DNA of 64,000 nt from Prauserella marina. Lineage in GTDB: Bacteria > Actinomycetota > Actinomycetes > Mycobacteriales > Pseudonocardiaceae. Below are positions 1 through 64,000 of the stretch, piece by piece. The position numbers and the translations under genes were made by a program. The stretch is taken from contig NZ_CP016353.1 in the NCBI RefSeq assembly GCF_002240355.1, positions 434,001 to 498,000 on the forward strand, in the 5' to 3' direction. A model generated the notes under the pieces. It had not been told where the DNA came from and did no database searches. It was given only the letters and a program-made list of their open reading frames with translations. The first letter of the stretch is position 1. Each line of letters starts with the position of its first letter.

Positions 1-2
1 CG

Positions 3-2549
3 CTGGCCGATCCTGCCTACGTCATCTACACCTCGGGGTCGACTGGGCGGCCGAAGGGGACCGTCGTCTCCCACGACGGCATCGCAAGCCTGCTCGCGAC
101 GGCGATCGACAGGATGGGGTTGCGGCAGGACTCCGTCGTCTCCCAGTTCGCGTCCATCGGATTCGACGTGTTCGTATTCGAGCTCGTCATGGCGCTGTGT
201 CATGGGGGAAAACTTGTTCTGGTACCGGAGTCGGTACGGGGTGCTGGAGTGCCGCTCGTGGACTTCCTTCGCCAGCACGAGGTCACCCATATGATTCTGC
301 CACCTTCCCTGATGGCAGCGCTGCCGCCGGAGTGCGTGCTCCCGGAAGACGCGACCATCCTCGTCGGCACCGAAACGGTTCCGCCCGAACTGGTCGAGAG
401 GTGGGCAGGCAAGGTCAATCTCATCGCCGCGTACGGCCTCACCGAAGCGACCGTCAACTCGACGTTGTGGCCTGCCGAACCCGGCTGGCAGGGACCGATC
501 CCGATAGGTTCTCCCGACCCCAACACGACCTGTTACGTACTCGATGACCGGCTCAGGCCGGTCCCGCCAGGCGTCACCGGTGAGCTGTACGTCGGTGGCA
601 GGGGACTCGCTCTCGGCTATCTCGGCAGGCATGGTCTCACCGCGGGTCGCTTCGTCGCCGATCCGTTCGGTGCGCCGGGTTCGCGGCTCTATCGCACGGG
701 CGACAGGGCGCGCTGGCGAGGGGGAGGCACGCTCGATTTCGCTGGACGCAGCGACAACCAGGTGAAGGTACGCGGTTTCCGCATCGAGCTCGGCGAGATC
801 GAGTCCGCGTTGTCCTCGCATCCGGCCGTCCGGCAAGCCGCGGTCGTCGCGGACCGGAGGAGCGACATCGTGCGCCTCGCCGGTTACGTCGTCGTGGAAT
901 CGGGAGCAGCGCGACCGATCGAGTGGCGCGAGCACCTTCGCCGCGTTCTCCCCGACTACATGATTCCCGGCCTGGTGACCGAAGTGGATGGTCCACTTCC
1001 GTTGACGCCGAACGGAAAACTGGACCGGTCCGCGCTTCCGGAGCCGGATTGGTCCGCGCTTTCCGGCGCGGCCAGACCGGCGACCGAACGACAGCGGGTG
1101 CTGGCGACGGTGTTCACGGACCTGCTCGAACTCGACGATGTCGGCGTGCACGACGACTTCTTCGTGCTGGGTGGGCATTCGATGGCCGCGATGCGATTGC
1201 TCGGCCGGATACGGTCGACGTTCGGTGTCAATCTAGCCGTCAGGGACGTTTTCGAGTCTCCGACCGTCGCCGGATTGTCGGAACTGCTGCGTGGCTCGAC
1301 CGGTTACCGTCCGGCTCCCCGGAGAACCGAACGACCGGACCGGCTGCCATTGGCTCCGGTTCAACGCTGGCTGTGGGAACTCGGTGGGGTGCAACCACGG
1401 TTCGACCACGCGCTGACGTTGCGGTCCACAGCGGGGTTCGACGTCGAGGCGATGTCTCTGGCATGGCGGGATGTCGCGGAGCGCCACGAGTCGTTGCGGA
1501 CGGTCTTTGTGGACGGTACGAAAGTGACGCAGGAAGTCGGCGAGGTCGTGCCGCTTGTCGTGGAATCCGTCGTGCCCGCCGCGGTCGACGGGCGAGTTTC
1601 CTCGCTGGCGACGGCGCCCGCGGAGCAGCCGTTGGTCGCTCACCTGCTGGTGTCGGACCGGGAACATGTGCTGGTGCTCGCGATGCGGTACCTGGTCTGT
1701 GACGAATGGTCTGTCGTACCGTTGTTCAGAGATCTGGGCGCCGCGTACTCGGCTCGACTGTCGGGGTCGGCGCCGAATTGGCAGGCGCTTCCACTGTCCT
1801 ATTCAGACTATGCGTGCTGGTCGGAGGAGCTGGCCAACGAAGTGGGAGAGCGGCAACTGGAGTACTGGAAGGACGCCTTGCGAGGTGTGTCGACGGTGCG
1901 GTTGCCGGAAAGCGGGAGCACGGCCGAGCCGGGCGCGGTGTCGTTCGGGTTGGCGGTTGAGCAGAACACCCGGCTCGTCACTTTCGCCAACCGGCACGGT
2001 GTCAGTCAGTTCATGGTGTTGCAGGCCGCGTTGGCGACGGTCCTCTCCGAGGCGGGTGGTGGTACCGACATTCCGATCGGTGCTGTCGTTGCCGGACGTA
2101 CCGAGGAGGTGTTCGCGGATCTGGTCGGCGCCTTCGCCAACACCGTTGTGCTGCGTACCGATCTTTCCGGTCGGCCGTCGTTCGGTGAGCTGTCGCGCAG
2201 GGTGCGGGCGGTGAACCTTGCGGCGCTGGACAATCAGGACGTCTCGTTCGCGGACGTCTGCGAGGCGGTCGGCTGGCGGCCGAACGTGTTGATGGTGCAG
2301 CACGAACAGGCCGACCTCACGGAGCTCGAAGGCGGACACGGGTCGCTTGTCGCGATACCCACGGGAGTTGCCAACGCGGACCTGACGTTCAGCTTCCACC
2401 TTCCGCGTGGTCGTGGTGACCTGCATTGTCAGCTCGCGTACGCGGGCGGAGTGCTCGGTCGGGAGGGGGCGGAGCGGGTCGCGGGTGACCTGGTGGAGTT
2501 GCTGACCGAGGTGACGGCTGTCGATGCGACCGGTGACCGAAGTGGGTGA
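3..2549 (+). CDS. Nonribosomal peptide synthetase, C-terminal part (A-PCP-terminal C), 5' partial
   Basis: This is the last part of an NRPS, probably for a hydroxamate-type peptide siderophore given its neighbours; the frame is open to the window edge, so the gene starts outside. Counting residues from base 3, the adenylation domain enters at core motif A3 (YTSGSTGRPKG, residues 9-19) and runs to about 345, with AYGLTEAT and YRTGD visible. A peptidyl carrier domain follows with LGGHS (Ser393 for phosphopantetheine), then a condensation domain from about 438 to the end. Specificity positions read by eye against GrsA are D-V-F-I-L-G-A-V-N; I cannot name the amino acid. The C domain has RHESLRTVF, YSDYACW and GAFANT, but the catalytic HHxxxDG position reads RYLVCDE. 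No thioesterase follows. The next gene is mbtH. Confidence 0.93.
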   Translation: MADPAYVIYTSGSTGRPKGTVVSHDGIASLLATAIDRMGLRQDSVVSQFASIGFDVFVFELVMALCHGGKLVLVPESVRGAGVPLVDFLRQHEVTHMILPPSLMAALPPECVLPEDATILVGTETVPPELVERWAGKVNLIAAYGLTEATVNSTLWPAEPGWQGPIPIGSPDPNTTCYVLDDRLRPVPPGVTGELYVGGRGLALGYLGRHGLTAGRFVADPFGAPGSRLYRTGDRARWRGGGTLDFAGRSDNQVKVRGFRIELGEIESALSSHPAVRQAAVVADRRSDIVRLAGYVVVESGAARPIEWREHLRRVLPDYMIPGLVTEVDGPLPLTPNGKLDRSALPEPDWSALSGAARPATERQRVLATVFTDLLELDDVGVHDDFFVLGGHSMAAMRLLGRIRSTFGVNLAVRDVFESPTVAGLSELLRGSTGYRPAPRRTERPDRLPLAPVQRWLWELGGVQPRFDHALTLRSTAGFDVEAMSLAWRDVAERHESLRTVFVDGTKVTQEVGEVVPLVVESVVPAAVDGRVSSLATAPAEQPLVAHLLVSDREHVLVLAMRYLVCDEWSVVPLFRDLGAAYSARLSGSAPNWQALPLSYSDYACWSEELANEVGERQLEYWKDALRGVSTVRLPESGSTAEPGAVSFGLAVEQNTRLVTFANRHGVSQFMVLQAALATVLSEAGGGTDIPIGAVVAGRTEEVFADLVGAFANTVVLRTDLSGRPSFGELSRRVRAVNLAALDNQDVSFADVCEAVGWRPNVLMVQHEQADLTELEGGHGSLVAIPTGVANADLTFSFHLPRGRGDLHCQLAYAGGVLGREGAERVAGDLVELLTEVTAVDATGDRSG

Positions 2550-2761
2550 GGCTCGTGGTGTGGCGTGCTGTGTTCGCGGTGTGGCCCGTGGTGGTGTGCG
2601 GTGTGGCTAGCGCTGGCATGCGATGCGCGTGACCGCCTGCGGTCGGTGCGGGTGCGGGTGCGGCGTGTGGCGGGGGTGCGGGAGGACGTGCGGCTTGCGG
2701 CCCGTGGTGGGTGGCGCGTGACGTGTGGCGGATGAAGTGATGAAGGAGATCAGGAGGAACC

Positions 2762-2956
2762 GTGACGAACCCGTTCGATGACAACGATGGCCGGTTTTAT
2801 GTGCTCGTGAACGACGAGGAGCAGCATTCGCTGTGGCCGACGTTCGCGGCGGTGCCGGATGGCTGGCGAATCGTGTTCGGTGAGGAAAGCAGGGAAGCCT
2901 GCCTCGCCTATGTGGAGGAGAACTGGACGGATCTGAGGCCGGCCAGCATCCGCTGA
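2762..2956 (+). CDS. mbtH: MbtH-like protein
   Basis: Small (64 aa) activator/chaperone that binds NRPS adenylation domains. It begins [20 protein letters not shown] and carries the family tryptophans in HSLWPTF, PDGW and ENWTDLRP, so length and motifs are typical. The GTG start is chosen because AGGAGG lies 5 bases upstream. It follows the NRPS by 212 bp of G/T-rich, low-complexity sequence (2550-2761) in which I see no gene, so it may be cotranscribed with the NRPS. Its partner is almost certainly that synthetase. Confidence 0.95.
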
Positions 2957-2986
2957 CTCGCCCGTCGACTCGCGTGCGATGCCCGC

Positions 2987-3238
2987 GAGTCCCGCACCCA
3001 GCACCGCGAGTCCCGCACTCGGGAGCGCGAGATGCGCGCTCGGGACGCCGAGATCTGCACCCAGGATGCCGAGGTGCGCGTTGGGGACGCCGAGATCTGC
3101 ACCCAGGTCGCCGAGGTCTGTGTCCAGGATCGTGAGATGCGCGTCCACCGCGTGCGAGCTGCGCTCAGGAGCGTGAGTTCTGCGTTCGGGGTGATCGGAT
3201 CTGTGTTCGGGACGGCGAGATCTGCTTTCGTGTGTGCG
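2987..3238 (+). repeat. 21-bp tandem repeat array, left arm
   Basis: The 1047-bp gap between mbtH and the convergent exporter gene (2957-4003) holds no credible gene. Its left part is about 12 units of an imperfect 21-bp tandem repeat, each beginning GAG, with unit starts at 2987, 3008, 3029, 3050, 3071, 3092, 3113 and 3134, then slightly irregular to 3217. A typical unit is GAGATCTGCACCCAGGATGC plus C. Bases 1-10 of the unit are best conserved and the rest vary. Bases 3239-3347 are a non-repeated centre. The array reads in the opposite direction to the one at 3348-3698. Confidence 0.85.
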
Positions 3239-3347
3239 TGTGTGTTTCGCATCGGCAGATGATCTGTCGGATGCAGACCTGCTTACCGGGGTGGGGTACG
3301 CGGTGACAGGTTCAGCTCCGGCTGCCACCGCCTTCGCGATCCTGGAT

Positions 3348-3698
3348 GCGGATTTCGCTCACCTGGATGCGGACCTCGCGCGGCTGACCGCGCACTTCGC
3401 GCGCCTGAGCGCGGATATCGTCCAGCCGAGCGCACTCCTCGCCGTCCCGGGTGCGGATCTCGGCGCCCTGGGAGGGGGACTCGCCATCCCGGGTGCAGGT
3501 CTCGGCGTCCCCGGTGCGGATCTCGATGCCACCAACGCAGGTCTCGACGCTGTGGGCGCAGGTCTCACCGTCTTGAGCGCGGATCTCGGGCTCCTGAGTG
3601 CGGATCTCGACGACGTGGGTGCGGATCTCGCTGTCCTCGGCGCGGATCTCGGCGTCCCGGGTGCGGATCTCGGCGCCCTGGGAGGGGGACTCGCGGGT
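3348..3698 (-). repeat. 21-bp tandem repeat array, right arm (inverted)
   Basis: This is a run of 17 consecutive 21-bp units of the same repeat in inverted orientation: the complement reads GAGATCCGCACCCGGGACGC plus C. The period is exactly 21 throughout, so any forward frame translates into heptads such as ADLGVPG/ADLGALG. With the left arm this makes a head-to-head pair around a centre of about 110 bp, able in principle to form a very long imperfect hairpin between the two convergent transcription units. Two units inside (around 3466 and 3676) are nearly identical G-rich variants, suggesting internal duplication. Confidence 0.85.
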
Positions 3699-3730
3699 AC
3701 GGCGGACCACGGCCTGCCGCGGCTCCCTGG

Positions 3731-3782
3731 CCCCGCTACCCGCCTGCGGGCTGCCACCCCGCTACCCGCCCGCGGGCTGCCA
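3731..3782. repeat. 26-bp tandem duplication
   Basis: Two adjacent 26-bp copies differ at a single base (T or C at position 14). Each starts CCCCGCTACCCGCC or a one-base variant and ends GGGCTGCCA. The element lies just outside the inverted 21-bp array. A comparable GC-rich duplication containing GGGGTAGC sits beside the second 21-bp array at 45.7 kb. Confidence 0.8.
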
Positions 3783-3894
3783 CCCCGCGGGCGGGACGTG
3801 CCCCCGCCTCGGCCCTGCGGACCCCGGCCGGGGGGCGACCCCGGCCCTGGGGCCCCCGCCTTCCGGGCGGACCCCCGCCTTCCGGGCGCACAGC

Positions 3895-3990
<96 letters not shown>

Positions 3991-4003
3991 GGCGCGCGGC
4001 AGG

Positions 4004-5755
4004 TCAGGGGGTCCGGTTACCCGACCAGGCTTTCCACAGGGCGGCATACCGGCCACCCTCGGCAAGCAGTTGATCGTGCGTACCGGCCTCGACCACCCTG
4101 CCCGCATCGAGCACGACGACCCGGTCGGCCGCGGCCGCCTGGGTGAGGCGGTGCGCGACCACCAACCCGGTACGCCCGGCAAGCGCCTTTCCGGCTGCCT
4201 TTTCCAGTTCCTTCGCGCCCGTGCTCCCCGCCTCCGCCGTCGCCTCGTCGAGGATGGCGACAGGGGGATCGGCCAGCACCAGCCGCACGAGGGCGAGCTG
4301 CTGTGCCTGCGTCACCGTCAACCGATGCCCACCTTCTCCCACCACAGTGGACAACCCGTCAGGAAGACTGTCCACCCAGGACAGCGCACCGAGCTGGTCG
4401 AGCGCCGCTCGCAGTTCCGCGTCCGTCGCGCTGGGTTTCGCGAGCCGGAGGTCCTCACCGAGTTCGCCGGCGAAGACGTGTACCTCCTGACTGATCAGCG
4501 CGACCGTCTCGCGCGTCGCGGCCGGGCCCAGTTCCGGCAAGCCGACCCCGCCCACCGAGACCGAGCCCGAACTCGGCCGGTGGATTCCCGCGATGAGTTT
4601 GGCGAGCGTCGTCTTGCCTGCTCCGCTCGCGCCGACGAGCGCGATCCGTTCTCCCGCGTTGATGTCGAGGTCGACGTCTGCGAGTACGTCGTGTCCTCGC
4701 ACGTAGGCGTGCCCGATCGCGGTGGCTTTGACCGACGCGTCGGCGGGCGAGCCGGGTTGCTGAGGTTCCTCCTCCGCCGGTAGGTCAGCAACCCCGACGA
4801 GCCGGGACAGGCTCGCCGCTGCCGACTGGGCGTCGTCGACGAGCGCCAGCGCCGCGTTGATCGGATTGAACAGGCTGTGGAAGTACAGGGCGGCCGCGGT
4901 CGCCGTGCCGATCGTGGCGGTCTGGTTGCCGACGAGCAGGAAACCGGTGACGAGCACGGCGGAGAGCCCGATGAACTCGGCGAGGTTGAGGCGGGAGAAG
5001 AATCGCGTCACCAACCTCGTCGCGCGCATGGTGATGTCGACGACGTCCTGCGACCGGCCCCGCACCCTTTCGACGTGGTCGTCGCCGAGCCGGAACGCCC
5101 GCACGGTACGCGAACCGCCGACCGTGTCGAGCAGTTGTTGTTGCTGCGCACCGTCTTTGACGCGCTGGCTCGCGTAGAGCGGCGTCGCCCTCCGCACGTA
5201 CCAGCGCACCGTGTAGAGCTGGATGGGGGTCGCGAGCAACGCGGCGAGCAGGAATCGCCAGTCGAGCACGGCGAGCCCGACGAAGGTCAGCACGATCGTC
5301 AGCACCGATCTGCCCAGTTCGGGGAGTGCGTCGCGCACCGACTTGGCGATCACGGCGACGTCGTTGGTGACGCGGGAGGTGAGATCGCCCGACCCGGCCA
5401 GTTCGACGCGTTCGAGCGGGAGCCCGAGTGCCTTCTCGATGAACCGTTCGCGAAGCCCGGCGAGCATTTCCTCGCCGAGCCGGGAGACGAGCGCGAGACC
5501 CACCGCGTTGGCGGCTCCGCGCACGAGCGCGACCACGACGAGCGCGACGATGGGCAGTGTGAAGGCCGTGCTGCCGTCGGCGACGAGATCGACGATGTGC
5601 CCGAGCAGCGGCGCGGTGAGCAGGCCGACGGCGGTCGCCGCGACGAGTGTCGTGAAGGCCGAGAAAGCCAGCAGTCGTCGTGGTCGCAGCAGTTCGCCGA
5701 CCGCGGCGGCCGTTCTGGCTCCGCCCGCCGTTGGCAGGAGTTCGCGTTCGGTCAT
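4004..5755 (-). CDS. ABC exporter subunit with intact Walker motifs (membrane + ATPase)
   Basis: A 583-aa half-transporter: an N-terminal transmembrane domain (about residues 25-310) fused to an ATPase domain. Walker A is GASGAGKTT, Walker B is VAILDEAT and the switch histidine is in VVAHRLT, all intact. The signature LSGGQ position is degenerate (VTQAQQ). It starts with ATG overlapping the stop of the upstream subunit (ATGA), so the two are translationally coupled and should form a heterodimer. The upstream partner has the opposite defects. Placement next to NRPS and FecCD genes suggests siderophore secretion, or uptake as in mycobacterial IrtAB; the direction of transport cannot be decided from sequence. 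Its 3' end faces the repeat region. Confidence 0.9.
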   Translation of the reverse strand: MTERELLPTAGGARTAAAVGELLRPRRLLAFSAFTTLVAATAVGLLTAPLLGHIVDLVADGSTAFTLPIVALVVVALVRGAANAVGLALVSRLGEEMLAGLRERFIEKALGLPLERVELAGSGDLTSRVTNDVAVIAKSVRDALPELGRSVLTIVLTFVGLAVLDWRFLLAALLATPIQLYTVRWYVRRATPLYASQRVKDGAQQQQLLDTVGGSRTVRAFRLGDDHVERVRGRSQDVVDITMRATRLVTRFFSRLNLAEFIGLSAVLVTGFLLVGNQTATIGTATAAALYFHSLFNPINAALALVDDAQSAAASLSRLVGVADLPAEEEPQQPGSPADASVKATAIGHAYVRGHDVLADVDLDINAGERIALVGASGAGKTTLAKLIAGIHRPSSGSVSVGGVGLPELGPAATRETVALISQEVHVFAGELGEDLRLAKPSATDAELRAALDQLGALSWVDSLPDGLSTVVGEGGHRLTVTQAQQLALVRLVLADPPVAILDEATAEAGSTGAKELEKAAGKALAGRTGLVVAHRLTQAAAADRVVVLDAGRVVEAGTHDQLLAEGGRYAALWKAWSGNRTP

Positions 5756-7449
5756 GACAACACCGCCGTCCGGTAGCCGGGGTCGCTGGCGGCGAGGTCG
5801 GCGTGTGCTCCCTCGGCGCGGACGGTGCCATCGCCGAGTACGACGACCCTGTCGGTGATGGCAAGCAGCGCCGGACTGGTGGTGACGAGCACGGTCGTGC
5901 GGCCCGCGCGGATCTCCTTGAGTTCCGCCGCGATTCTGGCCTCGGTGACGGCGTCGACGGCGGTGGTCGGATCGTGCACGACCAGTACGGGCGGGTCGGC
6001 GGCGAGGGCTCTGGCCAGTGCGACGCGTTGCCGTTGCCCTCCGGACAGCGATCTTCCGCGTTCGGCGACGGCGGTGTGCACCCCGGCGGGCAGGGTCGCC
6101 GCGACCTCGTCGGCTGCCGCGGCCACGAGTGCCTTTTCCGGGGACTTCACTGTCGACGCGGCGACGACGTTGTCGAGCAGGCTGCCTTCGAAGAGGTCGG
6201 CGTCGTGTGCCGCGACGAGCACGGAGCCGCGCAGCAGCGTGGGGTCGAGCGCGGTGAAGCCGGTCCCGTCGAGCTCCAGCGCGCCGGAGGCGGGGTCGGC
6301 CTCCCTTCCGAGGCATTCGAGCAGTTCGGTCGCGCACGCGGGATCGGTTGTCACGATGCCCACCAGTTCGCCTGCCCTGATGTCGATGTCGACGGCACGC
6401 AGCGAGCCGTGGCTGACGCCCCGCAGCTTCACCTCGCCCGCGACGGGTGTCGAGGGCTGCCTTGCCCCTCCGGTGACGGCCGGCGGCGCCGTCAGTACCG
6501 ACGAGACCCTTGCGGCCGACGCCCTTCCCTGTGCGAACTGGCCATTGGCCCACGCCAGTATCTGGAAGGGGCCGAGCAGGAACTGGGCGAGCCCGACGGC
6601 GGCGACGAGCTGGCCGACGGTGATGGCGTCGTTCGCGGCGAGGTTGGCGCCGACGAGTGCGACGACCGCGATGAAGATGCCGGTGAGCGCGAGGATGACT
6701 CCGTCGTGTCCCGCGTGGGCGCGGGCGGCACTGAGCGTTGCGGCGAGTGAATCGCGGCTGGTCCGTTTGTACCTGGTGACCGCGGCCCTTTCCGCTCCGA
6801 TGCCCTTGAGCACCCTGAGTCCGGTGACCAGATCGGCGGCGATGCCCGACGCGTGTGCCGCGCGTTCCTGTTCGAGGCCGCTGCGGCGTTCGAGAGGTCT
6901 GCCGACGAGGTGAGTCAGCCACAGCAGCGGCGGGGTTCCGAGCAGCACGAGCAGCCCGAGCGGGATGGAGATCCGCAGCAGCGCGATGGCGCTGACCAGC
7001 AGGCCGACGAATCCGGCTATCGCGAACGGCAGCATGCCGATGACCGCGCCGACCCGTCTCGTGTCGCCGGTGGTGATGTTGACGAGCGCGCCGGGGAGCC
7101 GCCCTGATTCCGCGCCGCCTCTCGGGTCGAGTACGCGGGCGCTCAGCGCGAGCCGGAGCCGGTGCGCTGCCTGCTGTGACGCCTTTTCGGAGGCGCGCGC
7201 GGCGAACCGGTAGCTGAACGAGAGCACGGCGAACACGACGGCGAGTACCGCGATCCAGCGCAGCAGCGCGCTGACCGAACCGGTGGAGACGGCTTGGTCG
7301 ATGACGATGCCGACGATGACCGGGATGAGCGCTTCCCCGCCTTGATGCGCCGAGGCGAGTACGGCGGCGCCGGTGAGTCTGCCCCGCTCTCCGGCGACGG
7401 CTCCACCAAGAACACCGGAGCCATTGGAGCCACTGTTGCCGGTCGACAT
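5752..7449 (-). CDS. ABC exporter subunit with degenerate ATP site (membrane + ATPase)
   Basis: A 565-aa half-transporter with a membrane domain up to about residue 310, then an ATPase domain. The signature is perfect (LSGGQRQR), but Walker A is replaced by TTDPACATEL with no GK(S/T), Walker B ends VVHDPTT instead of the usual DEAT, and the switch histidine is Ser (VTTSPAL). This is the noncanonical half of an asymmetric pair: its signature should complete the one working ATP site on the partner's Walker motifs. The ATG start has GGGAGGTG upstream. It is the first gene of the exporter operon, divergent from the FecCD genes and behind an iron box. Confidence 0.9.
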   Translation of the reverse strand: MSTGNSGSNGSGVLGGAVAGERGRLTGAAVLASAHQGGEALIPVIVGIVIDQAVSTGSVSALLRWIAVLAVVFAVLSFSYRFAARASEKASQQAAHRLRLALSARVLDPRGGAESGRLPGALVNITTGDTRRVGAVIGMLPFAIAGFVGLLVSAIALLRISIPLGLLVLLGTPPLLWLTHLVGRPLERRSGLEQERAAHASGIAADLVTGLRVLKGIGAERAAVTRYKRTSRDSLAATLSAARAHAGHDGVILALTGIFIAVVALVGANLAANDAITVGQLVAAVGLAQFLLGPFQILAWANGQFAQGRASAARVSSVLTAPPAVTGGARQPSTPVAGEVKLRGVSHGSLRAVDIDIRAGELVGIVTTDPACATELLECLGREADPASGALELDGTGFTALDPTLLRGSVLVAAHDADLFEGSLLDNVVAASTVKSPEKALVAAAADEVAATLPAGVHTAVAERGRSLSGGQRQRVALARALAADPPVLVVHDPTTAVDAVTEARIAAELKEIRAGRTTVLVTTSPALLAITDRVVVLGDGTVRAEGAHADLAASDPGYRTAVLS

Positions 7450-7467
7450 GCCACACCTCCCGTGAGC

Positions 7468-7486
7468 GGAGGTTAGGCTATCTTAA
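7468..7486 (-). promoter_or_regulatory. Iron box (IdeR/DmdR1 type) for the exporter operon
   Basis: The complement strand reads TTAAGATAGCCTAACCTCC, close to the 19-bp actinobacterial iron-box consensus TTAGGTTAGCCTAACCTAA. It lies 18 bp upstream of the exporter ATG, with the ribosome site between. DtxR-family repressors loaded with Fe(II) bind such sites, so the operon should be induced by iron starvation. Confidence 0.8.
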
Positions 7487-7547
7487 GTTTGCTGGTAATC
7501 CGGGTGGGGCCGAGCGAACTTCGTCACGATGGACCAGCAGTTGGTCG

Positions 7548-7566
7548 CTAGGTTAGCCTCACCTTA
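7548..7566 (+). promoter_or_regulatory. Iron box overlapping the FecCD start codon
   Basis: The sequence CTAGGTTAGCCTCACCTTA matches the IdeR/DmdR1 consensus closely, and its last base is the A of the ATG at 7566. There is no room for a ribosome binding site. A TAGCCT hexamer (7554-7559) six bases before the ATG would make a -10 element for a leaderless transcript starting at the ATG. The repressor would then cover the -10 and the start point. Confidence 0.8.
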
Positions 7567-8618
7567 TGTCGGTTGCCACGGACCTGCGCTCACAGCAGGG
7601 CGTCGAGCGACCCCGCACATCGACGCAGGCCCTCCGCGGCCTCGCCCTGATCGTCGCCTTCGCCGCGCTGGGCCTCATCGTGCTGCTCAGTGTCTGGCTC
7701 GGTTCGAAGAGCATCCCGTTCACCGCCACGTGGGACGTGCTGTGGCACAACGACGGCTCCTATGACGCGCTCGTGATCCACGACTACCGCATCCCGAGGA
7801 CGCTGGTCGGGTTGGTGGTCGGCGTATCGCTGGGACTTGCCGGTGCGCTGATGCAGGCGCTGACCCGCAATCCGCTCGCCGATCCCGGCCTGCTCGGGGT
7901 CACGATGGGCGCCTCGACCGGCGTCGTGATCTCACTTGCCTTCCTCGGCATTTCCTCCGTGCTCGGCTACGTCTGGTTCGCGTTCGCCGGTGCCGCGCTG
8001 GCTTCCGTCGTCGTGTACACGCTGGGCTCGTCCGGCAAGCGCAACGCCACCCCGGAACGACTCGTGCTCGCCGGTGCCGCGGTGACCGCCGTGATGTTCG
8101 CCTTCAACACCGCCGTGCTGCTGATGGACCCGAAGGCGTTCAACGAATTCCGGTTCTGGCAGGTCGGCTCGCTCGCGGGCCGCTACTACGACGTGCTGTT
8201 GCCCGTCCTGCCGTTCGCTGCCGCCGGTGTCGTGCTGGCGCTGCTGCTGATCCGGCCGCTGAACGTGCTCGCCATGGGAGATGAGCTGGGAAGGGCGCTC
8301 GGTACCCACCCCGCGTTCGTCAGGGTGATCGGCGCCGTTTCCATCACGTTGCTCTGCGGAGCGGCGACCGCCGCCGCGGGCCCGATCGCCTTCGTGGGAC
8401 TCGCCGTTCCGCACATGGCTCGCCTGCTCGTCGGCCCCGATCAACGGTGGGTGTTGCCGTTCTCGCTGGTGCTCGCGCCGATCCTGCTCGTCGGATCGGA
8501 CATCGTCGGCAGAGTGATCGCACCGCCGGAAGAGGTCCAGGTCGGCATCGTCACCGCGGCCATCGGCGTTCCGGTCTTCATCGCGTTGTGCCGCAGGCGA
8601 AAGCCGGCGGGCCTGTGA
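7566..8618 (+). CDS. Ferric-siderophore ABC transporter permease, FecCD family (first)
   Basis: Integral membrane permease (350 aa) of the BtuC/FecCD fold, importing ferric siderophores with the second permease and the ATPase downstream. Several hydrophobic helices are visible, beginning around residue 28. Family motifs include the R-I-P-R-T-L segment, GLAGALMQALTRNPLADPGLLG, GAATAAAGPIAFVGLAVPHMAR and a positively charged C-terminus. The ATG start coincides with the end of an iron box and probably belongs to a leaderless message. It overlaps the next gene by GTGA. No substrate-binding protein gene is in view; it may be outside the window. Confidence 0.93.
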   Translation: MSVATDLRSQQGVERPRTSTQALRGLALIVAFAALGLIVLLSVWLGSKSIPFTATWDVLWHNDGSYDALVIHDYRIPRTLVGLVVGVSLGLAGALMQALTRNPLADPGLLGVTMGASTGVVISLAFLGISSVLGYVWFAFAGAALASVVVYTLGSSGKRNATPERLVLAGAAVTAVMFAFNTAVLLMDPKAFNEFRFWQVGSLAGRYYDVLLPVLPFAAAGVVLALLLIRPLNVLAMGDELGRALGTHPAFVRVIGAVSITLLCGAATAAAGPIAFVGLAVPHMARLLVGPDQRWVLPFSLVLAPILLVGSDIVGRVIAPPEEVQVGIVTAAIGVPVFIALCRRRKPAGL

Positions 8619-9670
8619 ACCGCCCGGTGACCGGAACGGTGCTGCGCAGCCCCGGCGAGCGGGTCGCGCTGCGGCTCGACAGCAGGACGGTGACGGTCGG
8701 CCTGCTGCTGTCGCTGGCTCTGCTCGCCGTCATGACCGTCACGCTCATGACCGGTGAATACCAACTGTCCATCGCGGACGTCGTGAAGGCGGTCGCCGGT
8801 TACGGCGAGGGTGCGGCCGACTTCATCGTCAACACGTTGCGCCTTCCGCGCCTGCTGACGGCGGTGCTCGTCGGCGCGGCACTCGCGGTGAGCGGGGCGC
8901 TTCTCCAGGGCCTGACAAGGAATTCGCTCGGCAGCCCCGATGTCATCGGGTTCAGCAACGGCGCGGCGACCGGCGCGCTGCTGATGATCATCGTGTTCGG
9001 CGGCACCATGGTGCAGGTCGCCGTCGGCGCGTTCGTCGGGGCCATCGTCGCGGCCGTGCTGATTTACGCGCTCGCGTTCACGAGGGGAGTGCAGGGTTTC
9101 CGCTTCATCCTCATCGGAATCGGGATCAACGCGCTCGCGCTCTCGGTGAACTCCTACCTGATCACGAGGGCGAGCCTCTACGACGCGGTGAGCGCGCAGG
9201 CGTGGCTCGTGGGCAGCGTCAACGGGCGGGGATGGGAACAGGTGTACGCGGTGGCGATCGCGCTCGTGATCCTGCTGCCGCTCGCCCTTTATCACGCGCG
9301 CCCGCTCGCGATGATGGAGCTGGGAGACAGTTCGGCCAAGGCGCTCGGGGTCGGCGTCGAACGCAGCAGGGCGGTACTCATCGTCGCCAGTGTGCTGCTG
9401 GCAGCGGTCGCCACGGCCGCGGCAGGCCCGATCTGGTTCGTCGCCCTCGCGGCGCCCCAGTTGGCGAGGAGGCTCACGAGGTCGGCGTCGCCGGGACTGC
9501 TGACCTCGGCGCTCGTCGGCGCGTTGCTGCTGGCAGCGGGTGACCTCGCCATTCAGCAGCTCTTCCCCACCGCCCAGCTCCCAGTCGGCACCGCGACGGG
9601 CTGTCTCGGCGGGCTGTACCTGATCTGGTTGTTGGCGTCCGAATGGCGCGGAAAGGAAAGCTACACATGA
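8615..9670 (+). CDS. Ferric-siderophore ABC transporter permease, FecCD family (second)
   Basis: Second FecCD permease (351 aa), expected to form the membrane heterodimer with the preceding gene product. Motifs include LRLPRLLTAVLVGAALAVSG, LTRNSLGSPDVIGF and AAAGPIWFVALAAPQLARRL. The GTG at 8615 is chosen because it overlaps the upstream TGA (GTGA) and gives the usual family length; an upstream in-frame extension to 8447 would only read through the previous gene in another frame. It overlaps the ATPase gene by ATGA. Confidence 0.92.
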   Translation: MNRPVTGTVLRSPGERVALRLDSRTVTVGLLLSLALLAVMTVTLMTGEYQLSIADVVKAVAGYGEGAADFIVNTLRLPRLLTAVLVGAALAVSGALLQGLTRNSLGSPDVIGFSNGAATGALLMIIVFGGTMVQVAVGAFVGAIVAAVLIYALAFTRGVQGFRFILIGIGINALALSVNSYLITRASLYDAVSAQAWLVGSVNGRGWEQVYAVAIALVILLPLALYHARPLAMMELGDSSAKALGVGVERSRAVLIVASVLLAAVATAAAGPIWFVALAAPQLARRLTRSASPGLLTSALVGALLLAAGDLAIQQLFPTAQLPVGTATGCLGGLYLIWLLASEWRGKESYT

Positions 9671-10497
9671 CGAGGCTGGCTGCGCAGGGACTGACTTTGG
9701 CCTATGACCAGGCCACCGTTGCCACCGATCTCGGGGTGGAGATCCCCGACGGCTCCTTCACCGTGATCGTCGGCCCCAACGCGTGTGGCAAGTCCACGCT
9801 GCTCAAGGCCCTCGCGCGGATGCTGAAGCCGAAGACCGGAGGGGTCTATCTCGACGGTGAGCTGATCTCCAGCTACCGGTCGAAGGAGGTCGCCCGCAGG
9901 CTGGGGCTGTTGCCGCAGTCGTCGATCGCGCCGAGCGGCATCACCGTGGGCGACCTCGTCGCGAGGGGCCGTTATCCGCACCAGAAGCTGTTGCGGCAGT
10001 GGTCGTCCGACGACGAGGCCGTCGTCACGGAGTCGATGAAGCTCACCGGGGTGCTCGACCTTTCGGCCCGGCTGGTCGACGAGCTGTCCGGAGGACAGCG
10101 CCAGCGGGTGTGGCTCGCGATGGTGCTCGCCCAGCAGACGTCGATCCTGCTGCTCGACGAGCCGACGACGTTCCTGGACATCTCGCACCAGGTCGAAGTG
10201 CTCGACCTGTGCGCGGACCTGCACGAGGACAAGGGACACACGCTGGTCGCCGTCCTGCACGACCTCAACCAGGCCTGCCGCTACGCCTCGCATCTCATCG
10301 TGATGCGTCCCGGCGGGGAGATCGCCGCGGTCGGTGACCCGACGGAGATCATCACGGCCGACCTCGTCGACGACGTATTCGGCCTGCCGTGCAGGGTCAT
10401 CGACGACCCCGAGACGGGAACGCCGATGATCGTCCCCGTGCATCGCAAGCGGAGGGCCGACGGCGAGCGCGAGCCCGCCGAGCGTGTCGGTGCCTAG
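9667..10497 (+). CDS. Ferric-siderophore ABC transporter ATP-binding protein (FecE/FepC type)
   Basis: Cytoplasmic ATPase (276 aa) energising the FecCD permease pair. Walker A is GPNACGKST, the signature LSGGQRQR, Walker B ILLLDEPTTFLDI and the switch histidine is in VLHDLNQA, all intact; FLDISHQ is typical of iron-siderophore ATPases. The ATG at 9667 overlaps the permease stop and follows GGAAAGGAAAG; an in-frame ATG at 9643 is possible but less likely. It ends the import operon: its TAG overlaps the purU stop codon on the other strand. Confidence 0.94.
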   Translation: MTRLAAQGLTLAYDQATVATDLGVEIPDGSFTVIVGPNACGKSTLLKALARMLKPKTGGVYLDGELISSYRSKEVARRLGLLPQSSIAPSGITVGDLVARGRYPHQKLLRQWSSDDEAVVTESMKLTGVLDLSARLVDELSGGQRQRVWLAMVLAQQTSILLLDEPTTFLDISHQVEVLDLCADLHEDKGHTLVAVLHDLNQACRYASHLIVMRPGGEIAAVGDPTEIITADLVDDVFGLPCRVIDDPETGTPMIVPVHRKRRADGEREPAERVGA

Positions 10498-11360
10498 AAC
10501 ACCACGGTCCGGTTGCCGTGGACGAGCACCCTGCCTTCGAGGTGCCAGCGCAGACCTCGGGCAAGGGTGATCTTCTCGATGTCGCGGCCCTTGCGGACCA
10601 TGTCGGCAACGGCGTCGTCGTGGTCGACCCTGATCACGCCCTGCTCGATGATGGGGCCGGCGTCGAGGTCGGCCGTCACGTAGTGGCAGGTCGCGCCGAT
10701 GAGCTTGACGCCGCGCGCGTGAGCCTGGTGATACGGCCTCGCCCCCATGAAGGAGGGCAGGAAGCTGTGGTGGATGTTGATGGCCCTTCCCGCCCACGCC
10801 TCGCACAGGTGAGGCGGCAGGATCTGCATGAACCGCGCCAGCACGACGGCGTGCGGATCGTGCTCGTCGACGAGCTTGGCGACCTCCGCGAACGCGTCCT
10901 GCTTGTCTCCGGTGAACGGAACGTGGTGGAACGGGATGCCGTGCGCACGGGTGATGTCGCCCAGCGTCTCGTGGTTGCCGATCACGGCGCGAAGGTCGAT
11001 GTCCAGTTCGCCTGAGGCGACGCGGCCGAGCAGGTCGTAGAGGCAGTGCCCCGCCTTGGACACCAGCAGCACGACCCTGCGCCGCTCGCCGGTGTCCTCG
11101 ATCCGCCAGTCCGATTCGGAGCCGAGCGAGCGGGCCACTCCGGCGAAGCGGGCGCGCAGCTCGTCGACCTCGAAGGGCAGCGAGTCGGCGCGCACGACCT
11201 GGCGCGTGAAGAACCAGCCCGAGTCGGGGTCCGTGTGGTAGGCGGCCTCGACGATCCAGCCGCCCGCCTCGGCGAGAAACGAGGCGATGCGGGCGACGAT
11301 GCCCGTGCGGTCGGGGCAGCCGAAGGTGATCACATAGCGTCGTTGGGGCACGGCCGACAT
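10494..11360 (-). CDS. purU: Formyltetrahydrofolate deformylase
   Basis: Hydrolyses 10-formyl-THF to THF and formate, balancing one-carbon units and supplying formate for purine synthesis. The protein (288 aa) has an N-terminal ACT domain (ITFGCPDRTGIVARIASFLAE) and a C-terminal formyl-transferase domain with the catalytic region INIHHSFLPSF, then GATCHYVTADLDAGPIIEQ, the usual PurU signature. I chose the ATG at 11360 (MSAVPQRRY); an upstream in-frame start at 11420 would add a basic, Pro/Arg-rich 20 residues unlike the family. It is convergent with the FecE gene. Confidence 0.95.
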   Translation of the reverse strand: MSAVPQRRYVITFGCPDRTGIVARIASFLAEAGGWIVEAAYHTDPDSGWFFTRQVVRADSLPFEVDELRARFAGVARSLGSESDWRIEDTGERRRVVLLVSKAGHCLYDLLGRVASGELDIDLRAVIGNHETLGDITRAHGIPFHHVPFTGDKQDAFAEVAKLVDEHDPHAVVLARFMQILPPHLCEAWAGRAINIHHSFLPSFMGARPYHQAHARGVKLIGATCHYVTADLDAGPIIEQGVIRVDHDDAVADMVRKGRDIEKITLARGLRWHLEGRVLVHGNRTVVF

Positions 11361-11498
11361 TCTCGTGCCTCGCGGCGCACGGCGCGGCGAGGGGTTCCGG
11401 AAGTGTGGCGTCGCCTGCATTCCGAGCGGCGTTCGACCTGCGCCACCTCGCCGCGCGCACCCTGTCGGCCGGTCCCTCGTTCGTGACGTCCGGTCCGC

Positions 11499-12218
11499 TT
11501 ACCTTTCGGGTCCATGACCGCCGACGACCGCATTCCGGCGAGGTGCCTGATCTGTCTCGCCACCGTCCACTGCGGACACGCGGGGGTCCGGCACTCCGGA
11601 CCCGCCGTGCCTGGCGCGGCGAGCGACCAGTCGCCGCGCGACCTCTCCGCAGCCGACCGCGAGCAGTCCGATGGCGAAAGCGAAAAGCAGGCCCTTCGCC
11701 GGATCGTCGGCGAACTGGCTGGCGCCGAGGAAACCGACCGCGACCGAATAGGCGGCCCACACCGTCACGCCGATCGCGTCGAGTATCGCGAACCTGCGGA
11801 AGGGAAACCGCAGGCTGCCCGTCGCCAGCGCCGAAGCGACCCTTCCCCCTGGAAGGTAGCGGCCCGCGACGATCAGCACGGTGCCGTGTTTGTGCACTTT
11901 CTGCCGGGCCCACTCGTAGCGTTGCCGCCCCTTTTCGTTGCGTTGCAACCTCGCGAGCGTCCGTGGACCGGCCTTGCGGCCGATCCAGTGCCCCAGACAG
12001 TCGCCGGCGAAAGCACCGCCCGCTCCGACGACCACCAGCAGGCCGAGCATGGCCAGGTCGGGGCCGAGCAGCACGGCGACCGTCATGACGGTCGTCTCGC
12101 TCGGCATGAACGGCAGCAGCGCGTCGAGCCCTGCGACGAGGAAAACGATGACCCACAACCACGGTGAGTACAACGTGTCGCTGAGCAGGTCGGTCAGCTT
12201 GCCGAGCAGTTCAAGCAT
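11499..12218 (-). CDS. DedA-family membrane protein
   Basis: Integral membrane protein (239 aa) of the DedA/VTT family, members of which flip or transport phospholipid-linked substrates. Visible features are the acidic motif region PFMPSETTVM near residue 37, GDCLGHWIGRKAG and the signature GRYLPGGRVASALATGSLRF. The last 45 residues form a polar, probably disordered tail. Its start overlaps the acyltransferase stop by 8 bp, so it is the third gene of an operon with the OlsB/OlsA-like pair, consistent with membrane-lipid work. Confidence 0.88.
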   Translation of the reverse strand: MLELLGKLTDLLSDTLYSPWLWVIVFLVAGLDALLPFMPSETTVMTVAVLLGPDLAMLGLLVVVGAGGAFAGDCLGHWIGRKAGPRTLARLQRNEKGRQRYEWARQKVHKHGTVLIVAGRYLPGGRVASALATGSLRFPFRRFAILDAIGVTVWAAYSVAVGFLGASQFADDPAKGLLFAFAIGLLAVGCGEVARRLVARRARHGGSGVPDPRVSAVDGGETDQAPRRNAVVGGHGPER

Positions 12219-12981
12219 GGACCGGCTCCGCGTCGGCCAGCACGGCGTGCTGTGCCAGCGCGGCGAGTTCCCTGCGGTCGCCGGTCGGTTCGATGAGCGG
12301 CCGTGCCGTCAACCGCGCGCGCAGGTCGCGCGCTTTGCTGACGCGGGCGATCGAGCGGGCGAGGGTGTCGTCACCGACGAAAGCCGCGACCGTGCTCGGC
12401 TTGTCTTCTTGCGTGTAGGACAGGGTGACCGGCCGGATCGGTGCGTTCGCGTCGATCGCTGCCTGGAACATGGCCCTGCGGAACACACCTCCCTTGCCCG
12501 AACACCACGTCGTCGCCTCGGGGAACACCGCGACGGATGTGCCTTGCCGCAGCGTGTCCGCGACGACGGCGACGCTGTCCGGCAGCGCGCGCAGCGACCA
12601 TCGGTCGACGAAGAGCGTGCCCGCTTTGGTGGCGAGCCCTCCCAGCAGCGGCCAGTTTCCGACCTCACGCTTGGCGAGGAAGGTGGCCGGTTCGACGGCC
12701 ATGACGGCGAGGATGTCCAGCCACGAGATGTGGTTGGCGACGATCAGCGTTCCGGTGTCGCCGCCCGCGCTCAACGCCGCTCGCGGCGCGGGGTCCGTGT
12801 CGAGACCGATCCCGAGCGCGTCGAAGACCCTGCGTGCCCTGACGTCGAGCGGACCGGTCGAGGCGAGCACCTTGAGCAAGGCCGCGCCGCGAGCGATGGC
12901 TTCCGAGGTGCTCACCGGAGGTAGTTCGCTGGTCACGCACCGGCTTGGCGAGCACGGCGAGGTGGCCGTCCAGACGTTCAC
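12211..12981 (-). CDS. Lysophospholipid/ornithine-lipid O-acyltransferase (PlsC/OlsA family)
   Basis: A 1-acyl-glycerol-3-phosphate-type acyltransferase (256 aa). The catalytic NHxxxxD box is visible as NHISWLDI, with later blocks FVDR and FPEATTWCSG. Next to an OlsB-like N-acyltransferase, the most likely role is OlsA, adding the second fatty acid to lyso-ornithine lipid; general phosphatidic acid synthesis is the alternative. The GTG at 12981 overlaps the upstream TGA (GTGA), which fixes the start. Confidence 0.82.
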   Translation of the reverse strand: MNVWTATSPCSPSRCVTSELPPVSTSEAIARGAALLKVLASTGPLDVRARRVFDALGIGLDTDPAPRAALSAGGDTGTLIVANHISWLDILAVMAVEPATFLAKREVGNWPLLGGLATKAGTLFVDRWSLRALPDSVAVVADTLRQGTSVAVFPEATTWCSGKGGVFRRAMFQAAIDANAPIRPVTLSYTQEDKPSTVAAFVGDDTLARSIARVSKARDLRARLTARPLIEPTGDRRELAALAQHAVLADAEPVHA

Positions 12982-13712
12982 CTGTCCTCCCCGAGGAAGT
13001 AGCGCAGGTAGCGCTCGTCGATGTTGTCCAGCGGCAGCAACACGAAGAAGTCGGCGACGTCGAAGTCGGGGTCGAAGGCGGGTGGTCCGCACACCCACGC
13101 GCCGAGCCGCAGGTAGCCGCGCAGCAGCGGAGGCAACTGCGCGTAGGTGGGCCGCTGACCGTCGCGCTGGGACGGCAGCCACGGGTGGTGTGGCCGCACC
13201 CGGAGATCGGGCGGCGAAAGGTGTTTCGTCTTCGCCAGCTCCCATGTGCTCGTCGCGGACTTGCCACCGTCGCCGAGCGGAACGGACGCGCAGCCCGCGA
13301 GGTAACGGTGCCCTGAAAGCAGGGTGTATCTCGCCATCGCCGACCACATCATGTTGATGACCGCGCCGCCGCGATGATCGGGATGCACGCACGAACGCCC
13401 TGCCTCGATCAGTGAGGGCAGATACGGTTCGAGCGCGCTCACGTCGAATTCGCCTGCCGAGTAGAGCCGGGAAGAACGGCCTGGAGGAAGCAACCGGTAG
13501 GTGCCGACCACCTCGCGCGTCGTCTCGTGCTCGACGATCAGGTGGTCGCAGACCTCGTCGAACTCGTCGGTGTCGAGCTCACCCTCGAACGCGACTCCGA
13601 GTTCGCCGGCGAACACGCTCGTCCGCAACCGTTGCGCAGCCTCGATCTGCGCGGGCGTGTGCGCGATCGAGGCCGAGTAGGCCCGGGTGGGTACCGTGGA
13701 CAGCGAAGGCAT
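12978..13712 (-). CDS. GNAT-like N-acyltransferase (OlsB type)
   Basis: A 244-aa member of the ornithine N-acyltransferase/autoinducer-synthase-like fold. The core reads RLRTSVFAGELG, then the E-F-D-E-V-C-D-H-L region, VVGTYRLLPP and SCVHPDHRGGAVINMMWSAM. OlsB enzymes put a 3-hydroxyacyl chain from acyl-ACP on ornithine. The downstream overlapping acyltransferase supports ornithine-lipid synthesis, though substrate use is not provable from sequence. It is first in a three-gene operon with the OlsA-like and DedA genes. It begins at the ATG of MPSLSTVPTRA. Confidence 0.8.
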   Translation of the reverse strand: MPSLSTVPTRAYSASIAHTPAQIEAAQRLRTSVFAGELGVAFEGELDTDEFDEVCDHLIVEHETTREVVGTYRLLPPGRSSRLYSAGEFDVSALEPYLPSLIEAGRSCVHPDHRGGAVINMMWSAMARYTLLSGHRYLAGCASVPLGDGGKSATSTWELAKTKHLSPPDLRVRPHHPWLPSQRDGQRPTYAQLPPLLRGYLRLGAWVCGPPAFDPDFDVADFFVLLPLDNIDERYLRYFLGEDR

Positions 13713-13790
13713 GGGTGTCTCCGTTCATGACTGATAAGAGACCCGCCTGGCCCGTCGCCAAACGCTCGCCATGCGGGAACTCGTGTCTTC

Positions 13791-13822
13791 GGGGGTCGCC
13801 GAGTGGCCGCTCGGCGACCCCC
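13791..13822. terminator. Strong hairpin, likely terminator
   Basis: A perfect 13-bp stem GGGGGTCGCCGAG/CTCGGCGACCCCC encloses a 6-base loop. It lies between the end of the methyltransferase gene and the start of the olsB-like gene, both on the minus strand. No clear T-run follows in that direction, as is common in high-GC actinobacteria. Confidence 0.75.
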
Positions 13823-13868
13823 TTCTCATGAGATCGAGATTGGCACTCCAGCCGAGGTGACACCAGAA

Positions 13869-13919
13869 CCTGAGAAGAAGCTCAGGGAGAACTCAGGGCT
13901 GCCCCTACCGGCCAGCCCT
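13869..13919 (-). terminator. Two short hairpins after the methyltransferase gene
   Basis: AGGGCTG (13895-13901) pairs with CAGCCCT (13913-13919), overlapping the stop codon of the minus-strand gene. CCTGAG (13869-13874) pairs with CTCAGG (13881-13886). Together with the larger hairpin at 13791 they make a triple termination zone upstream of the lipid operon. Confidence 0.5.
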
Positions 13920-14721
13920 ACCCCCGTTCGGTGGGCTGCACGCATTCCCACGGCACGGTCAGCTCACCGAGGCGCCACCGCTCGCGACGACCGAGCACCG
14001 GCCAGCCGCGAGCAGCCAGCATCAGGACCATTTCGGTCCATCGCGCCCTCCTGCCGTAGCTCGCGAACGGCGCCGAGGCGGCCCAGCACGAGTCCATGGC
14101 GCGGAGGAAGTCGTGGACGCGCTCTCCTTCGACATTGCGGTGGATGAGCGCCTTGGGCAGCCGTTCGGCCACAGTGGAGGGACGGTCCAGGCTGCCGAGA
14201 TGCACGGAAATGGTGAGCGTGCGAGGACCTTCGTGCGAGACCGTCACCCACGAACCCACCCTGCCGAGTTCGTCGCACGTGCCGTCGACGAGCAGCCCGC
14301 CCGGTTTGACGCTCGCGAGCATGGCCGACCAGGACGGTACGACGTCGGCTTCCGCGTACTGGCGCAACACGTTGAAGGCACGCACGAGCACCGGCCGCGT
14401 TCCGGCGAGTTCGAAGCCGCCTCTCGCGAAGTCGAGCCGGGGCGGGTCGGCTGCCGTGGCGGCGGCGTCGACGCGCTCCTGATCGAGTTCGAGGCCGAGT
14501 ACGCGCACGGAGGGACGCACGGCGGCAAGCCGCCGTGCCATTTCGATGGTCGTGACCGGAGCAGCCCCGTACCCGAGGTCGACCACCAGCGGGTCCCTCA
14601 CGCCGGACAGCGCGCGGCTCACCGCGAGGTCGGTGGTGAGCCAGCGGTCGACCCTGCGTAGCCGGTTGGGATTGGTGGTGCCGCGAGTAGGGGAGCCGAT
14701 CAGGTGCCGCGCGCGAGCCAC
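13918..14721 (-). CDS. SAM-dependent methyltransferase-like protein
   Basis: A conserved actinobacterial protein (267 aa) with the class I methyltransferase fold. The glycine-rich motif I is VVDLGYGAAPVTTIEMA (about residues 45-61), followed by the acidic loop VLGLELDQERVDAA, and later VKPGGLLVDGTCDELGR. The substrate is unknown. The GTG start overlaps the 3' end of the upstream DUF2505 gene by 22 bp, so the two form a coupled pair. No catalytic residues beyond cofactor binding can be named. Confidence 0.75.
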   Translation of the reverse strand: MARARHLIGSPTRGTTNPNRLRRVDRWLTTDLAVSRALSGVRDPLVVDLGYGAAPVTTIEMARRLAAVRPSVRVLGLELDQERVDAAATAADPPRLDFARGGFELAGTRPVLVRAFNVLRQYAEADVVPSWSAMLASVKPGGLLVDGTCDELGRVGSWVTVSHEGPRTLTISVHLGSLDRPSTVAERLPKALIHRNVEGERVHDFLRAMDSCWAASAPFASYGRRARWTEMVLMLAARGWPVLGRRERWRLGELTVPWECVQPTERG

Positions 14722-15200
14722 TTCGCCGTGAAGTCGGCCTCGCTGCGCAGCAGGTTCGTGACCTGCTCGGCGATGAAACCTTCGAGCCTGCCGCCGACGA
14801 TGGGGATGCGGACCTTGACCTCGCCCGTGGTGAGTTCCGCCGTGCCGGAGCCCTCGGGGGTCAGTGCGGTCGTCGCGGTGATGTCGCCGGGGATGCCGCT
14901 GACCCCGACCTGGGTGGTTCCGGTGTAGCCATCGCCCTCGCGGCGCCAGCGCTGCTCCCTTCGCACCGTCAGATCTCCCTTGTGCAGGGTCCTGACGGCC
15001 TGAGGCAGCTTGTCGGATGCGACGCCCTGGAGAAGTACGTACCGAACACCGTCATCGGTCACGGTGTGTTCTTCCAGCCTCGCGTTCGTGCCGCCGATCT
15101 CGGCCAGCCTCGCGCGCAATGCCTGCTCGCTCGACTGTGCGGCGAACACGTCCGCGACGCCGGACGTGAACGTCGCGCGATGCTCGATACGGGATGCCAT
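14700..15200 (-). CDS. DUF2505 domain protein
   Basis: A 166-aa actinobacterial protein of the DUF2505 family, whose fold resembles lipid-binding START/polyketide-cyclase proteins. It starts MASRIEHRATF and shows the pattern GDLTVRREQRWR, GDITATTALTPEG, KVRIPIVGGRLEGFIAEQV, with a conserved C-terminal LLRSEADFTAKWL. The function is unknown. It is divergent from murB with only about 25 bp between starts, so promoters must overlap coding sequence. It sits beside murB as Rv0481c does in M. tuberculosis. Confidence 0.8.
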   Translation of the reverse strand: MASRIEHRATFTSGVADVFAAQSSEQALRARLAEIGGTNARLEEHTVTDDGVRYVLLQGVASDKLPQAVRTLHKGDLTVRREQRWRREGDGYTGTTQVGVSGIPGDITATTALTPEGSGTAELTTGEVKVRIPIVGGRLEGFIAEQVTNLLRSEADFTAKWLARGT

Positions 15201-15225
15201 GACCGAGACAGTACCGTTGCCCGTT

Positions 15226-16275
15226 GTGAGCATCGCTGAAACGTCCACCCAGGACACCCTGCGCGAACACACCACGTTGCGGCTGGGTGGACCGGCGCGC
15301 CGGTTCGTCACGGCCGCCAGTGCGGACGAACTCGTGAACACCGTGCGTGATCTCGACGCGGACGGCGAGCCCACCCTGCTGCTCGGCGGTGGCTCCAATC
15401 TCGTCGTCGCCGACGAGGGCTTTCCTGGCACGGTCGTCAGGATCGCGTCGAAGGGCTGGAGCGGAACGTCGGTCGAGGCGGGGCAGGACTGGGACGAGTT
15501 CGTCGCCGCGACGGTGGAGAAAGGCTACGGCGGGCTCGAATGCCTTTCCGGCATTCCCGGCGCGGCTGGGGCGACGCCGATCCAGAACGTGGGCGCCTAC
15601 GGCTGCGAGATCAGCGAGGTGCTGGATTCGATCGAGCTGTTCGACCGGCGCACCGGGGAGGTCGCGGCGGTGCGGGCGGACGAACTCGGCTTCGCCTACC
15701 GCACGAGTGTGCTGAAGGGCACCGAGAACGGGGTCGTGCTGCGGGTCCGCTTCGCGCTGTCGGAAGACGGGTTGTCGGCACCCATCCGCTACGCCGAACT
15801 CGCTCGGACGCTCGGTGTCGACGTCGGCGCGCGGGTCCCGGCGCGCGAGGCCCGCGAAGCGGTGCTCGCGCTGCGGAGGGGCAAGGGAATGGTGCTCGAC
15901 GCCACCGACCACGACACCTGGAGCGCGGGCTCCTTCTTCACCAACCCGATCGTCGATCCCGCCAACGTCGATGTCGTACTCGCCCGCATCGGCGAGGTGG
16001 TCGGCGGGGACGTCCGCGTGCCACGGTATCCGGCCGAGCACGGAGTGAAACTGTCCGCGGCGTGGCTGATCGAGCGCGCGGGCTTCGGCAAGGGGTACCG
16101 GGGCAAGACCGGATCGGTTTCCCTTTCCACCAAACACACGCTCGCGTTGACCAACAGGGGCGGCGCGAGCACCGCCGAACTGCTCGCGCTCGCCCGCGAG
16201 GTGCGGGACGGGGTCGCCGACCGCTTCGGTGTCGTACTGCGCCCCGAACCGCTGTTGATCAATTGCGCGCTGTGA
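15226..16275 (+). CDS. murB: UDP-N-acetylenolpyruvoylglucosamine reductase
   Basis: FAD enzyme reducing UDP-GlcNAc-enolpyruvate with NADPH to UDP-MurNAc, the second step of peptidoglycan precursor synthesis. The protein (349 aa from the GTG start) has the FAD-binding segment LLGGGSNLVVAD, GYGGLECLSGIPGAAGATPIQN, YGCEISEVL, SAGSFFTNPIV with the catalytic serine, and a C-terminal AAWLIERAGFGKG. The start is uncertain: an in-frame ATG at 15199 would add nine residues but overlap the divergent gene's start. It is convergent with the SDR gene, 7 bp apart. Confidence 0.95.
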   Translation: MSIAETSTQDTLREHTTLRLGGPARRFVTAASADELVNTVRDLDADGEPTLLLGGGSNLVVADEGFPGTVVRIASKGWSGTSVEAGQDWDEFVAATVEKGYGGLECLSGIPGAAGATPIQNVGAYGCEISEVLDSIELFDRRTGEVAAVRADELGFAYRTSVLKGTENGVVLRVRFALSEDGLSAPIRYAELARTLGVDVGARVPAREAREAVLALRRGKGMVLDATDHDTWSAGSFFTNPIVDPANVDVVLARIGEVVGGDVRVPRYPAEHGVKLSAAWLIERAGFGKGYRGKTGSVSLSTKHTLALTNRGGASTAELLALAREVRDGVADRFGVVLRPEPLLINCAL

Positions 16276-16282
16276 CAGGGAA

Positions 16283-17014
16283 TCACTCGCGGTGTGCGCG
16301 GCTTCCGTTGAGCTGGGCCCTCGGCTTCATCACGATCTGATCGAGGTTGACGTGTGAGGGCCTGCTCGCCGCGAACGCGATGACGTCGGCGACGTCGTCG
16401 GCCGTCAACGGCTCGATGCCTTGGTACACCTTGTCGGCGCGCGACGTGTCGCCCTCGAAGCGGTTGAGCGAGAAATCGGTCCGCACCATCCCCGGAACGA
16501 CCTCGGTGAGGCGCACCGGCTGTCCGAGGTGTTCGGAACGCAGGGTCTGGTGCAGCGCCGACTGCGCGTGTTTCGCCGACGTGTAACCGGATCCGCCGTC
16601 GTAGACCTCGTGGCCCGCGATGGACGTCACGGTGATGACGTGCCCGTCGCCGGAGTCGATCAGTTTCGGCAGCAGTGCTTTCGTGATGCGAAGCGTGCCG
16701 AGTACGTTCGTTTCCCACATCCAGCGCCAGTGCTCTTCGTCGGCGTTCTCGACGCGTTCGAGGCCCCGTGCGCCACCGGCATTGTTGACGAGCAGATGGC
16801 ATTCTGGGATCTGGGCCGCGAACGAGGCAACGGAGCCGGCGTCTGTGACGTCCAGTTGTTGTGCGGACCCGGAGAGTTCCTCGGCGAGTGCCCGCACCTT
16901 GTCGAGGCGGCGTGCTCCGAGTACGACGTGGAAACCGGCCTTCGCGAGTGCCCGTGCGGTTGCGGCGCCGATGCCGGCGCTCGCGCCGGTGATGACTGCG
17001 GTTCGCGTGCTCAT
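16283..17014 (-). CDS. Short-chain dehydrogenase/reductase
   Basis: A 243-aa classical SDR with cofactor motif TGASAGIG, the NNAGG motif and the catalytic Ser-Tyr-Lys set (TVTSIAGH, then YTSAK). It resembles the YdfG type acting on serine-like or other small hydroxy acids, but the substrate cannot be fixed. It is convergent with murB, as Rv0484c is in M. tuberculosis. NADP preference is suggested by GARRLDK after the second strand. Confidence 0.87.
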   Translation of the reverse strand: MSTRTAVITGASAGIGAATARALAKAGFHVVLGARRLDKVRALAEELSGSAQQLDVTDAGSVASFAAQIPECHLLVNNAGGARGLERVENADEEHWRWMWETNVLGTLRITKALLPKLIDSGDGHVITVTSIAGHEVYDGGSGYTSAKHAQSALHQTLRSEHLGQPVRLTEVVPGMVRTDFSLNRFEGDTSRADKVYQGIEPLTADDVADVIAFAASRPSHVNLDQIVMKPRAQLNGSRAHRE

Positions 17015-17076
17015 GACCGCATGTTGCCAGGTAACGTCGACCGGTTCACAGCAGGATTCGAGAGGGAGGACCAGGA

Positions 17077-18234
17077 GTGTTCGAACGGCGCACCGTCTTC
17101 AGAGCCGCGGCGGCGGCAGGTTCGGCAGGGCTGCTCGCGGCCTGTTCGGGAACGACGGGCGGCACTGCGCAGGTCGATCCCCGGAAACTGCCGCCGGAGG
17201 CGGAGATCACCGCCGAGCCGGTCGCCGACGCGAAGGACGTTCCGGTGAGGGGACCGGTCACGGTCACCGTGGCGAAGGGCACGCTCACCGAGGTGAAATT
17301 GACCAACGCCGAAGGCGGCGCGGTCGCGGGCGAACTGAACGAGGACAAGACCGTCTGGACGAGTTCCGAACCGCTCGGCTACTCGGCCACGTACACGTAC
17401 GCGGCGAAAGCGAAGGGCACCGACGGCAAGACGACGGAGCTGACCGGCGACTTCCACACCGTCGCGCCGTCGAACGTGGTGAGGGCGACACTCAATCCCG
17501 TCGATCACGCCGAGGTCGGGGTCGCGATGCCGATCAGCGTGAAGTTCGCGGAAGCGGTGTCGGACAGGGCCGCCGCGCAGCGCGCGCTCAAGGTCGAGAC
17601 CTCAGGTGAGGTCGAGGGAGCGTGGGCGTGGCTCTCCGACCGGCAGGTCGACTGGAGGCCGAAGGAGTACTGGCCCGCCAACACCCAGGTCAAGGTCTTC
17701 GCGAACCTCTACGGCGTTCACTACGGCGGAGGGGCGTACGGGAAGGCCGACGTCACAACGGAATTCACCATCGGCCGCAACCAGGTCGTCAAGGTGCACA
17801 CCCCCGATCACCGGATGCGCGTCTACCGCGACGGCAATGAGGTCGCGAACTACCCGTGCAGCAACGGCAAGGACGCCGATCCCGAACTGAACACCCCCAA
17901 CGGCACCGTGATCGTCATGTCGAGGGAGCCGACGGCGATCTTCGACAACGAGCGCTACGGCTACACCAACGTCAAGAAGAAGTGGTGCTGCCGCATCTCC
18001 AATCACGGCGAGTTCATCCACGAGAACGAGGACAATCGCGCCAACATCGGCAAGAACAACACCTCGCACGGTTGCGTCAATCTGCTCGAAGCCGACGCGA
18101 AGGCTTATTTCGATTCCGCGTTGATCGGCGATCCGGTCGAGGTCACCGGTGCCCGTGCGGATTTCCCGACCACGTCCGACGTCATGGACTGGCTGTTGGA
18201 CTGGCCGACGTGGCAGTCGAAATCGGCCCTGTGA
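17077..18234 (+). CDS. L,D-transpeptidase lipoprotein (Ig-like + YkuD)
   Basis: Cell-wall enzyme making 3-3 peptidoglycan crosslinks. The 385-aa protein has an N-terminal arginine pair, a hydrophobic stretch and a lipobox LLAACSG (Cys near residue 24), so it is probably an exported lipoprotein. Two Ig-like domains precede the YkuD domain (from about residue 240), which holds the catalytic motif SHGCVNL. The GTG start follows GGGAGGACCAGGAGT. By context it corresponds to the M. tuberculosis Rv0483 (LdtMt5) type. The catalytic cysteine is the target of carbapenems in this family. Confidence 0.93.
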   Translation: MFERRTVFRAAAAAGSAGLLAACSGTTGGTAQVDPRKLPPEAEITAEPVADAKDVPVRGPVTVTVAKGTLTEVKLTNAEGGAVAGELNEDKTVWTSSEPLGYSATYTYAAKAKGTDGKTTELTGDFHTVAPSNVVRATLNPVDHAEVGVAMPISVKFAEAVSDRAAAQRALKVETSGEVEGAWAWLSDRQVDWRPKEYWPANTQVKVFANLYGVHYGGGAYGKADVTTEFTIGRNQVVKVHTPDHRMRVYRDGNEVANYPCSNGKDADPELNTPNGTVIVMSREPTAIFDNERYGYTNVKKKWCCRISNHGEFIHENEDNRANIGKNNTSHGCVNLLEADAKAYFDSALIGDPVEVTGARADFPTTSDVMDWLLDWPTWQSKSAL

Positions 18235-18244
18235 CGATCGGGGG

Positions 18245-19081
18245 ATGAGAACAGAGGTCATCGGCGCCGACGGCGTCCGTATCGGAGTCAGGATCGAGGG
18301 AACGGACGGCGCTCCGCCGATCGTGTTCGTGCACGGCTGGGCGCAGTCGGCGAGAGCATGGGATCTCCAGTTCGCCGACCGCGAGTTGAGGCGGGCCCAC
18401 CGGCTCGTCGCGTTCGACCTTCGAGGGCACGGCACGTCCGACGTACCGGCCGGCGGCTACGACGATCCGGTCTCGTGGGCCGACGATCTCGCCGCGGTGC
18501 TCGCCGTCGCGGGCACCCCCGCCGTGCTGGTCGGCTGGTCCTACGGCGGTCTCGTGATCAGCGACTATCTGCGGGTGCACGGCACGGCTGGGCTGGCCGG
18601 AATCGTCCTCGTCGGTGCGATCACCGAAATCGGAAAGGGTCATCCCGGTGGCAAGGTGGGGCCAGCCATGCGGGCGGCCCTTCCCGCCGCGCTCGACGAG
18701 GACATCGACATCGCCCTGCCGGCGCTCACCGCGTTCAGCGTGGCGCTGTCAGGGGAGACCGGCCGAAACGTGCCCGGTCCGCTCGTGCAAGCTCTGCTCG
18801 GCACCTCGTTGACCGTCCAGCCGTCGGTCAGGGCGGCGCTGTTCCGCCGCGACGTCGGCAGCGCGGCCGTGCTGTCGGCCGTCGACGTTCCCTCGCTGGT
18901 GGTGCACGGTGACGCCGATGCCGTCGTCGACATCACGGCGGGCGAATACGCGGCGGGGAAGATACCCGGGTGCGATTCGCGTTGGTGGTCAGGTGTAGGC
19001 CATTTACCGTTCGCCGAGGACGCGCAGCGGTTCAACACGACGTTGCTGCGGTTCGCGGGAGAACGAGTGTCGGGCGCTTGA
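18245..19081 (+). CDS. Alpha/beta hydrolase
   Basis: A 278-aa alpha/beta-hydrolase fold protein. The oxyanion region is [14 protein letters not shown], the nucleophile elbow GWSYGG (Ser), a late acid lies in GDADAVVD, and the catalytic His is in [10 protein letters not shown], so the triad is complete. No substrate can be assigned; it resembles non-heme haloperoxidase/esterase-like members. The ATG start is 10 bp after the transpeptidase stop, and mshA follows 16 bp downstream, so the three are probably one operon. Confidence 0.87.
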
Positions 19082-19097
19082 GCAGAGAGGTGATTCG

Positions 19098-20393
19098 GTG
19101 ACGTTCTCCTGGTACCGGCCGGCGAAGCAGCCGCGCCGGGTGGCTGTGTTGTCCGTGCACACGTCCCCGTTGGAGCAACCGGGCACCGGCGACGCCGGAG
19201 GCATGAACGTCTACATCTCGCAGACGGCCGTCGAGATGGCCAGACGCGGCGTCGCCGTCGAGGTGTTCACGAGGGCCACCTCCTCCGAGCAGCCTCCCGT
19301 CGTCGAACTGGCCCCTGGAGTGCTGGTCAGGCACATTGCCGCGGGCCCGTTCGAACCGCTCGAACGGCACGAACTGCCCGCCCAGCTCTGCGCGTTCACG
19401 TCGGGAGTGCTGCGGACGGAGGCGTTTCACGAGCCCGGCTACTACGACCTGATCCACTCGCACTACTGGCTGTCCGGCCAGGTCGGCTGGCTGGCGAGAG
19501 ACCGGTGGGGCGTTCCGCTCGTCCACACGGCGCACACGCTTGCCAAGGTCAAGAACGCGGCGCTCGCCGAAGGTGACACGCCGGAGCCGAGGACAAGGGT
19601 GATCGGCGAGGAGCAGGTCGTCGCGGAAGCCGACCGGCTCGTCGTGAACACCGACGTCGAGACAGACCAGCTCGTTGGGCTGTACGGCGCCGACCGCGAT
19701 GCGGTCAGCACGGTCTCGCCCGGCGTCGACCTCGACCGGTTCCGGCCGGGCTCGCAAGCCGCGGCGCGCAGGGCGCTCGGCCTTCCCCCCGACGCGGTCG
19801 TGCTGGCCTTCGTCGGCCGCATTCAGCCGCTCAAGGCGCCCGACGTGCTGCTCGCCGCGGTCGCCAGGCTCATCGAGCGGGATCCCACCTTGCGCGAACG
19901 GCTCGTCGTGCTCGTCGCGGGAGGACCTTCCGGTACCGGGATGGAACTGCCGCACGCCCTCCGGGACCTGGCCGGATCGCTCGGCATCGCGGAGCTGACC
20001 CGGTTCGTGCCGCCCCAATCGGGCGACAACCTGGTGAACGTGTACCGCGCCGCGGATATCGTCGCCGTGCCCAGTTACAACGAGTCGTTCGGACTTGTCG
20101 CGCTGGAGGCGCAGGCGTGCGGGACGCCGGTGGTCGCCGCTGAGGTCGGTGGCCTTCCGGTCGCCGTCGACCACGGTGTTTCCGGCCTGCTCGTTCCGTC
20201 GCATCGCGCGCAGGACTGGGCCGACGCACTGCGGAGGGCGGCATTGGACAGGTCGGCACACGCGGAGTTCGCGAAGGGTGCCCTTGAGCACGCGAGCGGG
20301 TTTTCCTGGCAGCGCACCACCGACGCGCTGCTCGCCGCGTACTCGGAGGCCACCAGCGCCTTCCGTACCGCGGCGCTGGAGGTGGCGGTGTGA
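19098..20393 (+). CDS. mshA: D-inositol-3-phosphate glycosyltransferase (mycothiol synthesis)
   Basis: First step of mycothiol synthesis: transfers GlcNAc from UDP-GlcNAc to 1-L-inositol-1-phosphate. The 431-aa GT4 enzyme has [20 protein letters not shown] near the N-terminus, [35 protein letters not shown] and the C-terminal [20 protein letters not shown], all MshA hallmarks. The GTG start follows GAGAGGTG. It overlaps the next gene by GTGA. Mycothiol is the main low-molecular-weight thiol of actinobacteria. Confidence 0.96.
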
Positions 20394-20926
20394 CGGCGAA
20401 GCCTGAGGTGGAGCGCGCCGCCGCGGCGCTGCGCGAGGCGCTCGACGCGGCGGGGCTGACGTACGAGCGCAAGGGGGCCGGCGGCTACTTCGTGACGCTG
20501 CCAGGTGTGCGCAAGCTCCAGACCAATTGCTGGCTGATCGTGCGCGAACACTCCTTCGCCATCGAGGCGTTCGTGTGCAGGCATCCCGACGAGGAGCACG
20601 AGCGGGTCTACCGGTTCCTGCTGCGCCGCAACGCCCGCCTCTACGGCGTGCACTACACGATCGACGACGCCGGTGACATCTACCTCGTCGGCAGGTTCGG
20701 TCTCGAAACCGTGAGTGAGCGGGAACTCGACAAGCTGCTCGGCCAGGTGCTCGAAGCGGCCGACGGCGACTTCAACACGCTGCTCGAACTCGGGTTCGCC
20801 AGTTCGATCCGCAGGGAGTGGGACTGGAGGGTCTCGCGAGGGGAGTCGCTGGCCAACCTCGAAGCGTTCCGGCATCTGATCGAGCCGTCGGCCGCGCACG
20901 AGCCAGGCTCGCTGACCTCGGATTGA
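20390..20926 (+). CDS. YbjN domain protein
   Basis: A 178-aa cytoplasmic protein of the YbjN family, which has a type III secretion-chaperone-like fold and no settled function. It contains [19 protein letters not shown], a basic [18 protein letters not shown] and the conserved end [16 protein letters not shown]. It overlaps mshA by GTGA, as Rv0487 follows mshA in M. tuberculosis, so translation is coupled to mycothiol synthesis. A strong hairpin follows. Confidence 0.85.
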
Positions 20927-20944
20927 GGGGATGAGGACGGGGTC

Positions 20945-20992
20945 GCGGGGCGGCTTGAGGGAGGGGGGAGTCGCGATCTCAAGCCGCCCCGC
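20945..20992 (+). terminator. Transcription terminator after mshA-ybjN
   Basis: GCGGGGCGGCTTGAG (20945-20959) is perfectly complementary to CTCAAGCCGCCCCGC (20978-20992), giving a 15-bp stem with an 18-base loop. It begins 18 bp after the YbjN stop codon. Confidence 0.8.
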
Positions 20993-21353
20993 TGACGTCC
21001 CCGCCGCGTGGACCCGGTGGCGAGGGGGATGCCAACGGGGCCGGCGGGTCGCAGCTCGGCAGGGGGGAGACGAGCTGCGTCTGCGCCCGCGGGCGGCCGG
21101 GGAGTGCGTGGTTTCCGGCCGCGCGGGTTAATAGTCAACTTGTCAGACTCGGGTCTGTAATCACAAGACTACTCGTTGCTCCATTCGAGTGAAATTCTTG
21201 TCAATCGTTAACGCAATGCGACCTGCTTAACCTTGTTGAAATCTTGTTGGCGAGTCGCCGAACAAACGAGTGAGCAAGCGATGGCCGAGGCGCCACTGTG
21301 AGTAGAAGCGGCCATTCGCCCCCGCGCGACCGTGTTCTGGCAGGCTGAGCCGT
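20993..21353. other. Intergenic region upstream of gpmA, no gene
   Basis: This gap has no credible gene. Bases 21128-21250 are clearly AT-richer than the surroundings and probably hold the gpmA promoter. They contain a small inverted repeat CAGAC-TCGG-GTCTG at 21144-21157. I could not assign -35 and -10 boxes with confidence. The leader to gpmA is probably about 100 bases. Confidence 0.5.
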
Positions 21354-22112
21354 ATGGCCGAACTTGGGACCTTGGTGCTGCTGCGACACGGGCAGAGCAC
21401 CTGGAACGCGGAAAACCTGTTCACCGGCTGGGTCGATGTGCCGCTGTCCGAACTGGGCGAGACCGAGGCACGACGCGGTGGCGAACTGCTCGCCGAGACG
21501 GGGCTGCTGCCCGACATCGTGCACACCTCGTTGCTGCGGAGGGCCATCTCGACGGCCAACCTCGCGCTCGACGTCGCCGACCGGCACTGGATCGACGTCC
21601 GTAGGGACTGGCGCCTCAACGAACGTCACTACGGCGCGCTACAGGGCAAGAACAAGAAGCAGACCCTCGACGAGTTCGGCGAGGAGCAGTTCATGCTCTG
21701 GCGCCGCTCCTACGACACCCCGCCGCCGCCCATCGAGGCGGGCACCGAGTTCAGTCAGGACGCCGACCCCCGCTACGCGAACCTCGGCGACGGCATGCCG
21801 ATGACCGAATGCCTCAAGGACGTCGTCGACCGGCTGCTGCCTTACTGGGAATCGGCGATCGTGCCCGACCTGAGGGCAGGCAAGAACGTGCTGGTCGCCG
21901 CGCATGGCAACTCGCTGAGGGCGCTCGTGAAGCACCTCGACGGCGTTTCCGACTCCGACATCGCCGGTCTCAACATCCCCACCGGCATTCCGCTGCGCTA
22001 CGACCTCGTCGAGCAGGGGGGCGACCTCAAACCCGCCAACCCCGGCGGTACCTATCTCGACCCGGCCGCCGCGAAGGAAGCCGCTGCCGCCGTCGCCAAC
22101 CAGGGCCGCTGA
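21354..22112 (+). CDS. gpmA: 2,3-bisphosphoglycerate-dependent phosphoglycerate mutase
   Basis: Glycolytic interconversion of 3- and 2-phosphoglycerate. The 252-aa protein begins with the phosphohistidine motif [10 protein letters not shown], then [22 protein letters not shown], the catalytic segment [14 protein letters not shown], and the second histidine in [15 protein letters not shown]. It lies upstream of senX3-regX3, as in mycobacteria, but two extra genes intervene here. The ATG start is preceded by a GAGCCGT sequence, a weak ribosome site. Confidence 0.96.
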
Positions 22113-22160
22113 CCTGCTCTTCCGGCCGAGCCTGCCCTTGCCACTCCGGCGGGGGCAGGC

Positions 22161-22793
22161 TCACACCAGGCCCAGTTCCCTCGCCCGCACGCCGGCCTGA
22201 AATCGGGACGTCGCGCCGAGCGCGCTCATCAACTCGGCGACCCTGCGACGGTAGGTCCGAAGACCGAGGTCGAGCTCACGGGCCGCCGTCTCGTCCTTGC
22301 AGCCGGAAGCCAGCATGTCCAGAATGCGCGGCGCGAGCAGTCGTACCTCGGCGAACCCCGCCTCGTAGGCCGCCAGCTCCGTCGAACCCCGCCAGGCCGC
22401 CTCGTACAGCGACATCACGCCCTGTACCGGCGCGGGGCTGGACAGCACGCTGTAACCGCGGACGCCGTCGACGACATCGCCTGCCAGTATCACCACGCGC
22501 CGGTCGAGGATGATCGTCTCGTTGATCTCCTCAAGCGTGATGCGGACGTCGGCGCCGTGGCTCGCCACCTCGCGCAGGTGCTCGGCCGCCGAGGGATCGA
22601 GCAGGGCGCCAGGCCGGTAGATCTTGCGGATGGTGCTGGGAGCGCTGCTCTGGAGAGGCGCCGACCTCGGCCTCGACCACGTGCTGAAGTCGTTGGCCGC
22701 GCAGGCGATCTCGGATGCCGCCGCGAAAAGATGCGCGGTGCGGGCGAACAGTTCCTCCTCGCCGCGTACCAGCGCGATGGTGTCCGCCTCCAC
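22161..22793 (-). CDS. LuxR-type HTH transcription regulator
   Basis: A 210-aa regulator. The N-terminal two thirds resemble the ligand domain of TrmB/LuxR-like actinomycete regulators (RKIYRPGALLDPSAAEHLRE, ADVRITLEEINETIILDRRV). The C-terminus is a LuxR-family helix-turn-helix: LASGCKDETAARELDLGLRT, then YRRRVAELMSALGATSRFQAG. There is no receiver domain. The GTG at 22793 is chosen because the frame upstream runs antisense to the neighbouring reductase gene. It is divergent from that gene with 66 bp between them, so it is probably its local regulator. The pair interrupts the usual gpmA-senX3 order. Confidence 0.8.
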   Translation of the reverse strand: MEADTIALVRGEEELFARTAHLFAAASEIACAANDFSTWSRPRSAPLQSSAPSTIRKIYRPGALLDPSAAEHLREVASHGADVRITLEEINETIILDRRVVILAGDVVDGVRGYSVLSSPAPVQGVMSLYEAAWRGSTELAAYEAGFAEVRLLAPRILDMLASGCKDETAARELDLGLRTYRRRVAELMSALGATSRFQAGVRARELGLV

Positions 22794-22803
22794 GACTCCA
22801 CTA

Positions 22804-22819
22804 TGGCAGCAAACTGCCA
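22804..22819. promoter_or_regulatory. Palindrome in the LuxR/aldo-keto divergent promoter
   Basis: TGGCAG-CAAA-CTGCCA is a perfect 6-bp inverted repeat located 11 bp before the regulator start and about 40 bp before the reductase start. It is a plausible operator for the LuxR-type protein, inferred from position only. Confidence 0.45.
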
Positions 22820-22859
22820 ATCGGGGACGGCGCCGATCTCCCCGGCAAGGCTTGTCGGC

Positions 22860-23732
22860 ATGAACGAAACGAACGACAACGTATCGACCTGGCGGCTCGG
22901 CGGGCGCACGGTCAGCAGACTCGGGTTCGGCGCGATGCGGCTGATGAGCGACGCCCAAGGGCGGCCGATGGATCGCGACCGCGCGATCACCGTGCTGAGG
23001 AAGGCCGTCGAACTCGGCGTCGACCACGTCGACACCGCCGCCTTCTATTTCTCGGCGACCCGCTCGGCCAACGAATTGATCAACACCGCGTTGCGTCCCT
23101 ACCCCGAACACCTCGTCATCGCCACCAAGGTGGGGCCGGGCCGCGACCCTTCCGGCGGCTGGCTTCCCGAGGCCACTCCCGAGCAGTTGCGAGGGCAGGT
23201 CGAGGAGAACCTGCGGCAGCTCGGCCTCGACCGGCTCGACCTCGTCTACCTGCGCATCGGTGAAGGACTCGAACGCGGCGCCGGATCGCTCGCCGAGCGG
23301 TTCGGCGCGCTGGCCCAGCTCCGTGACGAAGGGCTCATCGGCGAGCTGGGGATCTCCAACGTGACCGTGGAGCACCTTGCCGAGGCGAGGCGCGTCGCAC
23401 CCGTGGTGAGCGTCCAGAACTGGTACGGGCTCGGCAAGCGCGACGACGAAGTGCTACTGGACCTGTGCACCGAGCAGGGCATCGCGTTCGTCCCGTTCTT
23501 TTCCGTGTTCGGCGCGGGTAAGGACAGCGACGGCACCGGGGAGGCCGTGGCTGACATCGCGAAGGCGCACGGCGCGACGCGGGCGCAGATCCGGCTCGCC
23601 TGGACCCTGCACCGCGCGCCCAACGTCCTCGCGATTCCCGGCACCGGCGACCCCGTTCACGTCGAGGAGAACGTGGCGGCGGGCAGGATACGGCTCTCGT
23701 CCGAGGAAGTCGCCACGTTGTCAGCGCGGTGA
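22860..23732 (+). CDS. Aldo/keto reductase family protein
   Basis: A 290-aa TIM-barrel protein of the aldo/keto reductase superfamily. Visible are the N-terminal RLGFGAMRL, HVDTAAFYFS (Asp and Tyr of the tetrad), VIATKVGPG (Lys), then GLIGELGISN and IPGTGDPVHVEENVAA for NADPH binding. The position usually held by the catalytic histidine reads LVYLRIGEG, i.e. Arg, so activity may differ from classical members. The ATG at 22860 gives family length; an ATG at 22803 is in frame. It is divergent from the LuxR regulator. Confidence 0.87.
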   Translation: MNETNDNVSTWRLGGRTVSRLGFGAMRLMSDAQGRPMDRDRAITVLRKAVELGVDHVDTAAFYFSATRSANELINTALRPYPEHLVIATKVGPGRDPSGGWLPEATPEQLRGQVEENLRQLGLDRLDLVYLRIGEGLERGAGSLAERFGALAQLRDEGLIGELGISNVTVEHLAEARRVAPVVSVQNWYGLGKRDDEVLLDLCTEQGIAFVPFFSVFGAGKDSDGTGEAVADIAKAHGATRAQIRLAWTLHRAPNVLAIPGTGDPVHVEENVAAGRIRLSSEEVATLSAR

Positions 23733-23784
23733 ACCCGATCGATCGAGGGAATCCGGCCGCGAGGTCGACGGAGGGCGACAGCTG

Positions 23785-23813
23785 GGTGAACCATTGCTGA
23801 ACCGGTGGCCAAC
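23785..23813 (-). promoter_or_regulatory. PHO-box-like direct repeats upstream of senX3
   Basis: On the complement strand, 7-base units recur every 11 bp: GTTCACC (23785-23791), GTTCAGC (23796-23802) and a weaker GTTGGCC (23807-23813). Streptomyces PhoP boxes are direct repeats of GTTCACC spaced by 4 bases. The position, about 85-110 bp before the senX3 start, suggests autoregulation by RegX3/PhoP under phosphate limitation. Confidence 0.6.
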
Positions 23814-23896
23814 AGGTGGCCCGCAGGTGTCACGGCCGTCACGAGAATGCCGCTAACACTAGGCCAACAGGCTGTCGGGGTGCTTACCATGCCCCC

Positions 23897-25177
23897 GTGA
23901 CGGCGACCGCTACGTTCGCGCTGGCCACCGCCGCGTTGGTGGTCGGAGGGGCTATCGGCTTCCTGCTCGCCAAGGCGGGATCGGTAGTGCCGGGAGGTAA
24001 ACCGACCGGACCGACCGCGGCCGACCTCCTTGGCAGATTCGTTCGCTCATCGAACAACGGTGTCCTGCTGCTCAACCGGTTCGGCGACCTCGTGCTGCAC
24101 AACCGCAGCGCGGAGTCGCTCGGTCTCGTCAAGGCGAACCAGGCCGACGTGCGGGCCCGCAAGGCAGCCGAACACGTGGTCGCCACGGGGGAACCGCTTG
24201 AGATCGACCTCTCTCCGCTGGAGGTCCGGGGCCGCAAGCCGGAGGCGGTGCTCGGTGAGGTCAGGCCGCTCGGCGACGGGTTCACGGTCGTGGAGGCAGT
24301 CGACCACTCCGAGGCGGTCCGGCTTGAGGCGACGAGGCGCGACTTCGTCGCGAACGTGAGCCACGAGCTGAAGACCCCGGTCGGCGGGATCGCCCTCCTT
24401 TCGGAGGCCGTCCTCGACGCCGTCGACGATCCGGACGAGGTCAGGAGGTTCGGCGAGAAGATCCTCAGGGAGTCGACGAGACTCGGCAAGCTCGTGACCG
24501 AGTTGATCGCGCTGTCGCGGTTGCAGGGCGCCGAGCGGCTGCCGGAACTGACCGAGGTCGCCATCGATGCCGTTGTCGCCGAAGCGCTCGGCCGCACGAG
24601 GCTCGCCGCCGAATCCGCGGAGATCACCGTCACCACCGACGCTCCGACCGGCCTCTTCGTCGAGGGTGACCGGACGCTGCTCGTGACCGCACTGTCCAAT
24701 TTGCTCGAAAACGCCGTCGCCTACTCGCACAGGGGCAGCCCGGTTTCGATCAGCAGGAGGCTCGCCGGATCCTTCGTGGAGATCGCCGTGACCGACAGGG
24801 GGATCGGCATCGCCGAAGACGAGCAGGAGCGGGTCTTCGAACGCTTCTACCGGGCCGACAAGGCGCGCTCAAGGGCGACCGGTGGCACGGGACTGGGGCT
24901 CGCCATCGTCAAGCACGTCGCGGCCAACCACGGCGGTGAGGTCGGCCTGTGGAGCAGCCAGGGGGTCGGCTCCACCTTCACGTTGCGCATTCCAGCCCAT
25001 ACCGCCGATGGCGACGGGGCGATCCCGGCCGAGGAGGACGCACCGGCGCGAGAGAGGACCGCGCGGGGTAAAGCGGAGCCCCGCGTTGCCGTCACCAAGC
25101 AAGCCAAGCCGGGTACCCCCGGCACAACGGCGGCCGAAAGCCGAAGCCAAGGCCCCGAACCAGGAGGAACACCGTGA
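23897..25177 (+). CDS. senX3: Sensor histidine kinase SenX3
   Basis: Membrane histidine kinase (426 aa) that controls RegX3 in response to phosphate. One N-terminal hydrophobic segment (about residues 5-27) anchors it. A PAS-like region follows (GRFVRSSNNGVLLLNRFGDL). The H-box is ANVSHELKTPVGG, the N-box LSNLLENAVAYS, and the G boxes VTDRGIGIAEDEQ and GGTGLGLAIVKH, all intact. A polar, Ala/Pro-rich tail of about 60 residues ends the protein. The GTG start is the only sensible one before the membrane helix. It overlaps regX3 by GTGA. Confidence 0.94.
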   Translation: MTATATFALATAALVVGGAIGFLLAKAGSVVPGGKPTGPTAADLLGRFVRSSNNGVLLLNRFGDLVLHNRSAESLGLVKANQADVRARKAAEHVVATGEPLEIDLSPLEVRGRKPEAVLGEVRPLGDGFTVVEAVDHSEAVRLEATRRDFVANVSHELKTPVGGIALLSEAVLDAVDDPDEVRRFGEKILRESTRLGKLVTELIALSRLQGAERLPELTEVAIDAVVAEALGRTRLAAESAEITVTTDAPTGLFVEGDRTLLVTALSNLLENAVAYSHRGSPVSISRRLAGSFVEIAVTDRGIGIAEDEQERVFERFYRADKARSRATGGTGLGLAIVKHVAANHGGEVGLWSSQGVGSTFTLRIPAHTADGDGAIPAEEDAPARERTARGKAEPRVAVTKQAKPGTPGTTAAESRSQGPEPGGTP

Positions 25178-25863
25178 CAAGGGTGCTGATTGTCGAGGAC
25201 GAGGAGTCGTTCGCCGACCCGCTCGCCTTCCTGCTGAGAAAGGAGGGCTTCACCGCGGCCGTCGCGACGGACGGCCAGCAGGCACTCGACGAGTTCGATC
25301 GCAACGGCGCCGACATCGTGCTGCTCGATCTCATGCTGCCCGGCATGAGCGGCACCGACGTGTGCAAGCAGCTTCGCCAGCGCTCCGCCGTGCCCGTGAT
25401 CATGGTCACCGCGAGGGACAGTGAGATCGACAAGGTCGTCGGGCTTGAACTGGGAGCCGACGACTACGTGACGAAGCCCTACTCGGCGAGGGAGCTCATC
25501 GCGAGGGTCAGGGCGGTACTGCGGAGGGGCGGCGAACCGGGCACCGAAGGCGAGCTGACGCCCCTCGTGCTCGCGGCGGGCCCGGTGCGGATGGATGTCG
25601 AGCGGCACGTCGTGACCGTCGACGGTGCCGACGTCTCGCTGCCGCTCAAGGAGTTCGACCTTCTCGAATATCTGCTGCGCAATGTCGGCAGGGTGCTGAC
25701 CCGCGGACAGCTCATCGACCGAGTGTGGGGCGCCGACTACGTAGGGGACACGAAAACCCTGGATGTGCACGTCAAACGGCTGCGCTCCAAGATCGAACCC
25801 GACCCCGGATCGCCTCGGCATCTGGTTACGGTGCGTGGCCTGGGCTATAAGTTCGAAAGCTGA
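25174..25863 (+). CDS. regX3: Response regulator RegX3
   Basis: OmpR/PhoB-type response regulator (229 aa). The receiver has the acidic pair in IVEDEES, phospho-acceptor Asp in VLLDLMLPG, Thr in VMVTA and Lys in YVTKPYSARELIARV. The winged-helix domain includes LPLKEFDLLEYLLRN and the C-terminal VHVKRLRSKIEPDP. It is translationally coupled to senX3 and expected to regulate phosphate-starvation genes, probably including its own operon through the PHO-box-like repeats upstream. Confidence 0.96.
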   Translation: MTRVLIVEDEESFADPLAFLLRKEGFTAAVATDGQQALDEFDRNGADIVLLDLMLPGMSGTDVCKQLRQRSAVPVIMVTARDSEIDKVVGLELGADDYVTKPYSARELIARVRAVLRRGGEPGTEGELTPLVLAAGPVRMDVERHVVTVDGADVSLPLKEFDLLEYLLRNVGRVLTRGQLIDRVWGADYVGDTKTLDVHVKRLRSKIEPDPGSPRHLVTVRGLGYKFES

Positions 25864-25890
25864 TCCGAGGGCCGGGTACCGTAGGGTTTC

Positions 25891-26862
25891 GTGCGCCTAG
25901 GGGTACTCGACGTCGGGTCGAACACGGTCCACCTGCTGGTGGTTGATGCTCATCGTGGTGCCCACCCGACCCCGATGCATTCCGAGAAGTCGGTGTTGCG
26001 GCTCGCCGAGAAGATCAACAAGAACGGTGACCTCAGCAAAGACGGCGTCCAGGACCTCGCGGGAGCCGTCGAGACGGCGAAGGAATCCGCGCGTCGCCTC
26101 GGCTGCGAAGAGCTCATGGCCTTCGGTACCTCGGCCGTTCGCGAAGCCAAGAACGTCGGCAAAGTGCTACGCAAAGTGACCGACCAGACCGGGGTCGAGT
26201 TGCGGGTGCTCACCGGTGTCGAAGAGGCGAGGCTCACGTTTCTCGCGGTTCGCCGCTGGTTCGGCTGGTCGTCGGGCAAGCTTCTCGTGCTCGACATCGG
26301 TGGTGGCTCGCTGGAGGTCGCCATGGGCATCGACGAGGAGCCGGCTTTGGCCGAGTCGGTTCCGCTCGGCGCAGGCAGGCTCACCCGTACCCGGTTCACC
26401 AAGGATCCGCCGACGAGGCCCGAACTGGAGACGACAGAGGAATGGCTCGAAGAGCAGGTCGCCGACCTCGCGAGGAAGGTACGGCAGCTCGGGGAGCCGG
26501 ACCGGGTCGTCGCGACGTCGAAGACCTTCCGGTCACTGGCGAGGCTGACCGGCGCCGCTCCGTCCACCGCGGGCCCGAGCGCGCGCAGGGTGCTCACGGA
26601 CACCGCGCTGCGGCAACTGATCAAGTTCATCTCACGGATGCCGTCGACCGACCTCGCCCAACTGGAAGGCGTGAGTTCCGGACGCGCGCATCAGCTCGTC
26701 GCCGGAGCGTTAGTGGCACAGGCCACCATGCGAGCGTTGTCACTGGAGGTGCTGGAGATTTGCCCGTGGGCGCTTCGAGAAGGCGTGATTCTGCGGCGCC
26801 TGGACCATTCGAACGGCACCGACCAGACTGGATTGTTGACCGGCCAGGGACGGCAAGGATGA
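25891..26862 (+). CDS. ppx: Exopolyphosphatase / Ppx-GppA phosphatase
   Basis: Hydrolyses polyphosphate or (p)ppGpp-type substrates. The 323-aa protein has the ASKHA motifs RLGVLDVGSNTVHLLVVD, FGTSAVREAKN, GVEEARLTFLAV and LVLDIGGGSLEVAMG. Length matches the short actinobacterial Ppx1 (Rv0496) type, lacking the extra C-terminal domains of the E. coli enzyme. The GTG start is 27 bp after regX3. Its place after senX3-regX3 fits phosphate metabolism. Confidence 0.92.
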   Translation: MRLGVLDVGSNTVHLLVVDAHRGAHPTPMHSEKSVLRLAEKINKNGDLSKDGVQDLAGAVETAKESARRLGCEELMAFGTSAVREAKNVGKVLRKVTDQTGVELRVLTGVEEARLTFLAVRRWFGWSSGKLLVLDIGGGSLEVAMGIDEEPALAESVPLGAGRLTRTRFTKDPPTRPELETTEEWLEEQVADLARKVRQLGEPDRVVATSKTFRSLARLTGAAPSTAGPSARRVLTDTALRQLIKFISRMPSTDLAQLEGVSSGRAHQLVAGALVAQATMRALSLEVLEICPWALREGVILRRLDHSNGTDQTGLLTGQGRQG

Positions 26863-26914
26863 CGCCTGGGTTCACACTAGACGCGGACAACGCGCGACGG
26901 GCACGGTGGAAAGG

Positions 26915-28459
26915 ATGACTGAAGACAGCGACGGCGGTCGGCCCCAGAAGACGGTGGCCGAGCTACTTGCCGAACACGGCGGACAGGTCGACGGCGCTCC
27001 GCGCCGTCGACGGCGTCGCGCTGCCGACGAGGACGAGGGCGGTTTCCAGCCCAGCATCAGTGACACCGCGCCGCAGGCCATCATCGAGAGGGTGCGGGCA
27101 GAAGGCCCGCCTCCCACCGAGCAACGTCCGCCGGTCGCTCCACCAGGGCCGCAGGGCCCTGGCCATGAGCCTTCTTCAGATCAGCTCCGCCCGCCCCTTC
27201 CGCCAAGGGGGATGCCCCAGCCTCCTCAGCCCCCGAGGGGAACCGGCACGTTCCAGGTTCCCGGTGGTGACGAGCACGGAAGGCAGGGTCCGCCCCAGCG
27301 TCCCGCCAACGGTGTCGGTGGCGGTACCGGTGTTCACGGCCCGGTAGGACAGCCGCACCCCGGCCCCGAGGGGTTCGATCGGGGCGGCGCCACCCGCAGG
27401 GTCGCTCCCGTCGCGCCGGTCAATCCGGGCCCGCCACCCGTTGGCCCTGGCGCCCCGCCTCCGCAGGAGCACGGTCCCTCGGAGGGCACGCTGTCCGCGC
27501 GGCTGGACGGTGCCGAAGCTCCGCCCGCTCCGGAACCGCCGCCGACGAGGCAGCGCGGTTTCCCGTTGCCTCCTCGGTTGCGAAGGGGAGGCCGAGGTGC
27601 GCCTCCGCCTCCGCCGGAACCACACACCGAGCAGTTCCCCGCGGTCGGGAACGAGACCGATGCGGGACAACCAGTCGAAGGCGCGCCGGCGCGGCTGCCT
27701 GCCGACGAACCACCGGCCGGACTCGCCGGCTGGCGCAAGCGCAGGCAGAACGCGCAACTCGAAGACACCCAGGTCACGCCACCGGTTCCGCAGGAACCTC
27801 CGATGCCGGCGCAGCAGGGGCAGCTCACCGGCGACGCGGTCGACGAGGGCCCTCCGACCGGATTCTTCACCCCGGACTTCGGTGACGACGACGAGCCGAC
27901 GCGGCACCCGTTCCGCAGCGGTGTGCTCGACGACGATCCGCTCGCGGAGGGCCACCAGGACCCGGCCGGTCCCTATGCCGATCAGTACGACGACGCCTAC
28001 GCCGATTCCTACGACTACGCCGACGGCTACGACACCGGGTACGCCGAGGATGCCGAAGGGTACGACCAGGACTACGACCGCGAGTACGACGACGAGTACG
28101 AAGCCGATCGGCTTCCTCCGGCCGACGACACCGACGAAGCCTCGGAGAAGCGCGCCGAAGGCGTCGCCGACGAGGACGAAGACGACGAAGCGGGCTCGCC
28201 TGCCAAGCAGTGGCTGGCTCTCGCCGGTCAACTCGCCGCAGGCGTCGCCGGTGGCGCCGGAGTGTGGCTCGGCTTCAACTGGCTGTGGGGTCAGTTGCCG
28301 GCCGCCGCGCTTGCCGCCGCGCTCATCGTGACCATCGGTCTTGTCTGGATCGTGCGGAAGGTGCGCAGGGCCGAGGATCTTCAGACCACGGTGCTCGCTC
28401 TGCTCGTCGGCCTCGTCGTCACGGTTTCGCCCGCCGCTTTGCTGCTCGTCTCCAGGTAG
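26915..28459 (+). CDS. Proline-rich, acidic membrane protein (Rv0497-like)
   Basis: A 514-aa protein of unknown function in the position of Rv0497. The N-terminus has a conserved block, KTVAELLAEHGG followed by basic RRRRRRAADED. The middle (about 60-330) is Pro/Gly-rich and probably disordered. Around residues 350-395 lies a highly acidic Asp/Tyr-rich repeat (YDDAYADSYDYADGYDTGYA and similar). The end has two or three membrane helices (about 432-510). I chose the ATG at 26915, which directly precedes the conserved block; an ATG 9 bp upstream is in frame. Topology suggests a cytoplasmic disordered arm. Confidence 0.8.
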   Translation: MTEDSDGGRPQKTVAELLAEHGGQVDGAPRRRRRRAADEDEGGFQPSISDTAPQAIIERVRAEGPPPTEQRPPVAPPGPQGPGHEPSSDQLRPPLPPRGMPQPPQPPRGTGTFQVPGGDEHGRQGPPQRPANGVGGGTGVHGPVGQPHPGPEGFDRGGATRRVAPVAPVNPGPPPVGPGAPPPQEHGPSEGTLSARLDGAEAPPAPEPPPTRQRGFPLPPRLRRGGRGAPPPPPEPHTEQFPAVGNETDAGQPVEGAPARLPADEPPAGLAGWRKRRQNAQLEDTQVTPPVPQEPPMPAQQGQLTGDAVDEGPPTGFFTPDFGDDDEPTRHPFRSGVLDDDPLAEGHQDPAGPYADQYDDAYADSYDYADGYDTGYAEDAEGYDQDYDREYDDEYEADRLPPADDTDEASEKRAEGVADEDEDDEAGSPAKQWLALAGQLAAGVAGGAGVWLGFNWLWGQLPAAALAAALIVTIGLVWIVRKVRRAEDLQTTVLALLVGLVVTVSPAALLLVSR

Positions 28460-28462
28460 CGC

Positions 28463-29257
28463 GTGGGCCACGCGATTCCCGTCGGCCTTTCAACGGCATC
28501 GGTGTGGCCCATGCGTGCCGTTTCCGGCTTCGAGGTGGCTGCCGCGCTCGGCTACGACGGCGTCGAGGTCATGGTGTGGACCGACCCGGGCAGCCAGGAC
28601 GTCGACGCGTTGCGCAGGCACAGCAGGAACACCGGCACTCCGGTCTTGTCGGTCCACTCGCCGTCCTTGTTGATCACCCAGCGCGTGTGGTCGCCCGACC
28701 CGGTCGTCAGGCTCCGCCGCTCCGTCGAGGCGGCGATGGAACTCGAAGCCCGCACGGTCGTCGTGCACCCGCCGTTTCGCTGGCAGCGGAGGTACGGCGA
28801 CTACTTCGCCGACCTGGTCGCCGAGTTGGAGGAAAGCAGCGGCGTCGCCATCGCGGTCGAGAACATGTTCAAGGTCAGGTCGCCAGGCCGGAAGGGCAGC
28901 AGGGTTTCGGCTTTCCGGCCCTCGATCGACCCCACCGACGTCGGCTACGCCAACTACACGCTCGACCTTTCGCACACGGCCGCGGCCGACATGGACGCGC
29001 TGGCGCTCGCGCGGCGGATGGGCGAGGGGCTGCGTCACGTCCATCTCGCCGACGGAACGGGAATCCCGAAGGACGAGCATCTCGTGCCGGGCAGGGGCGG
29101 TCAACCGTGCGCGGAACTGCTGGAGACGCTCGCGGAGGGCGACTTCGCGGGACAGGTCGTTCTCGAAGTCAACACCCGGAGCGCGCGCAATCTCGACCGC
29201 AGGATGAAAGACCTCGCCGAGGCGCTGCTGTTCACCCGCCTGCACCTGGGTCAATAA
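28463..29257 (+). CDS. Sugar phosphate isomerase/epimerase (xylose isomerase-like TIM barrel)
   Basis: A 264-aa AP-endonuclease-2/xylose-isomerase-like TIM barrel. Metal-binding candidates are seen in VEVMVWTD, VVHPPFRWQ, IAVENMF, LDLSHTAAA, HVHLADGTG and LEVNTRS, in barrel order. The substrate is unknown. The GTG start is 3 bp after the previous stop, so it is in one operon with ppx and the proline-rich protein, as Rv0498 follows Rv0497. Confidence 0.83.
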   Translation: MGHAIPVGLSTASVWPMRAVSGFEVAAALGYDGVEVMVWTDPGSQDVDALRRHSRNTGTPVLSVHSPSLLITQRVWSPDPVVRLRRSVEAAMELEARTVVVHPPFRWQRRYGDYFADLVAELEESSGVAIAVENMFKVRSPGRKGSRVSAFRPSIDPTDVGYANYTLDLSHTAAADMDALALARRMGEGLRHVHLADGTGIPKDEHLVPGRGGQPCAELLETLAEGDFAGQVVLEVNTRSARNLDRRMKDLAEALLFTRLHLGQ

Positions 29258-29302
29258 CGCGCCGTCCGCACCAGGAAAGATCAACTTTCACCCTGGGCAG
29301 GC

Positions 29303-29740
29303 ATGGGTTTCCGCCCGGTCACACGTATGGTTTTGCACGTGGATCCGTTGCGTTCGCTGGTTATCGCCTCCGCGCGCGGGGAGGTGGTCCGGCGCCGTGC
29401 CGCCACCGCGCGAACAGCGCTTCGCTGCGCCCCGCGCGTGTATCGGGGACCGTTCGGCACTCTTCCCAAGCGCGGGCGGGCCGAAGCCCGTCGTCGCACC
29501 GAAGGGAACCGGCGCGGCACGACGGCGAGGGGGACCGTCGTAAATCAGCGAGATGAGTACGAGTACCGGAAGCTGTACGGGGACCGGCCTGACCCACAGT
29601 GCCGGCCTGCTGCGGAAGGGGAGACCGTGCACGGGTATGTGCCGTTCGGAAAGCAGTGGCACGGCAATGTGATGTGGAGGCAGGCCGGACGGCAGGCCGG
29701 GGCGGTGGTTCCCCTTCGAGCGCGGGTCAGTCGTTCGTGA
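29303..29740 (+). CDS. Possible small basic protein (doubtful)
   Basis: The 479-bp gap between the TIM-barrel and thioesterase genes (29258-29736) has one open forward frame of up to 145 residues. Its stop overlaps the thioesterase GTG in a GTGA arrangement, typical of coupled genes. The first half is Arg-rich, and the second half (RDEYEYRKLYGDRPDP, then VHGYVPFGKQWHGNVMW) looks more protein-like. I recognise no family, no good ribosome site is visible and third-position GC is weaker than in neighbours. It may be noncoding leader. Confidence 0.25.
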   Translation: MGFRPVTRMVLHVDPLRSLVIASARGEVVRRRAATARTALRCAPRVYRGPFGTLPKRGRAEARRRTEGNRRGTTARGTVVNQRDEYEYRKLYGDRPDPQCRPAAEGETVHGYVPFGKQWHGNVMWRQAGRQAGAVVPLRARVSRS

Positions 29741-30561
29741 GCACACTGGACTTCGAACCGACCTCGTTCGGGAAGGCCTGCGCGGTGCGCTCGCTCGGCG
29801 ACGGCACGTTCACGGCCGACCTTCGGTACGAGTGGTCGATCGGCGGACATCCGCACGGCGGTTTCCTCATGGCACTGCTCGCGAAGGCCGGTATCAACGC
29901 GCTCGTCGAACGTGGCGAGCCACCGGTCGATCCGATGGCCGTGAGCGCGGAGTTCCTGCGGCCACCCGCGATCGGCCCCGTGCTGCTGCGCACCGACATC
30001 CGCAAGATCGGCCGCAGGGCAACCGTCGTCGCCGTCGTACTCGAACAGCGAGGACGCAGCTGTGTCGAGGCGAGGGTCACCGCGGGCAGGCTGCCGGTCC
30101 GGCGGCCAGTGTGGAACGACGCGCCCCAGATCCCCGCCGAGCCGCCTGCCGGCTCGATCACGCTCTCCACCGAATCGGCGGAGGGGGCTTTCAACCTCGC
30201 CAAGGGCTGTGACGTGCGCATCGACCCCGCGACGGCGGGTTTTCTCTCCGGAAGGACGGGGGATCCGCCAAGGCTGCGATTGTGGGCGAGGCCGCGAGAC
30301 GGCGAGCCCGATCCCTTCTTCGCTTTGCTCGCGGCCGACATCAACCCGCCGGTCGTTTTCAACCTCGGCCGGTTCGGCTGGGTGCCGACCGCGCAGCTCA
30401 CCGCGCTCGTGCGGGCACGACCTTCGCCAGGCTGGCTGAGGGTCGCCGTCGACTGCCGGTCGATCCAGGAGGCGTGGTTCGACTCCGACGCGACGGTGAT
30501 CGACGCGCAGGGCAGGATCGTGTGCCAGGCGCGCCAGCTCGCGCTGGCCTCGGGGCCGTGA
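29737..30561 (+). CDS. Acyl-CoA thioesterase-like (double hotdog) protein
   Basis: A 274-aa protein of the TesB-like thioesterase superfamily with two hotdog halves. The first half has YEWSIGGHPHGGFLMALLAKAG, typical of the hotdog helix, and the second half FNLGRFGWVPTAQLTALVRA followed by AWFDSDATVIDAQGRIVCQA. It probably hydrolyses acyl-CoA, but the chain preference is unknown. The GTG at 29737 is chosen where the conserved domain begins (STLDFEPTSFGKA). proC follows 34 bp downstream. Confidence 0.82.
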   Translation: MSTLDFEPTSFGKACAVRSLGDGTFTADLRYEWSIGGHPHGGFLMALLAKAGINALVERGEPPVDPMAVSAEFLRPPAIGPVLLRTDIRKIGRRATVVAVVLEQRGRSCVEARVTAGRLPVRRPVWNDAPQIPAEPPAGSITLSTESAEGAFNLAKGCDVRIDPATAGFLSGRTGDPPRLRLWARPRDGEPDPFFALLAADINPPVVFNLGRFGWVPTAQLTALVRARPSPGWLRVAVDCRSIQEAWFDSDATVIDAQGRIVCQARQLALASGP

Positions 30562-30595
30562 ACTCGCGCTTCGCGTGCACGCATAACCTCGGGGG

Positions 30596-31408
30596 ATGGG
30601 AACTATCGCCGTACTTGGCGCCGGGAAGATCGGTGAGGCACTGCTGTCGGGACTGTTGCAGGGTGGCCGCGACGCGGGGGAGTTGCTGTTCACCGAGCGG
30701 CATCCCGAGCGTTCAGCCGAACTGACCGGGCGTTACGGCGTCAGGGCCGTCGAGGTCGCCGAGGCGGCCGAGGCGGCCGACGTGCTGGTAGTGGCCGTGA
30801 AGCCGCAGGACATCGAACCGGTGCTGACCGAGCTGGCGCCGCTGGTCGGCCCCAGCTCGCTCGTGGTGTCGCTGTGCGCTGGCCTTCCGACGGCCCTGTA
30901 CGAGCGCAGGCTGCCCGAGGGGACCCCTGTGGTCAGGGTCATGCCGAACACCCCGATGGTCGTCAACGAGGCGATGAGCGCCATCTCGCCGGGCAAGTAC
31001 GCCACCGCTGACCATCTCAAGGTCGTCGAGGAGATGCTGGCGTGTGTCGGCAAGGTCGTCGAGGTGCCCGAAACGCACCAGGACGCCGTCACGGCGCTGT
31101 CCGGCTCCGGCCCCGCCTACTTCTTCTTCCTGGTGGAAGCCATGATCGACGCCGGGATTCTGCTCGGGCTCCCTCGCGCGGTCGCCGAGCAGCTCATCGT
31201 GCAGTCGGCCGTCGGAGCGGCGAAGATGTTGGCTGAGGGTACCGAGCATCCGGTGATTCTGCGGGAGAATGTCACCTCTCCGGCGGGCACGACCATCAAC
31301 GCGATCAGGGAGCTCGAAAAGCACGGTGTACGAGCGGCTTTGCTCGCGGCCATCGAAGCCGCCAGGGACCGTTCGGTACAACTCGGCAAGGCCCACGAGC
31401 AGGATTGA
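30596..31408 (+). CDS. proC: Pyrroline-5-carboxylate reductase
   Basis: Last step of proline synthesis: NAD(P)H reduction of pyrroline-5-carboxylate. The 270-aa protein has Rossmann motif IAVLGAGKIGEALLSGL, VKPQDIEPVL, RVMPNTPMVVNEAMSA, and the C-terminal signature ALSGSGPAYFFFLVEAMIDA followed by SPAGTTINAI. The ATG directly follows a GGGGG ribosome site. Position between the thioesterase and the HTH gene matches Rv0500. Confidence 0.96.
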   Translation: MGTIAVLGAGKIGEALLSGLLQGGRDAGELLFTERHPERSAELTGRYGVRAVEVAEAAEAADVLVVAVKPQDIEPVLTELAPLVGPSSLVVSLCAGLPTALYERRLPEGTPVVRVMPNTPMVVNEAMSAISPGKYATADHLKVVEEMLACVGKVVEVPETHQDAVTALSGSGPAYFFFLVEAMIDAGILLGLPRAVAEQLIVQSAVGAAKMLAEGTEHPVILRENVTSPAGTTINAIRELEKHGVRAALLAAIEAARDRSVQLGKAHEQD

Positions 31409-31564
31409 TACCGCCGGAAATTCGTCCGGCAGAGGTCATTCGCCTTGGTGGCCGTCGCATGAGTCCCATGTGTCCCGCTACCCTCGGTGTCAGCACGTGC
31501 GTGTCCGTACCGTCCGGTGGGGAAGCCGGGCGGCACGATACGCGGCAAGGGACACGGTGAAACC

Positions 31565-31780
31565 ATGCTTCCGAACAGGAAAGACGATGTGCCGGGCCCC
31601 CGGCAGGTTCAGTTCTTGACTGTCGCCGAGGTGGCCTCGTTGATGCGGGTCTCCAAGATGACCGTCTACCGGCTCGTGCATTCCGGCGAACTTCCGGCGG
31701 TCCGCGTCGGCAAGTCGTTCAGGGTGCCGGAGAAGGCCGTTCACGACTACTTGGACAACGCGTACTTCGACGTCGGGTAG
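31565..31780 (+). CDS. Excisionase/BldC-like helix-turn-helix protein
   Basis: A 71-aa DNA-binding protein of the MerR/excisionase HTH_17 class (Rv0500A position). The core FLTVAEVASLMRVSKMTVYR is the helix-turn-helix, and LVHSGELPAVRVGKSFRVPE the wing. It is distinct from the true BldC gene at 58.3 kb. The ATG at 31565 is preceded by GGGACACGGTG; longer in-frame starts would add an unlike, Gly-rich extension. Targets are unknown; as a small nucleoid-type or developmental regulator it may bind direct repeats. Confidence 0.85.
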   Translation: MLPNRKDDVPGPRQVQFLTVAEVASLMRVSKMTVYRLVHSGELPAVRVGKSFRVPEKAVHDYLDNAYFDVG

Positions 31781-31885
31781 AAGACGGGTAGGCCAGCGCG
31801 AATGCCGGTCAGACCTCCGGGTACTCTGGCAGGTCATTCGTGTGCTTGCCCATGCGAGAAAACGACCCGACGTTAAGGAGCATTT

Positions 31886-31987
31886 GTGGGCTCGGTCATC
31901 AAGAAGCGCCGCAAGCGTATGTCGAAGAAGAAGCACCGCAAGTTGCTTCGTCGCACCAGGGTGCAGCGTCGCAAGCAGGGCAAGTAA
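31886..31987 (+). CDS. Small ribosomal subunit protein bS22
   Basis: A 33-residue, extremely basic protein: it begins [20 protein letters not shown] after the GTG start and ends QRRKQGK. This is the actinobacterial AURKAIP1/COX24-domain protein found in mycobacterial 30S subunits (bS22, Rv0500B). AAGGAG sits 5 bases before the GTG. It is easily missed because of its length. It lies 105 bp after the HTH gene, in the same order as Rv0500A-Rv0500B. Confidence 0.92.
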
Positions 31988-32048
31988 ATCCCGGATCCGC
32001 GACTGCGTATCTCGCTGTACATCGCTTCACACAGTCAGGCGAGCCCAG

Positions 32049-32078
32049 TTGGCCGGTAGGCGTAACCCCGGTTAATAC
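32049..32078 (+). promoter_or_regulatory. Candidate promoter for the epimerase-acyltransferase pair
   Basis: TTGGCC (32049-32054) and TAATAC (32073-32078) are separated by 18 bp in an AT-richer stretch, about 90 bp before the epimerase ATG. This fits a housekeeping sigma promoter. The assignment rests on sequence resemblance only. Confidence 0.4.
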
Positions 32079-32168
32079 CATGTTAGAGACGGTTCGGTCA
32101 CCCTTTTCCCGGAGTAGCATCCGGAACCGCCTCTTCGTACCGCAGCGCCTTTCCCGCCAGGGGGTCCG

Positions 32169-33203
32169 ATGCCGTCCAATATCGTCCTTGTCACCGGGGT
32201 TGCCGGCGAACTGGGCGGCAGGCTCCTCGCCAGGCTGGGCAACAATTCCGATCTGGAACGGGTCATCGGTGTCGACACGGCTCCGCCGAGGGCGGACGTG
32301 TTGCGCCGCATCGGCCACGCGGAGTTCGTCAGGGCGGACATCCGCAATCCGCTGATCGCGAAGATCATCAGTTCGGCCAAGGTCGACACGGTGGTCCATG
32401 CCTCGACGACCTGTCATCCCGCGGGGCCGGGCAGGCGAATGGCGATCAAGGAAGTCAATGTCATCGGCACCATGCGATTGCTGGCCGCGTGCCAGCGTTC
32501 GCCGTTGGTGCGCAAGCTCGTCGTCAAATCGACGGCGGCCGTCTACGGCGCGAGTTCTCGTTCGCCCGCCGTGTTCACCGAGGATTCCGAGCTCATCCCC
32601 GCTTCGTCCAATGGCTATGCCAAGGACGCCGTGGAGATGGAAGGCTACGTGCGGGGTCTTTCCCGCAGAAGGCCCGACATCACGGTCACGATGGCCAGGT
32701 TCGTCAACCTGCTCGGCCCCGACGTCGACACCGTGCTGTCCAGGTACTTCGCCCTGCCGGTCGTGCCGACCGTGTTCGGCTACGACGCGCGCATCCAGGT
32801 ATTGCACTCCTCCGACGCCCTCGCCGTTCTCGAAACGGCGACCTTGCAGGACAAGCCCGGGATTTTCAACGTAGGTGCCGACGGTGTGCTGACGCTGTCA
32901 CAGGCAATCCGCAGGGCAGGACGGGTCGAACTGCCCGTTCCACGTGGTCTGATGCCCTCGATCAGCAAGGTCCTGCGCGGTGCGCACGTCGTCGACTTCT
33001 CCTCAGACCAGGTACGGTTGTTGAACTTCGGCAGGGTCGTCGACAACACCAGACTCAAGAAAACTTTCGGATATCTGCCCAGGTGGTCGACAAGGGAAGC
33101 CTTCGACGACTACGTGCAGGGCAGGGGGCTGCGGCCGGTCGTCGACGGGGGAAGGCTGGCAGGGCTGGCCACCACGGCCGACGGTTGGAAGGTGAAGCTG
33201 TGA
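32169..33203 (+). CDS. NAD-dependent epimerase/dehydratase-like protein
   Basis: A 344-aa extended SDR. The Rossmann motif VTGVAGELGGRLLARLG is clear, followed by VVHASTT and the region VVKSTAAVYGASS. The usual YxxxK pair is not seen: the matching place reads NGYAKDAVEME, so catalysis may be altered or absent. It corresponds in position to Rv0501 (galE2). Its stop overlaps the acyltransferase start (GTGA), so both act together, probably in envelope lipid or glycan metabolism. Confidence 0.82.
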   Translation: MPSNIVLVTGVAGELGGRLLARLGNNSDLERVIGVDTAPPRADVLRRIGHAEFVRADIRNPLIAKIISSAKVDTVVHASTTCHPAGPGRRMAIKEVNVIGTMRLLAACQRSPLVRKLVVKSTAAVYGASSRSPAVFTEDSELIPASSNGYAKDAVEMEGYVRGLSRRRPDITVTMARFVNLLGPDVDTVLSRYFALPVVPTVFGYDARIQVLHSSDALAVLETATLQDKPGIFNVGADGVLTLSQAIRRAGRVELPVPRGLMPSISKVLRGAHVVDFSSDQVRLLNFGRVVDNTRLKKTFGYLPRWSTREAFDDYVQGRGLRPVVDGGRLAGLATTADGWKVKL

Positions 33204-34201
33204 CGAACGGCAGCTCGGCCAGGGTCATCCCGCTCCACCGAGGCAAGGACGAGTTCCGAGGTGCCGACGGTGGTCCTTCCGATACCGCCGTCCGGAGCGA
33301 GCGGAAGGACGGAGCGCCCGTCGTCGCGTTCCCGCGTGCGAACGGCGCGCGGTCGCGGCAGCTGCCCGCCGACCCGCTCGGCAGGCTCGTCGACTTCCTC
33401 AAGCACCGCGTCACGGGCGACTACTCCGTCGACGAGTTCGGCTTCGACACCGAACTGACCGACACGCTGCTGTTGCCGCCACTGAGGGTGCTGTACGAGA
33501 AGTGGTTCAGGGTCAGCACACACGGCGTGGAGAACCTGCCGCTCGACGGTGGCGCGCTGCTGGTCTGCAACCATTCCGGCGTACTGCCCATCGACTCGGT
33601 GATGACGGCAGTCGCGGTACACGACGACCATCCGCACCATCGGCACCTGAGGATGCTCGGCGCCGATCTCGTCTTCAAGACCCCGTTGCTCGGCACGCTC
33701 GCCCGCAGGTCGGGGCAGACCCTCGCGTGCGGTACCGACGCGGAGCGGCTGCTGGGCGCCGGAGAACTCGTCGGGGTGTGGCCGGAAGGCTTCAAGGGAG
33801 TCGGAAAACCGTTCTCGGCGCGCTACAAGCTGCAACGGTTCGGCAGGGGCGGGTTCGTCTCGTCGGCGTTGCGGGCGGGTGTTCCGCTGATCCCCGTGTC
33901 GATCGTCGGCGCGGAGGAGATCTATCCGAAGATCGCGGACCTCAAGCCGCTCGCGAGGCTGCTCGGCCTTCCCTACTTTCCCGTGACACCGTTCTTCCCG
34001 CTGCTCGGTCCGCTCGGAGCGATCCCGTTGCCGACGAAGTGGCACATCGAATTCGGCGAGCCCATCCGCACCGACCGGTTCGACCACGAGGCACACGAGG
34101 ACCCGATGCTCGTGTTCAACCTCACCGACCAGGTCCGCGAGGCCATTCAGGTGATGCTTTACCGCAGGCTTTCCCAGCGGCGCAGCGTTTTCCGAGGCTG
34201 A
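33200..34201 (+). CDS. Acyltransferase (PlsC-like, Rv0502 family)
   Basis: A 333-aa phospholipid/glycerol acyltransferase-domain protein. The catalytic block reads VCNHSGVLPIDSVM, so histidine and aspartate are separated by six residues instead of the common four, as I recall for this actinobacterial subfamily. Later blocks are GVWPEGFKGVGKPF and PLIPVSIVGAEEIYPKI. The first 60 residues are polar and likely disordered. GTG overlaps the epimerase TGA. The precise lipid substrate is unknown. Confidence 0.85.
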   Translation: MTNGSSARVIPLHRGKDEFRGADGGPSDTAVRSERKDGAPVVAFPRANGARSRQLPADPLGRLVDFLKHRVTGDYSVDEFGFDTELTDTLLLPPLRVLYEKWFRVSTHGVENLPLDGGALLVCNHSGVLPIDSVMTAVAVHDDHPHHRHLRMLGADLVFKTPLLGTLARRSGQTLACGTDAERLLGAGELVGVWPEGFKGVGKPFSARYKLQRFGRGGFVSSALRAGVPLIPVSIVGAEEIYPKIADLKPLARLLGLPYFPVTPFFPLLGPLGAIPLPTKWHIEFGEPIRTDRFDHEAHEDPMLVFNLTDQVREAIQVMLYRRLSQRRSVFRG

Positions 34202-34211
34202 GCGAGGCGGG

Positions 34212-35165
34212 TCAGGCGGCCCTGCGCCGGTAGGCCAGCCCCGCGGCGACGGCTCCGGCGACGGCGCCCGCTCCGAGCACGGAAGGAACGCCGATCTTGG
34301 CCGCCTTGCGGCCGGTGCGGAAGTCGCGGACCTCCCAGCCTCTCGCGCGCGCGACCTCCCGCAGCCCCGAGTCCGGGTTGACGGCGACGGCGGTGCCGAC
34401 GACGGACAGCATCGGCACGTCGTTCTGGGAGTCCGAGTACGCCGTGCACCTGCGCAGGTTCAGTCCCTCGCGAGCGGCGAGCGCGCGCACCGCGTGTGCT
34501 TTGGCCCTCCCGTGCAGCAGGTCGCCGACGAGCCTTCCGGTGTACACGCCGTCGACGTTCTCGGCGACGGTGCCGAGCGCTCCGGTGAGCCCGAGCCTTC
34601 GCGCGATGATGGCGGCGAGTTCGACCGGGGTCGCGGTGACCAGCCACACCCGCTGTCCGGCGTCGAGATGCATCTGGGCGAGCGCCCTCGTGCCTGCCCA
34701 GATCTTGTCGGCCATCAGCTCGTCGTAGATCTCTTCGCCGACGTCGACCATCTCCTCGACCGACCGTCCGGCCACAAAGGACAGCGCGGCTTCGCGGTTG
34801 GTCTGGATCCCGTCGTGGTTTTCCCTTCCACCGATCCGGAACTTCACCTGTTGCCACGCGAACCCGGCGAGGTCGGAGCTGGTGAAGTACTTCCTGGCCG
34901 CGAGTCCCCTCGCGAAGTGGAAGATCGAGGCGCCCATCATCATCGTGTTGTCGACATCGAAGAAGGCGGCCGCCGTCAGATCAGGTGGCGCGGGGGGAGG
35001 CGCCTTGTCTGCGGGTGGCTCCGGCCCCTCGACGGTCGCGACCTGTTCGAGAGTGGCCACCTGCGCGGCTTCCATCGCCACGGCGGCGTCGGCGGACGCC
35101 TGACCGGCCAGCGCGGCGCGCCGCTCGCGTTCCTGCCCCTTACCGCGGCTCCGCCACAGTGACAC
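34212..35165 (-). CDS. HAD-IB family hydrolase (SerB1-like phosphatase)
   Basis: A 317-aa HAD phosphatase with the nucleophile motif [11 protein letters not shown], motif II threonine in [10 protein letters not shown], the motif III lysine near HGRAKAHAV and motif [13 protein letters not shown]. It sits where Rv0505c (serB1) does. About 75 residues precede the HAD domain and are Ala/Pro-rich; a C-terminal hydrophobic segment ([15 protein letters not shown]) could anchor it in the membrane. I chose the GTG at 35165 for GGAGG 8 bases upstream. The substrate may be phosphoserine or a lipid phosphate. Confidence 0.83.
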
Positions 35166-35241
35166 GCACACCGCCTCCACGTCCTGATTTTGCTTCGGTG
35201 CTGGTGGACAGCGTATCGAGAATACCGCCGACACCGGCGGG

Positions 35242-36306
35242 CTATCCGATGCTCACCTCAGGCAACCCCGGTAACAGGGGCGGGATGGTCAGCAAGGGGG
35301 CCGCTTCCGGGGCCGAATCGGGCAGCCGGGGAAGCGGTGTCGCGGAGATCGGTGCAGGCAGAGCGTGTGGTGTGGGTGAAGTCGCCCGCTCTCCGAGTGT
35401 GGGGACGGTCGCCGTCGGTGCCGGGGTCGGCAGGCTGACGGGACGGGCCCGCGGAGGGTCCTCACCGTCCGTGTCGATCTCGCTGAGCGGGTCCTCGTCC
35501 GGCTCCGGAACGGGGGCGATGCCGTCGGGCGGTGGTGCGCAGGCTCCTGCCGCGGGCAGCGCGCCCAGCTCGTCGTGCTCGCCGGAGGTGATCTGGTAGC
35601 AGTTCATGCGCGCGATGAGCGCTTCCGCGCGCTGTTCGATCCGGACGAGCAACGACGAAGGTTCCTCCGGCTCCGCTGTGCTTGTCGTGCCGAGCGAGGG
35701 ACCGAGCGAGGCCAGCCTCGCGGTCTGATCGGCAGCCCACGACCGCAGTACGCCGAGCAGGCGACCGTCGGAGCTGGTGGCCAGCGTGACCAGCGGGGCG
35801 ACCCCCGCCTTGGTCTGGTTCGCGAAGTCGGAGAGGCCCCGTGCGACGTCGGCGGGGTCGGCTGGTCCTTGCCTTGCCATGGCCGACAGCTCGTCAAGCC
35901 GCTTCGCCGCGAATTCGAGGTGTTTGGTCGCCTTGGCTTCCTCGTCGAAGGTCAACCCGATGACGGCCGTTTCTCCCGCTCGTTTCAGGTGGTACAGCGG
36001 ATCGCCGGGTACCGCGTCCTCGGAGAGCAGCAGCCCGAGCCCCGTCGCGGCGACGACGAGCGCGATCCCGGCGGCGACCACGGGATACGGGCCGCGACGG
36101 CGGCGCGGAGCCGACGCCTCGCGCGTGACGCGCTCCGCGATGCGGGTCCTGACCCGCTCGTCGAGCGGATTCGGATCGCCGAGTCCGCGCAGGGCCGCGA
36201 CGACGGCGAGTTCGTCGCCGAACTCACGGCGGTCACCGTCGTCGAGCGCGCGAGCGAACCGTTCGTGCTCGTCGCGCCGCGCGGGTGACCATCGAGGCAA
36301 TCTCAC
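35242..36306 (-). CDS. DUF5667-type membrane protein, candidate anti-sigma factor (RsbN-like)
   Basis: A 354-aa single-pass protein. The N-terminal cytoplasmic part (1-70) has [20 protein letters not shown] and a basic stretch RRRRGPY; a membrane helix [19 protein letters not shown] follows (about 75-95). The outside domain begins with [13 protein letters not shown], the mark of DUF5667, and ends in a long Pro/Thr-rich tail. It lies 78 bp downstream of a BldN-like sigma gene, the arrangement of Streptomyces bldN-rsbN, so it probably holds that sigma factor at the membrane. Confidence 0.72.
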
Positions 36307-36384
36307 GCGTCGACCCGCCTTCAGGCATCCGTGCCGGAATCCTTCGCAAGGGCAACGACAGGGAGCGGCCGAGGGTTACGGGGA

Positions 36385-37092
36385 TCAGCGCAGTCCACTC
36401 GGGAGCAGTTTCGCGAGCCTGCGGACGGCCCGGTGCTGGAGTGCCTTCACCGCGCCCTCGTTGCGTTGCATGATCGCGGCCGTCTCCGAGACGGAAAAAC
36501 CCTGGATGAACCGCAGGATGACGCATTCGCGCTGGTCGTCACCGAGGTCGGCGATGCAGCGCAGCAGTTCGTCGTTGGTGGTCTTGCTGATCACCTGCTG
36601 CTCGGGGCCCTGTGGCGCGCTCGGGGTGCCTCCGCCAAAAGGGGGCGCTCCTGATTCGGAGACCTCGTCGGTGACGATCTCCAGCCGGAACCTGCTCGAT
36701 TTCACGTGGTCGAAGACGAGGTTGCGGGCGATGGTCGTGAACCACGCGCCGACGTCGCGGCCCTGGTAGGAGATCGAGGTGATCCTGCGCAGCGCTCTCA
36801 GGAAGGTCTCGCTGGTGACGTCTTCCGCGAGATGCCGGTCGCCGACCCTGAGCAGTACGTACCGGAAGACCCAGTCGACGTAGCGGTCGTAGAGCTTGCC
36901 GAAGGCCGCGGTGTCACCACGCTGGGCCGCGTGGACGAGTTCCCAGTTCTCGGCGACGGCGGCTTCGGCGGCCGAGTCGATTTCCTGGTGAGTGTCGGTG
37001 TTCTCGAAGGGGGCCGCCGCCTCGATCGCACGATCGGCTTTTCGGCGCCGCGCGGGTGCTGGACCAGCCGCGACAGCGATCGGCATGCTCAC
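36385..37092 (-). CDS. ECF sigma factor, BldN-like
   Basis: A 235-aa extracytoplasmic-function sigma factor with a longer N-terminus than usual (about 60 residues before region 2). Region 2 is YDRYVDWVFRYVLLRVGDRH followed by AEDVTSETFLRALRR; region 4 is DQRECVILRFIQGFSVSETA, then RNEGAVKALQHRAVRRL. The long N-terminal extension and a following RsbN-like gene point to the sigma-BldN group controlling aerial development. The GTG start has GGAGGAGGT 8 bases upstream. Confidence 0.82.
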   Translation of the reverse strand: MSMPIAVAAGPAPARRRKADRAIEAAAPFENTDTHQEIDSAAEAAVAENWELVHAAQRGDTAAFGKLYDRYVDWVFRYVLLRVGDRHLAEDVTSETFLRALRRITSISYQGRDVGAWFTTIARNLVFDHVKSSRFRLEIVTDEVSESGAPPFGGGTPSAPQGPEQQVISKTTNDELLRCIADLGDDQRECVILRFIQGFSVSETAAIMQRNEGAVKALQHRAVRRLAKLLPSGLR

Positions 37093-37198
37093 CGGCTTGC
37101 ACCTCCTCCGGGCCCGTTCCCGAACTACGAGTGATCATCGCCACTACGTCGCTTGAGGAGCATACGCGTTGTTACCGCAAAGTAGGTAGTGGTGTCTC

Positions 37199-37218
37199 AT
37201 TGCGAATGATTGCGAATG
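37199..37218. repeat. 10-bp direct repeat in the sigma/acyl-CoA synthetase divergent region
   Basis: ATTGCGAATG occurs twice head to tail without spacer, in the 200-bp divergent region between the sigma factor and the synthetase. It lies about 107 bp upstream of the sigma factor start. BldC-type proteins bind head-to-tail to such 9-10 bp direct repeats, so it is a possible operator, inferred only from shape. Confidence 0.35.
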
Positions 37219-37292
37219 GGAGACGGCGGTGAATCCTCGCGATGACGGCACTCGCTGCTGGCAGACTGGCGCGAGAGCGAAAGGGGCCGGTT

Positions 37293-38837
37293 GTGCAAGG
37301 GGAAACCAGCGAGGCCGCCAGAGACAGCGAAACCGACAGCGCGGGCAACGTCGCCGACCTTGTCGCCGCCGCGGCAGCGAAACGGGGCGAGGCGACGGCC
37401 CTTTTCGACACGGGAACCCAGGTGGCGGTGACGTGGGCCGAGGTCGACGCGGCCGTCGACGCGCAAGCGCACCGGCTCGTCGCGGCCGGTCTTGAGCGGG
37501 GAGACAGGGTCGCGTTACGCCTTCCGACCTCGCCCGCGTTCGCGGTCTGGTTCTTCGCGATCGTCAGGGCGGGCGGCGTCGCCGTGCTGCTCTCTCCACA
37601 GGCGCCGTCGGCGGAACTCGCCCCGATCGTCGAGGACAGCGGTGCGAAACTGCTCGTCGCCGCCGATCCAGGAGTTCTCGCCGAGGGAAGGACCGCGCTC
37701 GACGCCACCCTTGAATCCTCGACCGAACCCGGGAGCTTTCGCGCCATCGGCGACGGCGAGGACCTTGCCGCGCTCTGCTACACGGCCGGAACGACGGGAC
37801 CAGCTCGTGGGGTGATGCTGTCTCACAGGGCCCTGCTCGCCAACGTCGCGCAGATCAGGCGGCTCAGGCCCGTGGTCACCGAGCCCTCGGACAGGGTGTT
37901 CATCGCCATCCCCGTTCACCACATCTACGGGCTGGGGCCAGGGCTGTTGCAGGTCGCGGCGGCCGGCGCGACGGCTGTGCTCGCGCAGCGGTTCGACGCG
38001 CGGCAGGCACTCGCCGACTGTGCGGAGCAGCGGGTCACCGTCGTCGTCGGCGTGCCGACGATGTACTCCGAGTTCGCGGCGCTGCCTCCCGACGAGGTCG
38101 GCGAGGGGCTGTCCACGGCGAGGCTGCTCATCTCGGGTGCCGCTCCGCTGCACCCGAAGGTGCTCGCGGCGGTGCGTGGTGCGACCGGGCTGTCCGTCTT
38201 CGAGGGCTACGGACTTACCGAGGCCGCCCCAGTCGTCACGTCGACTCTGCTCACCGGATACGCGAAACCCGGTTCCGTCGGCAGGCCGCTTCCGGGGATC
38301 GAGCTGCGGCTCGTCGACAGCGACGGCGCTCCGGAGGGCGTCCCGCTCGACCCCGAGGACCCTTCGGACAGCTTCCCCGACGAGAAGGGCGGCACCGGCC
38401 TCGTCGCGGTGCGCGGCGCCAACCTGTTCTCCGGGTACTGGCCCGATGGCGCGCGGGGCCCCGACGAGCAGGGCTGGTTCCGGACCGGCGACGTCGGCTA
38501 CCTCGACCTCGACGGCGACCTTCACCTCGTCGACAGGGCCAACGACCTGATCATCGTCAACGGGTTCAACGTGTTCCCGCACGAGGTCGAGGACGTCATC
38601 GCGGAACTGGAGGGAGTGGCCGAGGTCGCCGTCGTCGGTGTGCTCGACGAGCGCAGTGGTGAGGCGGTCAAGGCGGTCGTCGTTCCGGCGGAGGGCGCGG
38701 AGCTTTCCGAGCAGCAGGTCATCGACCTGTGCGCGGCGAGGCTCGCCGCCTACAAGGTTCCCGGAACGGTCGAGTTCGCGCGGCACCTCCCGCATTCGGT
38801 GACCGGGAAACTGCGGAGGGCCAAGCTGCGGGGATGA
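37293..38837 (+). CDS. Acyl-CoA synthetase / AMP-dependent ligase
   Basis: A 514-aa adenylating enzyme. The P-loop-like motif is CYTAGTTGPARGV, followed by IPVHHIYGLGPG, EGYGLTEAAPVV, GWFRTGDVGYLDLDGDLHLV and the C-terminal lysine region VTGKLRRAKL, all complete. It probably activates a medium- or long-chain fatty acid. I chose the GTG at 37293 because AAAGGGG lies just upstream; an ATG at 37242 would add a basic 17 residues. The glutaredoxin gene follows 7 bp later. Confidence 0.85.
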   Translation: MQGETSEAARDSETDSAGNVADLVAAAAAKRGEATALFDTGTQVAVTWAEVDAAVDAQAHRLVAAGLERGDRVALRLPTSPAFAVWFFAIVRAGGVAVLLSPQAPSAELAPIVEDSGAKLLVAADPGVLAEGRTALDATLESSTEPGSFRAIGDGEDLAALCYTAGTTGPARGVMLSHRALLANVAQIRRLRPVVTEPSDRVFIAIPVHHIYGLGPGLLQVAAAGATAVLAQRFDARQALADCAEQRVTVVVGVPTMYSEFAALPPDEVGEGLSTARLLISGAAPLHPKVLAAVRGATGLSVFEGYGLTEAAPVVTSTLLTGYAKPGSVGRPLPGIELRLVDSDGAPEGVPLDPEDPSDSFPDEKGGTGLVAVRGANLFSGYWPDGARGPDEQGWFRTGDVGYLDLDGDLHLVDRANDLIIVNGFNVFPHEVEDVIAELEGVAEVAVVGVLDERSGEAVKAVVVPAEGAELSEQQVIDLCAARLAAYKVPGTVEFARHLPHSVTGKLRRAKLRG

Positions 38838-38844
38838 TGGCGGC

Positions 38845-39081
38845 ATGGCTCATCAGGTGACCGTGATGACGAGGAACGGATGCTCCTCGTGTGTGAAGGC
38901 GGAGCAGGACGTCGAGCGGATCTGCGGTGAGCTCGGCGTGCCGTGGACGACCGCCGACGTCGACTCCGATCCGGAGTGGAGGGCGGAGTACGGCGATCGC
39001 GTTCCCGTCATCCTCGTCGACGACGCCGAGCACGGGTACTGGTCGGTCGACGAGCAGCGCCTGAGGGCCGCCCTGTCGTAA
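38845..39081 (+). CDS. Glutaredoxin-like protein
   Basis: A 78-aa thioredoxin-fold protein of the glutaredoxin family (DUF836-like, Rv0508 position). It starts MAHQVTVMTRNGCSSCVKAE, giving a redox motif C-S-S-C, followed by the cis-proline RVPVILVDD. It may use mycothiol instead of glutathione. It lies in one likely operon with the upstream acyl-CoA synthetase. Confidence 0.88.
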   Translation: MAHQVTVMTRNGCSSCVKAEQDVERICGELGVPWTTADVDSDPEWRAEYGDRVPVILVDDAEHGYWSVDEQRLRAALS

Positions 39082-39138
39082 GCCATTCGTAAGCGGAATC
39101 GGGGAGCCATCGGGGTCCCGTGGGCCGACGATGGGGTG

Positions 39139-40701
39139 ATGAACGATCCCGCGCCCTTCATCAGGGGCAGGACGGACGGGCCGCTTTCGAAACCGGTCGC
39201 CGCGCTGACCGGTTTGCTCGGGCTGGCCGCCGCGCTGGGCGCGGGCCATTTCGTCGCCGCGTTCGTCGGTGTCGGCGCCTCGCCGTTTCTCGCCGTCGGC
39301 AATTCCGCCGTCGACCTGACGCCGACCTGGCTCAAGGACTGGGCCGCGAGCACCTTCGGCACCGCTGACAAGGCGGTGCTGCTCGCGGGGATGGCCGTCG
39401 TTCTCGTACTGGTCGCGATCGGAGCGGGGCTCGCCTCACGGCGAAGCCCGCTCCCCGGTTCCGCCGTGATCGTGGTGTTCGGCCTCACCGGTTGTGCCGC
39501 CGTCTTCACCAGGCCCGATCTCGGTCAGCTCGCGCTCTTGGCGCCGGTCGTGAGCCTGCTCGCCGGTCTGCTGGTGTTCAGGAAGGCGCACGCGCTCGCT
39601 TCGCGGGCGGAGCCCACACCGGCCGAGGGCCGCAGGCGTTTCCTGCTCGGAGCGGGCGGGTTCGCCGTCGCCGCGGGCTCGCTCGGACTCGTGGGCCAAC
39701 TCGTCGGTGGGTCGAGGGACGCGGCGAGGTCGAGGGCGGCGATCGGCAGGCTGACCCCCGCGACGAAGGCGCCGCCCATTCCGGCGGGCGCCGACTTCGC
39801 GAAGCTGGGAACACCGTCGTTCATCACCCCGAACGCCGATTTCTACCGCATCGACACGGCTTTGGTCGTGCCTCAGGTCACCGCCGAGGAATGGCGCCTG
39901 CGGGTGCACGGCATGGTCGGAAGGGAGATCAGCCTCGGCTACCAGGACATCCTCGACCGCCCGCTCGTCGAGCGGACCATCACGATGTGCTGCGTTTCCA
40001 ACGAGGTCGGCGGTCCCTACATCTCGACGGCGAACTTCATCGGCATCGACCTCGCCGAACTGCTGACCGAGGCGGGCGTGCGGCGCGGCGCCGAACAACT
40101 TTTCTCGACCAGTTCCGACGGCTGGACCTGCGGTACCCCCGTGGAGGACGTGCTCGATCCCGCGCGAGGCGCGCTGCTCGCGATCGGGATGAACGGGGAG
40201 CCGCTTCCGCTTGAGCACGGGTTTCCGGCGCGGCTCGTCGTGCCGGGGCTCTACGGCTACGTTTCGGGAACCAAGTGGGTCACCGACCTCGAACTCACCA
40301 CGTGGGCCGCGCGCACGGCGTACTGGTTCGAAAGGGGCTGGGGCACGCGGGGACCGGTCAAGACCCAGTCGCGCATCGACTCGCCGGCCGGGTTCGGCAC
40401 GGTCACCACGAAGGGCGGCGCTTTCGTCGCGGCGGGAATCGCGTGGGCTCAGTTCACCGGTATCGCCAAGGTCGAGGTGAGCCTCGACGACGGACCGTGG
40501 ACCGAAGCCGAATTGTCCACAGTGGTCAATGACGATTCGTGGCGCATGTGGCAGGTGAAACTGGAGGTGCCGCGCTCCGGCTCACACCGGCTTGCGTGCA
40601 GGGCGACCGACAAGTCCGGCTATACGCAGACCGCGCGGCGAGCCGGTGTCCTTCCCGACGGTGCGACCGGATGGCACACCGTCGAATTCACCACCGTCTG
40701 A
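39139..40701 (+). CDS. Membrane molybdopterin-dependent oxidoreductase (sulfite oxidase family)
   Basis: A 520-aa protein with about five N-terminal membrane helices (to residue 190), including a helix after the RRR of EGRRRFLLGAGGFAVA, and a periplasmic molybdopterin domain. The cofactor cysteine is probably in ITMCCVSNEVGG, and the domain also shows STSSDGWTCGTP and LVVPGLYGYVSGTKWVT. The C-terminal 110 residues form the dimerisation-type Ig domain (SLDDGPWTEAELS). The physiological substrate is unknown; sulfite or methionine-sulfoxide chemistry are family possibilities. The ATG is preferred over a GTG three bases earlier. Confidence 0.88.
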   Translation: MNDPAPFIRGRTDGPLSKPVAALTGLLGLAAALGAGHFVAAFVGVGASPFLAVGNSAVDLTPTWLKDWAASTFGTADKAVLLAGMAVVLVLVAIGAGLASRRSPLPGSAVIVVFGLTGCAAVFTRPDLGQLALLAPVVSLLAGLLVFRKAHALASRAEPTPAEGRRRFLLGAGGFAVAAGSLGLVGQLVGGSRDAARSRAAIGRLTPATKAPPIPAGADFAKLGTPSFITPNADFYRIDTALVVPQVTAEEWRLRVHGMVGREISLGYQDILDRPLVERTITMCCVSNEVGGPYISTANFIGIDLAELLTEAGVRRGAEQLFSTSSDGWTCGTPVEDVLDPARGALLAIGMNGEPLPLEHGFPARLVVPGLYGYVSGTKWVTDLELTTWAARTAYWFERGWGTRGPVKTQSRIDSPAGFGTVTTKGGAFVAAGIAWAQFTGIAKVEVSLDDGPWTEAELSTVVNDDSWRMWQVKLEVPRSGSHRLACRATDKSGYTQTARRAGVLPDGATGWHTVEFTTV

Positions 40702-40772
40702 CTGGCCTCGCGACGTGACACCGTGTCAGAAACAGCGGAATGTGTCGCACGTCAACCCCTTAACCAGCCGCT

Positions 40773-40790
40773 TTGTGCCTGCGTTCACAA
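40773..40790. promoter_or_regulatory. Rex operator (ROP) upstream of rex-hemACD
   Basis: TTGTG-CCTGCGTT-CACAA matches the Rex consensus TTGTG-N8-CACAA exactly. It is 105 bp before the rex start in the 193-bp gap. Rex bound here should repress its own operon when NADH/NAD+ is low and release it when NADH accumulates under poor oxygen supply. Confidence 0.85.
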
Positions 40791-40894
40791 ATGGCTACCG
40801 TATTGCCATCACCGGTTGCGGCGCGGGTATCGAACACCTTCGCGTGCGCCTGGTCAAGGGTTGACAGTAATTTTTCAATGACAGGAGAGCCAGC

Positions 40895-41779
40895 GTGGTG
40901 GCAGAGCGGGGCCGGCGAAGCGGGGCCGGAGCCGCGCAGAAGCGCTCGCGGCCACCGGCGAAAAGTGGTGCGCCCGACGCCGACAACGCACCGACCGCGG
41001 AAATGCCCGCCGTCGTCGCCACCACAGCCACCACACCGGACCCCGAGGTCCGCGCTCGTTCCATCCCCGAGGCAGCCGTCGCCAGGCTCGCCGTCTACCT
41101 GCGCGTTCTCTCCGCCATGGCCGAGCAGGGCGCGACGACGGTGTCCAGCGAGGAACTGTCGACGGCAGCCGGAGTCAACTCGGCGAAGCTGCGCAAGGAC
41201 CTGTCCTATCTCGGTTCCTACGGCACGAGGGGCGTCGGCTACGAGGTCGAAGTGCTCGTCGGGCACATCGAGCGCACGCTCGGTCTCACGCGGCAACACA
41301 AAGTAGCCGTCGCCGGAATCGGTAACCTGGGACATGCGTTGGCGAACTACGGCGGTTTTCCTGGGCGAGGATTTCCGGTCGAAGCCCTTTTCGACATCGA
41401 TCCGGATTTGGTAGGCGTGCCGGTCGGCGGGTTGCCTGTGTCACATCTCGACGATATTCCGAGGGTGTGCACGGAACGGCAGATCTCCATCGGCGTCATC
41501 GCGACTCCGCCCACGGCGGCTCAGTCGGTGTGCGACCGGCTTGTCGCCGGTGGCGTGCAATGCATCCTGAACTTCGCCCCCGTGGTGCTGCAAGTGCCGG
41601 AACATGTCGAGGTGCGAAAGGTCGACTTGGCTGTGGAGCTACAGATCTTGTCCTTCCACGTCGCGAGAAGGGCCGACGACGCCGAACTCGCGGCGAGCGC
41701 CGTCAACGGCAAGCCGGGGAGCGCGAAGGCTCGCAAAGGCAAGGCCGTCGCGGGCAACGGGGCGGTGATTCCGTCGTGA
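40895..41779 (+). CDS. rex: Redox-sensing transcriptional repressor Rex
   Basis: NADH/NAD+ sensor (294 aa). The winged-helix part has [37 protein letters not shown] and [14 protein letters not shown]; the Rossmann part has [16 protein letters not shown] and the C-terminal [20 protein letters not shown]. The protein is longer than most Rex proteins because of about 50 polar residues in front and about 30 basic ones behind. The GTG start follows AGGAGAG. It is coupled to hemA by GTGA, the Streptomyces rex-hemACD arrangement. Confidence 0.96.
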
Positions 41780-43110
41780 GCATCCTGGCGATCGGCCTTT
41801 CCCACCGCACCGCGGACATCCCGACGCTTGAGCGCGCCGCGGTTCCTTCCGCCGAACTCGGCAAGATCCTGCACGAGTTGCAGCAAGCCGAGCACGTCTC
41901 CGAGGTCATGCTTCTCTCGACCTGCAACAGGATCGAGGTCTACGCGGTCGTCGAGACCTTCCACGGTGGGCTCGGCGACATCTCGGAAGTGCTGGCACGA
42001 CAGGCGGGCATGACACCGGCCGAGTTGTACGACAGCCTTTACGTGCACTACGCGGGCGCGGCGATCGAGCACGTGTTCTCCGTCGCGTCCGGCCTCGACT
42101 CGATGGTCGTCGGCGAGACGCAGATTCTCGGCCAGGTAAGGGCTTCCTACGCCACCGCTCGCGAGGCGGGAACCGTCGGAAGGAACCTGCACGAGCTGAT
42201 CCAGACCACACTGCGGGTCGGAAAGCGCGTGCACACCGAGACCGGGCTGGACGCGCTCGGTGCCTCCGTCGTGTCGGAAGCCCTTGCCGCGGCGGGAGAT
42301 CTGGCAGGCAAGCACGCGCTGATCGTCGGCGCGGGTTCGATGGGAGCGCTCGCGGCCTCGCAGCTTCGCAAGTCGGGAATCGGCGGCGTGACCGTCGTCA
42401 ACCGGACGTTCGCGAACGCGGAACGACTCGCGGCTTCGCTTACCGAGCAGGGAGTTTCCGCGGCGGCGATGCCGATGAGCGAGCTGGCCGTCGCCGCAGG
42501 GCGCGCCGACGTCGTCGTGAGCTGCACGGGAGCGAAGGGCGCCGTGCTCACCGCCGAGCACGTCGCGCCGAGGACGACCGAACCGCTGGTGATCTGCGAC
42601 CTCGGGTTGCCGAGGGACGTCGAGTCCGACGTCGCCCGCATCGAAGGGGTCGAGCTGGTCGACCTCGAAACCGTGCGCCGCAGGATGAAAGAGGCAGGCA
42701 GCGGGACGACGGAGAAACAGACCACTCGCGCGGCCGGCATCATCCTCGACGAGGTGCGCGCCTATCTCGCGGGGCAGCGCAGTGCGGCGGTGACGCCGAC
42801 GGTGACCGCGTTGCGCAAGCGGGCGGCCGAGGTCGTCGACAGCGAACTGCTCAGGCTCGACCGGCGGCTGCCCGAGCTCGACGCCACCGTGCGCGAGGAA
42901 CTTGGTCGCACGGTGCACAGGGTCGTCGACAAGCTCCTGCACGCGCCGACGGTGCGCGTCAAACAACTCGCGGGCCAGACCGCGGACACCGACTACGCGA
43001 GTGCGCTGCGCGAGCTGTTCGAGCTCGACCCGCAGGCGCCCAACATCGTGTCCAGCCCTTCGGCTGGCGGTACCAAGCACGAACAGATCGACGGTGAAAC
43101 ACGTGGCTGA
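41776..43110 (+). CDS. hemA: Glutamyl-tRNA reductase
   Basis: First committed step of C5 heme synthesis: NADPH reduction of Glu-tRNA to glutamate-1-semialdehyde. The 444-aa protein has the catalytic cysteine in [13 protein letters not shown], then [17 protein letters not shown], the Rossmann segment [14 protein letters not shown] with [15 protein letters not shown] and a C-terminal dimerisation helix. GTG overlaps the rex TGA. The product feeds HemL at 49.6 kb. Confidence 0.97.
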
Positions 43111-44044
43111 ACGAACCATCAGGATCGGGACCAGAGGCAGCAAGCTGGCGATGGCGCAGACCGGCATCATCGCCAAGCAGCTCACCGATGCGGGACAACG
43201 GGTCGAGATCGTGCCCGTTTCGACTCCAGGCGACAGGTCTATGGCTCCGATCGCGGAGATCGGGGTCGGCGTCTTCACCTCCGCGCTGCGGGAGGCGTTG
43301 CTCGACAAGCAGGTCGACGTCGCCGTGCACTCCTGCAAGGACCTGCCGACGGCGCCCGAGCGCGGCATCTCGCTCGCCGCGGTTCCGGTCAGGGAGGACC
43401 CGAGGGACGCGCTGATCGCGAGGGACGGCCTCACCCTTGGTGAACTGCCTTCCGGCGCGGTCGTCGGGACCGGTTCGCCGCGTCGCATGGCACAGTTGCG
43501 CGCGCTCGGCCTCGGGCTGGAGGTCAGGCCGATCAGGGGCAACATCGACACCAGGATCGGCAAGGTGACCTCGGGCGAACTCGACGCCGTCGTGCTCGCC
43601 CGCGCGGGCCTTTCGAGGGTCGGCAGGCTCGACGTGATCACCGAGACTCTCGACCCCATTCAGATGTTGCCGGCCCCCGCGCAGGGAGCGCTGGCTGTGG
43701 AGACCCGCGTCGACGACGTGGACACCGAACACCTTCTTCAGTCCATTGTGGATGATGAAGCGACCAGGGTCGCGGTGACTGCTGAGCGGGCCATGCTGTC
43801 CGCGCTCGAAGCAGGTTGCAGCGCACCTGTTGGCGCGTTGGCCGAGGTGGTCGAGGACCTGGACGGCGAGGGAGCGGTCATCGAGCGCATCTCGCTGCGC
43901 GGCGTTGCCGCCACCGGAGTCGAAGGTGACTCCGTCAGGATCCTCCGCGCCTCCGCCATCGCGGAGAAGCACGAAGCCGACCAGCTCGGAAGGCTGCTCG
44001 CCGCCGAGTTGCTCGACCTCGGTGCAGGAGCCGTTTCGCGCTGA
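43103..44044 (+). CDS. hemC: Porphobilinogen deaminase (hydroxymethylbilane synthase)
   Basis: Polymerises four porphobilinogens to hydroxymethylbilane. The 313-aa protein begins [18 protein letters not shown], with [34 protein letters not shown], and the dipyrromethane cofactor cysteine in [15 protein letters not shown] chose the GTG at 43103; a GTG three codons earlier is equally possible. The start overlaps the end of hemA by 8 bp. Confidence 0.96.
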
Positions 44045-44115
44045 AAGACCGCACGAGAAGAACGAACCTCGGCCGCGTCGTGGTGGGCGGCCGATCAAGA
44101 GGAGAGACGAAGTAG

Positions 44116-45648
44116 ATGACCCGCGCACGCAAGACCACGGGGCGCGTCGCCTTCGTGGGCTCGGGCCCCGGCGACGCCGGACTGCTGACGGTTCGCGCTC
44201 AGGAGCTACTGGCCAAAGCCGAACTGGTGGTGACAGATCCCGACGTACCGGCATCCGTGCTGGCATTGACCGATTCCGAAGCCGAGGTCCGTCCCGCCGT
44301 CGGTGAGCCAGGCGATGTCGCGAAAGACCTGACCGCGGAGGCGAAGGCAGGCAGGCTCGTACTGCGGCTCGTCGGTGGTGACCCGCTGACCCAGCCCGCC
44401 GTCGTCGCCGAGGTACAGGCCGTTTCCCGCACCAGCGCCGTCTTCGACGTCGTGCCAGGTGTCTCGCCAGGCGTCGCGGTTCCCGCGTACGCGGGCGTCG
44501 CGCTCGGCGGCACGCACTGCGAGGTCGACGTTCGCGGCGAGGTCGACTGGGCAGGCGTCGCCGGAGCGCAGGGCACGATCGTGCTGCACGCGACGTCGAG
44601 TCACCTCGCAGAGGCTGCCTCGGCGCTGGTGGAGAACGGCCTTTCGCCGCAGACCGCCGTCGCGGTGACCTCCAACGGCACGATCAACACCCAGCGCACC
44701 GTCGACTCGACGCTCGCTTCGCTCAGCGCGGACGCGGGTGAGCTCGTCGGCCCGCTCGTGGTGAGCATCGGTGGTGCCGTCGGCAACAGGTCGAAGCTGT
44801 CCTGGTGGGAGTCGAGGGCGCTCTACGGCTGGAAGGTGCTCGTTCCGCGCACCAAGGAGCAGGCCGGTGACATGGCCGACCGGCTCCGCAGCCACGGCGC
44901 CACGTCGCACGAGGTGCCGACGATCTCGGTCGAGCCGCCCCGCAGCCCCGCTCAGATGGAGCGCGCGGTCAAGGGCCTCGTCGACGGTCGCTACCAGTGG
45001 ATCGTGTTCACCTCGACCAATGCCGTTCGCGCGGTATGGGAGAAGTTCGCCGAGTTCGGTCTCGACGCCAGGGCGTTCTCCGGTGTGAAGATCGCCTGTG
45101 TCGGCGAGGCGACCGCCGAGAAGGTGCGCTCGTTCGGCATCCTTCCCGAGTTGGTTCCCTCCGGTGACCAGTCGAGCGACGGCCTGCTCGCCGAGTTCCC
45201 CCCTTACGACGACGTGCTCGACCCCGTCGACAGGGTGCTGCTGCCGAGGGCGGACATCGCGACCGAGACGTTGTCGGCCGGTCTTCGCGACCGCGGCTGG
45301 GAGATCGACGACGTCACGGCCTACCGGACCGTCAGGGCCGCGCCGCCGCCGGCCGACACCCGCGAGATGATCAAGACCGGCGGGTTCGACGCGGTGTGCT
45401 TCACCTCGTCCTCGACCGTGCGGAACCTGGTCGGCATCGCGGGCAAGCCGCACGCGCGCACGCTGGTGGCCTGCATCGGTCCGAAGACGGCCGAGACCGC
45501 GACCGAGTTCGGTCTCAGGGTCGACGTGCAGCCGGACAAGCCGAACGTACTGACGCTGGTGGACGCGCTGGCCGAGCACGCGGCGAAGCTGCGTGCCGAG
45601 GGCGCGCTCCCGCCGCCCCGCAAGGCGAAGCGCGCTCGGCGCTCCTGA
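44116..45648 (+). CDS. hemD: Uroporphyrinogen-III methyltransferase-like/synthase fusion (CobA-HemD)
   Basis: A 510-aa two-domain protein. Residues 1-230 form a CobA-type tetrapyrrole methyltransferase fold starting VAFVGSGPGDAGLLTVRAQE; residues 240-490 form uroporphyrinogen-III synthase (LVPRTKEQAGDMADRLRSHG, VFTSTNAVRAVWEKF, CFTSSSTVRNLV). The synthase half closes the tetrapyrrole ring. The methyltransferase half lacks the usual FGRGGEE motif (LRLVGGDPLTQPAVVAE stands there), so methylation activity is doubtful. GAGGAG precedes the ATG. It is the last gene of rex-hemACD and is followed by a perfect terminator. Confidence 0.92.
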   Translation: MTRARKTTGRVAFVGSGPGDAGLLTVRAQELLAKAELVVTDPDVPASVLALTDSEAEVRPAVGEPGDVAKDLTAEAKAGRLVLRLVGGDPLTQPAVVAEVQAVSRTSAVFDVVPGVSPGVAVPAYAGVALGGTHCEVDVRGEVDWAGVAGAQGTIVLHATSSHLAEAASALVENGLSPQTAVAVTSNGTINTQRTVDSTLASLSADAGELVGPLVVSIGGAVGNRSKLSWWESRALYGWKVLVPRTKEQAGDMADRLRSHGATSHEVPTISVEPPRSPAQMERAVKGLVDGRYQWIVFTSTNAVRAVWEKFAEFGLDARAFSGVKIACVGEATAEKVRSFGILPELVPSGDQSSDGLLAEFPPYDDVLDPVDRVLLPRADIATETLSAGLRDRGWEIDDVTAYRTVRAAPPPADTREMIKTGGFDAVCFTSSSTVRNLVGIAGKPHARTLVACIGPKTAETATEFGLRVDVQPDKPNVLTLVDALAEHAAKLRAEGALPPPRKAKRARRS

Positions 45649-45661
45649 GCGGTGAAGCCAC

Positions 45662-45697
45662 GACGGCCCGCCTCCCCCTGAGGGGAGGCGGGCCGTC
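45662..45697 (+). terminator. Terminator of the rex-hemACD operon
   Basis: A perfect 16-bp stem, GACGGCCCGCCTCCCC against GGGGAGGCGGGCCGTC, with a 4-base CTGA loop. It starts 14 bp after the hemD stop codon. No T-run follows, as is usual in high-GC actinobacteria. Confidence 0.9.
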
Positions 45698-45726
45698 CCG
45701 CGTCTGGGCGGGTGCGGCGCGTGCGG

Positions 45727-45770
45727 GCGTGCGGGGCGGCGGGATCCCGCGTGCGGGGCGGCGGGGTAGC
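45727..45770. repeat. 22-bp tandem duplication beside the second 21-bp array
   Basis: Two adjacent 22-bp copies share GCGTGCGGGGCGGCGGG and differ in the last five bases (ATCCC or GTAGC). The GGGGTAGC end recalls the complement of the 26-bp duplication at 3731-3782, so the same kind of GC element flanks both 21-bp arrays. Confidence 0.7.
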
Positions 45771-45786
45771 GCGTGCGGTGCCGTGC

Positions 45787-45932
45787 GAGTCCCGCACCGC
45801 CCGCGCGAGTCCCCCGCTCAGGCCGTCGAGATCCGCACTCAGGCGCGCGAGTTCTGCACTCAGGTCGCCGAGATCCGCACCCAGACCCGCGAGATCCGCA
45901 CTCAGCCCGCCGAGTTCCGCCCGCGCGAGGGC
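45787..45932 (+). repeat. Second 21-bp tandem repeat array
   Basis: Seven units start with GAG at 45787, 45807, 45828, 45849, 45870, 45891 and 45912: one 20-bp step, then exact 21-bp steps. A typical unit is GAGATCCGCACTCAGGCGCG plus C. It is plainly the same family as the arrays at 2987-3698. This locus has one orientation only. As at the first locus, it lies between convergent genes (hemD and the DapE-type gene). The 288-bp gap 45649-45936 holds no gene. Confidence 0.85.
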
Positions 45933-45936
45933 CGGT

Positions 45937-47055
45937 TCAGGCGCCGCACCAGGCGACGCAGATCCGTTCCAGGATCGCGACCGACTCGGCGAGCTTGCGA
46001 ATGGAGACCCACTCGTCGGTCACGTGTGCCTGCGCTGCCTCACCTGGGCCGCAGATCACCGTCGGCACCGAGCCGAAGGCCGGGGTCAGCACGGAGGCGT
46101 CGGTGAAGTAGGTCGCCGCCTGTACCGCCTTCTCGTGCGTACCGGTGATCTCCCTGCCGATCTCGGCGACGGAGGCGGCCCACTCGTCACCGGCGTCCGT
46201 CCACACGGCAGGCAGGTCGATGAGCGGTTCAAGCGTGACGTCCTCGCCCGCGACCTCGGCGAGCGCGCCGAGCACCGCCTTGTGGTCCTGGCCCGCGACG
46301 GTGCGCACGTCGATGGTGGCTTCCGCGCCGTCGGGTACCGAGTTGGTGTTGAGCCCTCCCGCGAAGGTGCCGACATTGAGTGTCGGCCCGCCCATCACCG
46401 GATGGTCAGTCACGTCGAAGGCGAACGATTCGAGCCGGGTCACCGCGCTCGCCAGCTTGTAGATCGCGTTCACGCCGAGGTCGGGCATCGAACCGTGCGC
46501 CGTGACCCCCGCTGCCTTCGCTGACAGCCACAGCGCGCCCTTGTGCCCGTTCAACACGGCGTTGCCCGTCGGCTCGGTGATGACGAGCGGCCCGCTGGGC
46601 CTTCCAGCGAGGTGCTGTCCGGCCAGCCTGGCGCCTGCTGAGCCGGTTTCCTCCGCCGCGGTGAGCACGAGCCGCAGCCCGGCCCGCCGTGGCGTGGTCG
46701 CCGCGATCCTCGTGGCGGCGGCGACGATGGCGGCGACGCCGCCCTTCATGTCGCTGGTCCCGCGACCGTGCAGCCTGTCGCCGTCCGGTTCGGCGCGGAA
46801 GGGGTCGTACTTCCACGTCGCCGCACCGAGCGGAACGGTGTCCACGTGGCCGGAAAGGCACAGCGGCGGTTCGGCGAGCCCGGTCTGCCATTCCGCGATG
46901 AGGGTTCCTCTGCCCTGCTCGTGCTCGACGATCTCGACGGAGAAGCCCGCGTGTTCGAGCAGCGGGGCGACGACGGCCAGCGCCTCGTTCTCCGCGTGGC
47001 CGATCGTGTCGACAGCGACGAGTTCCCTCGTCAGGTTCAGTACATCGACGCTCAT
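45937..47055 (-). CDS. M20 family metallopeptidase (ArgE/DapE type)
   Basis: A 372-aa zinc amidohydrolase. Metal-binding motifs are LSGHVDTVPLG (His and catalytic Asp), GRGTSDMKGG (bridging Asp), AAEETGSAG (Glu pair) and ITEPTGNAV. The family includes succinyl-diaminopimelate desuccinylase and acetylornithine deacetylase; I cannot choose between them. The ATG follows GGAGGCGG. It is inserted between hemD and hemB, opposite in direction. In the mycobacterial order I recall, these are adjacent. Confidence 0.87.
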   Translation of the reverse strand: MSVDVLNLTRELVAVDTIGHAENEALAVVAPLLEHAGFSVEIVEHEQGRGTLIAEWQTGLAEPPLCLSGHVDTVPLGAATWKYDPFRAEPDGDRLHGRGTSDMKGGVAAIVAAATRIAATTPRRAGLRLVLTAAEETGSAGARLAGQHLAGRPSGPLVITEPTGNAVLNGHKGALWLSAKAAGVTAHGSMPDLGVNAIYKLASAVTRLESFAFDVTDHPVMGGPTLNVGTFAGGLNTNSVPDGAEATIDVRTVAGQDHKAVLGALAEVAGEDVTLEPLIDLPAVWTDAGDEWAASVAEIGREITGTHEKAVQAATYFTDASVLTPAFGSVPTVICGPGEAAQAHVTDEWVSIRKLAESVAILERICVAWCGA

Positions 47056-47327
47056 ACCGCCTCCGGTTCCGGCGTGGATTGGCCCTGACTCGCAGGGTAG
47101 GCGCAATAACCACCGGATGGGGACCATGATCGGCCGGTTGGCGCGGGCCGCCCCCGGCGAGTCCGAAGTGGATGGAGGTTTTCGCCGTGGCGGCAAGGAG
47201 CGCGTTGCTTATTGGCTGAACCGTTACCCGGAGGACGCGGAACGGATCGCGCGGAATGGGCGCTTCCTGGACAGAACCGACCCAGGCCAGCGGCGACCTC
47301 GCGGCGGGGCGGAGTACCGTCGAGTAG

Positions 47328-48299
47328 GTGTTTCCCGAGCATCGGCCCCGTCGGTTGCGGGGCACGGCCGCCATGCGGCGCCTCGTCAGCGAGACAACCC
47401 TGCGGCCTCGCCAGTTGATCCTGCCCATGTTCGTCGCCGAGGGCGCCGAAGCGCCCAAGCCCATCAGCAGCATGCCGGGCGTCGTCCAGCACACGCGAGA
47501 TTCGCTGCGCAAAGCCGCCGTCGACGCGGTGAGGGCCGGTGTCGGTGGCTTGATGTTGTTCGGTGTTCCCAAGGTGCACGACGCCATCGGCTCAGGAGCG
47601 ACCGACGACGACGGCGTGCTCAACGTGGCGCTCAGGGACCTGCGAGCCGAACTGGGCGATGACACCGTGATCATGGCCGACACGTGTCTCGACGAGTTCA
47701 CCGATCACGGACACTGCGGCGTGCTCGACGCCGAAGGCGGGGTCGACAACGACGCGACGCTCGCGAGGTACGCCGAGATGGCGGTGGCACAGGCTCGCGC
47801 GGGGGCGCATCTGCTCGGCCCGAGCGGGATGATGGACGGCCAGGTCGGTGTCATCCGCAAGGCACTCGACGAGGCCGGCTACGAGGGAACCGGCATCCTT
47901 GCCTACTCGGCCAAGTACGCCAGCGCCTTCTACGGCCCGTTCAGGGAGGCCGTCGATTCCCAGCTCAAGGGGGATCGCAAGACCTACCAGCAGGATCCGG
48001 GCAACGCGAGGGAGGCGTTGCGCGAGATCGAACTGGACGTCGCGGAGGGCGCCGACGCGATCATGGTCAAGCCCGCGCTGTCCTATCTGGACGTGATCAA
48101 GGCCGCGGCGGAGACCTCGCCCGTTCCCGTCGCCGCGTACAACATCTCCGGCGAGTACGCGATGGTCGAGGCGGCGTGCGCCAACGGCTGGCTCGACCGC
48201 CAGCGCACCGTGCTGGAAGTACTCACCTCCATCAGGAGGGCGGGTGCTGATCTGATTCTCACCTACTGGGCGGCCGAAGCGGCCGACTGGCTGGACTAA
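47328..48299 (+). CDS. hemB: Delta-aminolevulinic acid dehydratase (porphobilinogen synthase)
   Basis: Condenses two 5-aminolevulinates to porphobilinogen. The 323-aa protein has the N-terminal [20 protein letters not shown], the Schiff-base lysines in [17 protein letters not shown] and [13 protein letters not shown], and [11 protein letters not shown]. The metal loop reads [18 protein letters not shown]: two of the three cysteines of zinc enzymes are kept and one is Asp. The GTG start gives family length. The 272 bp before it contains the start region of the DapE-type gene and no other recognised gene. Confidence 0.96.
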
Positions 48300-48310
48300 G
48301 GTCGGCGATC

Positions 48311-48832
48311 GTGACTGACTCAGACGAAACGGACGACCAGCGGAGGAAGCGGGGCCTCCCGCCGGCGCCGCGCCTCTCCGGACAGCCCCGCAAGCCGGTC
48401 GATCCGCCGACCCCGGTGGCCTGGTCCTTCTACCTGTGGATCGTGGCCGGTGTTGGACTGATCGCGGGCTTCGGCCTCGTCCTCACCGCCAAGCAGGGCG
48501 TCATCGACACGCTCATCGAGACCAACAACGACCAGCGGATCACCAACGAGCAGATCGCCTCCGGCGTCACCTCACTGCTGTGGGTGCTCTTCATCGGCGG
48601 TGTCGTGTTCGCGGTGCTGTTCGGCCTCTTCGCGTACAAGGCGAGGGAGGGAACGCGCTCGGCTCGCACGATCCTCACCGTGCTCGGTGCCGTGATGCTG
48701 CTGTTCCAGCTGCTGTTGTTCTCCAACCTGATCACGCTGGGAGCCGCGTTCGTCGCGATGGTCGCGCTGGTGCTGATGTACCTGCCGAGCGTTCAGGACT
48801 ACTTCCCCAAGGTGCCGAAGACACTGTCGTGA
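48311..48832 (+). CDS. Small membrane protein (Rv0513-like)
   Basis: A 173-aa protein with a polar, Pro-rich N-terminus (about 35 residues) and four membrane helices: WSFYLWIVAGVGLIAGFGLV, LLWVLFIGGVVFAVLFGLF, ILTVLGAVMLLFQLLLFSNL and AAFVAMVALVLMYL. The function is unknown. The GTG start is 11 bp after hemB, so it is cotranscribed with it, as the corresponding gene is in mycobacteria. Confidence 0.82.
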   Translation: MTDSDETDDQRRKRGLPPAPRLSGQPRKPVDPPTPVAWSFYLWIVAGVGLIAGFGLVLTAKQGVIDTLIETNNDQRITNEQIASGVTSLLWVLFIGGVVFAVLFGLFAYKAREGTRSARTILTVLGAVMLLFQLLLFSNLITLGAAFVAMVALVLMYLPSVQDYFPKVPKTLS

Positions 48833-48839
48833 GGCGGCC

Positions 48840-49280
48840 ATGACCGACCACTACCGGGAGCGGGGCGCGAGCGGCTGGCCGTTGCTGTGGGGTCCGCTCT
48901 TCGCGTTGCTGGGTTACCTCGCCGAGCGGTTCACCGGCGGCGACCGGCCGCACACGGTCATGTGGCTTGCCGTCGGCATCGGGTTGTTGTGGCTCACCTC
49001 GATCTGGGTGTACGCGCGAAGGCGGTTCCTGGTGGTCAGGGTCACCGACACCGAGCTGGTGCAGGGCAGGGAGCAGCTGCCCGTCGAGCGGATCGCGAAG
49101 CTCACCGGGGTCGGCGCGCCGGCGGGAACCAGGGTGCTCGGCGGTGGCTGGAGTGTGCCCCGCAAGTACGAGGAACTTCCGCTCAAGCTCGACGACGGCA
49201 CCGTCGTACTCGCCTGGGCATGGGACGCCGAAGAGCTCCGTGACGCATTGGAGTCGGTCATGCGAAAATCTGCGCCGTGA
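48840..49280 (+). CDS. Membrane protein of unknown function
   Basis: A 146-aa protein with two membrane helices (LLWGPLFALLGYLAE and TVMWLAVGIGLLWLTSIWVY) followed by a soluble domain (FLVVRVTDTELVQGREQLPV, then GWSVPRKYEELPLKL). The layout resembles small PH-like or DUF3093-type actinobacterial membrane proteins, but I do not recognise a family with confidence. It overlaps the next gene by GTGA and follows the previous one by 7 bp. Confidence 0.75.
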   Translation: MTDHYRERGASGWPLLWGPLFALLGYLAERFTGGDRPHTVMWLAVGIGLLWLTSIWVYARRRFLVVRVTDTELVQGREQLPVERIAKLTGVGAPAGTRVLGGGWSVPRKYEELPLKLDDGTVVLAWAWDAEELRDALESVMRKSAP

Positions 49281-49621
49281 GTAATGCCGTCGCCGTGCCC
49301 GGCTATCCGCGTCCTCGCCTCCACCAGCCGTGGCGGCTCGTGGTCGCGTTCGGCGAACTCGTCGTCGCCGCGGTCGCGGTGTGGGGCGCGATCCTGTGCT
49401 GGAGCGAGGTGACGACGCTCGTGACGGTCCGGCTCAACGACGGGACCGAGCTGGTGTCGAGGCACATCGCGGGCAACTGGATCGGGATCGCCATCGGCCT
49501 CGTCGCCGTCGCCGGAATCCTTGTCGTCGATGCCGTCAGGCACACCTTGCTCGGGGTCAGGGCGAGGGGCCGCAGGCGGCACAGGTCACGGCAGGGTGGC
49601 CAGGACGCGGCCACCGATTGA
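49277..49621 (+). CDS. Small membrane protein of unknown function
   Basis: A 114-aa protein with two membrane helices (LVVAFGELVVAAVAVWGAIL and WIGIAIGLVAVAGILVVDAV), an extracellular loop between them and a basic Arg-rich C-terminus. I recognise no family. It is coupled to the upstream membrane protein by GTGA, with hemL following 21 bp later, so it belongs to the hemB-hemL operon. Confidence 0.72.
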   Translation: MSNAVAVPGYPRPRLHQPWRLVVAFGELVVAAVAVWGAILCWSEVTTLVTVRLNDGTELVSRHIAGNWIGIAIGLVAVAGILVVDAVRHTLLGVRARGRRRHRSRQGGQDAATD

Positions 49622-49642
49622 GCCTTTGCGAGACTGGCAAGC

Positions 49643-50947
49643 GTGACCGGAGGAGTCGAGCAGTCCAAGTCCTGGTTCGCGCGCGCCACGGCGGCAACCC
49701 CAGGCGGGGTCAACTCGCCGGTGAGGGCGTTCGCCGCCGTCGGAGGCACCCCGAGGTTCATGGTGCGGGGGGAGGGACCTCGCCTGTGGGATGCCGACGG
49801 CAACGGCTACGTCGACCTCGTGTCGTCGTGGGGTCCGATGATCCTCGGCCACGCCAACCCCGCCGTGGTGAACGCGGCGAGGGAAGCCGCATCGGCCGGT
49901 CTTTCCTTCGGAACGCCGACGACGGGTGAGGTCGAACTCGCCGAGGAGATCATCGGCAGGGTCGAGCCCGTCGAGCAGGTCCGGCTCGTCAACTCGGGTA
50001 CCGAGGCGACGATGAGCGCCATCCGGCTCGCGCGTGGATTCACCGGCCGGAGCAAGATCCTCAAGTTCGCCGGTTGCTATCACGGTCACGTCGACGCGCT
50101 GCTCGCCGAGGCCGGTTCCGGGGTCGCCACGCTTGGCCTGCCGACCTCGCCTGGAGTCACCGGGGCGCAGGCAGCCGACACGATCGTCGTTCCCTACAAC
50201 GACATCGACGCGGTCACGAAGGCGTTCGCCGACAACCCCGGCACGATCGCGGCGATCATCACGGAGGCTGCGGCGGGCAACATGGGTGCCGTCGCCCCGC
50301 TTCCCGGTTTCAACGCAAGCATTCGCGAACTGGCTCACGCCAACGGCGCGCTGCTGATCATGGACGAGGTGATGACCGGCTTCCGGGTCTCCTCGGCGGG
50401 CTGGTTCGGCCTCGAAGGCGTCGCGGGTGACCTGTACACCTTCGGCAAGGTCATGTCGGGAGGGCTTCCCGCCGCCGCGTTCGGCGGAAGGGCCGACGTC
50501 ATGGGCAAGCTCGCCCCGACAGGGCCCGTCTACCAGGCTGGAACGTTGTCGGGTAACCCGGTCGCCGTCGCGGCGGGGCTCGCGACGCTGCGGGCCGCCG
50601 ACGCCGACGTCTACAAGGCACTCGACGCCAACGCGCGCAGGCTCGGCACTCTGTTCGGCAAGGCGCTCGACGCCGAGGGCGTTCCCAACACCATTGCCTA
50701 CGCGGGCAACCTCGTCAGCGTGTTCTTCACGCCGGATCCGGTGCCCGACTACGCCTCGGCCGCCGCGACCGAGACGTGGCGGTTCAAGCCGTTCTTCAAC
50801 GCGTTGCTCGACAACGGTGTCTACGGTCCGCCGAGCGCGTTCGAGGCGTGGTTCGTCAACGCGGCGATGGACGACGCGGCGTTCGAGGTCATCGAGGCCG
50901 CGCTCCCGAAGGCCGCGCAAGCGGCGGCTGCCGCGGAACGGCCATGA
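49643..50947 (+). CDS. hemL: Glutamate-1-semialdehyde 2,1-aminomutase
   Basis: PLP enzyme converting glutamate-1-semialdehyde to 5-aminolevulinate, between HemA and HemB. The 434-aa protein has [40 protein letters not shown] and the PLP lysine in [17 protein letters not shown], and is complete. The GTG start is conventional here. It overlaps the next gene by ATGA. Confidence 0.96.
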
Positions 50948-51591
50948 CGGTGCCCGGCATGCCGACGCGGACCGTCGTCCACCTGCTCAGACACGGCGAG
51001 GTCTACAACCCGGCCGGTGTCCTCTATGGCCGGATGCCCGGCTACTCGTTGTCCGAACGCGGGAGGCAGCAGGCGCTGACCGTCGCGGAAACGTTGGCTG
51101 GACACGATCTCGTGCACGTCGTCGCCTCTCCGCTTGAGCGGGCGCAGCAGACCGCGGCGCCGATCGCGGGAGCGCACCGGCTCGACATCGCGACCGACGA
51201 ACGGCTCATCGAGGCAGGCAACGAGTTCGAGGGGCTGCGGGTCGCCGTCGGGGACGGTGCTTTGCGGGAACCCAAGCACTGGCCGAAGTTGCGCGACCCG
51301 TTCCTGCCTTCGTGGGGCGAGCCCTACCTGGAGATCGCGCACCGGATGCTCGGCGCGATCACGAGGGCGCGAGCGGCGGCCGAGGGGCACGAGGCACTGT
51401 GTGTCTCGCACCAGCTTCCCGTCTGGACGGCACGCAGGTTCCTCGAAGGGAAGCGGCTGTGGCACGACCCCCGCAGGAGACAGTGTTCGCTGGCCTCGCT
51501 CACCAGCCTTGTCTTCGCTGACGAGCAACTCGTCGACATCGTCTACAGCGAACCGGCAGGCAGCACCGATCCATCGGTGACGGGCGCATGA
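50944..51591 (+). CDS. Histidine phosphatase (phosphoglycerate mutase-like)
   Basis: A 215-aa histidine phosphatase. The phospho-acceptor motif is [11 protein letters not shown], followed by [15 protein letters not shown], and the second histidine in [10 protein letters not shown]. Unlike GpmA it lacks the mutase insert, so it is a phosphatase of unknown substrate. It is coupled on both sides by ATGA overlaps (hemL and the TlpA gene), matching Rv0524-Rv0526. Confidence 0.88.
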
Positions 51592-52172
51592 GGCCCCGTA
51601 CGGCGCTCAGCGCGCTCTTCGCCGTCCTCCTCGTCGTCGTGACGGGCTGCACGGGGGGCGACGACGCCGTCGCGCGTGGCGCGACGTTCACTTTCGTTTC
51701 CCCCGGTGGCAAGACCGACATCTTCTACGAGAACGAGGAACGGCAGAAGGTCCCCGACATCTCCGGCGAGGATCTTTTCGACGAGAACAAGCAAATCTCC
51801 GTTTCGGACTTCGCCGGCAAGGTCGTCGTCATCAATGTCTGGGGCCAGTGGTGTGGACCGTGCCGCACCGAGGCGCCGGAACTGCAGAAGGTCTACGAGC
51901 AGATGGGCGAGCACGTTCAGGTGCTCGGTATCGACGTGCGTGACCACGACAGGTCGGCTCCGCAGGACTTCATGCGCAACCGCAACCTGACCTACCCCTC
52001 CATCTACGACCCGCCCGGCCGCTCCCTGCTGCAACTCTCCGGCTACCCGCGCAACGTCGTGCCTTCGACGATCATCGTCGACAAGGACCAGCGCGTCGCG
52101 GCGGTCTTCCTACGCGAACTGCTCGCTTCCGACGTGCTGCCGGTCGTGGAACGGCTCGCGGCGGAAAAATAG
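51588..52172 (+). CDS. TlpA/ResA-type thioredoxin lipoprotein
   Basis: A 194-aa exported thiol-disulfide protein. The signal segment ends in lipobox VVTGCTGG (Cys about 21). The thioredoxin motif is WGQWCGPCRTEAPEL and the cis-proline is in RNVVPSTIIVD. By position (Rv0526) and by the following ccdA-resB-ccsB genes, it should reduce apocytochrome c for heme attachment. Its last 63 bp overlap the 3' end of a gene on the opposite strand. Confidence 0.93.
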   Translation: MRPRTALSALFAVLLVVVTGCTGGDDAVARGATFTFVSPGGKTDIFYENEERQKVPDISGEDLFDENKQISVSDFAGKVVVINVWGQWCGPCRTEAPELQKVYEQMGEHVQVLGIDVRDHDRSAPQDFMRNRNLTYPSIYDPPGRSLLQLSGYPRNVVPSTIIVDKDQRVAAVFLRELLASDVLPVVERLAAEK

Positions 52173-53180
52173 CGCTCCTTCCCACGCGTCGAGCAGTCTC
52201 GCGGCCGAACCGCCGACGGGGCCGACGGCGTCGGTGATGATTCGCTGGTCAGGCAACGCCGCGGATTCGACGGCGGCGACCGCTTCGCCGGGGTCCCCGA
52301 TCGTCGACGAGCACACGGAAAGCAGATAGTCCGGAACGGACAGTGCGGCGTCCACACAGCCCACGACGGGTGTGCCGACGGCGGTGATGAGCGGGAACAC
52401 CGTTCCCGGGATGCCGATCGCCGCTTCCGCCTTCGCCGAAGCGGTCACCGTGGGTTCCTCGCTGATCTCGTAGCGTTCCCACAGACTGCGGTCTTCTCGT
52501 GGATGGAGACCGACGAGGATGCGTTTGCCCGCCGCCGCGAGTCGTTCGGCGGCGGCGAGCAGCAACTCGGTGCCCGGCGCGTTTCCTCCGGTGTCCGATC
52601 GGGTCACGCTCGTCACCACGAGAACAAGATCCGGTTCCGGCGCCCGCCTGGGCAGTGAGTCGGTCTGTGGCGAGCCGACGACCCGCACCCTGCCTCGGCC
52701 GACACCGAGGTAACCGCCGAACGCCTTGGCTTCCGCTCGCGATGACGACGTGACGGTGCGAAGGCGCCTGCGCACCGTCCGCGCCAGCGGGGCCCTTTCG
52801 GGGCCGAGGTAGGCAAGCGAGGACGCGGCGAGCGGCGACAACGGAAACCGCAGCGCGCAGGAAACCGGCCATTCGCCCGCGCCGGTGAGCACGAGCAGAT
52901 CGGGGTGGCGAAACCGGCCGGGTGTGCTGACGTCGACGCCGGTCTCGGGGTCGACGCCGTCGAGATCGGGAACGAGCTGGGTCAGCCTCCAACGCCTGCT
53001 GGCGATCTCCGCGAGCAGTGGTTCGACGTGATATGTGCCCCACGGCTCGTTCGTCGCGACGGCGATGTGCGGCTTCCGGAGCGGGTGTGCCGCTGCCGTC
53101 GCGCTGCCGAAGGCGAGCGCACCGGCACCACCGAGCGCGCCGAGCAGGGCGGATCTACGGGAGAGGGAAACAGCTTGCAT
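52110..53180 (-). CDS. Tat-exported protein of unknown function
   Basis: A 356-aa protein with a twin-arginine signal (LSRRSALLGALGGAGALAFG, cleavage likely after SATAAA). The mature part looks like an alpha/beta Rossmann-type protein (LVLTGAGEWP, VRVVGSPQTDSLPRR, LVLVVTSVTRSD, ILVGLHPRED, GTPVVGCVDAALSVPD), faintly like the two-domain glycosyltransferase or UDP-GlcNAc 2-epimerase fold, but I recognise no family. It is inserted between the TlpA and ccdA genes in opposite direction, and its 3' end overlaps the TlpA gene by 63 bp. Confidence 0.7.
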   Translation of the reverse strand: MQAVSLSRRSALLGALGGAGALAFGSATAAAHPLRKPHIAVATNEPWGTYHVEPLLAEIASRRWRLTQLVPDLDGVDPETGVDVSTPGRFRHPDLLVLTGAGEWPVSCALRFPLSPLAASSLAYLGPERAPLARTVRRRLRTVTSSSRAEAKAFGGYLGVGRGRVRVVGSPQTDSLPRRAPEPDLVLVVTSVTRSDTGGNAPGTELLLAAAERLAAAGKRILVGLHPREDRSLWERYEISEEPTVTASAKAEAAIGIPGTVFPLITAVGTPVVGCVDAALSVPDYLLSVCSSTIGDPGEAVAAVESAALPDQRIITDAVGPVGGSAARLLDAWEGALFFRREPFHDRQHVGSEQFA

Positions 53181-53259
53181 GATCGGCAAGTTAGCCGTGG
53201 CTGGTGAACAAACCCGGCCCATCGGTTTAACAGAGAACCCATTCCTTACTCTGAAAGCC

Positions 53260-54030
53260 GTGAATGCGACTGAGCTGGCGATGTCTGGCCCGTTGCTGCT
53301 CGCCGCCGCGGTGGCCTTACTCGCGGGCACCATCTCGTTCGCGTCCCCGTGCGTTGTCCCGCTCGTCCCCGGCTATCTCGCCTACCTCGCGGCGCTGGTC
53401 GGATCAGACGCGCCCGCCGTTTCGGCAGGTGAGGAGCGCAAGAAGGGCAGGTTCGCCGTCGTCGGCGCGGCCGGGTTGTTCGTGCTCGGGTTCACGGTGA
53501 TCTTCACCGCGGGCGTCGGAAGTCTGGTGTGGCTCGCCGATGCCCTGTTGATCAATCAGGAAGTCTTGCAACGCATCGGCGGTGTGGTGACGATCGCCAT
53601 GGCGCTGGTGTTCCTCGGGCTCATTCCGGGGATGCAGAAGGATCTGCGTTCGCACCACGTCCCCCGCGCCGGACTGTGGGGAGCGCCGTTGCTCGGCGCC
53701 GTGTTCGGTCTCGGCTGGACGCCGTGCATCGGCCCCACGCTCTCCGGCGTGCTGGCCATCGCGACCGCGAGCGGGGGAACAGGGGCTCGCGGTTTTGTGC
53801 TCGTGCTCGTCTACTGCGTCGGTCTCGGGCTTCCGTTCCTGCTGATCGCGGCAGGCGCGGGCTGGGCGGTGAAGGCCACCGACTGGCTGCGCCGCAACGG
53901 CCGCAGGGTCCAGATCTTCGGCGGAGCGCTGCTGCTCGTCGTCGGCATCCTGCTCGTCACCGGCCTGTGGGCCGAGCTGGTCGGCTGGATGCGCGACGCC
54001 TTCATCACCGACGCGAGGTTGCCGCTGTGA
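53260..54030 (+). CDS. ccdA: Cytochrome c biogenesis protein CcdA
   Basis: Membrane protein (256 aa) carrying electrons from thioredoxin to the periplasmic TlpA protein. About six helices are visible with the two redox cysteines in ISFASPCVVPLVPGYLAYL and GLGWTPCIGPTLSGVLAI. The GTG at 53260 is chosen; an ATG at 53281 would also work. It overlaps resB by GTGA. Divergent from the Tat gene with 79 bp between. Confidence 0.94.
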   Translation: MNATELAMSGPLLLAAAVALLAGTISFASPCVVPLVPGYLAYLAALVGSDAPAVSAGEERKKGRFAVVGAAGLFVLGFTVIFTAGVGSLVWLADALLINQEVLQRIGGVVTIAMALVFLGLIPGMQKDLRSHHVPRAGLWGAPLLGAVFGLGWTPCIGPTLSGVLAIATASGGTGARGFVLVLVYCVGLGLPFLLIAAGAGWAVKATDWLRRNGRRVQIFGGALLLVVGILLVTGLWAELVGWMRDAFITDARLPL

Positions 54031-55634
54031 GCACTACGACCCCGACCCGTGAGGGCGGCGGATACCGGCAGACGCCCGCGCGGAAGGTGCTCGCGTTCCT
54101 CCGCAACACCTGGCGCGGGCTGACCTCGATGAGGACCGCCCTCGTCCTGCTGTTCCTGCTGGCTCTCGCCGCGCTGCCCGGCGCGCTGCTGCCGCAGCGC
54201 TCGCTGAACGAGCCGAAGACCCTCGAGTACATCGAGGCTCGGGGCTGGTGGGGGCAGTTGCTCGACCGGCTCCAGTTCTTCGACGTGTACGGCAGCGTCT
54301 GGTTTTCCGCGATCTACCTGCTGCTGATGGTGTCGCTCGTGGGCTGTCTCATGCCGCGCACGAGGGACTACATCAGGTCCATGCGCACGAAGCCCGTGCT
54401 GACGCCCCGCAACCTCGCCCGGCTGCCGCACCACGCGAGCGCCGAGGTGGACAGCGATTCGGACGACGTGCTCGCCTCGGCGAGGCGCAGGCTGCGTGGC
54501 TGGCGCGTCGTCGAGCGCGAGGAGAAGGACGGCGCACGGAGCCTCAGCGCGGAGCGCGGATATCTGCGCGAGACCGGCAACCTGGTGTTCCACTTCGGCA
54601 TGCTCGGCCTCATCGTCGCTTTCGCGCTCGGCAAGATGTATTTCTACGAGGGCCAGGTCATCGTCCTCGACGACGAGCAGTTCTGTAACTCCGGGATCTA
54701 TGCCTACGACTCGTTCAACCCAGGACTGCGGGTCGACGGCACCGAACTCTCCCCGTTCTGCGTGCAGGTCAACGACTTCACCGCGACCTACACCGACGGC
54801 GGCCAGCCGCTTGCCTACGAGGCCGACATCGAGTATCAGGCGGCCGACGATCTCGCCGGTGACGTCTGGCACCCCTACCACCTTGAGGTCAACGAGCCGT
54901 TGCGCACGCAGGGCGACCGGCTTTACCTGCTCGGCCACGGCTACGCGCCGACCTTCACGGTGACCTACCCCGACGGCGAGCAGCGCTCCGGCACGATGCA
55001 GTGGAAGCCGGTCGACGAGATCACGATGCTCTCGGAAGGCGCGACCAAGTTCGAGCCGCCGAACACCGAAGATCCCGAGGCGCAGCGGGAGAACCAGCTC
55101 GCGATCACCGGACTCTTCGCGCCGACGGCCGCCATGCAGGGCAACATCCTGACCTCGTCGTTCCCCTCGCTCAACGATCCGATGGTCGCCGTCGACATCA
55201 TGCGCGGCGATCTCGGCATGGACTCGGGGCGAGGACAGTCGATCTTCGAGATCGACCAGTCCATGGTGGACAGTGGAAGGCTGGAGAAGGTCGCGAGGGA
55301 GAACATCGCGCTCGGCGAGCAGATCACCATCGACGACGGCACCAAGATCAGGTTCGACGGGGTGCGGCAATGGGTTTCGCTTCAGGTGTCGCACGACCCG
55401 ACACAGGGCTGGGTGCTCGGGTTCGCGATCGCGATGTTCGCCGGGCTCGGCGCCTCGTTGTTCATCAAGCGAAGGCGGTTGTGGGTCAGGGTGACCCCTG
55501 CCACGGGTGGCGAGGATGAACGACGTACTGTAGTAGAAGTGGGCGGACTCGCCCGCACGGATCAAGCGGGATACGGCGAGGAGTTCACCCGGATCGCCGA
55601 GGACCTGCTTCGTCGTGACAGAAAGGCACACTGA
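54027..55634 (+). CDS. resB: Cytochrome c biogenesis protein ResB (Ccs1)
   Basis: A 535-aa component of the system II cytochrome c synthase, which with CcsB moves and attaches heme outside the membrane. Helices are visible at SMRTALVLLFLLALAALPGA, SVWFSAIYLLLMVSLVGCL, NLVFHFGMLGLIVAFALG and near the C-terminus (WVLGFAIAMFAGLGASLFI), with a large external domain between. GTG overlaps the ccdA stop. Its TGA shares one base with the ccsB ATG. Confidence 0.94.
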   Translation: MSTTTPTREGGGYRQTPARKVLAFLRNTWRGLTSMRTALVLLFLLALAALPGALLPQRSLNEPKTLEYIEARGWWGQLLDRLQFFDVYGSVWFSAIYLLLMVSLVGCLMPRTRDYIRSMRTKPVLTPRNLARLPHHASAEVDSDSDDVLASARRRLRGWRVVEREEKDGARSLSAERGYLRETGNLVFHFGMLGLIVAFALGKMYFYEGQVIVLDDEQFCNSGIYAYDSFNPGLRVDGTELSPFCVQVNDFTATYTDGGQPLAYEADIEYQAADDLAGDVWHPYHLEVNEPLRTQGDRLYLLGHGYAPTFTVTYPDGEQRSGTMQWKPVDEITMLSEGATKFEPPNTEDPEAQRENQLAITGLFAPTAAMQGNILTSSFPSLNDPMVAVDIMRGDLGMDSGRGQSIFEIDQSMVDSGRLEKVARENIALGEQITIDDGTKIRFDGVRQWVSLQVSHDPTQGWVLGFAIAMFAGLGASLFIKRRRLWVRVTPATGGEDERRTVVEVGGLARTDQAGYGEEFTRIAEDLLRRDRKAH

Positions 55635-56632
55635 TGCCGGTGAACGAGACGTTGTCGCAGTACAGCGACTGGTCCTACACCACAGCGGTAGCGGTATACG
55701 TGCTGGCGATGATCTTCTTCCTTGTCGAGCAGTCGTTCGGCCGCCAAGGTCGGCAGGCCGCGGCGAAGACGAGGCAGTCGAGCAAGGAACTCGTCGGCGC
55801 AGGAGGGCCCGCGACGGCAGCCACGGTGACCGGGGGAGACGCCCCTCTGACCGGTCCGGCTCGGCCGGTCCGCAGGACCAAAGCGGAGCGGATGGGGCGC
55901 ACCGGCGTCGCACTGACCCTGCTCGCGGTCGCGCTTCACCTCGCGTCCATCCTGCTGCGCGGTTTCGCGACCTCACGGGTCCCGTGGGGCAACATGTACG
56001 AGTACATCATGGTCATCTGCTTCGTCACGGTCGTGACGTGGCTGGTGGTCATGCGCAAGTCGCCGGTGAGGCACCTCTCGGCGTTCGTGTTGCTGCCGAT
56101 CGTGATCCTGATGTTCGTCGGCGGCACCATGCTGTACGCGGTGGCCGCACCCGTTCAGCCCGCGCTCCAGTCGTACTGGCTCGTCATCCACGTCGCCGCC
56201 GCAGCCGCATCCTCCGGTGTCTTCCTCGTGCCTGGTGTCGCGAGCATCCTGTGGCTGATCAAGGCCCGCAACGAAAAGAACCCCGCCAAGTTCGCGAAGT
56301 TCGGTCCACGGCTGCCCGGTCTCGACGTACTCGACCGGATCGCCTACCGCACGACGGTTTTCGCCTTCCCCGTCTTCACCTTCGGCGTGCTGTGCGGCGC
56401 CGTGTGGGCCGAGGCCGCGTGGGGCCGGTTCTGGGGCTGGGATCCCAAGGAAACCGTCGCGTTCATCGCATGGGTCATCTACGCGGCCTATCTGCACTCG
56501 CGTGCGACGGCGGGCTGGCGCGGTACGAGGGCGGCGGTCATCAACGTCGTCGGCTTCGTCGCCACGGTCTTCAACCTGTTCTTCGTGAACCTCGTGACGA
56601 CCGGTCTTCACTCGTATGCCGGAGTGGGCTGA
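55634..56632 (+). CDS. ccsB: Cytochrome c biogenesis protein CcsB (CcsA family)
   Basis: A 332-aa heme-handling membrane protein. About eight helices are visible; the tryptophan-rich heme motif reads WGRFWGWDPKETVAFIAW, with external histidines in LVIHVAAAAASSGVF and YLHSRATAGW. It pairs with ResB as the system II synthase. The ATG overlaps the resB stop by one base. Confidence 0.95.
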   Translation: MPVNETLSQYSDWSYTTAVAVYVLAMIFFLVEQSFGRQGRQAAAKTRQSSKELVGAGGPATAATVTGGDAPLTGPARPVRRTKAERMGRTGVALTLLAVALHLASILLRGFATSRVPWGNMYEYIMVICFVTVVTWLVVMRKSPVRHLSAFVLLPIVILMFVGGTMLYAVAAPVQPALQSYWLVIHVAAAAASSGVFLVPGVASILWLIKARNEKNPAKFAKFGPRLPGLDVLDRIAYRTTVFAFPVFTFGVLCGAVWAEAAWGRFWGWDPKETVAFIAWVIYAAYLHSRATAGWRGTRAAVINVVGFVATVFNLFFVNLVTTGLHSYAGVG

Positions 56633-56713
56633 CGCGGGCCCGCATCTCCGGCTACCGTCGCACCTGACGGCAGAGGGGAGATACCTCGCGACCCATATCG
56701 GAGGACAGACGCG

Positions 56714-57877
56714 GTGACCGGACCCAGCCAGCCCGAAGGGCACGATCCGCGGCTCTTTTCCGAAGCATCCACGGATTCGACGCCGCACCCCGCCGTGCCG
56801 GGCATTCAGCAGCCCCAACCTCATCAACAGCAGTACTTTCCGCAGCGGCACGCGGCCGATCCGAACCTGCCGCCGTTGAACCCGCAGTACGCGCAGGCAC
56901 AGCAACCTCCGTTGCCGCAGCCCGGCAGGGGACGGCATCCGCTCAGCAACGGTGCGGGTCTTTCCAGCGGGCACTTGGTCAAGCGCATGAAGCGCAGCCC
57001 GCAATCGGGCTGGCGCAAGGCGGTTTACCTCGGAACGGGAAAGCTGATCAACCCGGGGGAGAGCCCGGCGGACCGGCGAAGGCGGGAGTTGATCTCGCGG
57101 GTCAATCAGCCACTGCGCGGTTGCTACAAGATCGCGATGCTGAGCCTGAAAGGTGGCGTCGGCAAGACCACGACGACCACCACGCTCGGTTCGACGTTCG
57201 CTTCTCTGCGTGGTGACCGGGTTGTCGCGGTCGACGCGAACCCCGACAGGGGCACGCTCTCGCAGAAGATCCCCATCGAGACGACGGCGACGGTGCGGCA
57301 TCTGCTGCGCGACGCCGAGCGCATCACGAGATACAGCGATGTGCGGGCCTACACGTCACAGGGTTCGAGCAGGCTGGAAATCCTTGCCAGCGAGCAGGAT
57401 CCCGCCGTGTCGGAGGCGTTCTCGGAGCACGACTACCTGCGCGCGGTCAACCTGCTTGAGCACTTCTACAACATCGTGCTGACCGACTGTGGAACCGGTT
57501 TGATGCACTCCGCGATGAAGGGGGTACTCGACGTGGCCGACGCGCTGGTGATCGTGTCGTCCGGCTCCGTCGACGGGGCGAGGAGCGCGTCGGCGACGTT
57601 GGACTGGCTCGACGCTCACGGCTACGGCGATCTGGTCGCCCGCTCGGTGACGGTGATCAACTCGGTGCGGCCGAGGGCGGGTTCGGTCGATCTCGACAAG
57701 CTGGCCGCCCACTTCGCGGCCAGGACGAGGGGAGTCGTGCGCACGCCGTTCGACCCTCACCTCGAAGAGGGCGCCGAGATCGAGCTGGAACGGTTGCAGG
57801 ACGAGACAAGACTTTCGCTGCTCGAACTCGCCGCGACCGTCGCCGACGGGTTCACTGCCGAGCGGATGATGCGCTGA
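56714..57877 (+). CDS. MinD/ParA-like P-loop ATPase with disordered N-terminus
   Basis: A 387-aa protein. The first 90 residues are rich in Pro/Gln/His and probably disordered; a basic stretch follows, then a deviant Walker A, SLKGGVGKTTTTTTLG (about residue 145), and later VLTDCGTGLMHSAMKG. It resembles the EspI/Rv0530 class of orphan MinD-like ATPases, some linked to type VII secretion, although no ESX genes are in view. It follows the ccs genes with an 81-bp gap. Confidence 0.82.
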   Translation: MTGPSQPEGHDPRLFSEASTDSTPHPAVPGIQQPQPHQQQYFPQRHAADPNLPPLNPQYAQAQQPPLPQPGRGRHPLSNGAGLSSGHLVKRMKRSPQSGWRKAVYLGTGKLINPGESPADRRRRELISRVNQPLRGCYKIAMLSLKGGVGKTTTTTTLGSTFASLRGDRVVAVDANPDRGTLSQKIPIETTATVRHLLRDAERITRYSDVRAYTSQGSSRLEILASEQDPAVSEAFSEHDYLRAVNLLEHFYNIVLTDCGTGLMHSAMKGVLDVADALVIVSSGSVDGARSASATLDWLDAHGYGDLVARSVTVINSVRPRAGSVDLDKLAAHFAARTRGVVRTPFDPHLEEGAEIELERLQDETRLSLLELAATVADGFTAERMMR

Positions 57878-57901
57878 GCGCGGGCTCCAAGCCCGCTCGA
57901 C

Positions 57902-58084
57902 CTAGTTCTTGTCTTCTTCGTCGGGTCGCTTCTGCTGCTCGCCGAGTTTGCGAAGGAAGTCGGGGTCATCGTCGGGAGCCACCGTGCTCTGGCGTGTCGG
58001 CACACCGACTCGCTCGGCGCCGAACACTCGCCACAACAAGACGGCGATGGTGAGCGCGCCGATGGCTGCGAGCAAGTAGAGCAT
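57902..58084 (-). CDS. Small single-pass membrane protein
   Basis: A 60-aa protein: one helix (LYLLAAIGALTIAVLLWRVF), then a polar tail containing DDDPDFLRKLGEQQKRPDEE. I recognise no named family. The ATG at 58084 has AAGGAG upstream; a longer in-frame start at 58117 would place the ribosome site inside the gene. It is convergent with the MinD-like gene. Confidence 0.7.
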   Translation of the reverse strand: MLYLLAAIGALTIAVLLWRVFGAERVGVPTRQSTVAPDDDPDFLRKLGEQQKRPDEEDKN

Positions 58085-58161
58085 GCTCGCTCCTTTCCGC
58101 TGCTGCGCGAGTGACAAGAGTACTGCCCCGAGGTTAACCCTTTTGCCGGGTTTGCGGGTAA

Positions 58162-58203
58162 GGGGTGTCCCCCGACATCCGCGAGGATGCCGAAGAACAC
58201 CCC
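58162..58203. terminator. Two-level hairpin between bldC and the small membrane gene
   Basis: GGGGTGT (58162-58168) pairs with ACACCCC (58197-58203), and an inner CATCC-GCGA-GGATG pairs within. It lies 3' of bldC on the minus strand and probably ends its transcript. Confidence 0.5.
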
Positions 58204-58331
58204 TTCCGAACTTGCCTCGTGATGGCGCGAAGACCTACGGAAAGGTCTTGTATTCAGGTGAAACGGTCGGCGGAGCCGCGGTGCCACAGCCGTTCGGGGT
58301 AGGGGTCTACCTTGTCGGCTCCGTCGCGATC

Positions 58332-58541
58332 TCAGATCGTTCTCGGCTCGCCCGCGCTGGTCGTCAGTTCGGCCAACAGGTCGTTGACCTCGGACTCGCG
58401 GAACCGGCGGTGCCCGCCAGGGGTCCGAATCGAGCCGATCCTGCCCGCGGTCGCCCAGCGGGTGACCGTCTTGGGATCAACGCGAAACAACGCGGCCACC
58501 TCACCTGGTGTCAGTAGCCGTCCTCCCGTGGTCGCGGTCAC
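58332..58541 (-). CDS. bldC: Developmental regulator BldC
   Basis: A 69-aa MerR-like DNA-binding protein. The sequence LLTPGEVAALFRVDPKTVTR, then WATAGRIGSIRTPGGHRRFR, is nearly that of Streptomyces BldC, with only the ends differing. BldC controls timing of differentiation and binds direct repeats head-to-tail. The GTG start follows GGAGGCGG. The 193 bp upstream, shared with the Lrp gene, probably contain both promoters. Confidence 0.93.
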   Translation of the reverse strand: MTATTGGRLLTPGEVAALFRVDPKTVTRWATAGRIGSIRTPGGHRRFRESEVNDLLAELTTSAGEPRTI

Positions 58542-58734
58542 TTTCCGCCTCCTTCACACATCCAGTGCTATACCGGGAGCGCGGTTGGCTCTTGGGCCGT
58601 CGTGCCCGGTCCTCTAACTCCACAATCGTTGCACTTCACCCGCCAGGTACTCGAACGGTTGTCAGAGAGTAAAGAGGTAGTAAGGGACAAAAAGAGCGGT
58701 TCGGACATCCGCAGGTGGCAGCTAACCTAGGCCC

Positions 58735-59223
58735 GTGGATCACGTAGACCGCAAGATCATCGCCGAACTCCGCACCAACGGCAGGGCCTCGTACGCCGAG
58801 CTCGGCAGAACCGTCGGTCTTTCGGCGTCCTCCGTGCACGAGCGAGTCGGAAAGCTGGAGGCCGCGGGCGTGATCACCGGCTACCACGCCGTCGTCGACG
58901 CGAGAGCCGTCGGACTCGGCGTCACCGCGCTCGTCGGCATCCAGCCCACCGACACCGCTTCCGACGACGACGTCGCCGTCGCGCTCGGCGAACTCGACGA
59001 GGTCGAGAGCTGCTACGCCGTCGCGGGTGACGAGGCGTTCGTCGTGAAGGTCAGGGTCGGGACCGTCGACGATCTCGAACTCGCGCTCGGCAGGCTGCGC
59101 CGCATCGACGGGGTCGCCCGCACGCACACCACGGTCGTGCTCTCCACCCGGTTCGAAGGCAGGCCGAACAACACGAGCCTCGGCCGCCCTGCTGGTGACG
59201 CGCGCGGCGGCGTAGCCTCGTAG
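58735..59223 (+). CDS. Lrp/AsnC family transcription regulator
   Basis: A 162-aa feast/famine regulator. The HTH is in DRKIIAELRTNGRASYAELG followed by RTVGLSASSVHERVGKLEAA, and the RAM/ACT-like ligand domain spans about 65-140 (CYAVAGDEAFVVKVRV). The effector amino acid is unknown. The GTG start is at the beginning of the conserved domain. It is divergent from bldC and 3 bp from the next gene. A downstream Cds1-like enzyme suggests cysteine metabolism as a possible target. Confidence 0.9.
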   Translation: MDHVDRKIIAELRTNGRASYAELGRTVGLSASSVHERVGKLEAAGVITGYHAVVDARAVGLGVTALVGIQPTDTASDDDVAVALGELDEVESCYAVAGDEAFVVKVRVGTVDDLELALGRLRRIDGVARTHTTVVLSTRFEGRPNNTSLGRPAGDARGGVAS

Positions 59224-59226
59224 AGC

Positions 59227-59550
59227 GTGAGCGAACGACCAACCGGACATCTCGGCCGCGACCTGACCCTCTATGTGGTGGCGCGGTTCGCACTGGTCGC
59301 GGTCATCGCGGCCATCCTCGTTGCCCTCGGCGTGCCGCTGCTCGTCGCGCTGGCCGTCGGGCTGGTCGGCGGGCTCCCGCTCGGCCTGCTGTTCTTGCGG
59401 GGACTCAACGCGAAGGTCACGGCAGGACTCGCGGCCCGCAACGAGAAGAGGGCCCGTGAGCGGGCGAGCCTGCGTGCCCAGCTTCGCGGCGACGAAGCCG
59501 AAGGGGCCGACGAAGCCGACGAAGCCGATCACGAAGTGAGCAAGGAATGA
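59227..59550 (+). CDS. DUF4229 membrane protein
   Basis: A 107-aa actinobacterial protein of the DUF4229 type. Two membrane helices ([20 protein letters not shown] and [20 protein letters not shown]) precede a charged, Arg/Ala-rich coiled tail ending in an acidic repeat ([11 protein letters not shown]). The function is unknown. It overlaps the next gene by ATGA. Confidence 0.8.
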
Positions 59551-60626
59551 CGGTCGCCGACCCGGTGTGGGTCAGGGAGGCCGTCCGGATCATCGAGGCC
59601 GACGCCAACCGCAGCGCCGACACCCATCTGCTCGTCTTCCCGCTGCCGCCGGAGTGGGGTATCGATCTTTACCTCAAGGACGAGTCGGTGCACCCCACCG
59701 GCTCGCTCAAGCACCGGCTCGCGCGGTCGTTGCTGCTGTACGGCCTTGTCAACGGTCAGATCGGCAGCGAGACGGTGCTCATCGAGGCATCGAGCGGTTC
59801 GACGGCGGTCTCCGAGGCGTACTTCGCCAGGATGCTCGGGCTCAGGTTCATCACCGTGATGCCCCGCAAGACCAGCCAGGAGAAGATCGACCTCATCGAG
59901 TTCTACGGCGGCGAATGCCATTTCGTCGACGTTCCGGGCGACATGTACTCGGAGGCTGAGCGGCTCGCGAACGAGTGCGGAGGGCACTACCTCGACCAGT
60001 TCACTTTCGCCGAGCGCGCCACCGACTGGCGGGGCAACAACAACATCGCCGAATCGGTCTTCACTCAGCTTCGCGCCGAACGCCACCCGGTGCCTTCGTG
60101 GATCGTCGTCGGAGCGGGAACGGGAGGCACGAGTGCCACGTTCGGCCGCTACGTGCGCTACAAGCGGCATCCGACGAGGATCGCCGTCGCCGACCCGGAG
60201 AACTCCGCGTTCTACGGCGCGTGGCGCGACGGCGACCGGAACCACACGACCGGCCTGCCTTCGAGAATCGAGGGCATCGGAAGGCCGAGGGTCGAACCGT
60301 CGTTCGTGCCCGAGATCATCGACGAGATGATCAAGGTGCCCGACGCGGGCTCCTACGCCGCGATCCGGTTCCTGCGGGAACGGACGGGACACTGGGCCGG
60401 CGGCTCGACCGGCACGAACCTCTGCGGCGCCTTCACGCTCATCTCGCGCATGCTGCGAGCCGGTGAGCGGGGCAGCGTGGTGACGTTGCTGTGCGACGGC
60501 GGCGAGCGCTACGCCAACACCTACTACAGCGACGAGTGGATCGGCGCCAACGGATTCGATCTCGCGCCGCACACCGAGGCGTTCGAACGGTTCATCGGTA
60601 CCGGCGAGTTCTCAGCCGAACGCTAG
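59547..60626 (+). CDS. PLP-dependent cysteine synthase-family protein (Cds1-like)
   Basis: A 359-aa fold-type II PLP enzyme. The PLP lysine is in [13 protein letters not shown], the substrate loop [15 protein letters not shown], the phosphate loop [14 protein letters not shown] and the C-terminal [18 protein letters not shown]. It resembles mycobacterial Cds1 (Rv3684), an L-cysteine desulfhydrase releasing H2S, pyruvate and ammonia. Cystathionine-type activity cannot be excluded. Its last 15 bp overlap the 3' end of menA. Confidence 0.87.
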
Positions 60627-61484
60627 CGCGCCCCCGGTCAGTACGGCCCAGGCGAGCATCGCCATCCCGGTTCCGCCGAGAACGGGGATGAGCGCCCTTC
60701 CCGATCCGCCGCCCGCGATCGTCCTGACGGGCACGAGCAACAGCGGGGCGGTGAGCAGCCCGATGAACGCGAGCGGATGCGCGACACCGATGGCGACGGT
60801 GACGGCGAACGGCACCGCGACGAGAAAAAGGTAAAGGCGCCTTGTACCGGCGTCGCCGAGTTTCACGGCCAGGGTTCGTTTTCCGGTTTCCCTGTCGGTG
60901 GGGATGTCCCTGAGGTTGTTCGCCACGAGCACGCCGGTGCTCAGCGAACCGACGGCCACCGCGCAGCCGAGCGCCTCAAGGCTGATCTTTCCCGCCTGCA
61001 CGTACACCGTGCCAAGTACGGCTGCCAGTCCGAAGAAGACGAAGACGGCGACCTCGCCGAGTCCCGCGTAGCCGTAGGGACGGCGTCCTCCCGTGTAGAA
61101 CCAGGCGCCCGCGATGCAGGCCGCGCCAAGCAGCAGCAGCCACCAGGTTCCGGTCGCCGCGACGAGCACGAGCCCGAGGACACCCGCGACGCCGAGCGAG
61201 GCGAGCGCGGCCGCGAGCACCGTTTTTGGCCGTGCCACACCGGAGCCGACGAGCCGCAGCGGGCCGACGCGCTGTTCGTCGGTACCGCGGATCCCGTCGG
61301 AGTAGTCGTTGGCGAAGTTGACCCCGATGATCAGGGAAAGCGCGACGAGCAACGCGAGCAGCGACTGCCACCACGAGAACTCGCCGAGTTGAGCCGTCGC
61401 CCCCATACCGGCGAGCACGGGGGCGACGGCGTTGGGCAGCGTCCTCGGACGTGCCCCCTCGATCCATTCCGCAACGGTGGCCAT
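60612..61484 (-). CDS. menA: 1,4-dihydroxy-2-naphthoate polyprenyltransferase
   Basis: Attaches the isoprenoid tail in menaquinone synthesis. The 290-aa UbiA-family membrane protein has about nine helices and two aspartate-rich motifs, [14 protein letters not shown] and [17 protein letters not shown], plus [16 protein letters not shown] at the N-terminus, typical of MenA. It is convergent with the Cds1-like gene. menE and menB lie a little further upstream on the same strand. Confidence 0.95.
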
Positions 61485-61510
61485 GCCGTCATTCTTTCGC
61501 TACCCGATCA

Positions 61511-62623
61511 TCAGCAGGATCCTGGGCTGACCCCGGGTTTGACGAAAGCGGCACTCACGTACATACCGGGCGCGAGGCGGTACCAGCGGTCGGTGGTTCC
61601 CTGGCTGCCCGACACCCGCTGACCTGTCACCGCGCACTCGATCCGCACCTGCGCGTACCTCGCCGCGTAGCCCGTCTTGCCACCGGAAAGCGCGGGGCCG
61701 GAGCGGACGTTGACCGCGAAGCCGCTCGTCTCGACGGTGCCCCACGGGCCGCCGGAGGTCCACTGGTAGGTGACGTCGACCCACGCGTTCGTCGGCAGTT
61801 GCAGACCGTCCCAGAACGTCCCGTCGGCGAGGTCGATTCCGGCGGGGTTGAGCACCTTCCTGCCGAACTGGTCCTTGCCGTCGTTGAACCCGTCCTGGTA
61901 GGCGGCCTGTGCTTGCGGCTTGCCCTGCGGGAGGCTCCTCCACTGCTCCCTGTCGGAGTTCCAGTAGTCGTCCTTGGTGTTCCACGGGCCGACGTCCCAT
62001 ACGGGAGCCCATTCGCAGCGGGCGCCGTCCGACGTGCACACCTTGACCGTGTAGTTGCCGCTGCCCTTCCCCGCGAGGCCCTTGCGCGATGGCAGCGCGA
62101 CGAAATGGTCCCGCTCGGTGATCACGTGCCCGTTGGCCGTCGTCCCGCCGACAAGGCCCTCCCTCGTCGCGAAGACCCGGTATGTCGTCGGAGCACTGAG
62201 CCTCGCCTCCGGCCTCGGCTCCTCCCACGCCGTCATGTCCACGGCGGCGAGTTCGTCCGGTGCGGACACGACGAGCCGGGTTTGCACCGTCCGCGTCGAT
62301 TCGGGGAGCACGGCCGGTGCGTCGACAGGCACCGGAATCCATTCGGACCAGGTGCCGTCGGCCCGTTGCCCTCGAACGTCGACCGAACCACCGCTCGCCT
62401 CTTTCGCGGTGACCATGTTGACCTCGGCGCCGAGTTCTTCGGCAGCGAACTCGTGCACGGCGACCCGCTGAGCGCTCGTCGTGCCGAACGTGAGGTCGCG
62501 GCCGTCGGGGGCAGGCAACGTCCAGGACACCGTTTCCGACGCGCGAACCGGTTCCGAAAGCAGGGTCATTGCCAGTGCCGCGACCGCGCTCAATGCCAGT
62601 GACCTGCGTCTTCGCTGTTTCAT
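61511..62623 (-). CDS. Secreted protein with C-terminal SH3-like domain
   Basis: A 370-aa exported protein of unknown function. The signal peptide is KQRRRRSLALSAVAALAMTL with cleavage likely after VRA (ASETV begins the mature form). The N-terminal half is beta-rich (DVRGQRADGTWSEWIPVPVD), and a middle block with NTKDDYWNSDREQWRSL follows. A bacterial SH3 domain closes it (FAVNVRSGPALSGGKTGY). I chose the ATG at 62623 over a TTG four codons earlier. It sits between menE and menA on the same strand, so it may act at the envelope or peptidoglycan. Confidence 0.75.
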   Translation of the reverse strand: MKQRRRRSLALSAVAALAMTLLSEPVRASETVSWTLPAPDGRDLTFGTTSAQRVAVHEFAAEELGAEVNMVTAKEASGGSVDVRGQRADGTWSEWIPVPVDAPAVLPESTRTVQTRLVVSAPDELAAVDMTAWEEPRPEARLSAPTTYRVFATREGLVGGTTANGHVITERDHFVALPSRKGLAGKGSGNYTVKVCTSDGARCEWAPVWDVGPWNTKDDYWNSDREQWRSLPQGKPQAQAAYQDGFNDGKDQFGRKVLNPAGIDLADGTFWDGLQLPTNAWVDVTYQWTSGGPWGTVETSGFAVNVRSGPALSGGKTGYAARYAQVRIECAVTGQRVSGSQGTTDRWYRLAPGMYVSAAFVKPGVSPGSC

Positions 62624-62697
62624 GCGGTCAGCCAACGCGGCTTTGGCGATAAGTCAACGAGCCCGCGCGCAGTGTCGCGGGACGCCAGTCGGCCGAG

Positions 62698-63837
62698 CTA
62701 CCCCAGCAGGGTGGTCCTCACCCCGGACCGGTCGATCTTGCCCGGACCGATGAGCGGAAGCCTCGCGACGAACCGCACCCGCTTCGGCACGTGTGCCGCT
62801 CCCAGTTCGGCTCGCACCGCGGCGAGCAGGTCGGCGACCGGCGGCGCCTCGCCATCCGGTACGACGGCCGCGGCGACGAGCTGCCCCCACTCCGCATCGG
62901 GGAGGCCGACGACGCAGACGGAGCGAACCCCGGGCTGACGGGAGAGCACCCGCTCGACCGCGCCCGCCGGGACCTTGACCCCACCGGTGTTGATCACGTC
63001 GTCGACCCTGCCGAGCACGCTGAGCCTGCCATCGGCGTCGAGCGCGCCGAGGTCACTCGTAAGGAACCAGCCCGAGGAGAACGCGGCAGCCGTGAGATCG
63101 GGCCGCAGCCGGTAGCCGTGCGTCAGCACCGGCCCCGCGATCTCGATGCGATCGCCCTCGCCGAGCCTGACCCGCACGCCGTCGAGCGGACGGCCGTCGT
63201 AAACGCAGCCACTCGCGGTCTCACTCATGCCGTAGGCGGGCACCACCCGTACGCCCGCTTGCTCCGCGCGGGACCTGAGCCGGTCGTCGAGCGCGGCACC
63301 ACCGAGTACGACGGCGGAGAACCCCGCCAGCTCGCTGTTTCCGGCGTCGAGCAGTCTGCCCAACTGGGTCGGAACCAGAGCCGTGTAGTGCGGGCCCGTC
63401 TCCGCGAGCAGCGAGCGCGCGGCAACGGCGAACGCGCCGGGATCGAATCCCGCCGACATGTCCAGCACGGTCGGTGCCGTCCCCGCCTGGTGCGCGCGCA
63501 CCAGCACCTGTAGCCCGCCGATGTAGTTGGCAGGAGTGGCGAGCAGCCACCTGCCCTCGCCGCCGAGCCGGTCGTGTGTGGCCATCGCCGAGGCAAGCAA
63601 CGCCGACGCCGACAGCAGCACCCCTTTCGGGCCGCCCGTCGAACCCGACGTCGGCATGATCACCGCGGTACCCGGCTCGACCGGCTGCTCGGCAGCCATC
63701 GCGGCGAGCACGTCACCCGCGGCCGGGTTGCGCTGGTCGAGCGGCAACACCGCGGGTCCGCCGTCGAGCGCGGTCAGCACGGCGTCTCGCAGCTCGGCGA
63801 CGCGCTCAGGTGAGCCGTCGGTCCAGACGACCCGCAT
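62698..63837 (-). CDS. menE: o-Succinylbenzoate-CoA ligase
   Basis: Activates o-succinylbenzoate with CoA for menaquinone synthesis. The 379-aa ligase has the AMP-binding motif MPTSGSTGGPKGVLLSAS, VPAYGMSETASGCVYDG, LTSDLGALDADGRLSVLGRV and DDVINTGGVKVPAG with a C-terminal GPGKIDRSGVR. It is shorter than typical acyl-CoA ligases, as actinobacterial MenE usually is. Its ATG overlaps the menB stop by one base, so the two are coupled. Confidence 0.93.
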   Translation of the reverse strand: MRVVWTDGSPERVAELRDAVLTALDGGPAVLPLDQRNPAAGDVLAAMAAEQPVEPGTAVIMPTSGSTGGPKGVLLSASALLASAMATHDRLGGEGRWLLATPANYIGGLQVLVRAHQAGTAPTVLDMSAGFDPGAFAVAARSLLAETGPHYTALVPTQLGRLLDAGNSELAGFSAVVLGGAALDDRLRSRAEQAGVRVVPAYGMSETASGCVYDGRPLDGVRVRLGEGDRIEIAGPVLTHGYRLRPDLTAAAFSSGWFLTSDLGALDADGRLSVLGRVDDVINTGGVKVPAGAVERVLSRQPGVRSVCVVGLPDAEWGQLVAAAVVPDGEAPPVADLLAAVRAELGAAHVPKRVRFVARLPLIGPGKIDRSGVRTTLLG

Positions 63838-64000
63838 CAGTAGTAGTAGGGATGGGCCGACCAGTCGGGATCGCGCTTCTCAAGGAACGCGTCCCTGCCC
63901 TCGACGGCCTCGTCCTGCAAGTAGGCCAGCCGGGTCGTCTCGCCCGCGAAGACCTGCTGACCGACGAGCCCGTCGTCGATCAGGTTGAACGCGTACTTCA
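63837..64000 (-). CDS. menB: 1,4-dihydroxy-2-naphthoyl-CoA synthase, C-terminal end (partial)
   Basis: The last 54 codons of a minus-strand gene that continues beyond the right edge. The translation, ending AYLQDEAVEGRDAFLEKRDP then DWSAHPYYY, is the characteristic C-terminus of MenB, a crotonase-family enzyme that closes the naphthoquinone ring. Its TGA overlaps the menE ATG (TGATG). Nothing of the active site is visible here. Confidence 0.9.
   Translation of the reverse strand, partial: KYAFNLIDDGLVGQQVFAGETTRLAYLQDEAVEGRDAFLEKRDPDWSAHPYYY

Follow-up and report, generated by a model that had tools for sequence, protein, structure and literature searches.

What could two opposed arrays of a 21-bp repeat, lying between the ends of two convergent genes of Prauserella marina, be for? 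The stretch of DNA analyzed comprises 64,000 nt (the window), and coordinates refer to it unless marked as chromosomal; the genome is designated G000. Array 1 (2985-3235, plus strand) starts 28 nt past the stop of an MbtH-like gene (2762-2956, plus strand, 64 aa), has the same sense as that gene, and comprises 12 slots, 11 of which were scored as units by our unit profile; units 1 and 2 are of the GCGAGTCCC type, and several later ones read CGAGAT. Beyond a center of 102 bp without any unit (3236-3337), array 2 (3338-3694, minus strand) faces array 1 with 17 units, likewise identified by unit profile, in the sense of an ABC exporter gene (4004-5755, minus strand, 583 aa; both genes were named by reading). 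Thus, the two arrays lie tail to tail in the gap 2956-4004, between two convergent stops, and TRF reported periods of 21, 42, and 63 in the array region. The exporter stop is 309 nt from array 2, and the intervening stretch (3695-4003), which is outside the 21-bp family, holds other low-complexity repeats—namely, a 26-bp tandem (3731-3788) and a GCC-rich run (3893-3969), both unlike the 21-bp unit. A further array of the family (45785-45930, plus strand, 7 units by unit profile) begins 136 nt past a gene ending at 45648, which reads as uroporphyrinogen methyltransferase-like; a 22-bp repeat (45727-45778) lies ahead of this array. An earlier note on this DNA had claimed two opposed arrays of 12 and 17 units, and the unit profile bears out both the arrays and the counts, with coordinates correct to a few bases (array 2 begins 10 bp earlier, at 3338). 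The interpretation offered there was partly supported: convergent placement and phased spacing found support, and a long hairpin and a terminator role did not.

The repeat occurs throughout the genome. Allowing one mismatch at most, CCGAGATCYGCRYYC gave 624 matches in P. marina versus 5 for the pattern read backwards, and the 901-bp region gave 138 matches, counting itself and the cross-matches of its arms. We read a sample of 2.46 Mb, comprising 864 kb of P. marina and 180, 200, 420, 400, and 400 kb of genomes G001, G002, G003, G046, and G078, respectively, in which genes were called with a simple purpose-made caller and arrays were detected with a separate unit profile per genome. This sample held 105 arrays (39 in P. 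marina and 9, 13, 23, 11, and 10 in the other five, in the same order), and none appeared when each of the six sequences was reversed and scanned with the same profile. As the reversed 864 kb of P. marina yielded 0 arrays versus 39 real ones, the arrays are not due to chance; a cruder motif-only detector found 62 arrays in the initially read blocks versus 2 in the reversed blocks. Extrapolation from 39 arrays in 864 kb suggests that P. marina perhaps carries ~300 in total. Four of the 105 arrays fell within a called gene. The earlier note had proposed searching the unit consensus in this and related genomes and counting copies, orientation, and position at gene ends, and had regarded a repeat found only here, or scattered inside genes without positional bias, as a sign of chance expansion; neither outcome occurred, as the repeat is genome-wide, rare in called genes, and biased to convergent gaps.

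This bias was measured over all gaps of the six genomes that spanned at least 40 bp or contained an array. Among convergent gaps, 36 of 168 contained arrays, compared with 31 of 641 for tandem and 4 of 351 for divergent ones (convergent versus divergent, p = 4e-15), so that location between convergent gene ends, as remarked for the mbtH locus, is a strong preference of the whole repeat family. Orientation follows a rule as well: among neighboring arrays at most 800 bp apart, 28 pairs faced each other, none stood back to back, and 6 ran in the same direction, which means that all 28 opposed pairs face. Relative to transcription, arrays in tandem gaps showed no clear bias (23 sense and 15 antisense to the genes). 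Distances could be assigned for 100 of the 105 arrays (54 in convergent, 38 in tandem, and 8 in divergent gaps). In convergent gaps, arrays started a median of 12 nt past their own stop and ended a median of 133.5 nt from the other gene, with 40 of 54 nearer their own stop. Overall, a same-strand stop preceded 77 of the 100 arrays, and the first unit faced a gene start in the remaining 23, at a median distance of 127 nt (14 of the 23 at 59-130 nt). Two such start-facing arrays recur in G046 and G078 at distances of 60/16 versus 60/12 and 127/33 versus 127/36, beside neighbors of 798 and 1,224 nt, and these near-equal distances and neighbor lengths lead us to think that start-facing arrays are not gene-calling errors. 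With 23 of 100 arrays facing a gene start, a pure 3'-terminator role is too narrow. By eye, a possible intrinsic terminator lies ahead of the array at two sites; at chromosome 600715-600884, a terminator-like hairpin and then an array follow a gene that reads as encoding ribosomal protein L33.

Within arrays, the letters vary much more freely than the period. Spacing between neighboring units was exactly 21 in 402 of 430 pairs, and 12 of 14 other spacings in the range of 16-27 were 19, 20, 22, or 23; in 337 pairs of adjacent inner units, 5.5 of 21 positions differed per pair. In G046 and G078, the spacer between stop and array differed in length at 5 of 7 common sites, and unit spacing departed from 21 in 1 of 59 cases (p = 1e-5, for comparisons that are not of the same kind but agree in direction). 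The exact 21-bp period had been taken to suit a phased protein array, and a spacing stricter than the sequence fits that proposal.

The pooled unit is GCGAGNNNNNCRYYC, which by reading has at most a 3-bp GAG/CTC dyad and carries no GTAG/CGTC tag. Positions 1-4, 10, 14, and 17 are conserved, and the blocks at 1-4 and 10-14 are about one helical turn apart, the whole unit spanning two turns; the largest harmonic of unit conservation is 10.5 bp, which is weak (p = 0.025 if preselected, 0.27 over all harmonics). First units read GCGAGTCCCCCGCYC in five of the six genomes, with G003 differing. The core of inner units (positions 5-9) is ATCCG in P. marina, TCGTG in G003, and mostly TCCCC in G001, G002, and G078. 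About 45% of the inner units of P. marina carry one GGG at positions 15-17, the tracts being 21 bp apart. In every one of the six genomes, last units contained more T than first units, and T content did not rise steadily with rank; the T-rich last units perhaps reflect strand-specific deamination or a functional order.

We then compared the places of arrays between genomes, taking reciprocal best hits between sampled blocks as orthologs. For G046 and G078 (336 orthologs), 7 genes carried an array in both genomes and none in one alone, and for G001 and G002 (84 orthologs) the corresponding counts were 5 in both and 2 on each side alone. P. marina shared 2 array places with G078 (210 orthologs; 1 and 2 one-sided), 2 with G046 (189 orthologs; 0 and 2 one-sided), and 2 with G003 (49 orthologs; 1 and 1 one-sided). 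G001 and G003 shared 1 among 6 orthologs, and G002 and G003 none among 18, with 2 arrays in G003 alone; P. marina against G001 (2 orthologs) and G002 (7 orthologs) gave one array each, in P. marina alone. The remaining genome pairs had 0-4 orthologs and no arrays, and an initial block comparison gave 12 orthologs with no array on either side. Species of the same genus therefore differ at some sites (G001 and G002, G002 and G003), and unit number varies between orthologous arrays. The gene ending at chromosome 801358 is followed by a CGAG-type array in 7 of 26 genomes (G000 to G003, G046, G078, and G022), and the junction TGACCC|GCGA at its end is common to G000, G046, and G078; in orthologs of this gene in genus g26 (L322 near 1368 and L325 near 1341), lag-24 and lag-19 repeats occupy the place of the Prauserella array and may be another element in an equivalent position. 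At chromosomal site 3304382 (M20 peptidase), an array is present in P. marina and there is none among the relatives' rows listed.

The amidohydrolase gene at chromosome 831060-832304 had an ortholog in all 24 genomes searched, and we compared its end in 16 genomes (P. marina, G001, G046, G078, and 12 more) by a method free of any motif. Among lags 12-40, lag 21 scored best in 14 of the 16, and none of 300 shuffles did as well; the exceptions were G022 (best lag 19, with two units 21 bp apart by eye) and G010 (none). Spellings at this one gene end range from GCGAGTCCCCCGCTC and CCGAGTTCCACACTC to CGTGTTTGCCGCTC in G197 and GTGTCCGCGCYC in G012. Just after the array, behind the amidohydrolase stop (chromosome 832304-832704), lie one or two perfect TTATCCACA words, which are DnaA-box-like; such words occur 68-211 nt past the stop in 15 of the 16 genomes, as a pair 19 bp apart in six.

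These spellings are dialects of whole genomes. The exact core motif CGAGATCCGCRYYC matched 387 times in P. marina and at most 18 times in any of the other 296 genomes of the family, and the first-unit motif matched 188, 191, 173, and 14 times in P. marina, G001, G002, and G003, respectively. The G197 spelling, taken from the amidohydrolase end and searched with two mismatches, matched in 19 of 31 genomes (G186, 500; G269, 428; G197, 370; G012, 123; G092, 102; G256, 64; G145, 43; G129, 3), with 0 matches in G000, G001, G046, and G213, among others, and controls matched once in G022 and in none of the other 30 genomes. Thus, the spelling of one place predicted genome-wide dialects. G129, which belongs to the same genus as G197, had 330 matches of the CGAG-type pair pattern, versus 31, in a stricter form, in G197, so the dominant dialect switches within one genus. 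The CGAG-type pair pattern matched in 22 of 297 family genomes, a lower bound on the range, as CGTG... dialects exist, CGAG-type patterns undercount, and zeros are not evidence of absence; in the order-wide set of 397 genomes, none of the 318 from other families had more than 2 CGAG-type pair matches, about the control level, a result that covers the CGAG-type spelling only.

How uniform a dialect is differs along the unit. With the six genomes pooled, core identity (positions 5-9) was 0.70 within an array, 0.74 between arrays of a genome, and 0.49 between genomes, and tail identity was 0.55, 0.505, and 0.46, respectively. In G078, tails were 0.78 identical within versus 0.55 between arrays, and cores 0.73 versus 0.72; in G003, the values were 0.63 versus 0.54 (tails) and 0.78 versus 0.79 (cores). 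P. marina, G001, and G046 showed little or no array identity in tails (none in P. marina). A genome-wide reader that selects the core fits G078 and G003 better than whole-unit copying between arrays, since the latter would level cores and tails alike; G002, in which cores are array-specific too (0.76 within versus 0.60 between arrays), argues against it, as do the tails of P. marina, G001, and G046. The argument that cores are matched to a genome-wide reader is therefore suggestive but not decisive.

Taken as sequence alone, these features lead us to favor, tentatively and as a plausible reading, that the arrays are phased tandem sites for a putative co-evolving DNA-binding protein and form barriers or insulators at the edges of transcription units. 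In each array, the units would serve as successive sequence-specific sites for one candidate protein, which we suppose to bind DNA rather than RNA; with a step of two helical turns, bound copies would be aligned on one face of the DNA, where they could bind cooperatively. The array sits at one border of a transcription unit, mostly a few bases past a stop and in a convergent gap that may contain two facing arrays. Once occupied by protein, it would hinder RNA polymerase as it leaves the unit and so lessen read-through and antisense transcription into the neighbor; start-facing arrays would raise the same barrier against backward transcription. If the specificity of the protein shifts between species and the arrays follow, genome-wide dialects would result. 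Several results count against this reading: the lack of a clear orientation bias in tandem gaps, the 8 arrays in divergent gaps, the overall parity of hairpins at array and other ends (with array ends richer in G003), the two arrays preceded by a possible terminator, the array-specific cores of G002 and the tails of P. marina, the weakness of the 10.5-bp harmonic, and the one-sided sites among species of one genus. Convergent Streptomyces genes often overlap in transcription (cutoRNAs, PMC3765725), and overlap of that kind is read-through that an array barrier could limit. The wider proposal, to which we commit ourselves more cautiously still, is of a family-wide boundary-array system, in which a putative DNA-binding protein and hundreds of 21-bp arrays may co-evolve, dialects changing even within a genus as places and two-turn spacing stay.

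Several of the same observations could also be produced by a selfish or neutral satellite that disperses, grows and shrinks by slippage, is tolerated at gene ends, and drifts in concert by conversion between copies. Varying unit numbers in orthologous arrays, the local homogeneity of tails (in G002 also of cores), uneven abundance among species of one genus, and the roughly one quarter of places that are not gene 3' ends all accord with such an origin. It accounts poorly, however, for a spacing stricter than the sequence, for places kept across genera despite changed letters, and for the cores of G078 and G003, which are common genome-wide without common tails. Nor did we find a vehicle of the RAYT kind: a search for the RAYT (Y1, PF01797) transposase gave no match at E ≤ 0.001 in 15 array-bearing genomes, G010 being the only one of the 20 searched to give matches, so RAYT mobility was rejected. 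We consider the satellite account somewhat unlikely; even a mere satellite would be unusual in keeping place and period as its letters change.

Alternatively, the array might act as RNA: the 3' end of the transcript would present successive 21-nt sites to an RNA-binding protein or to Rho, with effects on termination or mRNA stability. The position of 77 of 100 arrays past a same-strand stop would suit this, as would first units that are C-rich in five of six genomes and last units that are T-richer in all six. We folded arrays with 3 or more units that did not exceed 260 bp (33 in P. marina and 59 in the other five genomes), and single-array RNA had a mean z versus shuffles of +0.25 in P. marina, no better than shuffles, and of −0.31 to −1.39, little better, elsewhere. 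The value of −1.39 belongs to G003, where folding of array RNA is somewhat stronger than that of shuffles and array ends are also richer in hairpins, which favors an RNA role. Both facing arrays of the mbtH locus folded as one RNA gave z = −13, a strong fold expected of facing arrays, which form an inverted repeat. The very long hairpin that had been envisaged for RNA from either side would require read-through across both facing arrays, and many arrays are single. Mutual information within and between P. marina units peaked at positions 18-19 and 19-20, which are neighbors in the tail, with no stem-like pattern, and an Rfam search of 2400-4100 returned no match at E ≤ 1. Structure of the RNA was rejected as a basis, since folding, mutual information, and Rfam revealed little of it and G003 alone leaned that way.

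Comparison of the best local hairpin at 56 array ends and 403 other ends showed no overall difference (p = 0.27). By genome, the fraction of ends with a strong hairpin was, for array versus other ends, 0.21 versus 0.38 in P. marina, 0.33 versus 0.26 in G001, 0 versus 0.49 in G002, 0.53 versus 0.27 in G003, 0.25 versus 0.30 in G046, and 0 versus 0.33 in G078. When scored on the hairpin alone, arrays overall did not display the stable GC-rich hairpin of intrinsic terminators, array ends being richer in hairpins than others in G003. We also rejected the idea that arrays replace hairpins, as array ends and others were alike overall. The terminator role once suggested for the arrays is thus unsupported, hairpins being about equally common at both kinds of ends and 23 of 100 arrays facing a gene start. 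As for Rho, (C−G)/length of the arrays was 0.035 in P. marina, −0.016 in G003, and up to 0.172 in G078, mixed values that show no general excess of C over G as at a rut site. An RNA role, which moreover does not require spacing of exactly 21 and leaves the 23 start-facing arrays aside, appears unlikely.

A topological role, in which arrays at convergent ends draw gyrase or a nucleoid protein that handles positive supercoils, resembles one that has been proposed for BIMEs and agrees with the strong preference for convergent gaps; many single arrays nevertheless lie in tandem gaps, and gyrase would presumably need neither species dialects nor 21-bp phased sites, making this role very unlikely. 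Most improbable is a coding origin, with the 21 bp read as seven codons, either in a repeat protein or in read-through tails. Long open frames do cross arrays (the gene caller called one at 3312-3710), but most arrays begin past a stop codon, the conserved positions ignore codon positions, and spacings of 19, 20, 22, and 23 shift the frame, on which ground coding repeats were rejected.

Were the barrier reading correct, these actinomycetes would mark the edges of transcription units with a readable phased protein array in addition to hairpins and Rho. The dialect switches would then amount to a natural co-evolution experiment, with hundreds of sites pitted against one reader, and that reader should be findable by comparison or pull-down. 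The arrays would also offer ready-made insulators for antibiotic-producing genera.

How do these arrays compare with known systems? Mycobacterial interspersed repetitive units are likewise actinobacterial intergenic tandem repeats, and they are oriented with the upstream gene; they are longer, have coding potential, and are not 21-bp phased, whereas the units here are shorter and phased. In mode of action, we think that the arrays may work like the rDNA terminator arrays of TTF-I and Reb1 (compare PMC11358750), in which sites for known proteins lie just behind transcribed genes and are tandem, orientation-dependent, and species-specific. On whether site orientation follows transcription, the present arrays give a mixed picture, as all 28 opposed pairs face but tandem-gap arrays divide into 23 sense and 15 antisense. 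Those terminator systems are eukaryotic and belong to one locus family, unlike the bacterial arrays described here, of which P. marina has, by extrapolation, perhaps 300.

REP, BIME, and REPIN elements with RAYT are high-copy extragenic repeats found mostly between convergent and unidirectional ORFs, with some families being species-specific (PMC3733652; see also PMC3116915 and PMC2817692), and the 21-bp arrays resemble them in copy number and in the gaps that they occupy. REPs, however, are 20-40-bp palindromes with GTAG/CGTC tags (PMC3733652), as opposed to direct tandem units with a dyad of at most 3 bp, no tag, and weak single-array folding; the 15 array-bearing genomes searched gave no Y1 transposase match. 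Neisseriaceae DUS comprise eight species dialects with a three-letter common core, in inverted pairs tied to terminators; they are short words that also occur within genes and are read by ComP (PMC3630211). One short word in very many copies, spelled in a genome-wide dialect, is what we found as well, although in 21-bp tandem arrays at gene edges.

The 21-bp repeat is not named in the titles and abstract openings returned by our literature search, a weak result given that subscription journals lie mostly outside its coverage. Descriptively, the kind is known, and in the accessible parts of the articles on the systems compared (PMC4692102, PMC3733652, PMC3630211), a fixed 21-bp phase, conserved places, and switching genome-wide dialects are not reported. 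The remark in the earlier note that no named element has this design was nearly right, as much of the layout is present in the heptamer repeats of Xanthomonas (PMC4692102), which are the closest known kind. The Xanthomonas and Nostoc heptamers (GGGAATC and GGGGA(C/T)T) form tandem arrays dispersed over intergenic regions, with a mean distance of 28 nt to the 5' neighboring ORF; they form G-quadruplexes, and long arrays are not kept at the same genes (PMC4692102). With a unit of 21 bp versus 7 nt and G-tracts 21 bp apart, which exceeds the G3-L1-5 pattern of that article, the present arrays do not match the heptamer or G-quadruplex design, and neither genome dialects nor a 21-bp phase are found for heptamers in its accessible part. 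What the two share is the layout: heptamer arrays mostly lie within 0-50 bp of a gene, past the stop when on the coding strand and ahead of the start when on the non-coding one, many of those in Xanthomonas forming facing inverted pairs (PMC4692102), just as the 21-bp arrays are dispersed in tandem behind stops and before starts, and face each other in pairs.
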